From positions 1-44,033 of the forward strand of contig CAMDQN010000052.1 in the NCBI GenBank assembly GCA_945905925.1: DNA of 44,033 nt. The letters run 5' to 3'. Of the stretch, positions 1 through 44,033 are shown piece after piece. The stretch's first letter is position 1, and the number at the start of each line of letters is the position of its first letter. Source of the stretch: Singulisphaera sp. GP187 (lineage in GTDB: Bacteria > Planctomycetota > Planctomycetia > Gemmatales > Gemmataceae). The notes beneath the pieces are model-generated. The model worked only from the letters and a program-made list of their open reading frames with translations. It searched no databases and had not been told where the DNA came from. The translations under genes were made by a program, and so were the position numbers.

Positions 1-55
1 CCACGTTGCCGAATACCAACTGCAAAGCTGCGCCAATCCTGGCTACAATCGGCAT
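1..55 (-). CDS. Start of an unidentified protein, cut by the window edge
   Basis: An ATG on the minus strand at 55 is preceded by AAGGA at a spacing of about seven bases. It opens a frame that runs off the window edge after 18 codons (MPIVARIGAALQLVFGNV). The ribosome binding site is the main support, since the peptide is too short to identify. If real, it is divergent from the helix-turn-helix gene at 309, and the 250 bp between them would hold both promoters. The ribosome binding site lies inside the inverted repeat described at 56-122. Confidence 0.35.
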   Translation of the reverse strand, partial: MPIVARIGAALQLVFGNV

Positions 56-122
56 GGGAAGTTCCTTCTTCACGATCACTGTCTTTACCTAACAGCGATT
101 GTGGGAAGGACTTCCCGTTTTT
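56..122 (+). terminator. Inverted repeat: plus-strand terminator or minus-strand leader hairpin
   Basis: GGGAAG (56-61) and TCCTTC (63-68) pair with GAAGGA (105-110) and CTTCCC (111-116), with a single bulged T at 62. A T-run follows at 118-122, so on the plus strand it has the form of an intrinsic terminator for a gene left of the window. On the minus strand the same stem would bury the AAGGA ribosome binding site of the partial gene at 1-55, so a translation-control hairpin is the alternative. The sequence does not decide between them. Confidence 0.4.
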
Positions 123-308
123 CATAGGCCAGCGTCTCCTTAACTTGATGCCTATGGGGTTCTCAAGAAGTGAACCCCGGCATTTTCAGTTCCGAAGACC
201 CCTTCGCAATCACGTCCGAACGCCAGGAAAACAAGTCTTTTACTGCGATTCGCCTCATTTCCCTGGAAGGCACCTGGCTACTGTGGATTGCCCAGAAAAA
301 AGGTAACC

Positions 309-527
309 ATGACGACCAACAAGATGCACACAAGCGGGGCCGTCGCAACGGAGGTCCACCTCCCAAGGTGGAAACTGGTTTACCTGATCGAGCGCGGCGT
401 GCTTCCTCAACCCACGTTCAACGTCCCCGGCCGCAGGCTGTTCACCGAAGCGGACATCACTGCGATCCGGAAGGCTCTGGACGCGAAACCACAACTCCGC
501 GCGGCGGTGTGGCACCGGAACAAGTGA
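309..527 (+). CDS. Small MerR-like helix-turn-helix DNA-binding protein (copy 1)
   Basis: A 72-residue protein with the layout of a MerR/excisionase-type winged helix: a recognition region around residues 10-30 (EVHLPRWKLVYLIERGVL), a wing ending in GRRLFTEADI, then a short helix. No effector domain follows, so it is a stand-alone DNA-binding module. I chose ATG 309 because GGT/AAGGT lies just upstream; an in-frame start at 288 is possible. A second gene of the same build follows at 709, and sequence downstream of the two genes is also shared, so they look like a tandem duplication. In phage-like elements such proteins act as excisionases or repressors. That role is inferred from family and position next to replication genes. 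Confidence 0.65.
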   Translation: MTTNKMHTSGAVATEVHLPRWKLVYLIERGVLPQPTFNVPGRRLFTEADITAIRKALDAKPQLRAAVWHRNK

Positions 528-708
528 TCCGGCGAGAACATGTTGAAGGAACACCGTTGGCGTTCGGCCGACAGTCGGTGTCGCGGCGTTTTGTTTTGGC
601 TGTGATTTGCTGTCCGAAGTCAATTCACGAAAGTACCAACGCAACCGCGAGGTTTGAGTAACAGGAGACCGGGCAGTTCACGCACGGCTCTTCACACGGA
701 GGTGACAG

Positions 709-930
709 ATGGAAGACGAACTGTTTGGGACCGGCGACGTCGCCCGGCTGACGGGGATGCCGCGATCGTGTCTCCTGTACCGCATCCGAAACAGAGACCT
801 GCCAAATGCCACACACGAGGTGGCGCGACGACGTGTGTTCACTCGCACGGACCTGGCTCAGATTCATGCGATCCTGGAAACGAATCCCGAACTGTGGCCG
901 CGTCAGAGAACGAGCCGCAATGGCAAGTGA
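709..930 (+). CDS. Small MerR-like helix-turn-helix DNA-binding protein (copy 2)
   Basis: A 73-residue protein whose N-terminus (FGTGDVARLTGMPRSCLLYR) is a MerR-type helix-turn-helix and whose wing ends in ARRRVFTRTDL, matching the GRRLFTEADI wing of the gene at 309. A strong GGAGGTGA lies seven to eight bases before ATG 709, which fixes the start. This frame overlaps a longer open frame that starts at 654 and runs into the primase gene. That extension has no ribosome binding site and its composition looks random, so I treat it as noise. Likely role: regulator or excisionase of the element, inferred from family only. Confidence 0.7.
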   Translation: MEDELFGTGDVARLTGMPRSCLLYRIRNRDLPNATHEVARRRVFTRTDLAQIHAILETNPELWPRQRTSRNGK

Positions 931-1054
931 GTGGTTCCGTTCGGCCAAAGTCAGTGTTCCGACTAGAACCCGGTCTTTGGCGACTGATTGGGAGAAGTGA
1001 TTGCCTGTCAAGCTCGCGGCCAAACAAGTACAGCCGCGAAGCAACGTCCGAAAC

Positions 1055-1085
1055 GGCGCCACCGGTGCGTCACACCGGCGGCGCC
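1055..1085 (+). promoter_or_regulatory. Hairpin in the primase leader
   Basis: GGCGCC (1055-1060) pairs with GGCGCC (1080-1085). Inside it, CGGTG (1063-1067) pairs with CACCG (1073-1077). The structure ends nine bases before the GAAGAGGAT ribosome binding site of the primase. It could be an operator or attenuator. No T-run follows, so it is not a simple intrinsic terminator. Confidence 0.35.
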
Positions 1086-1106
1086 ACAACCGAAGAGGAT
1101 CTTCCT

Positions 1107-1868
1107 GTGTCTAGTTTAACGCATTCCCAGCCCGGCGTGCAAGCGCCGGCACCGCAGCCCGAAACGCCTTCCAACGAGGGCGTGGACTCGCGCGAGCAGT
1201 TGGTCAACGGTGGCGAGATCGGGCCCATCGGCCGCGTCTCGATCCCCGAAATCATGATCACCCGACTCAAGGGGATCATGTTGGACTTTGACCTCGACCT
1301 TTACAAGAAGGAGAAACTACCAGCCGGTGCCACCGAGTCGTCGGTGAAGTTGTACGAGACCTTTGTCGGCCCGATGCTGCAGCGGCACCCACTCTATGCA
1401 AAAGCCGAGGTGCGTGACACCGGACGTGGATTGCATGCCATTCTTTGGTTCGACCAACCAGTGGAATTCAAGACCCCGGCCGAACGCGAGAAGTGGGGCG
1501 CGGTGGTGAAGGCGGTGCAGAAGACACTGCCGACGGACCCTGCATGTGCCGGGATCACCGCGACAACCCGGCCGGTCGGCAGCACCAACAGCAAAACGCA
1601 GCGCCAAGTCCGCATCATCAAGCCGGGTTCGATGGTCACCGCCGACGAGGTGCTGAACTTCGTCACCGAACTCCGGCACAAGCCGTTCAAGATCGTCGCC
1701 GGGTTCCTGCTCGACCCCGTGGCCCCTTACTGCCCGGTGTGTGCCACCCCCGACGCCCGTCTGGGCGTGATGGATAAGTTTGGGCACTGTTACGGCGGCA
1801 AGCACAAGCCGAAGGTCGGCGACCTGTTCGACGCCGTCTTCGCGGCGCCGAACAAGAAGGGGGGCTGA
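1107..1868 (+). CDS. Archaeo-eukaryotic-type primase (AEP-like) with C-terminal zinc motif
   Basis: A 253-residue protein that would make RNA or DNA primers for the element. In order: an acidic DFDLD cluster (residues 60-64) that could be the catalytic DxD; a glycine/His segment TGRGLHAILWFD (about 105-116), the position of the conserved His of AEP primases; and RPVGSTNSKT (155-164), matching the R-x-PG-x-x-N-x-K motif of the superfamily. Near the end come Cys209, Cys212, Cys228 and His233, a probable zinc site. The GTG start at 1107 follows AGAGGAT; upstream sequence in the same frame looks non-coding. The helicase gene starts three bases after this stop, so the two are co-translated. Family placement is by motif reading; the enzyme activity is inferred. 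Confidence 0.65.
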   Translation: MSSLTHSQPGVQAPAPQPETPSNEGVDSREQLVNGGEIGPIGRVSIPEIMITRLKGIMLDFDLDLYKKEKLPAGATESSVKLYETFVGPMLQRHPLYAKAEVRDTGRGLHAILWFDQPVEFKTPAEREKWGAVVKAVQKTLPTDPACAGITATTRPVGSTNSKTQRQVRIIKPGSMVTADEVLNFVTELRHKPFKIVAGFLLDPVAPYCPVCATPDARLGVMDKFGHCYGGKHKPKVGDLFDAVFAAPNKKGG

Positions 1869-1871
1869 GCC

Positions 1872-3629
1872 ATGGCCTGCCCCAACACCCTCGGCCACCA
1901 GCACGCCAACGCACTCGAGGCAGCGATGGAGGCCGTTGCGAGCGCCCCGCTGCCGGGTGCACGCGATCTGTACAAAATTGTCGGGCTGAAGCCCGGTTGT
2001 GGCTTCCGCACGACCCAGGAGAACACGCTCATCGAAGTGAGCGACTTCCTGTCTGGCACCAAGCGTGTGTTCGCCATGACGGGCAGCCTCTACTTCGAGG
2101 CGCGCTGGAAGAACGAGAACCATGAACTGCTGCCGCTGACCGAAGGTGGCACCGTGGTTCCTGGTGCCGAATATCAACTCGCCAACTTGATGGTGTGTAC
2201 CACCGAAAACGGCGAACTACCCGTACCCAAGTGGTTCACGGATCTTCTGCTTCGATCCGAGCCGCTGCACGACAAGTTACCGGAGATCAAGACGTACGCA
2301 CGGCGGCCTGTGTTCGACCAGGAGTTCGTGTTCCGCAACCCAGGATGGCACCCTGTAGTGGGCATCCTGGTTCACGGTCCCGCAGTTGATCCGCACCCGT
2401 GGCAAGCGCCGGCGCCGGGCCTTCCGGCGATCGAGCGATTGCCACCACGGCTCAAAGCGTTGCTCAGTGGTTTCTGCTTCAAGACAGACGCCGACCTCGC
2501 GAACCTGGTCGGCTTCCTGCTCACCGCGCTTTTGGTGAGTCGATACGTCGAAACAGGCAAACCGATCGCGCTTATCAACGGCAACCAGCCGGGGGTCGGC
2601 AAGTCGTTAATTGCTCGCGTCGTGGGTGTGTTGGCCGACGGGGTGGACCCACCACTGGTGCCCTTCACACCCGACGAAGAAGAACTGCGGAAGACCATCA
2701 GCGCGCACCTGCGGGGCGGCAACGGGTCGGTCATTGGATTCGACAACGCCAAGGTGGCGGCAGGAGGCAAGGTTGATAGTCCGGCGCTGGAGGCGCTGGT
2801 GAGCACTGCAGAACTGGCTCTACGCATCCTGGGCAAGTCCGAACTGGCGCGGCGGCCCAATGACGCAGTGTGGCTTTTGACCATGAACGACACCAGGGCA
2901 TCCGACGACCTGGTGCGCCGCGGGTTACCCATTTGTCTGGAGTACGAAGGCGACCCCACTGCAAGGAAGTTCGGCGGCGATCCGGTGAAGTACGCACGGA
3001 CGCAGCGGGTCGAGTTACTTGGCGAACTTGCGGGCATGATCGATTTCTGGACTACTAAGGGACGACCCACGGGGGTTGTGCCTCACCGATTCAACGAATG
3101 GGCGTCAGAAGTCGGCGGCATGCTGCTCGCGTGTGGGTTCCCTGAGTTCCTGACGAATCTGGCCGACGCCGCCGTGGAGTTCAGCGCCGCCTCGGACGAC
3201 GTGACGGCGCTGGCCGAGCATGTCGTCAAACAGGGCGGCGCCGGACTGGTTCACGTACCCCGACGCAAGAAAGACGAGGAACTCACCGCGCAGCAGTGGG
3301 TGCCCGTGTTCGTGGCCGCGCAGGTTTGCGAGGACGAACTGGCCGGTGCAAAGACCGGCAAGTCGAAGGCGACGCTGGTCGGCCAGTTCTTCGCGCGGTC
3401 CGTCGGCAAGGTCGTGACCGTATCGCACAAGGACCAGACGCTCACGCTCGCGTTGAGGGCAAAATCGCTGCGGGCAAAGAGCAAGGCGTACTTCTTCGAG
3501 GTCGTCGGTGCTCCCGCAGTAATACCGTCCGGGGGCGCGGCCAAAGACGAGGACAAACCACTCCCGCCGACCGTACCTTCGGCCTTCGCGACCGCGGGCG
3601 CCACCGAAGGGAACGACGAAGCGTGGTAG
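1872..3629 (+). CDS. Superfamily 3/D5-like replicative helicase ATPase
   Basis: A 585-residue protein. The first 190 residues are unassigned. Then comes an ATPase core with Walker A GNQPGVGKS (237-245), a Walker B-like strand GSVIGFDNAK (285-294) with Asp291, a sensor Asn in LLTMND (around 339) and an Arg pair in DLVRRGLPI (349-350) that could be the arginine finger. This order, and the pairing with an AEP primase encoded three bases upstream, fits the helicases found fused to or beside primases in phages and plasmids. The C-terminus (about 560-585) is low-complexity and charged. It probably unwinds the element's DNA ahead of the polymerase encoded at 3946. The ATPase call is firm; the subfamily is not. 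Confidence 0.7.
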   Translation: MACPNTLGHQHANALEAAMEAVASAPLPGARDLYKIVGLKPGCGFRTTQENTLIEVSDFLSGTKRVFAMTGSLYFEARWKNENHELLPLTEGGTVVPGAEYQLANLMVCTTENGELPVPKWFTDLLLRSEPLHDKLPEIKTYARRPVFDQEFVFRNPGWHPVVGILVHGPAVDPHPWQAPAPGLPAIERLPPRLKALLSGFCFKTDADLANLVGFLLTALLVSRYVETGKPIALINGNQPGVGKSLIARVVGVLADGVDPPLVPFTPDEEELRKTISAHLRGGNGSVIGFDNAKVAAGGKVDSPALEALVSTAELALRILGKSELARRPNDAVWLLTMNDTRASDDLVRRGLPICLEYEGDPTARKFGGDPVKYARTQRVELLGELAGMIDFWTTKGRPTGVVPHRFNEWASEVGGMLLACGFPEFLTNLADAAVEFSAASDDVTALAEHVVKQGGAGLVHVPRRKKDEELTAQQWVPVFVAAQVCEDELAGAKTGKSKATLVGQFFARSVGKVVTVSHKDQTLTLALRAKSLRAKSKAYFFEVVGAPAVIPSGGAAKDEDKPLPPTVPSAFATAGATEGNDEAW

Positions 3630-3635
3630 CCAAAA

Positions 3636-3935
3636 TGGTGGACCTTGGTGGACCTCGTTTGCAAGATCAACCACCAGGTCCACCACTACAAAACACTTGA
3701 ATTATCAGTGTTTGATCAAAAATGGTGGACCTGGTGGACCTTTTTACCACTCCCCGAAAATTGGCAAAAAGTGGTCCTCCTCGAATCCACTTCCGGACTC
3801 CGACTGAGCCAGCCGTGGCGAGGTCGAAAAGGTCCACCAGGTCCACCATCACGACGAAAACGCTTGATTTAACAGCAGTTCATGATGGTGGACTTTGGTG
3901 GAGAACCTCCGCTGCAACGTCCACCACGTCCACCA
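3636..3935. repeat. Iteron-like array: six alternating inverted dimers of TGGTGGACC
   Basis: Twelve copies, some degenerate, of a 9-bp unit sit in six head-to-tail dimers: 3636-3654 (+), 3668-3685 (-), 3723-3740 (+), 3831-3848 (-), 3886-3904 (+) and 3918-3935 (-). Orientation alternates strictly, and block positions are mirror-symmetric about 3785/3786 to within a base or two. Units in a dimer are 9 or 10 bp apart, close to one helical turn. The 37-base gaps after blocks 2 and 4 resemble each other directly (AAAACxCTTGAxTTAxCAG), and the first is about 73% A+T in a GC-rich region. The last block abuts the polymerase ribosome binding site. Candidate replication origin, or operator controlling the polymerase; function is inferred. 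Confidence 0.75.
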
Positions 3936-3945
3936 GGAGCAACTC

Positions 3946-6219
3946 ATGGAGATTGTGTTCAAGAACAACACGTATCCGTTCAAACCGTGGAAGCCGGCCG
4001 ATGGGCGAGTGATGACGCGGACCTTCGCGTTCGACACCGAGACCACGCTGATCGAAGACGCCCGGCCCTGGGTCACACCGGCTTACGTGCTCGGCGCCGC
4101 CTTCGACGGCAAACAGGGCGTATTCGTGCCTCGCGATCACGTCGGCGAGTTCTTCGCGGCGCACGACGACCTTTCCGTCGTGGCTCACAACGCGCCGTTC
4201 GACCTGAAGGTGATTCAACAAGTCGCGCCGAAGTTCGACATCTACAAGCTCGTGGACGAGAACCGGGCGTGGGACACGTTACTGCTTCACCAGTTGTTGA
4301 CTCTGGGGACCACCGGTGGGATCGCTGCCGGCAAGGGGCAAGCAACTCTTGAGCACATCGCAAAGATGTACCTGGGTTTTGAGCTGTCGAAGGACGTGAC
4401 GGACGCGGCCGGGAACTCCGTCCGGCTCGGCTACGGTAAGTTCCTGAACGAACGCCCGGACAAGATCCCGCCCGTCTACCTTCAATACCTCGCGCTGGAC
4501 GTGATCGCCACGCTGCGCGCGTACGTTGTGCTGCGGCGCCGACTCGCGAACCTCTTGAAGGCGTCAACTGGCACCTACGGCTACGTTTCGCGAAAGCGGC
4601 TCAGGAACCAGGTCCAACAACACGGCCCGCAGACCCACCACATTCAGCTCAAGGCGGCCGTCGCGTTAAGCGCGATTTCGGCCACCGGGTTGAACGTCGA
4701 TCAGAACCGGCGTGGTCCGCTCGCAATCGAACTGAGCACTGAGGCGGAACGGCTCAAGACGGACCTGGCGACGCACGGCTACCTGCCCGGCAAGGGGTCG
4801 GACAAGGCACTCCAGGCCATCCTGTCCCGGTACGCGCGGGGGCTGCCCAACGTACAGTGGCGACGCACCAAGACCGGGAAACTGGCGACCGGCAAGGACG
4901 TGCTCGCGGACCTGGCGGCGCACGTGCCGTTCGTGGACCTGCTGCTGAAGTACAAAGCCGTGTCGAAGCTGAAAGTCACGTTCGTGGACAAACTCACCAC
5001 GGCAACGGTCCACCCCCGGTTCCGAACCCTCACCCGGTCCGGGCGCACCAGTTCCTACGGTGGACTGAACGTCCAGAACCTTCCCCGCGAGGGAAAAGTA
5101 CGCGAGTGTTTCGTTCCCGGTCCCGGCTGCGTCTACCTTGCTGCGGACTACAGCACGATCGAACTGGTCACGCTCGCGCAAGCGTGCGAGACCCAGTTCG
5201 GGCTGGAATCGAAGATGGCCGGTGCCATTCGCGAGGGTCAGGATCTGCACAAACTGGTCGCGGCGCAGGTAACGGGGAAGCCGCTCGCGGACGTCACCAA
5301 GGCCGAGCGATCGAAGGCCAAGCCGATCAACTTCGGAAAGCCCGGCGGGATGGGGCTGACCACGCTCCGCGCCTACGCGAAGGTGAACTACGGCGTGGAC
5401 CTGTCAGAAGACGAAGTCGCAACGATGTCGGACGGGTGGTTCGACACGTTCCCCGAAATGCGTGCATTCCTGGCCGACGAGCATGAGGTCGTGTGGACGC
5501 GGGTTGCGCAGGTGCTCGGGCTGACGACCGCCGACCACGCCGCCAAAACCGGCAACGACCGGTTCCTGCGACGCACCCAAAACGCTCACGAAGCGAACCG
5601 ACCCAACGAGTACCTGGGCGCGATGGCACTGAAGGTGGCGGGAGATCCGGCCCCGAAGCGGTCGAGGGACAAACAGCCGTATTCACCCGAAGACATCGCC
5701 TACCTTTGGGAAAAGCTCGACACGGTCAAGAAGCAGTTGCCGGAGGTCGTGCGTGGTGCGCTCGTGAAACGCGAGCCGAGTTACCAACTCAGGAGTGCCG
5801 TTCGGTCGTTCTGTGACCGAGCCGGGGTGTTCACGTTGACCGGGCGCTTGCGCGCGCAAACCGGGTACTGCGAGCGGCACAACACCGTGTTTCAAGGGCT
5901 AGCGGCCGACGGCGCGAAGATCGCGATGTGGAAGCTGTGGCGGGCCGGTTTACGGGTGGTGAACTTCATCCACGACGAGTTCATCGTCGAAGTGCCCGAA
6001 GACGCCAATCTGACGGCAAGCGCCGAACTCATCAAGACGCTCATGATCGACGGGATGAAGGAGGTGGTGCCCACCCTGCCGGTGAAGGTCGAGTACGCCG
6101 CGATGCGCCGATGGTCGAAGGGCGCCGAACCGGTCTTCGACGAGCAGAAGAGACTGCTCGTGTGGGAACCAAAGCCGAAGAACTCGCCCGCGCCGACCGT
6201 GCATTCCGCCTCGATGTGA
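3946..6219 (+). CDS. Family A DNA polymerase with 3'-5' exonuclease domain
   Basis: A 757-residue replicative polymerase of the phage/PolA type, without a 5' nuclease. Exonuclease motifs: FAFDTET (Asp30, Glu32), VAHNAPFD (Asp86) and YLALDVIATL (Asp185). Polymerase motif A is AADYSTIEL (Asp400). Motif B has Arg454, Lys458 and Phe462 in RSKAKPINFGKPGGMG. Motif C is FIHDEFIVE (His675, Asp676). The Tyr that normally follows the O-helix Phe by four residues is Gly here (PGG), which is unusual against bacterial Pol I. ATG 3946 is preceded by AGGAG at six bases; the longer frame from 3895 runs through the repeat array and is unlikely. It completes a primase-helicase-polymerase set for an autonomous or integrated element. 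Confidence 0.9.
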   Translation: MEIVFKNNTYPFKPWKPADGRVMTRTFAFDTETTLIEDARPWVTPAYVLGAAFDGKQGVFVPRDHVGEFFAAHDDLSVVAHNAPFDLKVIQQVAPKFDIYKLVDENRAWDTLLLHQLLTLGTTGGIAAGKGQATLEHIAKMYLGFELSKDVTDAAGNSVRLGYGKFLNERPDKIPPVYLQYLALDVIATLRAYVVLRRRLANLLKASTGTYGYVSRKRLRNQVQQHGPQTHHIQLKAAVALSAISATGLNVDQNRRGPLAIELSTEAERLKTDLATHGYLPGKGSDKALQAILSRYARGLPNVQWRRTKTGKLATGKDVLADLAAHVPFVDLLLKYKAVSKLKVTFVDKLTTATVHPRFRTLTRSGRTSSYGGLNVQNLPREGKVRECFVPGPGCVYLAADYSTIELVTLAQACETQFGLESKMAGAIREGQDLHKLVAAQVTGKPLADVTKAERSKAKPINFGKPGGMGLTTLRAYAKVNYGVDLSEDEVATMSDGWFDTFPEMRAFLADEHEVVWTRVAQVLGLTTADHAAKTGNDRFLRRTQNAHEANRPNEYLGAMALKVAGDPAPKRSRDKQPYSPEDIAYLWEKLDTVKKQLPEVVRGALVKREPSYQLRSAVRSFCDRAGVFTLTGRLRAQTGYCERHNTVFQGLAADGAKIAMWKLWRAGLRVVNFIHDEFIVEVPEDANLTASAELIKTLMIDGMKEVVPTLPVKVEYAAMRRWSKGAEPVFDEQKRLLVWEPKPKNSPAPTVHSASM

Positions 6220-6233
6220 GCGAATGACGAGGT

Positions 6234-6274
6234 ATTCGCGGTGGTGGTAGCCGGGCGCCACAACCTCCGCGAAT
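6234..6274 (+). terminator. Hairpin after the polymerase gene
   Basis: ATTCGCGG (6234-6241) pairs with CCGCGAAT (6267-6274), and part of the interior (GTGGTGGT with ACAACC) can extend the stem. It begins 14 bases after the polymerase stop and is followed by GCGTTTTC. It probably ends the replication operon. Confidence 0.55.
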
Positions 6275-6448
6275 GCGTTTTCAACACACGACCTTGCTGC
6301 CCAGAAGCGTGCGCTCCAATTGTGGGCAGTTCTGCCCTCCCCTGAACCAATGGATTGTGCATCTGAATCGAGCGGGCCGGGGGCCGCTCCGGCGCTCGTT
6401 ACGAAGGCGATCGCGCCTCGTAATTAGGCAACGCGGTTCTTCGCTAAC

Positions 6449-6583
6449 ATGGGCTTCGCGCGGCACGCACGGGTGGAACTTCCCGGCGATGTCGTGTTCG
6501 ACGGTGTCAACCAGCGGCTCTACGACCGCGTCGGTTACCAGCCCGTTGAAAAGCCGCTTTTCTGCGTGATCCGGGATCGGTAG
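6449..6583 (+). CDS. Short unidentified open frame (44 aa)
   Basis: ATG 6449 opens MGFARHARVELPGDVVF and ends in GYQPVEKPLFCVIRDR. There is no convincing ribosome binding site. It may be the tail of a decayed gene, since it lies in a stretch of insertion-sequence debris. I do not recognise it. The surrounding 6275-6605 shows no other credible gene. Confidence 0.2.
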   Translation: MGFARHARVELPGDVVFDGVNQRLYDRVGYQPVEKPLFCVIRDR

Positions 6584-6605
6584 GTCGCGTGACGCCGGTG
6601 GGCGT

Positions 6606-6911
6606 TCACTTCGCCCCTCGGACGCACAACCGGCGGAGCCAGCGGCTCAGAACGTTCCACAGCCACAAGACGAACGCGAAAACGGCCCCGGCGACCCCTT
6701 GCAGCACACGCGGCTTGCCCACACCGAACAGTGCCCTCATGACCACGCCCAAGTTGCGAGCCGCCACCATCATCAGATACCGCTTCGACACATTCACGTG
6801 ACCCCGCAACCAAGTCCACCGCCCGTCGCCCGTCTCGCGCACGTGCGAGAAACTCCGCTCCACCAACTCGCTCCGCTTCTTCTGTAACCGCTTGCTCCAC
6901 TCGCCCTTCAC
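6606..6911 (-). pseudogene. C-terminal remnant of a DDE transposase
   Basis: About 100 residues read on the minus strand: RSELVERSFSHVRETGDGR, then WTWLRGHVNVSKRYLMMVAA and RNLGVVMRALFGVGKP. This is the C-terminal part of an IS1182/IS5-like transposase, where an ERSF segment containing the catalytic Glu precedes an Arg/Lys-rich stretch and a hydrophobic tail. A full enzyme would have several hundred more residues to the right of 6911, and nothing there continues the frame, so the element is truncated. The family is assigned from memory of such tails and may be off; the transposase call is fairly safe. Confidence 0.6.
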
Positions 6912-7319
6912 GGTTCTTGCCCGAAATTGGTGATGGCGTATCTGCGCCCCAATCTTGTTACATGCCAGCCCTCGCGCTAACGGTTTGGCGCGGGCTTGTG
7001 GCTACAAGATGCGGGGCGGCGCGAATCGCCCACTGTCATTCTAACACCTATCTCTCACCAACTTCGCGGAAGAACCTGAATTCGATGCCGATTACCACTT
7101 GCGTGCGGTCTTGGCATCCATGCCCGACCGAAGAGCGGCGACAACAGCGGGTGTGCCCCGCGCGTCCAACCGCCGTAATTGCCGAACCTGCTGATCCGTC
7201 GTGAGCATGCCGAACCCTCAACAACATGGGTTCGGTCAGGGTAGCGCTCACCAGGAATCGTGCCCTGAAAGAGCGGGAAGTGTAACTGTCGTTGAGGGGA
7301 AAACTAACTGTCGCTCATC
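6912..7319. other. Gene-free stretch between two insertion-sequence remnants
   Basis: No credible gene is visible on either strand in these 408 bases. The only structure noted is a short hairpin near 6967-6995 (CCCTCGCGC with GCGCGGG). The stretch lies between two transposase fragments of opposite orientation, so it is probably scrambled mobile-element sequence. Confidence 0.5.
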
Positions 7320-7502
7320 ATGAGCGCGATGACCCGGCAATGCGTGCGTGGCCGCCGCTTTGCGACGATCGAGGAGTTGAGGGAACAGACGGCCGCCTGG
7401 CACGAGTACGTCAACAAAAAGCAACGCGGCGTCGATTGGCAATTTCGCATCGACGACGCGCGGACCAAACTGAAGTCGCTCTACCCTAAAATTAAAACCT
7501 GA
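7320..7502 (+). pseudogene. C-terminal remnant of an IS630-family transposase
   Basis: Sixty residues: MSAMTRQCVRGRRFATIEEL, then AWHEYVNKKQRGVDWQF, then RTKLKSLYPKI. This is the typical C-terminal tail of IS630 transposases, in which the last catalytic Glu precedes a region with EEL, a Trp and N-x-x-x-x-x-x-x-W-x-F, ending near LYP. The upstream catalytic domain is absent; codons before 7320 do not continue the family. It is an inactive fragment of an element distinct from the one at 6606-6911. Confidence 0.65.
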
Positions 7503-7547
7503 CGCTGCACTAGGGTGTTTCTCTTTTCAGAGAGAATAGCGATCTTT

Positions 7548-8642
7548 TCAGTGATAATCACCAGCCCGCAGCGGCATCACACTGTCGGGGTCCGCGCCGG
7601 CGTCCTCCAGGTAGTCCGCGAGGATCGCCGCTGGCAGCCGGGTGATCGCCTCCCCCTGATCGGCGGGAACTGGGGTCCAGCAGTTGGTGCCCTCGGCGGT
7701 CGGGAGTGCCTTGGTCACCTCGACGGTTTCGGTGGTCAACTCCCCCCCGTCCCCCTGCCGAACCAGGGTGAGCCGGTAGACGATTCGTAGGTCGGGTGTG
7801 CCGCCGACCGGTTCCGCGTCCAGAATCAGCAGGCCGTTGTACTGCGCGCTCGGATCAATTTTGACCACCCGCGCGAGCCAGTCCGGGCGGACATGCAGCA
7901 AGTGCTCGTTTGCGCTACTATAGCGCGCGGTGATGGCTGACACCTCCCGCCAATCGAATGTCACGCGGAAAATTTGCCTCCCGTCGGTCCGGTAGCCGCA
8001 CTTGTTGTACTTGGCGAGGACACTGTTTCGCAACTTTCTGCGAAGCGCTCCGTATGGCAAGCGATCGCCTCGCTCCGCATCGGCCACCGCACGCACGCGG
8101 GCGACGGCCTCGACCACAATGGGCTTCTTTCCCCACGCAAGCAGGTGCGCAGTGAACTGCTGACCATTCTCGGCCGCGCGGCGGGCGAGGTGAACGAACT
8201 CGGGGTCGGCGAGCATGTCGTCGGCCGTCCGTGCGCGATTCCGGAAGCGATCCGCGACCGCCTCGGCCGACTGGATTGGGGTCCACCCAGTGTCCGCCGT
8301 GATCGCGTCCGGTTGCGACTTGTCGCGGGCGATACCGGCGGTTTCGGTCGCGTCCGGCTCGTGATCGAGGGTCGCCAACCACCAATGGGGGTAGGGCGGC
8401 GACAAGTCGTGGACCGCGACCACGACCCACCTGTTCTCCCTAACAACTCTCTTGTAGTACGAGAGCGAGTAGTAGTAGTAATTGGCAGCCTGGATCACCG
8501 CAACCCAGTCTGCAGGGCCGTAGTCGCGGGAAACGTGCAGGGTGCGTCCGGGGATCAGGTCTGAAACGGCGTAGATGTGCGCGGCCAGATCGAGTGCGTT
8601 ATCCCGTACGATTGCGTTAACCGGTACGACTGGGTTAAACAT
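7548..8642 (-). CDS. Unidentified protein, 364 aa
   Basis: I do not recognise the family. ATG 8642 is chosen because CAGGAG lies seven to nine bases upstream; a longer frame to 8852 has a basic, low-quality N-terminus and no ribosome binding site. There is no signal peptide or membrane segment. The N-terminal third is aromatic-rich (ANYYYYSLSYYKR, residues about 55-67). A central helical, charged part (about 130-215) follows, then a possible beta-rich C-terminal half (GRQIFRVTFDW, LRIVYRLTLVRQGDGG). The gene is isolated: transposase debris lies downstream and a non-coding stretch with inverted repeats upstream, so it may be cargo of the same mobile region. It is open for its full length, which argues against decay. 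Confidence 0.6.
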   Translation of the reverse strand: MFNPVVPVNAIVRDNALDLAAHIYAVSDLIPGRTLHVSRDYGPADWVAVIQAANYYYYSLSYYKRVVRENRWVVVAVHDLSPPYPHWWLATLDHEPDATETAGIARDKSQPDAITADTGWTPIQSAEAVADRFRNRARTADDMLADPEFVHLARRAAENGQQFTAHLLAWGKKPIVVEAVARVRAVADAERGDRLPYGALRRKLRNSVLAKYNKCGYRTDGRQIFRVTFDWREVSAITARYSSANEHLLHVRPDWLARVVKIDPSAQYNGLLILDAEPVGGTPDLRIVYRLTLVRQGDGGELTTETVEVTKALPTAEGTNCWTPVPADQGEAITRLPAAILADYLEDAGADPDSVMPLRAGDYH

Positions 8643-8810
8643 TGTCAGGCTCCTGTTTCCAGGGGTTTGGCCACGGCCCCCGGACGGTTCTAGACGTCGC
8701 GGGGGCCACTTCGTTCCCTCCGCATGTCTCCGGGCTTGGGACTGGCGCCGTATCAACGTGGTAGGGTGGCTGCATGGAGTTCCCCACGAATAGTGGACAG
8801 TTTTTAGAGT

Positions 8811-8975
8811 TCTTCCGCACTCTTGGTGATGGTCGGCGGCAAGTCGTTTCAATTGCCGTAGTTGCGGGATTCGGATGTCAGCCGAAAGTGACCAAGTCCA
8901 TTGGTCGCTTGTCGTTACGCTGCAAGATGCTCACAAGTCATTCTGACAACCACTCAGCACCAAGAGTGCGGAAGA
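8811..8975. repeat. 18-bp exact inverted repeat enclosing 129 bp
   Basis: TCTTCCGCACTCTTGGTG at 8811-8828 recurs as its exact reverse complement at 8958-8975. The 129 bp between are non-coding. The layout resembles a small non-autonomous transposable element (MITE), but no flanking target duplication is obvious. It might instead be the folded leader of the gene at 7548-8642. Confidence 0.55.
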
Positions 8976-9031
8976 GCCGACTCGCCGCTGATTACCAGGC
9001 GCGGGAAGTTGTGTCGCGCGCTTTGGTGCTG

Positions 9032-9076
9032 CACGGTATCCTGCACGGCAAACCATGCAGTGGAGGAGATACCGTG
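9032..9076. repeat. Branched hairpin
   Basis: CACGGTATC (9032-9040) pairs with GATACCGTG (9068-9076), and the adjoining CTGCA (9041-9045) pairs with TGCAG (9056-9060), leaving a seven-base bulge on the 3' side. It lies downstream of the minus-strand gene at 9140 and next to a second hairpin. Confidence 0.45.
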
Positions 9077-9083
9077 CGTTTTG

Positions 9084-9105
9084 TGTGAACCATGCGAGGT
9101 TCACA
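9084..9105 (-). terminator. Hairpin after the DUF1080 gene
   Basis: TGTGAACC (9084-9091) and GGTTCACA (9098-9105) form a perfect 8-bp stem with a six-base loop, 34 bases beyond the stop of the minus-strand gene at 9140. The following minus-strand sequence is CAAAACG rather than a clean T-run, so termination is probable but not certain. Confidence 0.5.
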
Positions 9106-9139
9106 AGTGTCACAGCGAGAGACACTTGGGGAAATCTTT

Positions 9140-9895
9140 CTACTTTGGGATTTCCTTGATGTAGATGTTCTTGAACCAGAGCGGGTCGCCGTGGAACTGG
9201 AGTTCGACCGGCCCGGCCGCGGGAACCGGTTTGCTTTTGTCCCAGTAGTTCAGCAGTTTCGCCTTCTCAACCACCAACACGCCGTTGAGTTTGATCGTTA
9301 CTTCATCGCCGACCACAGTAATGTGGAACGTGTTCCACTCGCCCACCGGCTTGTCGGCCTTTTTCAGCGGGATTTTGCCGATCTTCTGACCTTCCTTGAG
9401 CTTCAGCGCGTTGTCCGTCGATTTGGCCGCGTCGGGCGGAAGTGGGTTGTTCCACAGCCCGCCTGACCCGGTGTTTTTGTCCTCGTTCCGCGCGCCGGGC
9501 GAGTTCTCCGAGTCCCAGATCTGCACCTGCGGTTGCCCGCGAAGGTACAGACCGCTGTCACCGTTCTTCTCGATCTTCCAGTCCACCATTAACTCGAAGT
9601 TGCCGTAGTCCTTGTCGGTCACGAGGCTGACGCCGCCTTTGCCGTCGCAGTGGATCGCGCCGCCCGCGAGTTTCCAGTGCTCGAACGCGGTCTTGGAGCG
9701 GGTTTCCTGGAGCTTGGCGAGAGCGTCCGGCGCCTGTTTGGCGCGCTCGGCCATTGTGGTGTGACCCTTCCACCCGTCGAGGTTCTTGCCGTTGAACAGC
9801 GCCGTGAACCCGGCCGGCGGCTTGTTGTCTTCGGCAGGCGCGGTGCTTGTGAACAGAGCGATCACGAGGCCAACGGCTACGAGGCGGGTTTTCAT
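9140..9895 (-). CDS. Secreted DUF1080 (3-keto-disaccharide hydrolase-type) protein
   Basis: A 251-residue protein with an N-terminal signal peptide (MKTRLVAVGLVIALFTSTAPA), then one DUF1080 domain. The hallmarks are FTALFNGKNLDGWKGH near residue 30, FELMVDWKIEKNGDSGLYLR (about 125-145) and WNTFHITVVGDEVTIKLNG (about 200-220). The fold is a concanavalin-like beta sandwich. Family members are exported and act on, or bind, sugars; some cleave 3-keto-glycosides. Planctomycetes carry many copies. GGAG lies nine bases before ATG 9895. The substrate cannot be told from sequence. The gene stands alone, with a hairpin terminator downstream. Confidence 0.85.
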   Translation of the reverse strand: MKTRLVAVGLVIALFTSTAPAEDNKPPAGFTALFNGKNLDGWKGHTTMAERAKQAPDALAKLQETRSKTAFEHWKLAGGAIHCDGKGGVSLVTDKDYGNFELMVDWKIEKNGDSGLYLRGQPQVQIWDSENSPGARNEDKNTGSGGLWNNPLPPDAAKSTDNALKLKEGQKIGKIPLKKADKPVGEWNTFHITVVGDEVTIKLNGVLVVEKAKLLNYWDKSKPVPAAGPVELQFHGDPLWFKNIYIKEIPK

Positions 9896-10529
9896 GCATC
9901 TACTCCAGAGAGGTTAAAGGTAGGCCGCATCAGGCTACCCGCGGCGCACGAGTTCGCCAAAAGAAAAAGCACAGGCTCGCGAGCCTTGCCTTTCAACAAC
10001 GCCTCGACGAAGACGGTTGACATCGTCTTCGCTGAAAAACTGAATACGGAAAAGACGAACCGCCGCCTTGGGGGAAGGCGGCGGCGTGGGGAGTGTGCCG
10101 TGAGACGGGGGGACGAACGTGATGTCTGAAAGGTTCGAGCGAGGGGGGAAATCTCGCCCGTGGTCGCAGCCTTGGGGGAAGGTTGTTGCGGCCGTTGGCC
10201 TCGCGGTGCCGGGGCGCCTCTGGGGGGTGGCGTTCCTTGGGGGAAGGTTCGCCGTCGGCGTTCCGGCACCGATCCACGATTCACTTGGGGGTGTTCATCG
10301 CGGACGGTAGAAGCTAAAGCAGCGACCGTGCCAATTGTCCCGATCGTGCGGTGTATCGCAAAGTGATCGAGCGCAACTCGCGAAGCCGCAAGCGGCTAGA
10401 AAAAATGCTCGCACTTCGCCAACTCAGCTGCGCCGCACTGTTTGTAATTCTTGCCCGGCGTTGTAAGACATCTCACTGGTAAAAGTTGCCCAACCGGTCA
10501 CATTTCTACCCGCACTCTCCGAGGGCACC
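9896..10529. other. 634 bp without a credible gene; carries a repeated hairpin
   Basis: Open frames here (for example 9892-10284 on the minus strand) are proline/arginine-rich and look like chance. The stretch contains three copies of CCTTGGGGGAAGG and should hold the promoters of the divergent DUF1080 and uronate-isomerase-like genes. I could not pick a promoter with confidence. Confidence 0.5.
10060..10247. repeat. Three copies of hairpin-forming CCTTGGGGGAAGG
   Basis: The 13-mer occurs at 10066-10078, 10170-10182 and 10235-10247, all in the same orientation. Each is CCTT, five G, AAGG, so it can fold on itself. In the first copy the stem extends to 10 bp (10060-10069 with 10075-10084). 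Confidence 0.6.
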
Positions 10530-11789
10530 ATGCCGGCCGATCAACTGGTGCAGAACCTGGAATCCGCGCTGTCGAAGATTCCGCTCATCGACCCGCACTC
10601 GCACATCGACCCGCTACACCCGGTGTCGAAATCGCTCGACGACATCCTCGGCTACCACTACTACACCGAACTCGCGCACTCCGCCGGGATGCCACAAACG
10701 CTCCTCGCGAAGGACGCCGACCCACGCGAGCGCGTGCGCGAGATCATCAAGTTCACGGACCGCTACGACAACACCGCCCAGTACGGATGGTTCGTGGACA
10801 TCGCGCGCACGTTCCTCGGCCTCGACGAAAACGCCACCAGGATCACCGCGGCCGACGCGGACAAACTCTACGACACCGCGCTGAAAACCTTCGCCCAACC
10901 GGACTGGGAACAACAGGTTTTCGAGAAGACGCGGTTGGAGAAGATCTTCCTGACGAACGAGTTCGACGACCCCCTGGCGAACTTCGACACCAGCAAGTAC
11001 GTTCCGTGTTTGCGAACGGACACGCTCGTCTTTCAACTGCACCTACCCGAAACGCGACGCCGGCTTGAAGCGATCAGCGGCGTTCACGTTCGCGACGGCG
11101 CCACGTTGCGCATGGCGCTGGCGAAGGTGTTCATGCACTTCGCGCGCAACGGGGCGAAGGCGTGTGCGATCTCGCTGCCACCGAACTTCTACCCCGCGAA
11201 GTTCGACGACGAACACCTCTACGAACAAATGCAGTTCCACGGGTTCCACGACCTCGCACCGGGTATTTTCTGGATGATCGCGGAGTTCTGCCACGAGTTC
11301 CGGCTGCCGTTCGACTTGATGATCGGCGTGAACCGGCGCGTGTACGAGAAGGGCGTGTTCCAGGGGCAAGACCTGTTCGATCAGCGCACGAGTCTGCTGC
11401 AATACAAGGAGCTGTTCAACGCGTTCCCGGATGTGACGTTCCCCGTGTCGGTGCTGACGAGCGCGCAGAATCAGGAACTCATGGCGTACTCGTGGATCTT
11501 CCCGAACGTGCTTCCGAACGGCCACTGGTGGTACTCGAACACGCCGCCGTTCATCAAGAAGGATTTGACGGAGCGCATCACCGCGGTACCGAAGACGAAG
11601 CTGATCGGCTACTATTCGGACGCGTACAAGTTGGAGTTCGTGAAGCCGAAGTACGGCATGTACCGGCGCATCCTCGCGGGCGTGCTGGCCGACGATTTCG
11701 TGCGCCCCGGTGTGATGAGCGAAACCGACGCGGTCGCGCTGGGCACGCGCCTCCTGCGCGACAACGTGAAGGAAGTGTTCAAGGTGTGA
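10530..11789 (+). CDS. Uronate-isomerase-like amidohydrolase-superfamily enzyme
   Basis: A 419-residue cytoplasmic protein. It opens with a metal-binding HxH in LIDPHSHIDPLHP (His23, His25), as in the uronate isomerase (UxaC) branch of the amidohydrolase superfamily. Later segments fit a TIM barrel: FMHFARNGAKACAISLPP, LPFDLMIGVNRRVYE, and a C-terminal LIGYYSDAYKLEFVKPKYG containing the Asp expected at the end of strand 8. True UxaC enzymes are about 470 residues and isomerise glucuronate or galacturonate to ketohexonates. This one is shorter, and planctomycetes have several divergent relatives, so the substrate is open. GAGGG precedes ATG 10530. A cupin gene follows 97 bases downstream, a plausible sugar-metabolism partner. 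Confidence 0.75.
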   Translation: MPADQLVQNLESALSKIPLIDPHSHIDPLHPVSKSLDDILGYHYYTELAHSAGMPQTLLAKDADPRERVREIIKFTDRYDNTAQYGWFVDIARTFLGLDENATRITAADADKLYDTALKTFAQPDWEQQVFEKTRLEKIFLTNEFDDPLANFDTSKYVPCLRTDTLVFQLHLPETRRRLEAISGVHVRDGATLRMALAKVFMHFARNGAKACAISLPPNFYPAKFDDEHLYEQMQFHGFHDLAPGIFWMIAEFCHEFRLPFDLMIGVNRRVYEKGVFQGQDLFDQRTSLLQYKELFNAFPDVTFPVSVLTSAQNQELMAYSWIFPNVLPNGHWWYSNTPPFIKKDLTERITAVPKTKLIGYYSDAYKLEFVKPKYGMYRRILAGVLADDFVRPGVMSETDAVALGTRLLRDNVKEVFKV

Positions 11790-11886
11790 GCCGATGGACG
11801 AGAGAGCACTGCGGCGCACGGTCATCGCCAACCCCGACACGGATTTCAACCGAGCACAACCGTAGCTCTCCTCTGGAGCCTCTCCC

Positions 11887-12237
11887 ATGCCCGCGACAGC
11901 CGGCGTTTTGCGCCGCGACCCCGCCGATGTAACCCCGTGGGCCGAAACCTGCGGTCAGATCCGCTGCCTCGTCGAGCAGAAGGACGGCGCCGCGGCCGAG
12001 ATTCATCACGTCGAAATCGCCGACGCCAAACTCCACTACCACAAACGCACCGACGAGTTCTACTACGTCATCGACGGTCAGGGCACAATGACGCTCGACG
12101 GCGAGGAGATCGAACTTCACAAGGGCGTGGTGGTGTACATTCCGCGCGGCGTGAAGCACAAGGCTCGCGGCAACATCACCATCCTGACCGTGTGCATTCC
12201 CGCCGGCGTGATGGACGACATTCACGAATGCGAGTGA
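11887..12237 (+). CDS. Single-domain cupin protein
   Basis: A 116-residue single-domain cupin. Motif 1 is KLHYHKRTDEFYYVIDGQG with His50, His52 and Glu57; motif 2 is VVYIPRGVKHKARG with His91, so the metal site looks complete. Such small cupins are sugar isomerases/epimerases, dioxygenase-like enzymes or sensors. Position after the uronate-isomerase-like gene suggests a role with the same carbohydrate, which is inference. GGAG lies seven bases before ATG 11887. No signal peptide, so cytoplasmic. Confidence 0.85.
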   Translation: MPATAGVLRRDPADVTPWAETCGQIRCLVEQKDGAAAEIHHVEIADAKLHYHKRTDEFYYVIDGQGTMTLDGEEIELHKGVVVYIPRGVKHKARGNITILTVCIPAGVMDDIHECE

Positions 12238-12253
12238 ACCAGCGGGGAGCGAC

Positions 12254-12439
12254 GTGCAACGCGAACCGCTCTATCGCCGCGTTTTGGGAAACACCTTCGC
12301 GGACCTGCACCCGATCCTCCGTCGGTTCCACGAATCACCGGGCTGCACTGGAAGCGGACCGTGGCGAGCGCCGCGCGCTCGCCGAATTGTTTCGGCGCGG
12401 CGATGCGCGGACCATCTCCGCCCAACTCGTCGAGGTCGG
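12254..12439 (+). pseudogene. Remnant of a DUF4166-like gene start
   Basis: A GTG at 12254 behind GGGGAG starts VQREPLYRRVLGNTFADLHP followed by ILRRFHESPG. This resembles the N-terminus of DUF4166-type proteins (LYRR-x-LG-x-x-F-x-x-L). After about 32 residues the frame turns into arginine-rich noise, so only the first third of one exon-like segment survives. Another frame here (ADRGERRALAELFRRGDAR, about 12350-12405) looks protein-like and may belong to the next remnant, implying a frameshift. Confidence 0.4.
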
Positions 12440-12727
12440 ATGTGCCGCGTCAACGAGTACGCAACGGACATTGCAACAACGGAACTGCGCGAACTGTTCC
12501 GCAAAACGAACCCGACCTACGCGGTGCGAGCCGTCATCGCGCTGTGGCGGCTCGGCCGGACGCCGCTGGTGACCGACCAACTGCGCGAGGCGGTCGCCAC
12601 GAAGGACGACACATGGGGCTGGGCGGTACTTAGCGCGGTGGCGGACGGCGATCTCGCGCACGGGAAACCTCATAAACTGTCGCTCGTATTCGTCGCGGCG
12701 CCGCATCGGCTCTGCCGGCTTCGGTGA
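12440..12727 (+). pseudogene. HEAT-like repeat fragment, possibly frameshifted
   Basis: ATG 12440 opens about 95 residues containing helical, HEAT-like text (TTELRELFRKTNPTYAVRAV, ALWRLGRTPLVTDQLREAV) and ends in TGA at 12725-12727, overlapping the GTG of the next frame by the four bases GTGA. The upstream segment of the same kind of protein (ALAELFRRGDARTISAQL) lies in another frame, so I read this as a decaying HEAT-repeat gene. The GTGA overlap also allows a real, translationally coupled short gene. Confidence 0.4.
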
Positions 12728-14157
12728 ACATAAAGGTCTGGCTCATCAAGCACCAGCGGGCGCTGACCGGCACGAGTTTGGGGGACGCGAAGGCCGCCGT
12801 GGAGGGCGCCGTCGAACGGCTGACCACAACCGCGACGCGGGATGACAAGCGGAGGTGCATCCTCGACTATTTCCGCACGATCAACGGACCACCGACGTAC
12901 ATCACAGCCCTCCTCGAACACCGTGTGAGTTGGTATCGGTGGGCCGGACTCGAACTCCTCGACTCACGGTCTTGGGACGAGTCGGAACGCGGGTGCGAGC
13001 GCGTGCCCGAACTGGTCGCAGACCGCAGCGTGATCGTTCGCATGCGCGCTGCGAATGACCCACGGCTAAGAGCACTCACTATGCGGGTGATTGAACAACT
13101 CGTTCACCACTTCTGGGCGCGTGGCGCGCTGACCCGCGAGGAAGCGCTGTACCTCGTCAAGCACGGGTTCGCGCGCGAAAGCGACCTTCCCGGTCTCACC
13201 GAGCCGGGTCAGCCGATCGACCCCGCGACCTACGATCCGCCCTCCGCGGACCCGGAAGAGGACTACTACCGCGACCGCGACGAACGCGAAGTCGCCGACC
13301 TGAAGGCGCGCGCGGCCGAGAAGTTGGAAGACGAACTTGTCGGCCGCAACGCGGGCAGCCGTAAGGCCGGCGGCAAAAAGAAGAAGCCGACCGGGCACAA
13401 CCTCGCGCCCGCGTGCGAAACGATCGCCGCGCACGTCGCGGCCCGCGAGCCGTACCCGGCGCTGTGCGAGTTGGGCAACCGGCTGATGCCGTGCGCGACC
13501 TGGCGCGACGCGGCGAAGGCGATCGGCGCGGCCAAACCGGAATCGCTGGAAACGGCACTCGTGGGATTGCTCGCCGCCCGGCCACGGGCGCTCGGCGAAC
13601 TGTGGTTCTGGTTCGACCTGGAACCGCTCTACGAGTGGGCCGACGATAAGGAGAACGCCGGCCCGGTCGCGGACTCGCTCGCGAAGTTGCTCGCCGAAGA
13701 CAACCTCTCGCAAGTCGGCCGATTGGGGCAACTGCTGAAGGCCGCCGAGGTGCAGATGCTCCTCGACTTGCTGCCGGCGCGGCGCGCGTTCCTGAACCTG
13801 CTCCCGGTGCTGTATCACGCGCACTTCCCGAAGCTCGGGTTGTGGCTGGTGCCACCGACGGGCGCCGCGGTCGCGTGCTGGCCGGCGCTGCCGTGGTCGT
13901 TCGTGCTGGTGTACAACGCGAGGCAGGGCACCGCGGATCAGCCCCCGCAGGGCTACCTCGTGAACCCCGAATCCCTGCCGTACCGCGTTCTGCGGACCGC
14001 GCTGACGACGGCGCTGGCGATGGCCCCGGTCGCCATCCGCGAGTTGCTCATCCACCGGCTGCGCGAGCAAGCGGTTCCGGTCCCGGATCAGGCGCACTAC
14101 GAGAAGTACATCGTGTTCGAGCGCGACCTGTACTGCCCGTTCACCTGGCGCGTGTGA
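12724..14157 (+). CDS. Unidentified protein heading the MoxR/VWA cluster
   Basis: Up to 477 residues from GTG 12724. I do not recognise a named domain. The first 118 residues look HEAT-like and may belong to the decayed gene upstream. A second start, ATG 13081 (MRVIEQLVHHFWARGALTRE), gives 358 residues and may be the true one. Then come an acidic linker (PSADPEEDYYRDRDEREVAD), a lysine-rich patch (KAGGKKKKPTG) and a helical, hydrophobic C-terminal half ending FERDLYCPFTWRV. There is no signal peptide. The two AAA+ genes and the metallopeptidase/VWA gene follow on the same strand, so it is probably a client, adaptor or scaffold of that complex, by position only. A 37-bp inverted repeat begins two bases past its stop. 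Confidence 0.6.
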   Translation: MNIKVWLIKHQRALTGTSLGDAKAAVEGAVERLTTTATRDDKRRCILDYFRTINGPPTYITALLEHRVSWYRWAGLELLDSRSWDESERGCERVPELVADRSVIVRMRAANDPRLRALTMRVIEQLVHHFWARGALTREEALYLVKHGFARESDLPGLTEPGQPIDPATYDPPSADPEEDYYRDRDEREVADLKARAAEKLEDELVGRNAGSRKAGGKKKKPTGHNLAPACETIAAHVAAREPYPALCELGNRLMPCATWRDAAKAIGAAKPESLETALVGLLAARPRALGELWFWFDLEPLYEWADDKENAGPVADSLAKLLAEDNLSQVGRLGQLLKAAEVQMLLDLLPARRAFLNLLPVLYHAHFPKLGLWLVPPTGAAVACWPALPWSFVLVYNARQGTADQPPQGYLVNPESLPYRVLRTALTTALAMAPVAIRELLIHRLREQAVPVPDQAHYEKYIVFERDLYCPFTWRV

Positions 14158-14158
14158 A

Positions 14159-14274
14159 TGTAGGGTGGGACAAGGCTTTGCGCCGTCCCACGTTTCAGAG
14201 CGACGCGACCGCGATCCTGTTCGTACTTGACGGCGCAAAACGTGGGACGGCGCAAAGCCTTGTCCCACCCTACA
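14159..14274. repeat. Perfect 37-bp inverted repeat with 42-base loop
   Basis: The arm at 14159-14195 (starting TGTAGGGTGGGACAAGG) is exactly repeated in inverted orientation at 14238-14274. The motif GTAGGGTGGGACAAG occurs again at 28448-28462, so it belongs to a dispersed family. It sits in the gap between the first two genes of the MoxR cluster, where it may reduce read-through or stabilise the upstream mRNA. No T-run follows. Confidence 0.85.
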
Positions 14275-14286
14275 ACGGGAAACCCC

Positions 14287-15273
14287 ATGAGTTCCGGCCC
14301 GATCACCGAAACGGTCACGCTGTCGCAGGCACGCGACCTCATCCGTTGTCTGTCGCACGAGCAGAGTGTGTTGCTACTGTCGCCACCGGGCGTGGGCAAG
14401 TCCGACGTGGTGCGTCAGGCCGCCGCAGCCGAGGGCCTGGAGTGCAAGTCGCTGCTCGGTACGCAGATCGCGCCCGAGGACGTGTCCGGCGTGCCGCGAA
14501 TCGTCGGCGAGCGCAGCGTGTTCTGCCCGCCGCGAGTGCTGCTCCCAGAGAACGCTACCAAGTTCTGCCTCTTTCTCGACGAACTCCCGGCGTGCGCGCC
14601 GGACGTGCAGAAAGCGTTCTACTCGCTGCTGCTCGAACGCCGCATCGGGGAGTACCTGTTGCCCGAAGGGACGTGGGTCGTCGCGGCCGGCAACCGCGCC
14701 GAAGACAAGGCGCTGGTGCGTACCATTTCCAGCGCGTTGGTGAACCGTGTTCTGATTCTGAACGTCCGCATCGACGTGCCGGAGTGGCTCGCGTGGGCGC
14801 AGGCCAACAAGGTGCGCGATGACGTGGTGAAGTTCATCGAGCACCACCCGGAGGCGCTGCTGCGCCCAGTGCCGGACAAGGCGTCACCGTTCTCGACGCC
14901 GCGCGCGTGGGCGTCGCTGGGCCGCGCGATCGACCTCGTCGACGCCCGTGGCCAACTCACGCCGTCGCTGGTGCGCGCGCTTGCTGTCGGACGCGTGAGC
15001 GAGATCGACGCCCGCCTGTTTGCGGCCGTGTGGCTCGGCAACCCGGCCGAATCGACTTCTCTCGAAGAGAAACTGAACTGGCCGCTCGCCAAACTCGAAC
15101 TGTCCGTGCGCGCGACCAACTGCCTCGAAGCCGAGGGCATCACCCTCGTTCGCGAACTGGTGGTTCGCACCGACGACGAGTTGCTGGAGATTCGCAACTT
15201 CGGTGAGACGCCGCTCCGCGAAGTGAAAGCCAAACTCGCTCTGCATGGGTTGTGTCTGGGGATGAGGTTGTGA
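14287..15273 (+). CDS. MoxR-type AAA+ ATPase fused to an RNA polymerase alphaCTD-like domain
   Basis: A 328-residue protein. Residues 10-260 are a MoxR-type AAA+ ATPase: Walker A SPPGVGKS (32-39), Walker B FLDE (96-99), sensor 1 VVAAGN (Asn136) and an Arg after ALVN (154). Residues 263-328 read like the C-terminal domain of RNA polymerase alpha: [19 protein letters not shown], then [13 protein letters not shown] and a final GLCLGMRL. Of the E. coli DNA-contact residues, Arg265, Asn268, Cys269, Gly296 and Glu302 have matches (VRATNCL, NFG, E), while Lys298 and Ser299 become Thr and Pro. MoxR ATPases remodel or load partner proteins, commonly VWA proteins, and one is encoded at 16456. ATG 14287 lies after CGGGAAA. 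The fused tail may bind DNA or protein; that is inference. Confidence 0.85.
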
Positions 15274-15294
15274 CCTTCCTGTTGTGTTCTTCCT

Positions 15295-15326
15295 GGTGCG
15301 CGAAGCTCCGCGCACCCCTGCGGGGT
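15295..15326. repeat. Overlapping hairpins between the two MoxR genes
   Basis: GGTGCGCG (15295-15302) pairs with CGCGCACC (15309-15316). The end of that arm, ACCCC (15314-15318), can instead pair with GGGGT (15322-15326), so two exclusive folds are possible. It lies 30-55 bases before the next start codon. Confidence 0.5.
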
Positions 15327-15355
15327 TGCGGCTAAACGACAAGGCTGTGTTCGCA

Positions 15356-16402
15356 ATGGCCCATCAATCTTCAAACGCCGTCACCCTCTCCGAGGCAAAG
15401 GAGCTAATCCGGTGCCTCGCGGACACCGAGAGCGTGCTGCTACTATCGCCGCCGGGCGTGGGCAAGTCCGATGTCGTGCGCGCCGCCGCGACCGAAGCTG
15501 GCCTCGAGTGCAAGTCGCTGCTCGGAACGCAGATCGCACCCGAAGACGTGTCCGGTGTGCCCAAGATCGTCGGCAACCGCGCCGTCTTCTGCCCGCCGCG
15601 ACTCCTGCTCCCGGACGACAACAAGCCGTTCTGCCTATTCCTCGACGAATTGCCGGCGTCGCCGCCCGAGGTGCAGAAAGCGTTCTACTCGTTACTCCTC
15701 GAACGACGTCTGGGCGAGTACCACCTGCCGCGCGGAACGTGGGTGGTCGCGGCCGGGAACCGCACCGAGGACCGGGCGCTGGTCCGCGCGCTGTCGAGCG
15801 CGCTGGTGAACCGCGTGTTCGTGCTGCCGGTGCGCGTCGATGTGGACGAATGGCTTACGTGGGCCGAACGGAACGGTGTGCGCGCCGAGGTGCGGTCGTT
15901 CGTGCGGCACGTCCCGTTCGCGCTGCAGCGCCCGGTGCCCGCGGACCCAGTACCGTTCTCGACGCCGCGCGCCTGGGCGATGCTCTCTCGCGACCTGCAC
16001 CTCGCGGAGAGCGCCGGGCGACTCTCACTTGAAGAGCGCCGGGCGTTGGCGTTCGGCCGACTCACCCCGCACGACGCCGGGTTGTTCTGCGCTCTCTGCG
16101 AGGACGGCCTGGCCACCCTCTGCTCCGCCGCTGACTACATTGACAACCCCGCACTGCTGCCGAAATCGGAGACGGCGATGTGGTTCGTGGTTAACCGCAT
16201 CCGGCAGGCGATCGAAGCGGATCAACTCCGCGCACCGGACGCCACAAAGGTGAACGCGTTTCTAGCCTCGGTCGGCGAAGAGTACCGGTTCGCGCTGATG
16301 CTCGATCACGTCGAACAGTGGTCCGCGCTCGGAGCGAACGAGGTGATGCTTGAGACGCTGAAGGAAGTAACGGGCCTTCCATCAGAAGCCATCGAATCGT
16401 AG
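15356..16402 (+). CDS. MoxR-type AAA+ ATPase, second paralogue
   Basis: A 348-residue AAA+ ATPase closely similar to the neighbour at 14287 over the ATPase core: Walker A SPPGVGKS (31-38), Walker B FLDE (about 95-98), sensor Asn in VVAAGN, and ALVNRV with the probable arginine finger. Stretches such as [20 protein letters not shown] are identical. After the core the two differ completely: here the last 85 residues are helical (MWFVVNRIRQAIEADQLR, VEQWSALGANEVMLETL) with no alphaCTD. Tandem duplication followed by divergence of the tails is the simplest reading, and a mixed ring is possible. ATG 15356 is chosen by comparison with the paralogue; no clear ribosome binding site is seen, and 15284 is an alternative start. 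Confidence 0.85.
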   Translation: MAHQSSNAVTLSEAKELIRCLADTESVLLLSPPGVGKSDVVRAAATEAGLECKSLLGTQIAPEDVSGVPKIVGNRAVFCPPRLLLPDDNKPFCLFLDELPASPPEVQKAFYSLLLERRLGEYHLPRGTWVVAAGNRTEDRALVRALSSALVNRVFVLPVRVDVDEWLTWAERNGVRAEVRSFVRHVPFALQRPVPADPVPFSTPRAWAMLSRDLHLAESAGRLSLEERRALAFGRLTPHDAGLFCALCEDGLATLCSAADYIDNPALLPKSETAMWFVVNRIRQAIEADQLRAPDATKVNAFLASVGEEYRFALMLDHVEQWSALGANEVMLETLKEVTGLPSEAIES

Positions 16403-16421
16403 CGAATCGCCCGGTTTTGCG

Positions 16422-16440
16422 TCGATCCCGCAGGGATCGA
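16422..16440. repeat. Hairpin ahead of the VWA gene
   Basis: TCGATCCC (16422-16429) and GGGATCGA (16433-16440) form an 8-bp stem with a three-base loop, ending directly before GGAG, the probable ribosome binding site of the gene at 16456. Confidence 0.55.
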
Positions 16441-16455
16441 GGAGCGGCAACTACC

Positions 16456-17778
16456 GTGGAACCGCCCACACCCGAGAAACTCGCCGCCACGAACGCGACC
16501 CGCGCGCTGAAGCTCGTTTCGGCCTCGCTTCCGCACCTGTCGGGGCTGTGCCACAGCGTGCGCGTCAAGGTAACGAAAAAGTATCCGGTCGCGGCCATCG
16601 GCGCGTCCGGGCTGATGCTCGTGAACCCGCGCGCGTTCTCCGAAACACCGCTCCCGGACCTCGTGTTCGTGGTCGCGCACGAACTCATGCACCTGGCGCT
16701 CGATACGTTCGGTCGCGGTGGGAACGCGAACCCGCACCTCGTCAACGTCGCGCACGATTACGTCATCAATGACATCCTCTCCGTGGAACTGAACCGCGGC
16801 GTTCCACTCGGCGGGCTGGTGCGCCCCGGCGCGCGTCAGGAGTCGCTCGAAACGCTGGTCACGGAACTCGCCCGCGACGGCACCACCAAACCGGGCGACT
16901 GCTGGACCGTCGCGCGGAAGAAGAAGCCGAAGCGTAAGAAGCAGCCGAAGAGCGCGATTCAGCAAGAACTCGAACGCGCGGGTCTGGTGCCGCCGGAGCC
17001 TGACGAACCCGACGAGGAGGACGACGACGAAGACGAGTGCCCTTCGGGGGACGCGATGACCGCCGAGGAGGAGGCCGAACTCGAACCAGATATCGGACCG
17101 AAAGAGCGCTCCGCGAGCCGCGACCGCGTGCGACGCGAAGCCGTGCGTTCGGTCACTCTGAAGGAATTGCGCAGTCAGATGGATCAGGCAACCGGGCACG
17201 GCGCGGGCGCGGACCCCGGCGCGTCGCGCACGCTCATGGAAGCGATCGCGACCGCGTACCAACCGCCGTGGCAGCTCGCGCTTCAACACTGGTTGGACGC
17301 CGTCTCGCCCGGCCCGCGCAGTTACGCGAAACCGAGCCGCCGCGGCGCCGAACGCGACGATGGCGTCATCCTCGCGGGGCGGAAGCGTGAGGGCTGGGCG
17401 CTGCACGTCGTCATGGACACGAGCGGTTCGATGATCAACACGCTGCCGCGCATCCTGGGTTTGCTCGCATCATTCTGTGAAGGCGCGGGCGTGAATCAGG
17501 TTCACATCATGCAGTGCGATGTGGGCGTAACGGCGGATGAGTGGATCGACCCGGCCGAACTCACGAGCTACAAGATCACCGGCTTCGGTGGCAGCGACAT
17601 GTCCCCGGCGATGGACGAACTGTCCGACGACCCGGAGGTGAACGCGGTGCTGGTGCTCACCGACGGTTACGTCTCGTACCCGAACGAAGAACCACCGTAC
17701 AGCGTGCTGTGGGGTTTGGTGGACGGCTACACCACGTTCAACCCGGCTTACGGCACCGTGGTGCATGTGAAGACGTAA
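16456..17778 (+). CDS. Metallopeptidase-like and VWA-like (DUF2201-type) protein
   Basis: A 440-residue cytoplasmic protein. The N-terminal domain carries a zinc-peptidase signature HELMH (75-79) with His100-Asp101 as a likely third ligand. A lysine-rich and then strongly acidic linker follows (about 155-215, EPDEPDEEDDDEDE). The C-terminal domain is VWA-like: its MIDAS begins VMDTSGSM (Asp321, Ser323, Ser325), with GFGGSDMSPAM and VLVLTDGYVSYP later. This pairing is the known partner type of MoxR ATPases, in which the ATPase acts on or through the VWA domain. GTG 16456 is chosen since the frame upstream begins at a TTG within a hairpin. It is the last gene of the cluster, and a terminator follows. 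Confidence 0.85.
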   Translation: MEPPTPEKLAATNATRALKLVSASLPHLSGLCHSVRVKVTKKYPVAAIGASGLMLVNPRAFSETPLPDLVFVVAHELMHLALDTFGRGGNANPHLVNVAHDYVINDILSVELNRGVPLGGLVRPGARQESLETLVTELARDGTTKPGDCWTVARKKKPKRKKQPKSAIQQELERAGLVPPEPDEPDEEDDDEDECPSGDAMTAEEEAELEPDIGPKERSASRDRVRREAVRSVTLKELRSQMDQATGHGAGADPGASRTLMEAIATAYQPPWQLALQHWLDAVSPGPRSYAKPSRRGAERDDGVILAGRKREGWALHVVMDTSGSMINTLPRILGLLASFCEGAGVNQVHIMQCDVGVTADEWIDPAELTSYKITGFGGSDMSPAMDELSDDPEVNAVLVLTDGYVSYPNEEPPYSVLWGLVDGYTTFNPAYGTVVHVKT

Positions 17779-17782
17779 ACGG

Positions 17783-17864
17783 GGCGCGTCCCGCCCGCAA
17801 GGGCGAGATGCGTCGGGTGGGGCCATCCGCGGAACCACCCCCGCCCTTGTGGGCGGGGTGCGCC
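17783..17864. terminator. Symmetric terminator between convergent genes
   Basis: The arm at 17783-17805 pairs with 17842-17864 with only a few mismatches (GGCGCGTCCCGCCC against GGGCGGGGTGCGCC), and GGGTGG/CCACCC inside extends it. It exactly fills the gap between the VWA gene and the thrS stop, so it can serve both strands. Confidence 0.7.
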
Positions 17865-19706
17865 TTACGGCACCAACTTCAGGGTGCGCGACTTCACGAC
17901 TGCTTCCAGCATCGCGACGAACTCCGCGACCGGCTTCGCGCCCAGGTCTTCCCCGTTCCGCAAGCGGACAGCGACCGCGTTCGCTTCCATCTCCTTGTCG
18001 CCAATCACGAGGATGTAGGGAATCTTCTGCAACTGCGCGTCGCGAATCTTTCCTTGCATGCGCTTGTCGCCTAAGTCCACATCAACGCGATAGTCCGCGT
18101 CGAGCAACTGCTCGCCGAGTTTCTGCGCGAACTCGAAGTGCCGGTCCGCAATGGGCACGATCGCCACTTGCACCGGCGCGAGCCACACCGGGAACGCGCC
18201 CGCGTACAACTCGATGAGGTACGCGATCATGCGTTCCATGGTGCTGATCACGCCGCGGTGAATCATCACCGGGCGTTTCGGGGTGTCGTCGGTGTCCTTG
18301 AACTCCAGTTTGAACTGCTCCGGCAGGTGCTGGTCGAGTTGAATGGTCGAGAGGGTTTCCTCGCGGCCCATCACGTCCTTCACCTGCACGTCGATCTTCG
18401 GCCCGTAGAACGCAGCCTCACCGTCGGCCTCGAAGAACGGTAAGCCTGACTCGACGAGCGCCTCGCGCAAGATGCGCTCGCTGCTCTCCCACATCGCGGG
18501 ATTATCGACGTACTTCACCTTGTCGGCTGGGTCGTGCTTCGAGAGCCGCAAGCGGTACTCGCCGATACCGAGGTCCGCGTAAGCGCACTTCATCAAGGCG
18601 AGAACGCCCGCGATCTCGGTCTTGATCTGATCGGGCCGAACGAACAGGTGCGCGTCGTTGAGTGTCATGCAGCGCACGCGGCTCAGACCACCGACGACGC
18701 CGGACTTCTCGTAGCGGTACATGGTGCCGAGTTCAGCGATGCGGATGGGCAGGTCCCGGTAACTGCGCGCCTTCGACTTGTACACCTGAATGTGGTGCGG
18801 GCAGCACATCGGCCGCAGCACGAGGTCTTCGTCTTCGCCGAGTGACATCGGCGGGAACATGCCGTCCTTGTAGTGCTCCCAGTGCCCCGACTGGATGTAC
18901 AGTTCCTTCTTCGCCGCGTCCGGGGTGTACACGTGGAGGTAACCGGCGCGACGTTCGTAGTCGGTGATGAAGGTTTCGAGCAACCGGCGAACGGTCGCAC
19001 CTTTCGGCAGCAGCATCGGAAAGCCGGAGCCGAACAGCGGTTCGTTGGCGAACAGTTCGAGTTCGCGTCCGACCTTGCGGTGATCGCGCTTCGCGGCTTC
19101 TTCGAGGCGCGCGAGGTGGGCTTTGAGGTCATCGCCGCTTGCCCACGCGGTCGCGTGGAACCGTTTCAGCATTTTGTTTTTGCTGTCGCCGCGCCAGTAT
19201 GAGCCGGTGACCTGCTGAATCTTGAAGCCTTTCGCGTCGAGGTTCCCGGTGGTCTCGACGTGCGGCCCGCGGCACAGGTCGGTGAAGGTGTCTTGCTGGT
19301 AAACGGTGATGGTCGCGGCGCCCGCGTTCGCGTTGCCGTACTCGTCCTGACCTTTGGTAAGTCCGTCGATGAGTTCGAGTTTGTACGGGTTGTCCTTGAA
19401 GATTTCGCGCCCCTCGGCGGCGGAAACTTCGCGCACCTTGAACGCGTGCTTCGCCTTGATGATCGCCCGCATCCGGTCCGCGATCCAGTTCAGATCGGTG
19501 TCAGTAGGGTTCACGTCTAAATCAAAGTCGTAGTAGAAGCCGTACTCGATGGGCGGCCCGATGGTGGGCTTCGCCTCGGGGAAGCGTTCCACAACGGCCT
19601 GCGCGAGAACGTGTGCGAGGGAGTGCCGTAACTTGTAGAGTGCGGGGTCGTAATCTTTGGGAATGTGCTTCTCGCCCGCGGCCTTCAACTCTGCTTCGCT
19701 TGCCAT
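17865..19706 (-). CDS. thrS: Threonyl-tRNA synthetase without TGS domain
   Basis: Charges tRNA-Thr with threonine in the cytoplasm. 613 residues from ATG 19706. The protein starts directly at the editing domain, with its HxxxH motif (RHSLAHVLAQ, near residue 28) and TDLCRGPHV, so the N-terminal TGS domain of the 642-residue E. coli enzyme is missing. The class II core has CCPHH (zinc Cys), LNDAHLF (zinc His) and PVMIHRGVISTMERMIAYL (motif 3 region and third zinc ligand), followed by the anticodon-binding domain with WLAPVQVAIVPI. All catalytic, zinc and editing residues I can place are present. A longer frame to 19757 adds 17 residues that do not resemble a TGS domain. It converges with the VWA gene. 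Confidence 0.95.
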   Translation of the reverse strand: MASEAELKAAGEKHIPKDYDPALYKLRHSLAHVLAQAVVERFPEAKPTIGPPIEYGFYYDFDLDVNPTDTDLNWIADRMRAIIKAKHAFKVREVSAAEGREIFKDNPYKLELIDGLTKGQDEYGNANAGAATITVYQQDTFTDLCRGPHVETTGNLDAKGFKIQQVTGSYWRGDSKNKMLKRFHATAWASGDDLKAHLARLEEAAKRDHRKVGRELELFANEPLFGSGFPMLLPKGATVRRLLETFITDYERRAGYLHVYTPDAAKKELYIQSGHWEHYKDGMFPPMSLGEDEDLVLRPMCCPHHIQVYKSKARSYRDLPIRIAELGTMYRYEKSGVVGGLSRVRCMTLNDAHLFVRPDQIKTEIAGVLALMKCAYADLGIGEYRLRLSKHDPADKVKYVDNPAMWESSERILREALVESGLPFFEADGEAAFYGPKIDVQVKDVMGREETLSTIQLDQHLPEQFKLEFKDTDDTPKRPVMIHRGVISTMERMIAYLIELYAGAFPVWLAPVQVAIVPIADRHFEFAQKLGEQLLDADYRVDVDLGDKRMQGKIRDAQLQKIPYILVIGDKEMEANAVAVRLRNGEDLGAKPVAEFVAMLEAVVKSRTLKLVP

Positions 19707-19827
19707 GTGGAGATACCCTGTAAGGGTGGCGTGTGGCACGCGGTCATACAGCCGCAACCTCCCACGCCACCAACGAGCATGTTACAGGAGTCCTGACAGG
19801 GCGACAGGGAGCGAAGGTTCACCTCTC

Positions 19828-19888
19828 GTTAGCCGCAAGCCGAAAGCGAGCGCGAAGGAGCCTCGCTCGCCTTCGGCTTGCGGCTAAC
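19828..19888 (-). terminator. 25-bp hairpin after the Asp-box protein gene
   Basis: GTTAGCCGCAAGCCGAA at 19828 onward pairs through 25 positions with 19864-19888, with one mismatch and an 11-base loop. It begins two bases beyond the minus-strand stop at 19890, so it probably ends that transcript; thrS starts further left on the same strand. Confidence 0.65.
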
Positions 19889-19889
19889 T

Positions 19890-22505
19890 TCACTCGCCCT
19901 CACTCTTCTCCGCCTCCACTTCCTTCACCGTTACTTTCTGCGTTTGAGTCACGTTGCCGGCTTTGAGCGTGATGGTGTACTCGCCGGGTTCCTTCACGTC
20001 GAACACGCACCGGTCCAGACCCGGCGTGTCGCGGCCCAGGTACAACCCGACCCGCTTACCCTTCGCGTCCGTACAGGTGACCTCGGTCTTCCCCGCGGTC
20101 TTGGCAGTCATGTAGAAGTGAACCGGGATGCCCTTCGGCGGGTTCGGCGCCTTGAACCCGAGGGGCGGCATCATCGGGCGCGCCGCCGATTTGTGGAGGT
20201 ACGCGGGCTTCACGTTGAACAAGTGGGCGTCCGCTTTCCACACCGGTTCCGCGAACTGCTCCAACGGCGCGATGTCCACCACCCAAATGCCGCGCCCGTG
20301 CGTGCCGATTACCAGTTCGCGCTCGCGCGGGTGAACGACAAGATCATCGACGCGAACCGTGGCCGGCATCCCGCTCTTGGCGACATGGTGCCACTTCGTG
20401 CCGGCGTCGAACGTGACGTACAGCCCCAGTTCGGTTCCCGCGAACAGCAGCAATTTGTTCTTCGACGACTGCCGCACCACCCCGACGACCGCGCCGTTGG
20501 GGAGGTTTGCCGAGAGTGATTTCCACGTCTCGCCGTAGTCGGTCGTGAGGAAGATGTACGGCTTGAAGTCGTCGTTGCGGTGCCGGTCGATGGCGACCAT
20601 CGCAGTGCCGGGGGTGAAGTGCGAGCACTCGATCTTCGCGACCGCACGAGCCTTCGGACCGGGGAGTTTATCGCTAACATCGATCCACTCTTTGCCATCG
20701 TTCTTGGAAACCCAAAGTTTTCCATCGTCGGTGCCGACCCACAACACGCCGGACTTCACCGGCGATTCGGTGAGCGCCAGGATGGTGTATCCTGAACCTC
20801 CCGCACCATCCTTCGGTGGTGTGGTCAGGTCCGTGCTGATCTTCGCCCACGCGTCGCCGCGATTCGTCGATTTGTAAAGGTGCTGCGCGCCGTAGTAGAG
20901 CGTCTTGGGGTCGTGCGGCGAGAGCAGAATCGGCGCGTTCCAGTTGTAACGGCTGACGGTGCCGCCTTTCGGCGCTGTCGGGCGAATGTTCCTGGTAGCC
21001 GGTCCCTTCGCGCCGCGCAGGTTGACGCGGGCGAGCGCGCCGTACTGACTTTCGAGGTACACCGTGTACGGGTCCGTGGGATCGACTGCGGCCTGAAAGC
21101 CGTCGCCGCCGAGCAGACGGCGCCAGTCCGCGAGCGTCACGCCGTCATCGAAGTGCGTCGCGGTCGTACCGCCCCAACTGCCGTTGTCCTGCAACCCGCC
21201 GTAGACGCGGTACGGCACGCGAGTGTCCACCGCGACACCGTAGAACTGGCTGATCACCAGCCCGCGGTTCGCGGTGAAGGTGGCACCGGTGTCCTTCGAG
21301 AGATACAGCCCGCCGTCGTTGCCGGCGAGGACGTGCTTCGAGTCCTTCGGGTTGACCCAGAGTGCATGGTGGTCGGCGTGAATGGTGCGTCCGATGACGG
21401 CGAACGTCAGCCCGCCGTCGGCGGAGGTTTGGAGTGTCACGCCGAGGACGTAGAGTCGTTTCTCGTCGCTGGGGTCAACGCGAATCTGACCGTAGTAGAA
21501 CGGTCGCGGGCACAAGTCGTTGATCTTCTTCCACGACTTGCCCTTGTCCGCAGAGCGGAACACGCCGCCGGTTTCGACCTTCCCAACCGCGCCGGGTTTG
21601 CCGTCCTTACTCACCATCGTGGCCGGTTGGCCGGCGTTCGTTAGCGCGCCTGCCGTCTCATTCGTCTGAACGATCGCGAACACGACATCGGGGTTCTTGC
21701 GGTACACGGCCAACCCGCAGCGGCCGTAGGAGTTCGCGGGCAAGCCGCCTTTCATCTTCTCCCACGTTTTGCCGGCGTCGGTCGTCTTGAACAGCCCACC
21801 GCTCTCGCCGGTCTGGACCCGCGGGCTACCACCCGAGAAACTGTCGCGGCGCACCTGCCAGGCCGCCGCGTAGAGCGTGTCCGGGTCAGCCGGGTCCATC
21901 TGCACGTCCACGAAGCCGGTGTTGTTGTCGATGAACTTGCTCTTTTCCCAGGTCTTGCCACCGTCGGTCGTCTTGAACAGCCCGCGCTCCGCGTTTGGGC
22001 CCCAGAAGTGCCCAATCGCGGCGACATAGACGATGTTGGGGTTTGTGGGGTGCACGACGATACGGCCGATGTGGTGCGTGTCCTTCAGCCCGCACGCGGC
22101 CCAGGTCTTGCCGCCGTCGGCGGACTTGTAGACGCCCTCGCCCCACGACACGGAGTTGCGCGGGTTGCCTTCGCCGGTGCCAACGTACACCACATCCGGT
22201 TTCCCCTGGCACACCGCGACTGCACCGATGCATTGTGTGGATTGGTCGTCGAAGACGGGCTTGAGCGTGACCCCGCCATCGGTGGTCTTCCACACGCCGC
22301 CGCCAGCGGTCGCAACGTAGTAGGTATCGGGGTTGCTTTCCAGGACCGCGAGTTCGGTAACGCGACCGCCCATGTTCGCGGGGCCGATGCACCGCGCCGA
22401 AAGTCCGGCGACGAGAGGTTCGTACTGGTCCGGTTGAGCGAACGCGACCGGAGCGCAAAATAAGACCAACACGACGACCGCGGCCCGTGCAAGGGGCTGA
22501 GACAT
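19890..22505 (-). CDS. Secreted Asp-box (BNR/sortilin-like) beta-propeller protein
   Basis: An 871-residue exported protein with a signal peptide (residues 1-23, ending AFA). It carries many Asp-box repeats of the form S/T-x-D-x-G-x-T-W: TTDGGKTW, SADGGKTW, TTDAGKTW, SADKGKSW, TTDYGETW. They form one or two propellers of the VPS10/sortilin or sialidase type, extending to about residue 740. The C-terminal 120 residues are a beta-rich domain (GEYTITLKAGNVTQTQKVTV). No catalytic residues of a sialidase are evident, so I do not call an enzyme. Planctomycetes have many such proteins, probably for surface binding or glycan handling. GGAG lies eight bases before ATG 22505. Confidence 0.8.
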   Translation of the reverse strand: MSQPLARAAVVVLVLFCAPVAFAQPDQYEPLVAGLSARCIGPANMGGRVTELAVLESNPDTYYVATAGGGVWKTTDGGVTLKPVFDDQSTQCIGAVAVCQGKPDVVYVGTGEGNPRNSVSWGEGVYKSADGGKTWAACGLKDTHHIGRIVVHPTNPNIVYVAAIGHFWGPNAERGLFKTTDGGKTWEKSKFIDNNTGFVDVQMDPADPDTLYAAAWQVRRDSFSGGSPRVQTGESGGLFKTTDAGKTWEKMKGGLPANSYGRCGLAVYRKNPDVVFAIVQTNETAGALTNAGQPATMVSKDGKPGAVGKVETGGVFRSADKGKSWKKINDLCPRPFYYGQIRVDPSDEKRLYVLGVTLQTSADGGLTFAVIGRTIHADHHALWVNPKDSKHVLAGNDGGLYLSKDTGATFTANRGLVISQFYGVAVDTRVPYRVYGGLQDNGSWGGTTATHFDDGVTLADWRRLLGGDGFQAAVDPTDPYTVYLESQYGALARVNLRGAKGPATRNIRPTAPKGGTVSRYNWNAPILLSPHDPKTLYYGAQHLYKSTNRGDAWAKISTDLTTPPKDGAGGSGYTILALTESPVKSGVLWVGTDDGKLWVSKNDGKEWIDVSDKLPGPKARAVAKIECSHFTPGTAMVAIDRHRNDDFKPYIFLTTDYGETWKSLSANLPNGAVVGVVRQSSKNKLLLFAGTELGLYVTFDAGTKWHHVAKSGMPATVRVDDLVVHPRERELVIGTHGRGIWVVDIAPLEQFAEPVWKADAHLFNVKPAYLHKSAARPMMPPLGFKAPNPPKGIPVHFYMTAKTAGKTEVTCTDAKGKRVGLYLGRDTPGLDRCVFDVKEPGEYTITLKAGNVTQTQKVTVKEVEAEKSEGE

Positions 22506-22607
22506 CAGAGAGACTCCGAACAGGAATTAAATGAACGAGTCGTGAGTGAGGATACCCAAACGAGAACCGTTCAGGAACCAGAAATGTGAAGAAGGGACGA
22601 GCGCGCT

Positions 22608-22640
22608 GCGACCGAGCTGTTAGCCCTCTCCGTGGGCTAA
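22608..22640. repeat. Dispersed intergenic motif with hairpin
   Basis: CGACCGAGCTGTT near 22609-22621 recurs near 33875-33887 in another intergenic gap, preceded in both by ACGAGCGCG. Here it runs into TTAGCCC (22620-22626) and GGGCTAA (22634-22640), a 7-bp stem, between the Dabb-like gene and the Asp-box gene. Confidence 0.5.
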
Positions 22641-22683
22641 AAGCCAAATCACGCCGCCCACATCGGGTCACATTCACGTTACC

Positions 22684-23340
22684 TTACGGAGCCGCCTTCT
22701 TCGGCTCGAAGTCGTACACAATCGGCGTTTCCCACTTCTTCAAATGCTTGTCGGCGAACTTGGTGTGAATGGCGTCGTTGAGGTACGTCTTCAACCCGTC
22801 CGCGTTGTCGAACACGAACACCAGCGCGACGGTGTACTCGGTCGCGGCGTCAGGCGTGCCCTTGCTCGACGGCTTACCGGCCCACACCCCGCGAACCGTC
22901 TTGATCTTCGAGAGCTGCGAATAGGTGTCGTCGATCAGCGATTGTGGTTCGGCGCTCGGTGAATCGGCCTTCAGCTTCAGGATCACGACGTGAATCAGAC
23001 CCGCGCTTTTGTAGTTGTTGACGATCGCCTGAAGCTCATCGATCTTCTTGTCGTCCTTCGCGTCGTTGCCCTTCTCCTTCTTGAGTGCCGCTTCCAACCG
23101 GTTGTTCGCCGCTTGCAGGTTGTTGTTCACGGTCTTCAGTGCGTTGATCTGCTGGACGGCTTGCTGGATGTCCTGCTGCGCCGCCTTGAGTTGCTTCTGC
23201 AGGTCCGCGACCTGTTTCTCGGTGGCCGTATCCTTCTTGTCCTTGTCTTTCTTGTCCTGCGCGGTGGCCGGGTCGGCGCGGTGGCCGACCAACAGGCACG
23301 ACGCCGCGAACAGCAGCGCGCAGACGGCGATACGGGACAT
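22684..23340 (-). CDS. Secreted coiled-coil protein with Dabb-like domain
   Basis: A 218-residue protein. A signal peptide (MSRIAVCALLFAASCLLVGH) is followed by a lysine-rich stretch (DKKDKDKKD), then a heptad coiled coil from about residue 40 to 95 (VADLQKQLKAAQQDIQQAV, LQAANNRLEAALKKEK). The C-terminal 95 residues read as a Dabb (stress-responsive A/B barrel) domain: LIHVVILKLKADS at the start, YTVALVFVFDNADGLKTYL, and HLKKWETPIVYDFE at the end. Dabb domains bind small ligands and dimerise. ATG 23340 has AGGAAA upstream; the longer frame to 23388 lacks this. An exported version fused to a coiled coil is unusual. Function unknown. Confidence 0.75.
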   Translation of the reverse strand: MSRIAVCALLFAASCLLVGHRADPATAQDKKDKDKKDTATEKQVADLQKQLKAAQQDIQQAVQQINALKTVNNNLQAANNRLEAALKKEKGNDAKDDKKIDELQAIVNNYKSAGLIHVVILKLKADSPSAEPQSLIDDTYSQLSKIKTVRGVWAGKPSSKGTPDAATEYTVALVFVFDNADGLKTYLNDAIHTKFADKHLKKWETPIVYDFEPKKAAP

Positions 23341-23412
23341 GATGTTTCCTCGCGAGTCAGAAAAGAGACGTGACTTCGACACTCTCACCCCGAACGGAAC
23401 ACGGGGTGCCGA

Positions 23413-24378
23413 TCAACTTGCGCTCGCGCACAGTTTCACCGCGAGTTTCACCGCCTGCACGAAGCTCGATACGTCCGCAACGCCCTTCCACGCGATGTCG
23501 AACGCGGTCCCGTGATCGACGCTGGTGCGCACGATGGGCAGTCCGAGCGTGACGTTCACCGCGTCCTCGAACGCGAGCGCCTTCAGTGGGATCAGCCCCT
23601 GATCGTGGTACATGCACACGTAGGCGTCACACGCGGCGCGGTACTTCGGCAGGAACGCGGTGTCCGGCGGGAGCGGGCCGCTCACGTCGATGCCCGCCTG
23701 GCGCGCGGCCTCCACAGCGGGCGCGATTACGCGTTCTTCTTCGCGGTCGCCAAACAGCCCGTGTTCGCCCGCGTGCGGGTTCAGTCCGCACACGAGGAGT
23801 CGCGGCGAGCGCCCGCGGATGCGCCGCATTGCTTCGGCCGTGAGGTCGATCGTGTCGCGCACTCGCTCGGTCGTGAGCAGTGCCGGCACATCGCGATAGC
23901 CGACGTGAACGGTGACGAGGCTACAGGTGATCGCTTCGGCCGTGAGCATCATGCACGAACGTTCCGCGTTGGTGCGGCTCGCGAGAATCTCCGTGTGGCC
24001 GGGGAACGGGATGCCGGCCGCGTGCAGCGCCTCCTTGTGAAGCGGGCCGGTCGCGATCGCGTCCACACGCCCGGCGAGCGCCTCGTCGATGGCTGCGGTA
24101 ACGTACTCGTAAGCGGCTTTCCCGCACACGGCCGACACTCGCCCTGGAACGAGCGCGTCGTTGCCGCCATCGGTCGCAGTCAGGTCACGCATCGAAGCCA
24201 GATCGGGCACCGGCCAGTTCAGATGATTCGACACGCGCCGCAGGATGCCCGCATCGCCGAACACAATCGGTTCGCACATCGCCAGTACCCGTTCGTCGCG
24301 GAGCAGGCGCAGACACAATTCCGGGCCGACGCCGGCTGGGTCGCCCATCGTGACCGCGATTCGGGGAAGTCGTGCCAT
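23413..24378 (-). CDS. pdxA: 4-hydroxythreonine-4-phosphate dehydrogenase
   Basis: Oxidises 4-phosphohydroxy-L-threonine in the DXP-dependent pyridoxal 5'-phosphate pathway. 321 residues, close to the family length. Signatures: [13 protein letters not shown]-type opening ([15 protein letters not shown], residues 9-23), [23 protein letters not shown], a metal-binding [28 protein letters not shown] and [13 protein letters not shown]. The three metal-ligand histidines expected of PdxA are in the last motifs and look intact. GGAA lies upstream of ATG 24378. The gene is divergent from the WD40 remnant at 24509, and a hairpin lies in the gap. Confidence 0.93.
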
Positions 24379-24447
24379 CCGGGAGCTGTTCCTTGCGGGC
24401 GGACCCGCCCAGGTTAGAATGCGGTGGTGTTATCGGGTCCGGGCGCC

Positions 24448-24480
24448 CGCCCGTGCCCGTATTGTAGTACGGCACGGGCG
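24448..24480. promoter_or_regulatory. Hairpin in a divergent intergenic gap
   Basis: CGCCCGTGCC (24448-24457) pairs with GGCACGGGCG (24471-24480); GTA/TAC extends the stem across a single bulged C. It lies between the starts of pdxA and the WD40 remnant, so it may be an operator or a leader structure. Confidence 0.4.
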
Positions 24481-24508
24481 CCGCACCGATCCCAGAGGCA
24501 ACTCGTTC

Positions 24509-24823
24509 ATGTCGCATCACGTCGGCCGGGTTCGCGTTCTTCTGGCGGCGCTCGTCGCGGTCGCGGTGGTCGGCTTGGCGACCACCGCAGACGAGCCAGA
24601 AGCCCCGCCCACCAACTACATCAGCGAGGTCGTGGACGCACTACGCGACGCGTACGAAAAGGACTACGTGGAAGGCCACTCGGTCGCGATCCGCGGGCTG
24701 GCTATCAGCGCCGACGGGAAGACGCTCATCTCCGGCGTCAGCGACAAGACGTGACGCGTGTGGAACCTTGCAACCGGCAATGAACGGAAGAAGCCTGTTT
24801 GTCTGAAGACTTTCGCGTCTTGA
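24509..24823 (+). pseudogene. WD40 protein broken by an in-frame stop
   Basis: ATG 24509 opens a signal peptide (VRVLLAALVAVAVVGLATTA) and the start of a WD40 repeat: GHSVAIRGLAISADGKTLIS then GVSDKT. A TGA follows at 24752-24754, and in the same frame the repeat simply continues as RVWNLATGNERKK, exactly what a WD40 blade requires after SDKT. A second stop follows at 24821. So a nonsense mutation cut a gene of which only the first blade survives; the remaining blades are gone, and a membrane protein gene starts 50 bases on. Confidence 0.75.
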
Positions 24824-24835
24824 AGGTTTCAACAG

Positions 24836-24851
24836 GGGGGCGCAAGCCCCC
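24836..24851 (+). terminator. GC-rich hairpin with GCAA tetraloop
   Basis: GGGGGC (24836-24841), loop GCAA, GCCCCC (24846-24851). It is very stable and lies between the WD40 remnant and the gene at 24872. No T-run, so its role as a terminator is uncertain. Confidence 0.4.
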
Positions 24852-24871
24852 ACTCGCCTTTCGGAAATCTC

Positions 24872-26062
24872 ATGTCAGCATCGCCTCCCTCCCTGGCTCC
24901 TCCTGCGCGTGTTGCGTCCGTGGACGCGTACCGCGGCTTCGTCATGCTGCTGATGCTCGCCGAGGTTCTGAACCTGCGGCAGATGAAGAAGAATTTCCTC
25001 GGCTCCGAGTTCTGGAACTTCCTCGCGTTCCACCAGGACCACGTCGCATGGCGCGGGTGCTCACTGCACGACCTGATTCAACCGTCGTTCTCGTTCCTCG
25101 TGGGTGTCGCCCTGCCGTTCTCGCTGCTGTCCCGCGCGGGCCGCGCGGAACCGCTGTGGTTGGGGTGGCTGCACGCGGTCTGGCGCGCATTCCTGCTCGT
25201 TGCGCTCGGCGTGTTCCTGCGCTCGATGGGCAAACCGCAAACGAACTTCACCTTTGAGGACACGCTCTCGCAGATCGGTCTCGGGTACGTATTCCTCTAC
25301 GGGTTGGCCCGGCTACGCCCGGCGTGGCAATGGGCCGCGTTCGGGACGATTCTCGTGGGCTACTGGCTCGCGTTCGCGGTCTACCCGCTGCCGCCGGCCG
25401 ACTTCGACTACAAGGCGGTGAACGGGCTGGCAGTCGAAGAGCGCCCGACCGGCTTCGCGGCGCACTGGGACAAAAACAGCAACACGGCGTGGGCGTTCGA
25501 CGCGTGGCTCCTCAACCAGTTCCCGCGCGAAGCGCCGTTCACGCACAACCGCGGCGGCTACGCGACACTCAGTTTCATCCCGACGCTCGCAACGATGATC
25601 CTCGGTCTGCTCGCGGGCGGATGGCTGCGAACCCAGACTGCACCGCGCGAGAAGATCAAGCGGTTCGTCGCGGTGGGCCTCGGGCTTCTCGCGTCCGGCT
25701 GGCTGCTCGATGCAACCGGAATCTGCCCGAACGTGAAGCGCATCTGGACGCCCGCGTGGGTGCTTTTCAGTGCGGGATGGTGCTTCCTGTTACTGGCATT
25801 GTTCGCGGCGCTACTCGACACCGGGTTGCCCGGCGGGTGGGCGTTCCCGTTGAAAGTGATCGGCGCGAACTCGATCGCCGCCTACGTCGGTGAGCACCTG
25901 ATTAAGGGGTTCGTGGCGGCCTCGTTCATAATCCACTTCGGCGGGAACGTGTTCAGCCAATTCGGTCCGTACGAACCGCTCGCGAGCGGCGTTGCGCTCC
26001 TCGCGGTGTTCTGGCTGATCCTCTGGTGGATGTATCGGCGCAAGGTGTTCGTGAGGATTTGA
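24872..26062 (+). CDS. Multi-pass membrane acyltransferase-like protein (DUF5009/NagX type)
   Basis: A 396-residue integral membrane protein. It opens with RVASVDAYRGFVMLLMLAEV, the S-x-D-x-x-RG-F signature of the heparan-alpha-glucosaminide N-acetyltransferase/DUF5009 family. About ten hydrophobic segments follow, including LIQPSFSFLVGVALPFSLL, LVALGVFLRSMG, LFYGLARL-type helices and a C-terminal LLAVFWLILWWMYRRKVF. HxLRDLIQ-like sequence CSLHDLIQPSFSFLVG holds the conserved His of the family. Members are thought to move acyl groups across the membrane onto sugars. A long inverted repeat overlaps its stop codon and is the probable terminator. Substrate unknown. Confidence 0.8.
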   Translation: MSASPPSLAPPARVASVDAYRGFVMLLMLAEVLNLRQMKKNFLGSEFWNFLAFHQDHVAWRGCSLHDLIQPSFSFLVGVALPFSLLSRAGRAEPLWLGWLHAVWRAFLLVALGVFLRSMGKPQTNFTFEDTLSQIGLGYVFLYGLARLRPAWQWAAFGTILVGYWLAFAVYPLPPADFDYKAVNGLAVEERPTGFAAHWDKNSNTAWAFDAWLLNQFPREAPFTHNRGGYATLSFIPTLATMILGLLAGGWLRTQTAPREKIKRFVAVGLGLLASGWLLDATGICPNVKRIWTPAWVLFSAGWCFLLLALFAALLDTGLPGGWAFPLKVIGANSIAAYVGEHLIKGFVAASFIIHFGGNVFSQFGPYEPLASGVALLAVFWLILWWMYRRKVFVRI

Positions 26063-26153
26063 CCGGAATGTGGTCCGCCGCTCCGCAGCGGTCTTCTGCC
26101 TTTGTTCGGCGAGGAAAAGACCGCCGCGGAGCGGCAGACCACATTCCGGTCAA
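26059..26153 (+). terminator. 37-bp inverted repeat overlapping the stop codon
   Basis: The arm 26059-26095 (TTGACCGGAATGTGGTC and onward) matches 26117-26153 in inverted orientation over 37 positions with two mismatches and a 21-base loop. The TGA of the upstream gene (26060-26062) lies within the arm. Arm length equals that of the repeat at 14159-14274, although the sequences differ. Confidence 0.7.
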
Positions 26154-26322
26154 ACCACTATCGCGCCGGAGCGAACAATTCGCGCGACGGTGGAATCGGA
26201 ACGGAGAGTGTCAGGAAAAGTGGCCTGCGGCGCGAAACAATCGGTGCGCGCCCGGCCACCACCGTTCTACGCTCGAATAGAGTTCCACTCAGATACGAGC
26301 ACCCGAATAAGGCGCGTCGTCC

Positions 26323-27312
26323 ATGTCCGTACTCGTTGGTGCCACGACGGACACTACCCCGGCCCCGGCCTTTGCACCGATGGCCGCGAAACCGATCCCG
26401 ACCAATGCCCCGACCGTTCTCCTGGTCGATGACTCGTCCGTTCAGCGGCGGATCGTCTACTCGCTGCTCGACGCGATCGGGACGTGGCATGTGGTTCACG
26501 CGGTCAACGGCGTCGCGGCCCTCGAACAGATCGAACGGGTGCAGCCGAGTCTGGTTCTGACCGACACATACATGCCGAAGATGGACGGGTTGGCGCTCGT
26601 CGAGCAGGTCCGCGACCGGTTCCCACACATCCCGGTCGTGTTGATGACCGGGCACGGGAGCGAGCAAATGGCGGTCAACGCGCTGAAAGCGGGTGCTGCG
26701 GACTACGTATCAAAGCGCGCAATGGTGACCGACCTGGGGCGTATCCTGGAGCGCGTCCTCACGAACGCCCGTGACGAATCGGACCGCGTCCGGTTACGCT
26801 CCGGTATGACCGGGCGCATCAGTCGGTTCGTCCTGGAAAACGACCCGCGGTTGATCCGCCCGCTCGTGGCGCAGATCCGCGACGACCTGCTCGCGGTTGG
26901 CGTGTGCAACCGCAACGGGGTGACGCGGGTCGGAATCGCGCTCGAAGAGACACTCCTGAACGCGATCTACCACGGGAACTTGGAGATCAGTTCAAAGTTA
27001 AAGGAGAACGGCGACGAACCGTTCCACGCGATGGTGCGCGAGCGACTCGACCAGAAGCCCTACGCCGCGCGCCGCGTGCGGGTGGTCGCCCGCGTGACGC
27101 CGACACGCGCGTCGTTCGTGATCGCGGACGAGGGACCGGGGTTCGACGTGGCGAGTCTGCCGGACCCGACCGACCCAGCGTTCCTTGAGCGCCCGAGCGG
27201 GCGCGGGTTGCTCCTGATGCGGTCCTTCATGGACGAAGTGCGTTACAACGCGACCGGCAACCGGGTCACGCTCATCAAAACGCAGATCAGTTGTACGCCG
27301 CCGGACGAATGA
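26323..27312 (+). CDS. Response regulator fused to an RsbW-like ATPase
   Basis: A 329-residue regulator. Residues 30-145 are a receiver domain: acidic pair VDDSS, phosphoacceptor Asp81 in LVLTDTYMPKMDG, Thr in VVLMTGH, and Lys131. Residues 185-325 are a GHKL ATPase of the anti-sigma/RsbW type: N-box ALEETLLNAIYHGN (Glu208, Asn213, Asn219), G1 box ADEGPGFD and G2 box GRGLLLMRSF. No DNA-binding domain and no dimerisation helix of a kinase. Such proteins relay a phosphorylation signal into partner-switching control of a sigma factor or an anti-anti-sigma protein. No partner is encoded next to it. ATG 26323 gives a 30-residue unstructured head (Pro/Thr/Ala); an internal Met at 20 is an alternative. 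Confidence 0.85.
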   Translation: MSVLVGATTDTTPAPAFAPMAAKPIPTNAPTVLLVDDSSVQRRIVYSLLDAIGTWHVVHAVNGVAALEQIERVQPSLVLTDTYMPKMDGLALVEQVRDRFPHIPVVLMTGHGSEQMAVNALKAGAADYVSKRAMVTDLGRILERVLTNARDESDRVRLRSGMTGRISRFVLENDPRLIRPLVAQIRDDLLAVGVCNRNGVTRVGIALEETLLNAIYHGNLEISSKLKENGDEPFHAMVRERLDQKPYAARRVRVVARVTPTRASFVIADEGPGFDVASLPDPTDPAFLERPSGRGLLLMRSFMDEVRYNATGNRVTLIKTQISCTPPDE

Positions 27313-27325
27313 CCTCACGGCACCG

Positions 27326-27410
27326 TCGCAAGTCCACAAGTCACAAGTCCCAAGTCAAAGAAGCCAGATGGCTCTCTTCGACTTGGGACTTGCGACTTGT
27401 GGACTTGCGA
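27326..27410. terminator. Symmetric terminator between convergent genes
   Basis: Sequence built of CAAGTC-type words at 27326-27363 pairs with 27376-27410, with two A/G mismatches. The arms contain internal direct repeats (CACAAGTC, CCCAAGTC). It fills the gap between the regulator at 26323 and the WD40 gene ending at 27420. Confidence 0.65.
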
Positions 27411-27419
27411 CTCACCAAA

Positions 27420-28421
27420 TCAGCCGAGCTTATGCACGGTGATTCGATTGTGGCCGACGCTGGTGATGAGGTCGCCCGCGGCGGAAATGGCGAAGTCGTG
27501 AACGTGCATCATCAGTTTCTCCTGGCGCAGCGTCTTCTTGGCGGCTGGGTCGAAGAAGCAAAGGAACCCTTCGCCCGCGCCGCCGGCACCAACGAGCCAC
27601 GAGCCATCCGGGGACCACGCGAGCCGGTTCACCAAGCCCACGAACTTGTCACCGGGGAACTCGGCCGTCAGCTTGCCGGCCTTCCAGTCGAACACTTCGA
27701 CGCGAGCCTTGCCTTCGAGGTGGTCGATGTTCCCGACCTTCCCCATGCCACCGACCGCGAGCGACTTGCCGTCAGGCGAGAACGCGAGCGACCGAATGCC
27801 GCCGATGGAGTGGTTCCGCTGTTGCTTGTCCCACGTGTACATGACCGGGGCTTCGCAGGTGCCGAGTTCCTTGCCAGTCTTCACGTCCCACACAACCACG
27901 TGCCCGACCTTGTCGCCGGTCGCGAGCAGTTTGCCATCAGCCGAGAACGCCACCGCGTAGAGCATGGAGGCGAAGTCGTTGGGGGTCTTCTCCTTGTGGC
28001 CCTTCAGCGTGTGAACGAGTTTGCCGGTCGCGGCGTTCCACACCTTGCACACCATATCGTCGGCGACGCTCGCGACGAGTTTCCCGTCCGGTGATGCAAT
28101 GACCTTCCGAATCCACTTCGCGTGCGCCTCGTGCGTGCGAATCGTCTCGCCTTCCTCGGTGTCGAACCACGTTAACTTGCCGTCGTAACTGCCGCTGACG
28201 AGCGTGGTGCCCGCGAGCGCGACGCCGGTGACGTAACTCTCGTGGGCATACAGTTCCTTCGGCTCGAACTTGGTCGCGCTGAAGTCGGCTGCGTACACCT
28301 TGAAGTCGGAGCAGCCGAGGTACGCGGTGTCCGAGCCATCGGCTCGGGCGATCGCGAACGTGATCGCTTGGCGGGAGAAGTCCTTGACCGACTTCAGCGT
28401 ATCCGGGTTGGGAGCTTTCAT
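27420..28421 (-). CDS. Cytoplasmic WD40 repeat protein
   Basis: A 333-residue protein without a signal peptide, made of about seven WD40-type blades: YDGKLTWFDTEEGE, HAKWIRKVIASPDGKLVAS, MVCKVWNAATGKLVHTLKGH, LYAVAFSADGKLLATGD, VVVWDVKTGKELG, IRSLAFSPDGKSLAVGG, LAWSPDGSWLVGAG. It should form one closed propeller used as a binding platform. No enzymatic domain. The DUF1501 gene lies upstream on the same strand, with a palindrome between them. In planctomycetes, WD40 genes often follow DUF1501 and DUF1549/DUF1553 genes, so a joint role is plausible but unproven. No clear ribosome binding site at ATG 28421. Confidence 0.85.
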   Translation of the reverse strand: MKAPNPDTLKSVKDFSRQAITFAIARADGSDTAYLGCSDFKVYAADFSATKFEPKELYAHESYVTGVALAGTTLVSGSYDGKLTWFDTEEGETIRTHEAHAKWIRKVIASPDGKLVASVADDMVCKVWNAATGKLVHTLKGHKEKTPNDFASMLYAVAFSADGKLLATGDKVGHVVVWDVKTGKELGTCEAPVMYTWDKQQRNHSIGGIRSLAFSPDGKSLAVGGMGKVGNIDHLEGKARVEVFDWKAGKLTAEFPGDKFVGLVNRLAWSPDGSWLVGAGGAGEGFLCFFDPAAKKTLRQEKLMMHVHDFAISAAGDLITSVGHNRITVHKLG

Positions 28422-28457
28422 GGCTGATTGGTGTCTTGGTGAGAAAGGTAGGGTGGG

Positions 28458-28489
28458 ACAAGCCGCACCATTGCAATGGTGCGGCTTGT
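28458..28489. repeat. Perfect 32-bp palindrome
   Basis: Left half ACAAGCCGCACCATTG is followed directly by its reverse complement, centred on TTGCAA at 28471-28476. GTAGGGTGGG at 28448-28457 just before it matches the arm of the repeat at 14159. A near copy lies on the other side of the DUF1501 gene, at 29826-29849. Confidence 0.85.
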
Positions 28490-28500
28490 GGCGGTTCCGG

Positions 28501-29808
28501 TCACTTCAGCACGGCCTTGATCGCGTGAACACCGGGGTTCACCAGCGGGATCGGGCGACTGCCGACGTGGTAGTTCTTGTCCGGGTCCAGGCCCAGCGCC
28601 GAGTAGATCGTCGCGAACAGGCTGCCCGCATCCACTTCTTCGGACACTACCGTTTGGCCCTTCGGGTCGCTCTTGCCGTACACGGACCCGGGCTTGATGC
28701 CGCACCCAGTGATGGTGCTGCTCCACGCGCTCGCGAAATGGTCGCGGCCCAGGCTCGCGTTGATGCTTGGCGTGCGCCCGAATTCCGCCAGCGTGACGAT
28801 CATCACGTCGTCCATCATGCCGCGCTCGCTGAGGTCGTCGATCAGCGTCGCCATGACGTGATCGAGTTCGGGCACCATCTCCTGGTGCGTCTCGAAGTTC
28901 TGCCCGTGGCTGTCCCACCACGCGCGGCCGACGCGCACGAACGGCACGCCGGCTTCGACCAACCGTCGCGCGATCAGCACTTGCTCCGCGAACTGCGTCG
29001 GGCCGTAACGGTCACGAACCTTCTGCGGTTCCTGCGTCACGTCGAACAACTTCTCGCTTGCCATGATCCCGCGAACGCGCTGGTACGCCTCGTTCTGACT
29101 GCTCATCGTTTCGGAACTGCGCCCCTGACCGAACTGCTTGCCGAGCAGGTCGCGGAGTTCGCCGCGTTCGAGGTGATCGAGGTCGGTGATGCCGTCGAGT
29201 TTCTTGATGAACTCAGGGTAGTTGTTCGTGGTCAGTTCCATCGGCGCGTAGCGGGCACCGAGGAACCCGGAGGTGCCGGGGGCCATGCTACGGCCTTCGG
29301 TCTGCGTGTAGAAGGTGACGTAATCCGGCACCTTGCTGTCCGCGCGACCCATCTCGCGAGCTACGACCGCACCGAGGTCTGGGTAGCGAAGCGCGGCCTC
29401 GTCGCGCCGGCCCTTCATCATCGTCACTGCGGCGCTGCCGTGGTCGCCGTTCTTGGTATTCAGGCCGCGAATCACGCACGTGGTCTTCATGCGCGTCGCC
29501 ATCTTCGGCATTAATTCCGAGATGCGAAGCCCCGGCACGTCGGTCTGAATGGAACGGAACGGGCCGCCGGTCGTCGCGCCCGGTTTCGGATCCCACGTTT
29601 CGAGTTGCGACGCACCGCCCGCGAGCCACAGCAGGATAACGCGCTTCTGCGTCTTCTTGAGTGCGCCGTTCGCGCCTGGCGCGGCCAGCACACTGAGTTG
29701 AGTCATGTCGGACGCGACCGTCGCGCCAACGGCCGCGGCTCCGCCCAAGAATGCGCGGCGGTCAATGGAATGAGCACCTGAGCCACAAAAGCTGCTGCGA
29801 CGAGTCAT
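28501..29808 (-). CDS. DUF1501 protein with Tat-like signal
   Basis: A 435-residue protein of the planctomycete DUF1501 family, with an alkaline-phosphatase-like fold. The N-terminus has a twin-Arg signal (SIDRRAFLGGAAAVGAT). Family features follow: VILLWLAGGASQLETWDPKP, RGLNTKNGDHGSAAVTMMKG, VGRAWWDSHGQNFETHQEMV and VTLAEFGRTPSINASLGRDH, which contain the Asp/His residues usual for metal binding. ATG 29808 has GAGGGCGA upstream. It lies just after the DUF1549/DUF1553 gene on the same strand (49-base gap), the classic planctomycete pair whose role is unknown but thought to concern polysaccharide or sulfatide degradation outside the cytoplasm. Confidence 0.92.
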   Translation of the reverse strand: MTRRSSFCGSGAHSIDRRAFLGGAAAVGATVASDMTQLSVLAAPGANGALKKTQKRVILLWLAGGASQLETWDPKPGATTGGPFRSIQTDVPGLRISELMPKMATRMKTTCVIRGLNTKNGDHGSAAVTMMKGRRDEAALRYPDLGAVVAREMGRADSKVPDYVTFYTQTEGRSMAPGTSGFLGARYAPMELTTNNYPEFIKKLDGITDLDHLERGELRDLLGKQFGQGRSSETMSSQNEAYQRVRGIMASEKLFDVTQEPQKVRDRYGPTQFAEQVLIARRLVEAGVPFVRVGRAWWDSHGQNFETHQEMVPELDHVMATLIDDLSERGMMDDVMIVTLAEFGRTPSINASLGRDHFASAWSSTITGCGIKPGSVYGKSDPKGQTVVSEEVDAGSLFATIYSALGLDPDKNYHVGSRPIPLVNPGVHAIKAVLK

Positions 29809-29825
29809 GGATTCGCCCTCGGTAA

Positions 29826-29849
29826 GCCGCACCGTTGCAATGGTGCGGC
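29826..29849. repeat. Near-palindrome related to 28458-28489
   Basis: GCCGCACC, GTTGCAAT, GGTGCGGC: the same core as the palindrome at 28458-28489 with one mismatch in the centre. Together the two copies flank the DUF1501 gene. Confidence 0.7.
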
Positions 29850-29857
29850 GTGATCGT

Positions 29858-31510
29858 TCAATAACTGAACCGGAACTCCGGCGCCGTCACCAGCGCCCAG
29901 AGCACGTGCCGGTATGCTTCGGCCTCGCGGCCTTTTCGTTTCTCGATAAAGCCGACAAGCGCCTTCGCTTCCGTCTCGGTCGCGGCCCGACCGTAAGCGG
30001 TCTTCACCAAGAACTCGACCACTTCCTTCGGTTCCTTCATCAGCTTCGCGCGGCCGAGCGTGGTGCCCGCGCCGTCGGTGAGAAACTCCTTCATCAAGCG
30101 GTCGCCGTTGCTGAACAACAGCGCCTCGCCGACGCCGATCTGGAAGTTATCGGTCGGCTGCGCAATCAGCGCCGCGAACCCGCGCGCGGCACTCTCGGCT
30201 TGCTCGACCTTGGTCTCGAACTCCGCGGGTTTCAGCCCGTCGAAGCTCGCGGGGTCGGTGGAAGCGATCTTGAGCGCGGTCGCGAGTTGCTGCGGCGTCA
30301 TCGGCTTGAGCCGGCCGACCGCGAACGTCTTGAACGGCGGCGTACTCTCGGAACCCTCGTAGCGGCTGCTCCGCGAGTACGCCTTGCTCAGCACAATACC
30401 GCGAATGAGGCGATTGATGTCGTAGCCACTGGTGGCGGTGTCGCGTGCCAGCCACGCGAGCAACTCCGGGTGGCTGGAGCGGTTCTCGCTGTGCATCTGG
30501 TCGAGCGGGCTAACGAGGCCGGTGCCGAGGAAGCGGTGCCAGAGACGGTTGCTCAGCGACCGCGCGAAATACTCCGCGTTCTCGCCCTTGAGCGCGACTT
30601 CCACGAGTTTGGCACGCCCGCTGAACTTCGGCGGCGGCGGCGGGGTCTTCGCGGCCTTCGCCTTGTCGAGTGCGTCCTTCTCTGCCTTCATCTCGGCGGC
30701 GCCGGGGTCTTTCGCGTTCGCGTCCTCGACCGACGCGCCCGTGAGGAACATCATCTTCGCGGTGCGCTCCGGGCCTTTCGTTGGCTTGTACTTGATGACG
30801 CCATAGCCGCGTTCGCCGAGGAAGCCGCCGTTGTCGAACGTGCGCGCGAGGAACGCCTTCATGCCGTAGAAGTGATCCTGGGTCCAGTCCTCGACGTGCG
30901 GGTGGTTGTGGCACTGCGCACAACTCACGTTCACACCGAAGAACGCGACGCTCACGTCGGCGGTCAGTTTGTCGGCGTCGCTGACGCGCCCGCGGAGGAA
31001 TGCGGCGGCACCCTTCAACTTCGGGTCGCTCTCGTTCGGAAGCATCACTTCGCGGAAGATCTGATCCCACGGGCGGTTTTCTTTGAGCGCGTCCGTGAGG
31101 TAAGTGCGGAACTCGCCGCTGCCGCGCCGGTCGCCTTCGGGGTTCAGCATGATGTCGAAAAGTGCGGCCTGGTGCCGCACGAAACCCGGTGACGCGATGA
31201 GCCGGTCCACGAGCTTTGCGCGTTTGTCGGCGCCCTTCGACTTGACGTAGGCATCGACTTCGCCCGCGGTCGGGATGCGCCCAACGAGGTCGAGCGTGAG
31301 CCGGCGGATGACGGTCGCGTCGTCGGCTTGGCCCGCGGGGATCACGTTCGCTTCGACGATCGCGGCATCAACGAATTGGTCAATGACCTGTTCAATGGGT
31401 GCCGAAGCTGGCGCGACGAGGGCACGCGGAGCGGGCGCGCGGTCGGCGGTGCGTGCCGTTGTGGGTGCGAGAACGCAACAGGCTAGGAGTAACAGCAAAC
31501 GGAGCCGCAT
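29858..31510 (-). CDS. DUF1549/DUF1553 protein with signal peptide
   Basis: A 550-residue exported protein. Signal peptide at 1-22 (LRLLLLLACCVLAPTTA). DUF1549 spans about 40-245 with LTLDLVGRIPTAGEVDAY and a single heme-like CxxCH: VSCAQCHNHPHVEDWTQ. DUF1553 follows, from about 295 to 540, with RSLSNRLWHRFLGTGLVSPL and GRAATETEAKALVGFIEK, ending ALVTAPEFRFSY. The CAQCHNHP motif argues for a c-type heme or metal site. GGAG lies eight bases before ATG 31510; an earlier ATG at 31528 adds six residues. It precedes DUF1501 in the usual planctomycete order. Precise function unknown. Confidence 0.92.
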   Translation of the reverse strand: MRLRLLLLLACCVLAPTTARTADRAPAPRALVAPASAPIEQVIDQFVDAAIVEANVIPAGQADDATVIRRLTLDLVGRIPTAGEVDAYVKSKGADKRAKLVDRLIASPGFVRHQAALFDIMLNPEGDRRGSGEFRTYLTDALKENRPWDQIFREVMLPNESDPKLKGAAAFLRGRVSDADKLTADVSVAFFGVNVSCAQCHNHPHVEDWTQDHFYGMKAFLARTFDNGGFLGERGYGVIKYKPTKGPERTAKMMFLTGASVEDANAKDPGAAEMKAEKDALDKAKAAKTPPPPPKFSGRAKLVEVALKGENAEYFARSLSNRLWHRFLGTGLVSPLDQMHSENRSSHPELLAWLARDTATSGYDINRLIRGIVLSKAYSRSSRYEGSESTPPFKTFAVGRLKPMTPQQLATALKIASTDPASFDGLKPAEFETKVEQAESAARGFAALIAQPTDNFQIGVGEALLFSNGDRLMKEFLTDGAGTTLGRAKLMKEPKEVVEFLVKTAYGRAATETEAKALVGFIEKRKGREAEAYRHVLWALVTAPEFRFSY

Positions 31511-31630
31511 GAAAGGTGCTCCAAGCAAAGGCGGGTGTAATTGCTTGTGTGGTGGGAGAGTTCCGGCGGGCTTCTAACTCAGGAAAGTATAACGCGCGCG
31601 CAATTGAACGCCAGCGGAAAAGCGAAGAGC

Positions 31631-31734
31631 CCCCCCGCCCCTCCCTGCAGGGAGGGGAGCAAGACATTGACCTTTCGCTCAGGCTGAACGAATCGCAGAT
31701 TCTTGCTCCCCTCCCTGCAGGGAGGGGCGGGGGG
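31631..31734. repeat. 34-bp perfect inverted repeat whose arms are themselves palindromic
   Basis: The arms 31631-31664 and 31701-31734 are exact inverted copies. Each contains the 20-bp palindrome CCCCTCCCTGCAGGGAGGGG, so each arm can also fold alone. It lies between the kinase gene end and the start of the DUF1549/DUF1553 gene. It resembles in build, not in exact sequence, the elements at 38140 and 42098. Confidence 0.8.
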
Positions 31735-31743
31735 TCTTTCACA

Positions 31744-33816
31744 TCACGAAGCAGCGGGCACGGCGCGCCCAGGTTTCGCGCGGTCGGCGGGAACAAGTGT
31801 GGACACGATGGTCAGTGCCGGAAGCGTGACGCGGAACGTGGTCCCGACGCCCGGTTCGCTCTCGACTGCGAGCGTGCCGTTGAGCCGCGCGACGTATTCC
31901 TTCACGATAGCGAGGCCCAACCCGGCGTGAACGCCGGTCGCGTGGCGCGACGAGTCGGCCCGGTAGAACCGCTCGAAGATGCGGTCTCGCACCTCGGGCG
32001 TCATGCCGATACCGGTGTCGCGGACCTCGAACACGGCCGTTTCGCCGGCGCGCCGGACGGCCAACTCGATCGTGCCGTTCGGGTCGTTGTACTCCACCGC
32101 GTTGTGGAGCAAGTTCATCAGTACTTCGCGCAGTTTGCCGGGGTCGGTGTTGAGTATCACCTCCTCCTCGGCGTGAATCGAGACCGTGACGTTGTTCGCG
32201 GCAGCCAGCGGGCGGATGACTGCGGCGCACCCGGACGCGAGTTCGCCCGCGTCGATGCGAGCAACGTGCGTGTGGTCGTTGCCCGCGTCGAGCGAGGCGA
32301 GCGTCATGATCCGTTCGACCAACTGCCCGAGTTGTTTGGAGATCAACCGGCACTCTTCGAGCGTGCCGCGGTACTGTTCGGGCGTGCGCGGCTTGCGGAG
32401 GGCAACGTCGATGGTGGCGAGCAGCGACGCGATGGGCGTGCGCAGTTCGTGCGAAATGTCGGCCACGGCCTGTTTCTCCCGTGCGAATGCCCGCTGAAGG
32501 AGGGTAAGCGTCTGCGTGATGCGGGCGTGGATGGGGGCCAACTCATGGCCCAGTTCGGTGGGTACGACCGGCAGGCGGAAGTCTTTCTCCGAGACGAGAC
32601 TGACCGCGTCGGAGAGGAGGCGGAGCGGGGCGAGGCCACGGGCCACGAAGAACCAACCGCCGAGGACAAGCGCGGCGAACGTGCCCGCGCCGATGACGAC
32701 GAGCCGGGCGCGCAGGTTGACCAGTTCCTCGCGTGTCTCGGCGCGGACACGGGCCAACTGGTTGTCGCGTTCCTTCTGGTCGGCCACGAGCCGGCTGTCC
32801 AGTTCGGAGTACGGTCGCGCGGTGTGGACGATGACGCGCAGCATCATGTCCGCCCCGCGGAACGGCGGGTAATTCTTGTATTGCGCGATGACGGCGGGGG
32901 CGGGCGGGGCCGGGAGCGGCAGGAAGAACCCGATTGGGCGCCCGCCGGGCGTGGTCCCAGAAACGACCCGACGGCAGGAGCCGAGATCGGAGATGTTCAC
33001 GTCGTCGAACTTCGGTTCGACATCGGGCGCCGGCTCCAGGAACTCCGGGGCAACCAGGAGCGCGTCCTCGACCACACGCGCGCCAAGGGTGGCAACGTTC
33101 CGCCCCGCCCGGTTCGGGTAGGTGGCGACGAGTGTGAGTTGGAACTGGTACGGGCGGGCGTGATCGTCGTCCACGAGCGAGGCGCGGAGCGACTCCTGGA
33201 CGCGGGCTACGACACGGGGGCCATCGAACTCGACCCAGTTCGGATACGGGTGGTGGCGTCGGGGATCGTTCCCGCGAAGGTTTGGTTCGACCGCCGCGAC
33301 TGGAGCGAGTGCGGCAAGCAGGCTGGGACCGGGAACGAACTCCAGCATCGCCGACCGAAGCCGGAACAGCCGGGCTTCCTCGGTCGAGGCCTTTAGCGGC
33401 GGCTGAGGTTCCGCACCGCGCCCTGGCCAGCCGGGGCCGCCAAAACCACCGAAACCGCCCGGTCCACCCGGTCGCCGTTCGGGAGTATGACCGAGGAGTA
33501 TCCCACCGACCTGTGCCACGACCTGCTCGATCGGAGTGAGCCGGCGCATCGGCTCATTCTGCCCCAACAGCACGGCCGTCTTGTACTGCACTTCGGTCGC
33601 GAGCGCCTTCGCCTCGGCCATCAGGTCGGCGTCGAACTTGGCCTTCGCCTCGGCGTGGCGCGCCTTGAACGCCTGCTCGATGCGGTCTTCCTCGGACGCC
33701 TCGCGGGTGCGCACTGCCGCGTTCGCGAACCGATCGACGAGCACCCCCACCGCGCCCAGCGCGAGCGCGATCAGGACGAGCAGGTAGCCCAACAGCGAAC
33801 GCCGGATCGAGCGCAT
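31744..33816 (-). CDS. Membrane sensor histidine kinase
   Basis: A 690-residue sensor kinase. TM1 is at 10-28 and TM2 at about 372-392, enclosing a large (about 340 residue) periplasmic sensor with an unusual Gly/Pro-rich loop (GGPGGFGGFGGPGWPGRG, 117-134). A HAMP-like segment follows, then the HisKA phosphoacceptor His456 in VADISHELRTPIASL. The ATPase domain has the N-box MNLLHNAVEYNDP, G1 DTGIGM and G2 GLGLAIVKEY. It would phosphorylate the OmpR-type regulator encoded just upstream (gap 89 bases, same strand). The signal sensed is unknown. A long palindromic repeat follows the stop. Confidence 0.93.
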   Translation of the reverse strand: MRSIRRSLLGYLLVLIALALGAVGVLVDRFANAAVRTREASEEDRIEQAFKARHAEAKAKFDADLMAEAKALATEVQYKTAVLLGQNEPMRRLTPIEQVVAQVGGILLGHTPERRPGGPGGFGGFGGPGWPGRGAEPQPPLKASTEEARLFRLRSAMLEFVPGPSLLAALAPVAAVEPNLRGNDPRRHHPYPNWVEFDGPRVVARVQESLRASLVDDDHARPYQFQLTLVATYPNRAGRNVATLGARVVEDALLVAPEFLEPAPDVEPKFDDVNISDLGSCRRVVSGTTPGGRPIGFFLPLPAPPAPAVIAQYKNYPPFRGADMMLRVIVHTARPYSELDSRLVADQKERDNQLARVRAETREELVNLRARLVVIGAGTFAALVLGGWFFVARGLAPLRLLSDAVSLVSEKDFRLPVVPTELGHELAPIHARITQTLTLLQRAFAREKQAVADISHELRTPIASLLATIDVALRKPRTPEQYRGTLEECRLISKQLGQLVERIMTLASLDAGNDHTHVARIDAGELASGCAAVIRPLAAANNVTVSIHAEEEVILNTDPGKLREVLMNLLHNAVEYNDPNGTIELAVRRAGETAVFEVRDTGIGMTPEVRDRIFERFYRADSSRHATGVHAGLGLAIVKEYVARLNGTLAVESEPGVGTTFRVTLPALTIVSTLVPADRAKPGRAVPAAS

Positions 33817-33828
33817 GGAAACAAGTCC

Positions 33829-33905
33829 AAAGTCAAAAGGTAAAAGAGCGATGCGAAACGGATAACACGAGCGCGACCGAGCTGTTCCTTTTGCCTTTCT
33901 ACTTT
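33829..33905. repeat. Imperfect inverted repeat between regulator and kinase genes
   Basis: AAAGTCAAAAGGTAAAAG (33829-33846) pairs with 33888-33905 at 15 of 18 positions. The loop contains CGACCGAGCTGTT, the motif shared with 22609-22621. In the operon mRNA it would form a hairpin before the kinase start and could lower kinase expression relative to the regulator. Confidence 0.5.
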
Positions 33906-34601
33906 TTACTTCGCTGCAAGCGGGGGGTCGTCGTCGCCGCGGAGCATGTACCCCTCGCCCCAGCGGGTGAGAATCAGCGCCGGCTCGAAACCCTTATCGA
34001 CCTTGTTCCGCAAGTACCGGATGTACACGTCCACCACGTTCGACGTGTTCTCGTCGTACTCGTCGTAGAGGTGTTCCCAGATCATGCTGCGCGTCACCAC
34101 CTTGCCCCGGTGGTACGCGAGGAACTCCAACAGGGCGTACTCGCGCGGGGTAAGGTGAACGGCCTGTCCCGCACGGCGGACGGTGCGCGCGGCGGTGTCG
34201 ATCTCCAGGTCGTAGCACCGCAGCACCGGGTCTTTCTGCTGGTGCCCGCGACGGACCAGCGCGCGGATGCGGGCGAACAACTCGTCCATCTCGAACGGTT
34301 TGGGGAGATAATCGTCGGCACCAGCGTCTAAGCCCGTCACCTTGTCGTTCGTCGTGGTCCGCGCGGTAAGCATCAGGACGTGCGTGTTGACCCCGGAACT
34401 CCGCCACCGCTTGAGGAGCGTCAGCCCGTCCACCTTCGGGAGCATCACGTCGAGCACGACCACGTCATAGGACGTGCTCCGGCACTTCACGTCCGCTTCG
34501 TCGCCGTCGGTCGCGACGTCAACGGCGAACCCCTCCTCTTCCAGCCCTTGTCGGAGAGCCTTCACGAGCGGCTGGTGATCTTCGACGAGCAACACTCGCA
34601 C
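33906..34601 (-). CDS. OmpR/PhoB-family response regulator
   Basis: A 231-residue two-domain regulator. The receiver has the acidic pair VEDHQ, phosphoacceptor Asp51 in VVVLDVMLPKVDG, Thr in LMLTART and Lys in DDYLPKPFEMDEL. The C-terminal winged helix (about 130-225) has HLTPREYALLEFLAYHRGKV, TSNVVDVYIRYLRNKVDKG and TRWGEGYML, typical of OmpR/PhoB DNA-binding domains. GTG 34601 is chosen because AGAGGATGA lies just upstream and the receiver fold begins directly; the frame to 34841 adds 80 non-conserved residues. Partner of the kinase encoded at 31744-33816, same operon. Confidence 0.93.
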   Translation of the reverse strand: MRVLLVEDHQPLVKALRQGLEEEGFAVDVATDGDEADVKCRSTSYDVVVLDVMLPKVDGLTLLKRWRSSGVNTHVLMLTARTTTNDKVTGLDAGADDYLPKPFEMDELFARIRALVRRGHQQKDPVLRCYDLEIDTAARTVRRAGQAVHLTPREYALLEFLAYHRGKVVTRSMIWEHLYDEYDENTSNVVDVYIRYLRNKVDKGFEPALILTRWGEGYMLRGDDDPPLAAK

Positions 34602-34764
34602 GGGTTCATCCTCTTGGTAGGAGGTTCCCACCACAACACTTGAGTTTACCCGCTCCGAATGAAGTGGGCATGAGAAAATGAAACGGGAAACGCGCGAACG
34701 GGACTCGCATCGCCCTTGCGGGTCGAGCGATACACGGCGTTTGTTCTTCTGTCCTCTCGCTCGC

Positions 34765-35625
34765 CTACCAGTCGTTGCCGAGAACCGCGCCGTCGTTAGG
34801 AAGCACGGCCTGGCGCCAGGTGAGCGGCCGGATGGATACACTCACCGACCGCGAGCTGCCGTCGGCGAGACCGACGAGGATGCCCGAGTGGTAGAACGTT
34901 TGCGGCAAATCCGGGTCACACGCGCTCGCGGCGGGCGACACTTGAAACGCTGTGCCGACTCCGCTCGCGTCCGGGATCTTCTGGCCGAAGAACGCGCCGA
35001 ACGTGACCAGATAGCCGTTGTAGCCTTTGATATCGAGGGCCGCGTAAAGCGAGCCGCCGGACCCGCACTTCCCGGCCTTCGCCGCAAACATGATCGTGTT
35101 CGATGTGCCGTCCGGGAACGACTTGTCGAGGCTCGCGCCGCCATCTACGACCCCGGTCGCGCCGGCGGTCGGCAGCCCGAAGATGTGACCGTTCGCGGCG
35201 TAGTTCCCGACCGGCAAGCCGTCGGGCCCGATACCGTCGGGCGTGGTCGGGTCGTTCCGCGACGTGTACGTCTTGATCGGCACCTTCGCCCAGGCATCGG
35301 TCGCGGTGCTCACGCCGTTGTACACGCCGCTCTGTTCGAGGTACGGAGTGAGCAGCACCCAGTACGAGACGAGAAGCCACGCGGTCGTGTTCCCGGAACT
35401 GGCGGTGTACCGGGTGCCGATGAGCGCGAGCATCCGACCGTTCACGTCGTTGGAGTGGTGCGTCGCGATACCGCACTGCTTGATGTTGTTTATGTCAGAG
35501 GTTCGCGCCGCAGCCTGCCGCACTCGCTGGATCGCGGGGAGCAGCAACCCGATCAGTATCGCGATGATCGCAATCACGACCAACAACTCAATGAGTGTGA
35601 AGGCGCGGTGACGAGCAGAACTCAT
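34765..35625 (-). CDS. DUF1559 type IV pilin-like protein
   Basis: A 286-residue protein of the planctomycete DUF1559 family. A prepilin signal, [20 protein letters not shown], has the Phe-Thr-Leu-Ile-Glu processing site and a hydrophobic helix, followed by [20 protein letters not shown]. The globular domain ends with [21 protein letters not shown]. The usual H-x9-DG tail motif appears here as H-x8-DG. It is exported and processed by a prepilin peptidase, then probably assembled into a pseudopilus or surface structure; planctomycetes have tens of copies. ATG 35625 is chosen since it puts the signal at the N-terminus; 39 upstream residues in frame are not pilin-like. Confidence 0.92.
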
Positions 35626-35829
35626 GAGGCGCTCAGTCGAGACAGACGGGCGAGAATTGACGTGGCGCACGCAGCCAGGATACGGAATCGTTCCGTGAAA
35701 TGTTGTACCGAAAGTGGCATTCGTCGCTGTTGCTGGTCGCAAGCATCGATGATTCCAAAGGCTCGATTATCCAGGAACCGGACGAGTTGGCCGAAAGCCC
35801 GCAGAGCACGGGGAAGACATCGCCCCAAC

Positions 35830-35869
35830 AGGTCGTGTCAGTCGAAGGCGACATCCACTGACACGACCT
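35830..35869. repeat. Exact 13-bp inverted repeat
   Basis: AGGTCGTGTCAGT (35830-35842) and ACTGACACGACCT (35857-35869) with a 14-base loop. Possible terminator or operator; no T-run follows on either strand. Confidence 0.6.
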
Positions 35870-35908
35870 ACCACGTTCGATACATCTTCGGGAAGGACGG
35901 AGCCGCAC

Positions 35909-36043
35909 GTGGTCGAGTACCTGCTGAAGCAGATGATGGCCACCATCGAATATGAGAGCACCGATCCCGATAGCCCGCTGGCCAACTGCCACGTCCGGTG
36001 CGAGGTGAAGTTGGGTGGCTTGAAGGACAACCGGAAGTCGTGA
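35909..36043 (+). CDS. Short unidentified open frame (44 aa)
   Basis: GTG 35909 behind GGAG opens VVEYLLKQMMATIEYESTDP, continues DSPLANCHVRCEVKLGG and ends LKDNRKS. Composition is protein-like. The preceding sequence in another frame reads TTYHVRYIFGKDG, also protein-like, so this may be the end of a slightly longer gene broken by a frameshift. Not recognised. Confidence 0.3.
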   Translation: MVEYLLKQMMATIEYESTDPDSPLANCHVRCEVKLGGLKDNRKS

Positions 36044-36146
36044 ACGCGAACGGGCGGGCCGAATGCGGCCAGAAACGCAACGGCGGCAAATCCAGGTCGT
36101 CGCCGTCGCGTCTGTGTGTCAGGTTGGCTTCTTCGGGTGCTGTTTA

Positions 36147-37283
36147 CTACTTGTTCTTGGGTTGGGTGTAGGACAGTGCTATAAGGGCGTAACCGGTCAC
36201 GAGGTTCGGGTCGCCTTCCATCCAACGGTCGGTTTCGTTCACGAAACTGCCATCGGCCTTCTGGCGCTTCGCGATGGCCGCGGTGAGGTCCGCACGCCAG
36301 TCATGCTTCACGCCCTTCGCGTCGGTGAACTGGTCGATGTTCAGTGCGTCCATCGTCTTGGCGAACGTGTGGTAGTAGTAGAACAGCCCGCGCTGACTGT
36401 TCGCTTCGGGCATGCCGGGGTTGCTGTCGAGCGTGTAGTTCTTGCCGATCCACTCCAGCGCCTTTTTCAGGCGCTCGTCGTCTTTCGAGACGCCGCAGTA
36501 GATCATGCTCTTCACGCCAGCGTAGGTCATACTGCCGTAACCGCCCATGTCGTTCTTCGTGTCGTCGCTACGCCGGTTCTCGCCACCGTTGGCCCCGGTG
36601 TACGCGAAACTGCCGTCGTTGTTCTTTTCGGCCCACGGTGCGGTGTTGTATTCGCTCTTGAAGTTCTGACACCGGCTCACGAACACCAGCGCGTTCTTGA
36701 ACGCCTTGTCGTCCTTCGACACGCCGGCTTCCTTCAGCGCCTCGAGGAAGAATGCGGTGTTCGACAGGTCCGGGCGAGACTTGTCGCCCGCGTAGCCGGC
36801 TCCGCCGTAGTAGTCGCTGTCGGCCTTCTTGCCGCGGCCCTCGTCCCACTGGTACTCCTTGAGGTACTTCGTCGCGTTGCCGACCACCGCTTTGTACTTG
36901 TCGCCTTTGTTCGCGGCGTTGAGCGCCATGATGTTGATGCTGGTGGTGTAGTTGATGAGCGTGGCCTTCGCGTCGTCGCCCGCGATGTGCCCGGATTTTG
37001 GGTTCACCAGTGATTCGACGAACTTCACGCCGTTCGCGACGGGTGCTTCGTCCGGCTTGGTGCCGGTGCGGATGAGACCGACAACGACAATGCCGGTGAC
37101 GCCGCGATTCTGTGGTTCCGCGGACCAACTGCCGTCTTCCTTCTGCGACTTCTTGAGGAACGCGCCGGCCTTCTCGACGGTCGTCTTCCAGGCATCGTCT
37201 TTCGGCTGCGCGGCCGACGGTGCGGGTACGAGCGCGGCGGCCACCGCGAACGCGAACAGGGGCGCGAGCAAACGCTTCTTCAT
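36147..37283 (-). CDS. Secreted prenyltransferase/squalene-cyclase-fold protein
   Basis: A 378-residue exported protein with a signal peptide (residues 1-25). The mature part contains repeats of the alpha-toroid fold shared by prenyltransferases, squalene cyclases and terpene cyclases: FLKKSQKEDGSWSAEPQN near the N-terminus, RPDLSNTAFFLEALKEAG, then MGGYGSMTYAGVKSMIYCG and IAKRQKADGSFVNETDRWME. The QW-like boxes (K-x-Q-x-x-DGSW/F) are clear, but no DxDD or metal motif of a cyclase is evident, so I do not assign a reaction. Planctomycetes carry secreted proteins of this type of unknown function. GGAG lies nine bases before ATG 37283. Confidence 0.8.
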   Translation of the reverse strand: MKKRLLAPLFAFAVAAALVPAPSAAQPKDDAWKTTVEKAGAFLKKSQKEDGSWSAEPQNRGVTGIVVVGLIRTGTKPDEAPVANGVKFVESLVNPKSGHIAGDDAKATLINYTTSINIMALNAANKGDKYKAVVGNATKYLKEYQWDEGRGKKADSDYYGGAGYAGDKSRPDLSNTAFFLEALKEAGVSKDDKAFKNALVFVSRCQNFKSEYNTAPWAEKNNDGSFAYTGANGGENRRSDDTKNDMGGYGSMTYAGVKSMIYCGVSKDDERLKKALEWIGKNYTLDSNPGMPEANSQRGLFYYYHTFAKTMDALNIDQFTDAKGVKHDWRADLTAAIAKRQKADGSFVNETDRWMEGDPNLVTGYALIALSYTQPKNK

Positions 37284-37461
37284 GGTGAACACTCCGCAGT
37301 AGAGGGGCTTGCCTTCATACTACGCTGCAAATCTGGAGCCTGAAGTGAAAAGGCCGTGGGGCGCGGAATGACCACGCGCGAGCAATCCGTGACCGCGCAC
37401 CCCGGATTGACCGCTGTTCCGCTTCTGTGCGATAACCTCGCACCTTCGTGGAGGCGGGAGC

Positions 37462-39165
37462 ATGGATGCGGCGGAACACACGGGCGTGATCGCGTGGTGC
37501 CGGTTCCTCTTCACGGGAATCCTGTTCCCCGGAACCGCCGACCCCGATACGCGCATTCGCCGACTCTCGCTTCTCCTTGTGCTGCTTCTTCCGGCGGTGC
37601 TGCTCTACCCGACACGCGGCTTCCACCTGCTCGAACCGGACGAAGGGCGCTACGCGCAAATCCCCAAGGAGATGCTGCAAAGCGGTTCGTGGGTGGTGCC
37701 GACGCTTCAGGGCGAACCGTACCTCGACAAACCGCCGCTGATGTACTGGCTGACGGCGCTGAGCTATCGCGTGTTCGGCATCACGCCGGCAGCGGCGCGG
37801 CTCGTGCCCGCGTTGTGCGTACATCTCACGATTCTCGCGGTGTACCTGATCGGCCGTCGGAGTGTCGGCGAACGCTCCGCGCTCTGGGCGGCGCTGCTAC
37901 TGACGGTCGCGCCCGGGTTCGTGAGCGTCGCACGCCTGCTGTTGCTCGACGGTCTGCTCGTGTTGTGCGTGACGACATCCGTGCTGTGCGGTTTCGAGGC
38001 CGTGCGAACCGGCGTGTTGAAGAAGAAGTGGTGGCTGGCGGCGGCGCTCGCGTCGGGGTTGGGGTTCCTCACGAAAGGGCCGATCTCGGAAGTGCTGTTG
38101 TTCGTGCCGCTGTGGGCGTACTCGTTTTTGGCGAGCAAGAACCTCTCCCCCCAACCCCCTCCCCTACGAAGGGAGGGGGAGAAAGAACAGAAAACAGAAG
38201 GCTCGTCTTCTCTGTCTCCCCCTCCCTTCGTAGGGGAGGGGGATGGGGGGAGAGGTTCTGCCCCCGTCGCGTGGTACTGGTACCTCGCGTTCTTCGGCGT
38301 GGTGGTCGCGGTGAACCTGCCGTGGTACATCGCGATGTACTTGCGCGAACCGCAGTTCCTGAAGTACTTCTTCTGGGAACACAACGTGATGCGGTTCCTT
38401 CAGCCGTTCGACCACCTGCAACCAATCTGGTACTACGTCCCGCTCTTGCTCGGCGGACTGCTGCCGGGGACGATCCTCCTCGCGGCGTATTTCTGGAGGC
38501 TGCTTCGCGGATCGGCGGAAGACGGCGTGAACCGGTCGTCCGCAGGCGGGTTCTGGCTGCTCACCGGTGCGTGGTGCGTGTTCTTCTTCAGTTGCTCGGG
38601 GAGCAAACTCCCCACCTACATCCTCCCCGCGTACCCGTTCCTGTGTCTCGCGGTGGGCGAATTCGTCGCGCGCACGAAATGGAACGTCTGGTTCCGCACT
38701 CGCGCGATGGTCGGAAGCATGGCGGTGTTCATGCTCGTCGCGCATCACGTCGCGGTGCCGTGGTACGCGAAGGAGCGGTCGCCGTATGGCAACCCGGAGA
38801 TGATCGGGCGATTCGTGAGTGATCCCGACGTGGCGGTGGTGTGCTTCCCGCGGCACTGCGACTCGCTCGCGTTTTACCACGACCGTTCGGATATGCGGAA
38901 CGTGCGCACCAAGAACGTGAACCAGCTCATGATGGACTGCCACCACCGGTCGCGAACGGTGATCCTGTTCACGCACCGCGACTCGTTTAGCGGCTTCAAG
39001 AACGCGCTGCCGCCAAGCCTGGAGATTGTGGAAACGACCACGTTCAAGCGCAAAGGGAGCGGGTCGATCCTCGACAAGTTCGCGGGTTCGACGCCGTGGG
39101 GCTTGTGCGACGTGGCGGTTGTCGTACCGAAGTACCACGTCCCGCCGAAGGACGGAGCAGAGTAA
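37462..39165 (+). CDS. GT39/ArnT-like membrane glycosyltransferase with palindromic insert
   Basis: A 567-residue multi-pass membrane protein of the ArnT/protein-mannosyltransferase type, which moves sugars from lipid carriers to acceptors outside the cytoplasm. Family marks: HLLEPDEGRYAQIPKEML with the catalytic acidic pair near residue 58, then SWVVPTLQGEPYLDKPPLMY. About ten hydrophobic helices follow. Residues 227-266 (NLSPQPPPLRREGEKEQ to GGRGSAP) come from a 118-bp palindromic element inserted in frame between two helices; removing it joins YSFLASK to VAWYWYLAF, a normal family loop. The last 120 residues form a soluble domain. ATG 37462 has GGGAG upstream. The gene probably still works, since no stop was introduced. 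Confidence 0.85.
   Translation: MDAAEHTGVIAWCRFLFTGILFPGTADPDTRIRRLSLLLVLLLPAVLLYPTRGFHLLEPDEGRYAQIPKEMLQSGSWVVPTLQGEPYLDKPPLMYWLTALSYRVFGITPAAARLVPALCVHLTILAVYLIGRRSVGERSALWAALLLTVAPGFVSVARLLLLDGLLVLCVTTSVLCGFEAVRTGVLKKKWWLAAALASGLGFLTKGPISEVLLFVPLWAYSFLASKNLSPQPPPLRREGEKEQKTEGSSSLSPPPFVGEGDGGRGSAPVAWYWYLAFFGVVVAVNLPWYIAMYLREPQFLKYFFWEHNVMRFLQPFDHLQPIWYYVPLLLGGLLPGTILLAAYFWRLLRGSAEDGVNRSSAGGFWLLTGAWCVFFFSCSGSKLPTYILPAYPFLCLAVGEFVARTKWNVWFRTRAMVGSMAVFMLVAHHVAVPWYAKERSPYGNPEMIGRFVSDPDVAVVCFPRHCDSLAFYHDRSDMRNVRTKNVNQLMMDCHHRSRTVILFTHRDSFSGFKNALPPSLEIVETTTFKRKGSGSILDKFAGSTPWGLCDVAVVVPKYHVPPKDGAE
38140..38257. repeat. 118-bp palindromic element inside the glycosyltransferase gene
   Basis: Arms 38140-38182 and 38215-38257 are inverted copies over 43 positions with one mismatch. 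Each arm also contains an internal inverted pair (CCCTCCCCTACGAAGGGAGG). The element is open in the host frame and encodes a Pro/Gly/Glu/Arg-rich peptide. A second copy lies at 42098-42213. Confidence 0.9.
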
Positions 39166-39175
39166 AACAAAAACT

Positions 39176-39287
39176 GATCTCACGCAAAGCCGCGAAGACG
39201 CAAAGAAGACAAGAGAGAACACTGTCTTTTCAAGAGCAGAACTCTTTCTCTTGTCTTCTTTGCGTCTTCGCGGCTTTGCGTGAGATC
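39176..39287. terminator. Two-way intrinsic terminator with 41-bp perfect stem
   Basis: The arm 39176-39216 (GATCTCACGCAAAGCCGCG and onward) is exactly inverted at 39247-39287. It is flanked by AAAAAC on the left and GTTTTT on the right, so each strand has a stem followed by a T-run. It fills the gap between the convergent glycosyltransferase and GspF-like genes. Confidence 0.9.
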
Positions 39288-39291
39288 GTTT

Positions 39292-40311
39292 TTATCCGCC
39301 GAGGGCGGTGAGGTAGACTCCCGCGATGCGGAAGATGAAGAAGATGATCATGAGCGCGACCATCGCGTAGATCGCGTACCCGGTGAACTGCGCCGCGATC
39401 TTCATCTTGCGCTCGGCGTCCTCGCGGTAGCGGTTCGCGAGCCGCTCCATCGTCTCGGACGTGTTCCCGGTTTCCTCGCCGACCCTGAGCGTTTCGCGGA
39501 ACTCCACCGGGAACGGTGCGCGCGACGCGTCGATCGCTTCGAGCAGTTCGCCGCCGCGCTTCACCACCTCGATCGCTCGCGCCTCGCCCGATTGAAACCG
39601 CGAGTTGCACGTCGCGCGGAAGCAGTAGTGCAGTGTCGTTTCGGCGCGCAGCCCGGCTTCGGCGCACATGCGCAGCGCCACCGCGAAACGCAACACCGCG
39701 AACGCGAGCAACGCCGGCCCCCATCCCGGCACGTTCAGGAACATTCCTTCGAGTCTCGCCCGGAATCGCACGTTCTCGGTCGCGAACTTCAACACGAGAA
39801 GGATTCCGCCCGCGAACGCGGCGCCGCACATGAGGAACGTGAGCGCGCCCGCCGTGCCGGTCAGCCCGAAGCCGATCGGGTCGATGTTGCTGCCCAACGC
39901 GCCGAGGATGAAGATCAGCCCGGAGATGACGAGAACAGCCGCGCAGTACTGGAACGCCGGGTACATCATCTGCGCGCGGAAGTTCCGCTGTGTGGTGAGC
40001 GCGGACGAGTAATACTCTTCGAGTTCCTGGAACGTGTCTTCGAGGCGCCCGGTCTGCTCGCCCACCGCGACCAGTTCCACGAACAGCGGCGGGAACTTGT
40101 CGCGGTGAGGTTCGAGCGCCGCTTCGAGCGAACTGCCCTTGCCGAGCTTTTCTCCGAACTCTTTCGCGAGCGAGCGGAGCGCGCGCGGCCCGGACTTTCC
40201 CTGTTGTTTGAAGATGCGCACCGGGTCGAGTCCGGCGCTCAGGCTGAACCGCAGCGACCGGCACCACTCCACGAGTGCGGGCAGCGGACATTTCGAGGAT
40301 GAGAAGAGCAT
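39292..40311 (-). CDS. GspF/PilC-type inner-membrane protein of a type II secretion or pilus system
   Basis: A 339-residue membrane protein with two GspF domains: residues about 12-135 (SLSAGLDPVRIFKQQGKSGP, VGEQTGRLEDTFQELEEYY) and about 210-330 (MCAEAGLRAETTLHYCF, LRVGEETGNTSETMERLANRY). Hydrophobic helices lie near 137-160, 170-192 and 315-335. The repeated VGE-x-TG motif is characteristic. GspF/PilC proteins form the platform that couples the assembly ATPase to pseudopilins, so it may serve DUF1559-type pilins such as the one encoded at 34765. No other secretion gene is adjacent, so this is an orphan copy. Confidence 0.9.
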   Translation of the reverse strand: MLFSSSKCPLPALVEWCRSLRFSLSAGLDPVRIFKQQGKSGPRALRSLAKEFGEKLGKGSSLEAALEPHRDKFPPLFVELVAVGEQTGRLEDTFQELEEYYSSALTTQRNFRAQMMYPAFQYCAAVLVISGLIFILGALGSNIDPIGFGLTGTAGALTFLMCGAAFAGGILLVLKFATENVRFRARLEGMFLNVPGWGPALLAFAVLRFAVALRMCAEAGLRAETTLHYCFRATCNSRFQSGEARAIEVVKRGGELLEAIDASRAPFPVEFRETLRVGEETGNTSETMERLANRYREDAERKMKIAAQFTGYAIYAMVALMIIFFIFRIAGVYLTALGG

Positions 40312-40319
40312 CTTGAGCT

Positions 40320-40448
40320 TGGTGTTTCGTGTATCGGTTTTCGGTCAATGGCGTAACTTCAACTGTGGCGCATGACAGACGCCGCTCAACGGTCATTGTG
40401 TCACGGAGTCGCGCGATCTGCGCCGGGTAATGTGGACGAAACACCAAA
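40320..40448. repeat. 12-bp inverted repeat around the DUF309 gene start
   Basis: TTGGTGTTTCGT (40320-40331) recurs inverted as ACGAAACACCAA (40437-40448), the latter followed by ACACTAAACACGAAGCACC of the same composition. The right copy lies inside the possible N-terminal coding sequence of the DUF309 gene. Confidence 0.4.
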
Positions 40449-40824
40449 CACTAAACACGAAGCACCCGACACACCCGATCCGCGATTCCTCGCGGGCGTT
40501 GCGCTGTTCAACCGGCATGAGTTCTTCGACGCTCACGAAGTGTGGGAAGACCTGTGGAACGACTGCGCCGCGACGGATCGTAGGTTCTATCAGGCGCTGA
40601 TTCAGGCTGCGGTCGCGGCGTATCACTGGGAACGCGGGAACGCGACCGGCGCCGCACGCCTGTATCACTCGGGGCGCCGCTACATGGAGTCGTTCCGCCC
40701 GGTGTACCTGGGGCTGGCGGTCGATGCGTTCTGGGACGCGATGGCAGCGTATCTCGCCGGCGCGTTGGGCGAAACGAACGCGCCGGCAGTGGCGCCGCCT
40801 GTGATCGTGCTTCGAGAGGTGTAA
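40372..40824 (+). CDS. DUF309 protein
   Basis: Up to 150 residues. The core is a DUF309 domain: GVALFNRHEFFDAHEVWEDL, then FYQALIQAAVAAYHWERGN and GAARLYHSGRRYMESF, a small helical bundle with conserved His/Glu residues. Function unknown in bacteria; cytoplasmic. The first 40 residues are not conserved and include a segment (ETPNTKHEAPDTPD) made by a repeat. GTG 40432 would give 130 residues and may be the true start; neither start has a good ribosome binding site. Divergent from the GspF-like gene and followed by the enolase-superfamily gene. Confidence 0.8.
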   Translation: MTDAAQRSLCHGVARSAPGNVDETPNTKHEAPDTPDPRFLAGVALFNRHEFFDAHEVWEDLWNDCAATDRRFYQALIQAAVAAYHWERGNATGAARLYHSGRRYMESFRPVYLGLAVDAFWDAMAAYLAGALGETNAPAVAPPVIVLREV

Positions 40825-40916
40825 AGCGATCTTCACCAAATACAACAACTCAATCGCGCCCCAGCGCCGTTTAGCGTTGGACCCGAAGGGTCCGCGTCTC
40901 ACACACAGAATCACGC

Positions 40917-42089
40917 ATGCGCGTTGTTGAACTCGAAGCCCGGCACGTTCGCGTCGCGCTGCGGCGGAAAGTCACGCACGCGAGCCACGTTCGCACGGAA
41001 ACGGACAACGTCGTCGTGCGGTGCAAGCTCTCCGACGGCACCACCGGCTACGGCGAAGGCGTGCCGCGCGACTACGTCACCGGCGAGACGATCGACTTCG
41101 CTCTCGACCTTTTGAAACGCTCCGACCTCGCAAAGCAGTTCGACGCCGACACCGAGAACTTCGTTCAGGCGGTACACCTCGCGGAGCGGCTCAAACTCAC
41201 GGCTTCGCCCAAAGACGATCGCGGCATTCTCGGGAACGCGGCCCGCTGCGCGATGGAACTCGCGGTGCTCGATGCGTTCGGGCGTGCGTTCGGCGAACCG
41301 CTTTCGCGCGTCACGGAACTGGTCGCACCAGAGCTTTACAAGTTCCGCGACCGCGTCCAGTACAGCGGCGTGATCGGCAACCCTCGTGGCTGGAAGAAAC
41401 GTGCGTACCCGCTCGTGTACCGGCTCGCGGGGTTCTCGCAAGTCAAGTTGAAGGTCGGTATCGAAGGTCAAGACGACGTGAAGCGGACCAAGCTCATGCG
41501 CCGCTGGTTGGGCCGCAAGATCGACCTCCGCATTGACGCGAACGAAGCTTGGTCGCCCGCGGAAGTGACCCCCCGCATTGCGGAACTGGAACCGTTCGGC
41601 ATCACCAGCGTTGAGCAACCGGTGCGGCACGAAGACGTGGCGTGCCTCGCGGATGTGCGCAAACAAGTGAAGACACCGATCATGCTGGACGAATCGCTGT
41701 GCGGCGAAGTGGACGCGGAGCGCGCGATTCGGGGCGGGTGGTGCGACCTGTTCAATTTGCGTCTCTCGAAGTGCGGCGGGTTCATCCCGAGTCTGCGGCT
41801 CGCGCAACTCGCGAAACGGCACAACCTCGGTTACCAACTCGGCTGTCAGGTCGGCGAGACCGCCATTCTCAGCGCCGCGGGTAGGCACTTCGCAACGAGT
41901 GTGGCCGACATCCGCTACCTCGAAGGCAGTTACGACAGGCATCTGGTGTGGGAGTCGCTCGCGGTCGAAGACTTGACGTTCCGGCGCAATGGTTCGGCGC
42001 CTGCGATCATCGGTAGCGGCTTGGGCTTCGCGCTGGACGCGGCCCGGCTCGACTGGGTCACCAAACGCAAGGAGACGCTGCTTGGCTGA
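40917..42089 (+). CDS. Enolase-superfamily enzyme (muconate lactonizing/dipeptide epimerase type)
   Basis: A 390-residue cytoplasmic enzyme with the N-terminal capping domain and C-terminal TIM barrel of the muconate-lactonizing group. Catalytic and metal positions are all present: Lys177-x-Lys179 (QVKLKVG), Asp207 in RIDANEAW, Glu233 in VEQP, Asp258 in LDESLCG and Lys285 in SKCGG. Such enzymes abstract a proton alpha to a carboxylate. Candidates are a dipeptide epimerase, o-succinylbenzoate synthase or muconate cycloisomerase; two Lys on opposite sides suit an epimerase. Its TGA overlaps the start of the alpha/beta hydrolase gene, so the two are made together, and the hydrolase may act on the same substrate. 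Confidence 0.88.
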   Translation: MRVVELEARHVRVALRRKVTHASHVRTETDNVVVRCKLSDGTTGYGEGVPRDYVTGETIDFALDLLKRSDLAKQFDADTENFVQAVHLAERLKLTASPKDDRGILGNAARCAMELAVLDAFGRAFGEPLSRVTELVAPELYKFRDRVQYSGVIGNPRGWKKRAYPLVYRLAGFSQVKLKVGIEGQDDVKRTKLMRRWLGRKIDLRIDANEAWSPAEVTPRIAELEPFGITSVEQPVRHEDVACLADVRKQVKTPIMLDESLCGEVDAERAIRGGWCDLFNLRLSKCGGFIPSLRLAQLAKRHNLGYQLGCQVGETAILSAAGRHFATSVADIRYLEGSYDRHLVWESLAVEDLTFRRNGSAPAIIGSGLGFALDAARLDWVTKRKETLLG

Positions 42090-43035
42090 GCGCGAAGAAC
42101 CTCTCCCCCCAACCCCCTCCCCTAAGAAGGGAGGGGGAGAAAGAGAAGAAGCAGTAGTTTCTTCGATTCCGGCTCCCCCTCCCTTCTTAGGGGAGGGGGT
42201 TGGGGGGGTAGGTCTCTTCCCCGCCTCCGATGGCTATCCGTTCTACTTCCGTCACTACCCCGCGACCGCACCCGTTCGCGCGCGATTGGTGTTTGTTCAC
42301 GGGATTCGCAGTCACGGTGGCTGGTACACACGCTCGTGTGCCGCGCTCGCGCTCGCGGGCTTCGATGTCCACTTCCTCGACCGTCGCGGGTCGGGCTTGA
42401 ACACCGCTCATCGCGGCGACACGCCGGGCTTCCGCCGGCTCATTGATGACGTGGCGGAGTTTGTGCGGCACCTCCGCGCCGAACACGCGACGCTGCCGGT
42501 GTTCGTGTGCGGCATCTCGTGGGGCGGGAAGCTCGCGGTCGGATTGCCGTACCGCGCGCCGGGACTCGTCGATGGGTTGGTTCTGCTGTGCCCGGGACTG
42601 GTGCCGAAGATCAGCCCGCCGCTTTTGCAGCGTGCGAGGATCGCGGTCGCGCGCGTGTTCCGACCGTGGAAGTTCTTCCCCATCCCGCTGAATGAGCCTG
42701 AGCTGTTCACCGCTTCAGCAGAAGGGCGCGCACTCATCGACACCGAACCGCACGGCCTCCGAGAAGCCACAGCGCGGTTCCTGTTCAACAGTTTCTCGCT
42801 CGACATTTATCTGAGGCGCGCCGCAAAGCGCGTGACTGTGCCGACGCTGCTCGCGCTCGCGGAACGCGACAGGATCATTGATAATGCGCGCACGGTTGCG
42901 TTCGCCGCGCGGTTCCGCGGACCGGTCGAAACGGTGACGTACCCGGGCGCACACCACACGCTGGAGTTCGAGCGTGCGGATCACCCGTGGTTAACCGATC
43001 TGGTGCGTTGGGTGGACGCGCGCCTCGCACGCTGA
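42082..43035 (+). CDS. Alpha/beta hydrolase (monoacylglycerol-lipase/S33-like) with palindromic insert
   Basis: A 317-residue serine hydrolase. LVFVHGIRSHGGWY gives the oxyanion loop, GISWGG the nucleophile Ser146, a later AERDRIID the acidic residue and PGAHHTLEF the His. TTG 42082 is chosen because AAGGAG lies six bases upstream and it overlaps the upstream stop by eight bases, implying translational coupling. Residues 6-44 derive from a palindromic element inserted directly behind the start; the natural protein resumes near DGYPFYFRHYP. The insert adds Pro/Gly/charged residues outside the fold and probably does no harm. The substrate is not evident; lysophospholipase or monoacylglycerol lipase is the nearest type. 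Confidence 0.85.
   Translation: MAEREEPLPPTPSPKKGGGEREEAVVSSIPAPPPFLGEGVGGVGLFPASDGYPFYFRHYPATAPVRARLVFVHGIRSHGGWYTRSCAALALAGFDVHFLDRRGSGLNTAHRGDTPGFRRLIDDVAEFVRHLRAEHATLPVFVCGISWGGKLAVGLPYRAPGLVDGLVLLCPGLVPKISPPLLQRARIAVARVFRPWKFFPIPLNEPELFTASAEGRALIDTEPHGLREATARFLFNSFSLDIYLRRAAKRVTVPTLLALAERDRIIDNARTVAFAARFRGPVETVTYPGAHHTLEFERADHPWLTDLVRWVDARLAR
42098..42213. repeat. 116-bp palindromic element at the start of the hydrolase gene
   Basis: The left arm 42098-42140 and right arm 42173-42213 are inverted copies with two mismatches near the outer ends. The left arm matches that of the element at 38140 at all but one of 43 positions. Read here in a different frame from the first copy, again without a stop. 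Confidence 0.9.
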
Positions 43036-43042
43036 CCGCGAT

Positions 43043-43219
43043 TCACCGCGTGGCCATGAACACCACGAATGCGACGACGAGGACGACTCCGCCGACGAGG
43101 AACATGCGAGGCAACTTCGATGGGCCGCGCCGGGCCGCTTCGCGGGCGTGCTCCTGCGACTCGTGCTTGTGCTTCTTGCGGGTTTGCTCGTGGTGCCGCT
43201 TCTTCGCGCTGTGGTTCAT
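43043..43219 (-). CDS. Small tail-anchored membrane protein
   Basis: A 58-residue protein: a His/Lys/Arg-rich head (MNHSAKKRHHEQTRKKHKHE and SQEHAREAARRGPSKLP) and one C-terminal hydrophobic helix (MFLVGGVVLVVAFVVFMA). This is the layout of a small tail-anchored membrane protein. ATG 43219 has GAGG seven to eight bases upstream; an ATG at 43231 adds four residues. It lies downstream of the FHA gene on the same strand (139-base gap) and is convergent with the hydrolase gene, seven bases apart. Function unknown. Confidence 0.6.
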   Translation of the reverse strand: MNHSAKKRHHEQTRKKHKHESQEHAREAARRGPSKLPRMFLVGGVVLVVAFVVFMATR

Positions 43220-43358
43220 GGCGAACCTCATGTGGGAGACGCCGCGAAACCGCGCGTGGAACGGGAGAAGGCGCGAGACCGCGGCGCGAAAGGATGTCGG
43301 AGTGTACCGCGCCGCGGGAGCGATTGTCGAGGGGTTGGGAAACGGAAATCGCCGCGGG

Positions 43359-43766
43359 TTACGTCTGGCCCGGGTTACCCGGCTTCGGCTTCGCAAGTCC
43401 GGCCTTTTCCATCAGGGACTGGCCGAACCCGTCCTCCTCTGCAACCACCTCGTCGAACTTCACCCCAACCCCGATCTCGTATTGGATGACGTACTTGTGC
43501 TGGGCGATGCTGATCTCGTCGCCCGGGCGCAGCGGGCGCCGCTGGGTGCGCTCGCCGTTCACCTTCACGCCGTTGCTGCTGTTCAGGTCGCGGAGGTGCC
43601 ACACGCCGTTTCGCAGAGCGAGTTCGCAGTGCGTCCCGGAAATGTTCTGGAACTTCAGACAGATGTCACACGACTCGCGCCGTCCGATCGTCATCACATC
43701 GTTGACGAGTGGGATCGGATCCCCCCCGCCGACTGGGACGAGTTGCCCGAATTGACCCGCAGCCAT
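43359..43766 (-). CDS. Stand-alone FHA domain protein
   Basis: A 135-residue protein. One FHA domain fills residues 10-95: MTIGRRESCDICL, FQNISGTHCELAL, WHLRDLNSSNGVKVNG and PLRPGDEISIAQHKYVIQ. The phosphothreonine-contact residues (Arg in GRR, Ser in ISGTH, Asn in SSNG) are in place, so it should bind phosphothreonine peptides, probably of Ser/Thr kinase targets, which are abundant in planctomycetes. A short C-terminal tail (EDGFGQSLMEKAGLAKPKPG) may bind a partner. GAGG lies eight bases before ATG 43766. No signal peptide; cytoplasmic. Confidence 0.9.
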   Translation of the reverse strand: MAAGQFGQLVPVGGGDPIPLVNDVMTIGRRESCDICLKFQNISGTHCELALRNGVWHLRDLNSSNGVKVNGERTQRRPLRPGDEISIAQHKYVIQYEIGVGVKFDEVVAEEDGFGQSLMEKAGLAKPKPGNPGQT

Positions 43767-43890
43767 AACCGTGCCTCACCGAGAAATGAAGGAGAGATCG
43801 CCCGTAAAGCGACAATCGCCGCTTGTGATACAACTTTATCGTAACCGGTCTCGGGCCGGATGCCAGCGAGAAGGCACTTCCTGAAGGTTC

Positions 43891-44019
43891 TTGCGCGTTC
43901 TGGGCGTGGCTGGAATCGTGGGTGTTGGTTCCTTCGGAACTAGGAAGCTCCCACCCATCGCCAAAAAGTTACAGCAACTCATCGGTGGGAAAGATGCGAA
44001 CTCGGCCGAACCCCGCTGA
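43891..44019 (+). pseudogene. Possible remnant of a short exported protein
   Basis: The frame from TTG 43891 reads VLGVAGIVGVGSFG, then KLPPIAKKLQQLIGG, ending in TGA at 44017-44019. A different frame just upstream, from ATG 43860, reads MPARRHFLKVL, which would make a Tat-like signal if joined by a frameshift. Neither piece stands as a convincing gene alone. The rest of 43767-44033 shows nothing else. Confidence 0.2.
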
Positions 44020-44033
44020 GCGAAATGTCTACA

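Follow-up and report, generated by a model that had tools for sequence, protein, structure and literature searches.

The ATP1 locus and its products

The stretch of DNA analysed here (the window, 44,033 nucleotides from Singulisphaera sp. GP187) carries the following genes and features around ATP1, the subject of this study.

12467..13050, forward strand: HEAT-like gene, present as two remnants (12467-12706 and 12733-13050) identified by tblastn with a 781-aa protein of the relative G012
13081..14157, forward strand: gene B, 358 aa, upstream of ATP1, no Pfam match at E<=1
14287..15273, forward strand: ATP1, a MoxR-type AAA+ ATPase with an RpoA-derived alphaCTD tail; the translated open reading frame is unbroken (328 aa plus stop); Pfam AAA_5 and RNA_pol_A_CTD matches, AlphaFold2/Foldseek, nine further fused orthologues
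14287..15042, forward strand: AAA+ core of ATP1, residues 1-252; the tail-less orthologues of G008 and G013 stop at this point
15052..15270, forward strand: alphaCTD tail of ATP1, residues 256-328; Pfam match at 15061-15240
15356..16402, forward strand: ATP2, a paralogous MoxR-type ATPase with a C-terminal extension of about 95 residues and no alphaCTD; Pfam AAA and AAA_5
16417..17778, forward strand: DUF2201 protein with a metallopeptidase-like domain (HELMH, residue 88) and a VWA-like domain (DTSGS, residue 334); PF13203 at 3.1e-16, PF09967 at 4.7e-11

ATP1 is a MoxR-type AAA+ ATPase, as the original prediction had proposed. Residues 28-147 match AAA_5 in Pfam (E 1.3e-7), Walker A (PPGVGKS) and Walker B (LFLDE) motifs can be read in the core, and the predicted fold is MoxR-like. 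The AlphaFold2 model of the whole protein has a mean pLDDT of 85.4, with block means of 88-94 across residues 261-328. When this model is compared with the PDB in Foldseek, NorQ, either alone or together with the VWA domain of NorD, occupies ranks 1-17 (best E 1.3e-10, at an identity of 15-17%), and Lon, RuvB and CbbQ rank below it, AfCbbQ2 being found at rank 22.

The last ~73 residues of ATP1 constitute a genuine C-terminal domain of RNA polymerase alpha. Residues 259-318 match RNA_pol_A_CTD (PF03118) with an E-value of 8.7e-20 and a score of 70.7 bits (cut-off 23.8). All eight NCBIfam matches of ATP1 at E<=0.01 are RpoA models; they span residues 248-327 at most and, because the match is restricted to the tail, all of them score below the whole-protein cut-off. 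Among PDB sequences, the tail retrieves 51 distinct entries at E<=0.01 (best 9.2e-14), 50 of which are named RNA polymerase alpha and the remaining one "DNA-directed RNA polymerase". The AlphaFold2 model of the isolated tail (pLDDT 83.7) possesses the two helix-hairpin-helix units of the alphaCTD fold and is superimposed by Foldseek onto the E. coli domain with an rmsd of 0.7 Å over 67 columns for 3n97_C (E 1.4e-7) and of 0.6 Å for 3k4g_A. Hence, the alphaCTD expected at the C-terminus of ATP1 is present, and neither of the outcomes that had been named as speaking against it, a missing profile match or a different fold, was encountered. The architecture of RpoA itself (alphaNTD, linker, alphaCTD) is not that of ATP1, whose N-terminal part is the AAA+ ATPase.

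Chance similarity and a frameshift artefact are ruled out as explanations of the tail by the Pfam and PDB matches, the predicted fold and the nine further genomes with the fusion. Internal stops are absent from the fused gene in all 10 genomes. Two of the fused carriers, G016 and G012, are assembled in only two and three contigs, respectively; the fusion is therefore no assembly artefact.

The neighbourhood proved to be as predicted. The next gene, ATP2, is a paralogue whose core is 67% identical to that of ATP1 and which bears the extension of about 95 residues in place of the alphaCTD. The protein encoded behind it combines an HExxH motif with a VWA-like domain, and a candidate VWA partner is thus encoded close to ATP1. 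DUF2201 (E<=1e-20) is found in all 11 ATP1 carriers of the genus and in none of its eight other genomes. The DUF2201 and ATP1 genes are more than 1 Mb apart in G016 and G013, and in G008 they occupy different contigs, so that this co-inheritance goes beyond mere linkage. ATP2 is present in 10 of the 11 carriers; in the exception, G010, the contigs with ATP1 and DUF2201 both end at the site where ATP2 is expected. Gene B occurs in nine of the 19 genus genomes, all nine of them ATP1 carriers, and in the remaining carriers, G002 and G003, the contig ends inside ATP1; no gene B was seen beside ATP1 in G116, a relative from another genus.

A HEAT-like gene lies upstream of gene B in five of the eight relatives whose upstream DNA was read, three of the five being cut by contig ends. 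The protein of G012 comprises 781 aa (L073:4299-6641), and the ATP1 locus retains two pieces of it in the region 12254-13050, for which reason this component is either dispensable or lost here. Its matches to HEAT profiles in Pfam are all under the cut-off (best E 0.0015). The 477-aa open reading frame 12724-14157 could be taken for one gene carrying an L7/L12-like domain; we rejected this reading, because the frame consists of the 3' end of the HEAT-like gene running on into gene B. Towards its C-terminus, the HEAT-like protein gives weak matches to the ribosomal L7/L12 C-terminal domain (E 0.003-0.009, under the cut-off) in all three versions scanned, at residues 668-702 of L073:4299-6641, residues 661-690 of L070:9062-11392 and residues 4-40 of the window's frame 12724-14154.

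Several further features of the locus were noted. An element of about 120 bases with long inverted ends separates gene B from ATP1 (14157-14276); it has 116 matches in the same genome, with both strands and half-elements counted, and looks like a dispersed palindromic repeat. In the tail-less genomes G008 and G013, a predicted membrane protein, by eye a candidate cation/proton antiporter, is encoded between ATP1 and ATP2 (L078:7998-9227 and L079:8545-9999), and the L078 frame overlaps the ATP1 stop. A repeat-rich gene is located on the opposite strand past ThrRS (19890-22505). Membership of the locus in a defence system is unsupported: at E<=0.001, PADLOC gave no match for ATP1, ATP2, DUF2201, gene B or the HEAT-like protein.

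Distribution and descent of the fusion

A survey of relatives for the same fusion and its neighbours, suggested along with the original prediction, covered 19 genomes of the genus, 95 of the family, 397 of the class and 392 of the phylum, with at most five candidates per genome scored in the class and phylum samples. ATP1 was found in 11 of the 19 genus genomes, with the tail in nine and tail-less in G008 and G013. Nine genomes beyond that of ATP1 itself possess the fusion, eight in the genus plus G116; in G002 and G003 the start of the fused gene falls past the contig end. Elsewhere in the family, G028, G069 and G070 each encode one close ATPase, 68-70% identical over the core and devoid of a tail. 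Three more genomes matched in the class sample at E<=1e-45 among the candidates scored (at most five per genome): G684, from another family, with a short tail-less ATP1-like gene and a long ATPase adjoining DUF2201; G673, with a long ATPase adjoining DUF2201; and G501, whose ATPase is 45% identical. The phylum sample yielded, at E<=1e-32 among the candidates scored (at most five per genome), no further fusion and four distant ATPases (36-47%). Altogether, 13 ATP1-type genes were found, and 10 of them have the tail; those of G008, G013 and G684 do not.

The C-terminal extension of about 95 residues is common to ATP2 and the ATPases of G028, G069, G070, G673 and the long copy of G684, and it is absent from ATP1. 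In a tree of the ATPase cores, the 12 ATP1 sequences of the genus plus G116 form a clade (100/98), to which the short G684 gene is sister (98/97). G116 diverges before the 11 genus members (95/92), among which the tail-less G008 and G013 group with the fused G004 (93/89); the root of this tree among the single ATPases is unsure. In our first core tree, for which distant MoxR genes served as the root, the position of the tail-less rows was not settled (p 0.298 for a single tailed clade in the AU test), and later trees added G116, G069 and G070 and then G684 and G673. In the enlarged tree, a single clade of tailed genes is likewise not rejected (p 0.0996).

Judged from these sequences, the simplest order of events is likely the following. 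An ATPase paired with DUF2201 would have been duplicated, giving rise to ATP1 and ATP2; the extension would then have been lost from ATP1 and kept in ATP2; the shortened ATP1 would have captured an alphaCTD; and the tail would later have become absent in G008 and G013. The tail-less copy of G684 looks ancestral. For G008 and G013, secondary loss of the tail is favoured, and only favoured, since a common clade of all tailed genes passes the AU test. The original prediction had left open whether a single ring member had acquired the domain or had alone retained it. Gain is the better reading, ATP1 being without the shared extension and its tail descended from RpoA.

To trace the donor, the tails were compared with 34 RpoA-type alphaCTDs of relatives and with 12 alphaCTDs from six tandem-domain proteins. 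A single clade (97/91) unites the 10 tails, apart from which the 12 tandem-type domains form a group of their own (90/81); in the drawn nine-tail tree, the tails (100/99) are placed among the 34 RpoA alphaCTDs. These trees rest on only 75 columns and their inner forks are weak. The tail also retains the lead-in of the RpoA alphaCTD, LExKLN, and most tails keep the terminal LGM of RpoA. The tail stems from a duplication of the 3' end of a Gemmataceae rpoA gene and is joined in frame to ATP1. An ancient helix-hairpin-helix look-alike is rejected, given that the tails cluster with the RpoA of the family and that the lead-in and terminus of RpoA are present. A candidate rpoA is found elsewhere in the same genome, where a 358-residue frame at G000:C140 contains an RpoA-type alphaCTD.

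Other alphaCTD proteins came to light in these genomes. ATP1's own genome encodes L002 (G000:C101:7570-8016), with two tandem alphaCTDs outside RpoA, and L002-like frames of about 450-550 residues are present in many genomes among the matches listed. A 148-aa protein of G004 (G004:C182, L114:995-1438) is another small alphaCTD fusion, the domain (Pfam E 2e-14) following a stretch that by eye resembles a ribbon-helix-helix. A 243-residue frame of G013 (G013:C3, L113:1512-2240) has a weaker alphaCTD match (E 4.9e-6). PglW-like proteins with NERD, kinase stretches and an alphaCTD-like domain are encoded at L111:689-4801 (G001) and L112:895-5142 (G013), and the former matches PADLOC PglW along its whole length.

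Constraint on the tail and its possible partners

In E. coli, R265 is the most important residue for DNA binding by alphaCTD; we take the DNA-contact positions, in E. coli numbering, to be 265, 268, 269, 294, 296, 298, 299 and 302. Arg265, Asn268, Cys269 and Gly296, the four residues to which attention had first been drawn, are all present in the ATP1 tail. Across the 10 tails, R265 and E302 are kept in every one, N294 in nine, C269 in eight, N268 in six and G296 in five, and position 299 is changed in three; each of the six named residues is found in all 34 RpoA proteins of relatives. With regard to the eight predicted DNA-contact residues as they occur in this RpoA, the tails of G018 and G010 keep all eight, those of ATP1 itself (G000), G012, G004, G003 and G116 keep seven, one keeps five and two keep four. 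Thr298 and Pro299 of the ATP1 tail, from which altered DNA binding had been predicted, are as described, but the implication is not supported, as all 34 RpoA proteins have Thr at both positions and only Pro299 is peculiar. Among the 10 tails, six of the eight DNA-contact positions vary, compared with 17 of the 33 other RpoA-invariant positions (Fisher two-sided p 0.43; one-sided p 0.32 in the nine-tail version). A selective loss of the DNA surface is consequently not significant, and this surface appears to be neither specially protected nor specially lost.

These data bear on the possibility that the ring is anchored at promoters or on the nucleoid by a tail with a persisting affinity for DNA (AT-rich or UP-like sites) or for sigma region 4, so that the remodeller would act on transcription complexes. 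We regard this as rather doubtful. It fits the invariance of R265 and E302, the near-invariance of N294, the two tails with a full set of contact residues and the five more, ATP1's included, with seven, as well as a predicted fold all but identical to that of alphaCTD in complex with DNA, as in 3n97; an acidic residue at position 261 in nine of the 10 tails fits as well. It is harder to reconcile with the changes at N268 (four of 10 tails), G296 (five), C269 (two) and position 299 (three), and with contact positions that are kept no better than others. As to sigma, position 259, presumably a sigma contact, is E in all 34 RpoA proteins and is acidic in four tails and non-acidic in six. DNA binding by the tail may persist all the same, because G018 and G010 keep eight of eight contact residues and five tails seven of eight. 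That a MoxR/VWA ring uses the acquired alphaCTD to reach transcription complexes, be it through DNA, sigma factor or alphaCTD-binding regulators, and thereby acts directly, as an ATP-driven remodeller, on transcription or its regulators, can be put forward only as a tentative proposal.

The tail is subject to purifying selection. Median NG86 dN/dS amounts to 0.152 (tail) and 0.113 (core) in 41 of 45 pairs, the other four having been left out for an undefined tail dS (one of 36 in the earlier nine-tail set), and the tail value lies below 0.5 in all 41 usable pairs. Saturation affects some of the dS values of the tail, one of which reaches 26; exclusion of those with dS >3, which retains 39 of the 45 pairs, gives 0.155. 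YN00 was usable for only nine of 36 pairs (medians 0.042 for the core and 0.158 for the tail) and is not relied on. At the same time, dN is 0.165 in the tail versus 0.084 in the core, about twice as high. A switch specific to the tail is seen at position 309, where eight tails have L, one V and one A, compared with E in 32, D in one and A in one of the RpoA proteins; the adjacent position 310 is H in nine of 10 tails versus R in 30 of 34 RpoA proteins. That a charged residue was replaced by a hydrophobic one, which was then kept, is suggestive of a newly acquired contact, whose other side could be a partner or the ATPase itself.

The fast dN of the tail and the two tail-less genus members also fit a weakly used or structural appendage, that is, an alphaCTD captured by chance after the extension had been lost and now capping or stabilising the C-terminal side of the ring. 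The tail-less ATP1 genes of G684, G008 and G013 agree with such an origin, and the hydrophobic residue at 309 could pack against the ATPase. We nonetheless think this unlikely in view of purifying selection on the tail in 10 genomes of two genera, the invariance of R265 and E302 and the complete lack of internal stops. A tail acting as an RpoA decoy that sequesters activators or other alphaCTD-binding factors is very improbable: its derivation from the family's own RpoA and the presence of D287 and E288, which lie on the activator-facing surface, in nine of nine tails would be in keeping with it, but no regulator is tied to the locus and a decoy would presumably have no need of an ATPase.

A putative docking arm and its relation to known systems

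The RNA polymerase alphaCTD is a classic docking domain; to our knowledge, its traceable recent transfer to an unrelated machine is unusual. By analogy, we propose a remodelling system in which ATP1 and a second MoxR-type AAA+ protein have DUF2201 as partner and in which the tail of ATP1 serves as an accessory docking arm, a reading to which we assign a probability of about 0.5. ATP1, with or without ATP2 in the same ring, would drive DUF2201 in the manner of NorQ and NorD. Each ATP1 subunit would carry the alphaCTD as an arm on its C-terminal side, and this arm would bring the ring to a client or adaptor by protein-protein contact, possibly to a factor that normally recognises the alphaCTD of RpoA. 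For the target of the arm, a protein client or adaptor has even odds in our estimation and is more likely than sequence-specific promoter DNA. Because the systems of G684, G008 and G013 are tail-less, the distribution suggests a role for the tail in targeting or tuning the machine, whose core action would proceed without it. Against a docking arm for proteins count the seven tails that keep seven or eight of the DNA-contact residues, the invariance of R265, a tail dN about twice that of the core, the two genus members without a tail and the chance that residue 309 packs against the ATPase itself.

As the donor (RpoA), the short tail-less ATP1 (G684), the long form (ATP2 and the single ATPases) and the tail-less genus members are all available for comparison, the effect of adding a docking domain to an AAA+ protein is directly testable. 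Should the tail indeed make contact with the transcription machinery, protein remodelling would be coupled to transcription in a new way.

With NorQ/NorD and CbbQ/CbbO, ATP1 shares a MoxR-type AAA+ core, Walker motifs and a VWA-domain gene close by. For NorQD, the C-terminal opening of the hexameric NorQ ring is described as the seat of NorD's VWA domain, for which a rotation in the pore at each nucleotide binding event is proposed (PMC13036017). The ATP1 locus differs from both systems in its two paralogous ATPases, a DUF2201 protein with HExxH as the putative partner, gene B and an alphaCTD on one of the ATPases; moreover, the identity of ATP1 to NorQ is only 15-17%.

The tail agrees with the RpoA alphaCTD (PF03118) in sequence, predicted fold and descent; in contrast to it, the tail follows almost directly after an ATPase core without alphaNTD, and N268 and G296 are not conserved across the tail clade. 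An RNA-polymerase-alpha-CTD-like domain is also contained in PglW of type 2 BREX, as stated in parts of an earlier report (PMC12839542). PglW (NERD, kinase, alphaCTD-like domain, wHTHs) is thus likewise a multidomain protein with such a domain outside RpoA, but the PglW-like domains are divergent (Pfam E 2e-10 and 1e-9 versus 8.7e-20 for ATP1), internal, set in an anti-phage context and part of an unrelated host protein.

A third point of comparison is the catalogue PMC7159879, which we take to be Kaur et al. 2020. According to sections of its text, MoxR-vWA ternary systems (bpMoxR, VMAP, FtsH, iSTAND) occur in planctomycetes among others (PMC7159879), and the ATP1 locus, like the systems described there, pairs MoxR with vWA. 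ATP1 scores 21.0 bits with the bpMoxR profile, under its cut-off of 27, and the terms "DUF2201" and "RNA polymerase" are absent from the main text of that paper. Among the papers listed by a literature search, with subscription papers and bioRxiv mostly outside its reach, none dealt with a MoxR-alphaCTD fusion, and no paper on DUF2201 with MoxR was found. Collectively, MoxR/VWA systems and alphaCTD-like domains outside RpoA are already known, and the ATP1 locus joins the two as a MoxR/VWA system with a captured RpoA domain.
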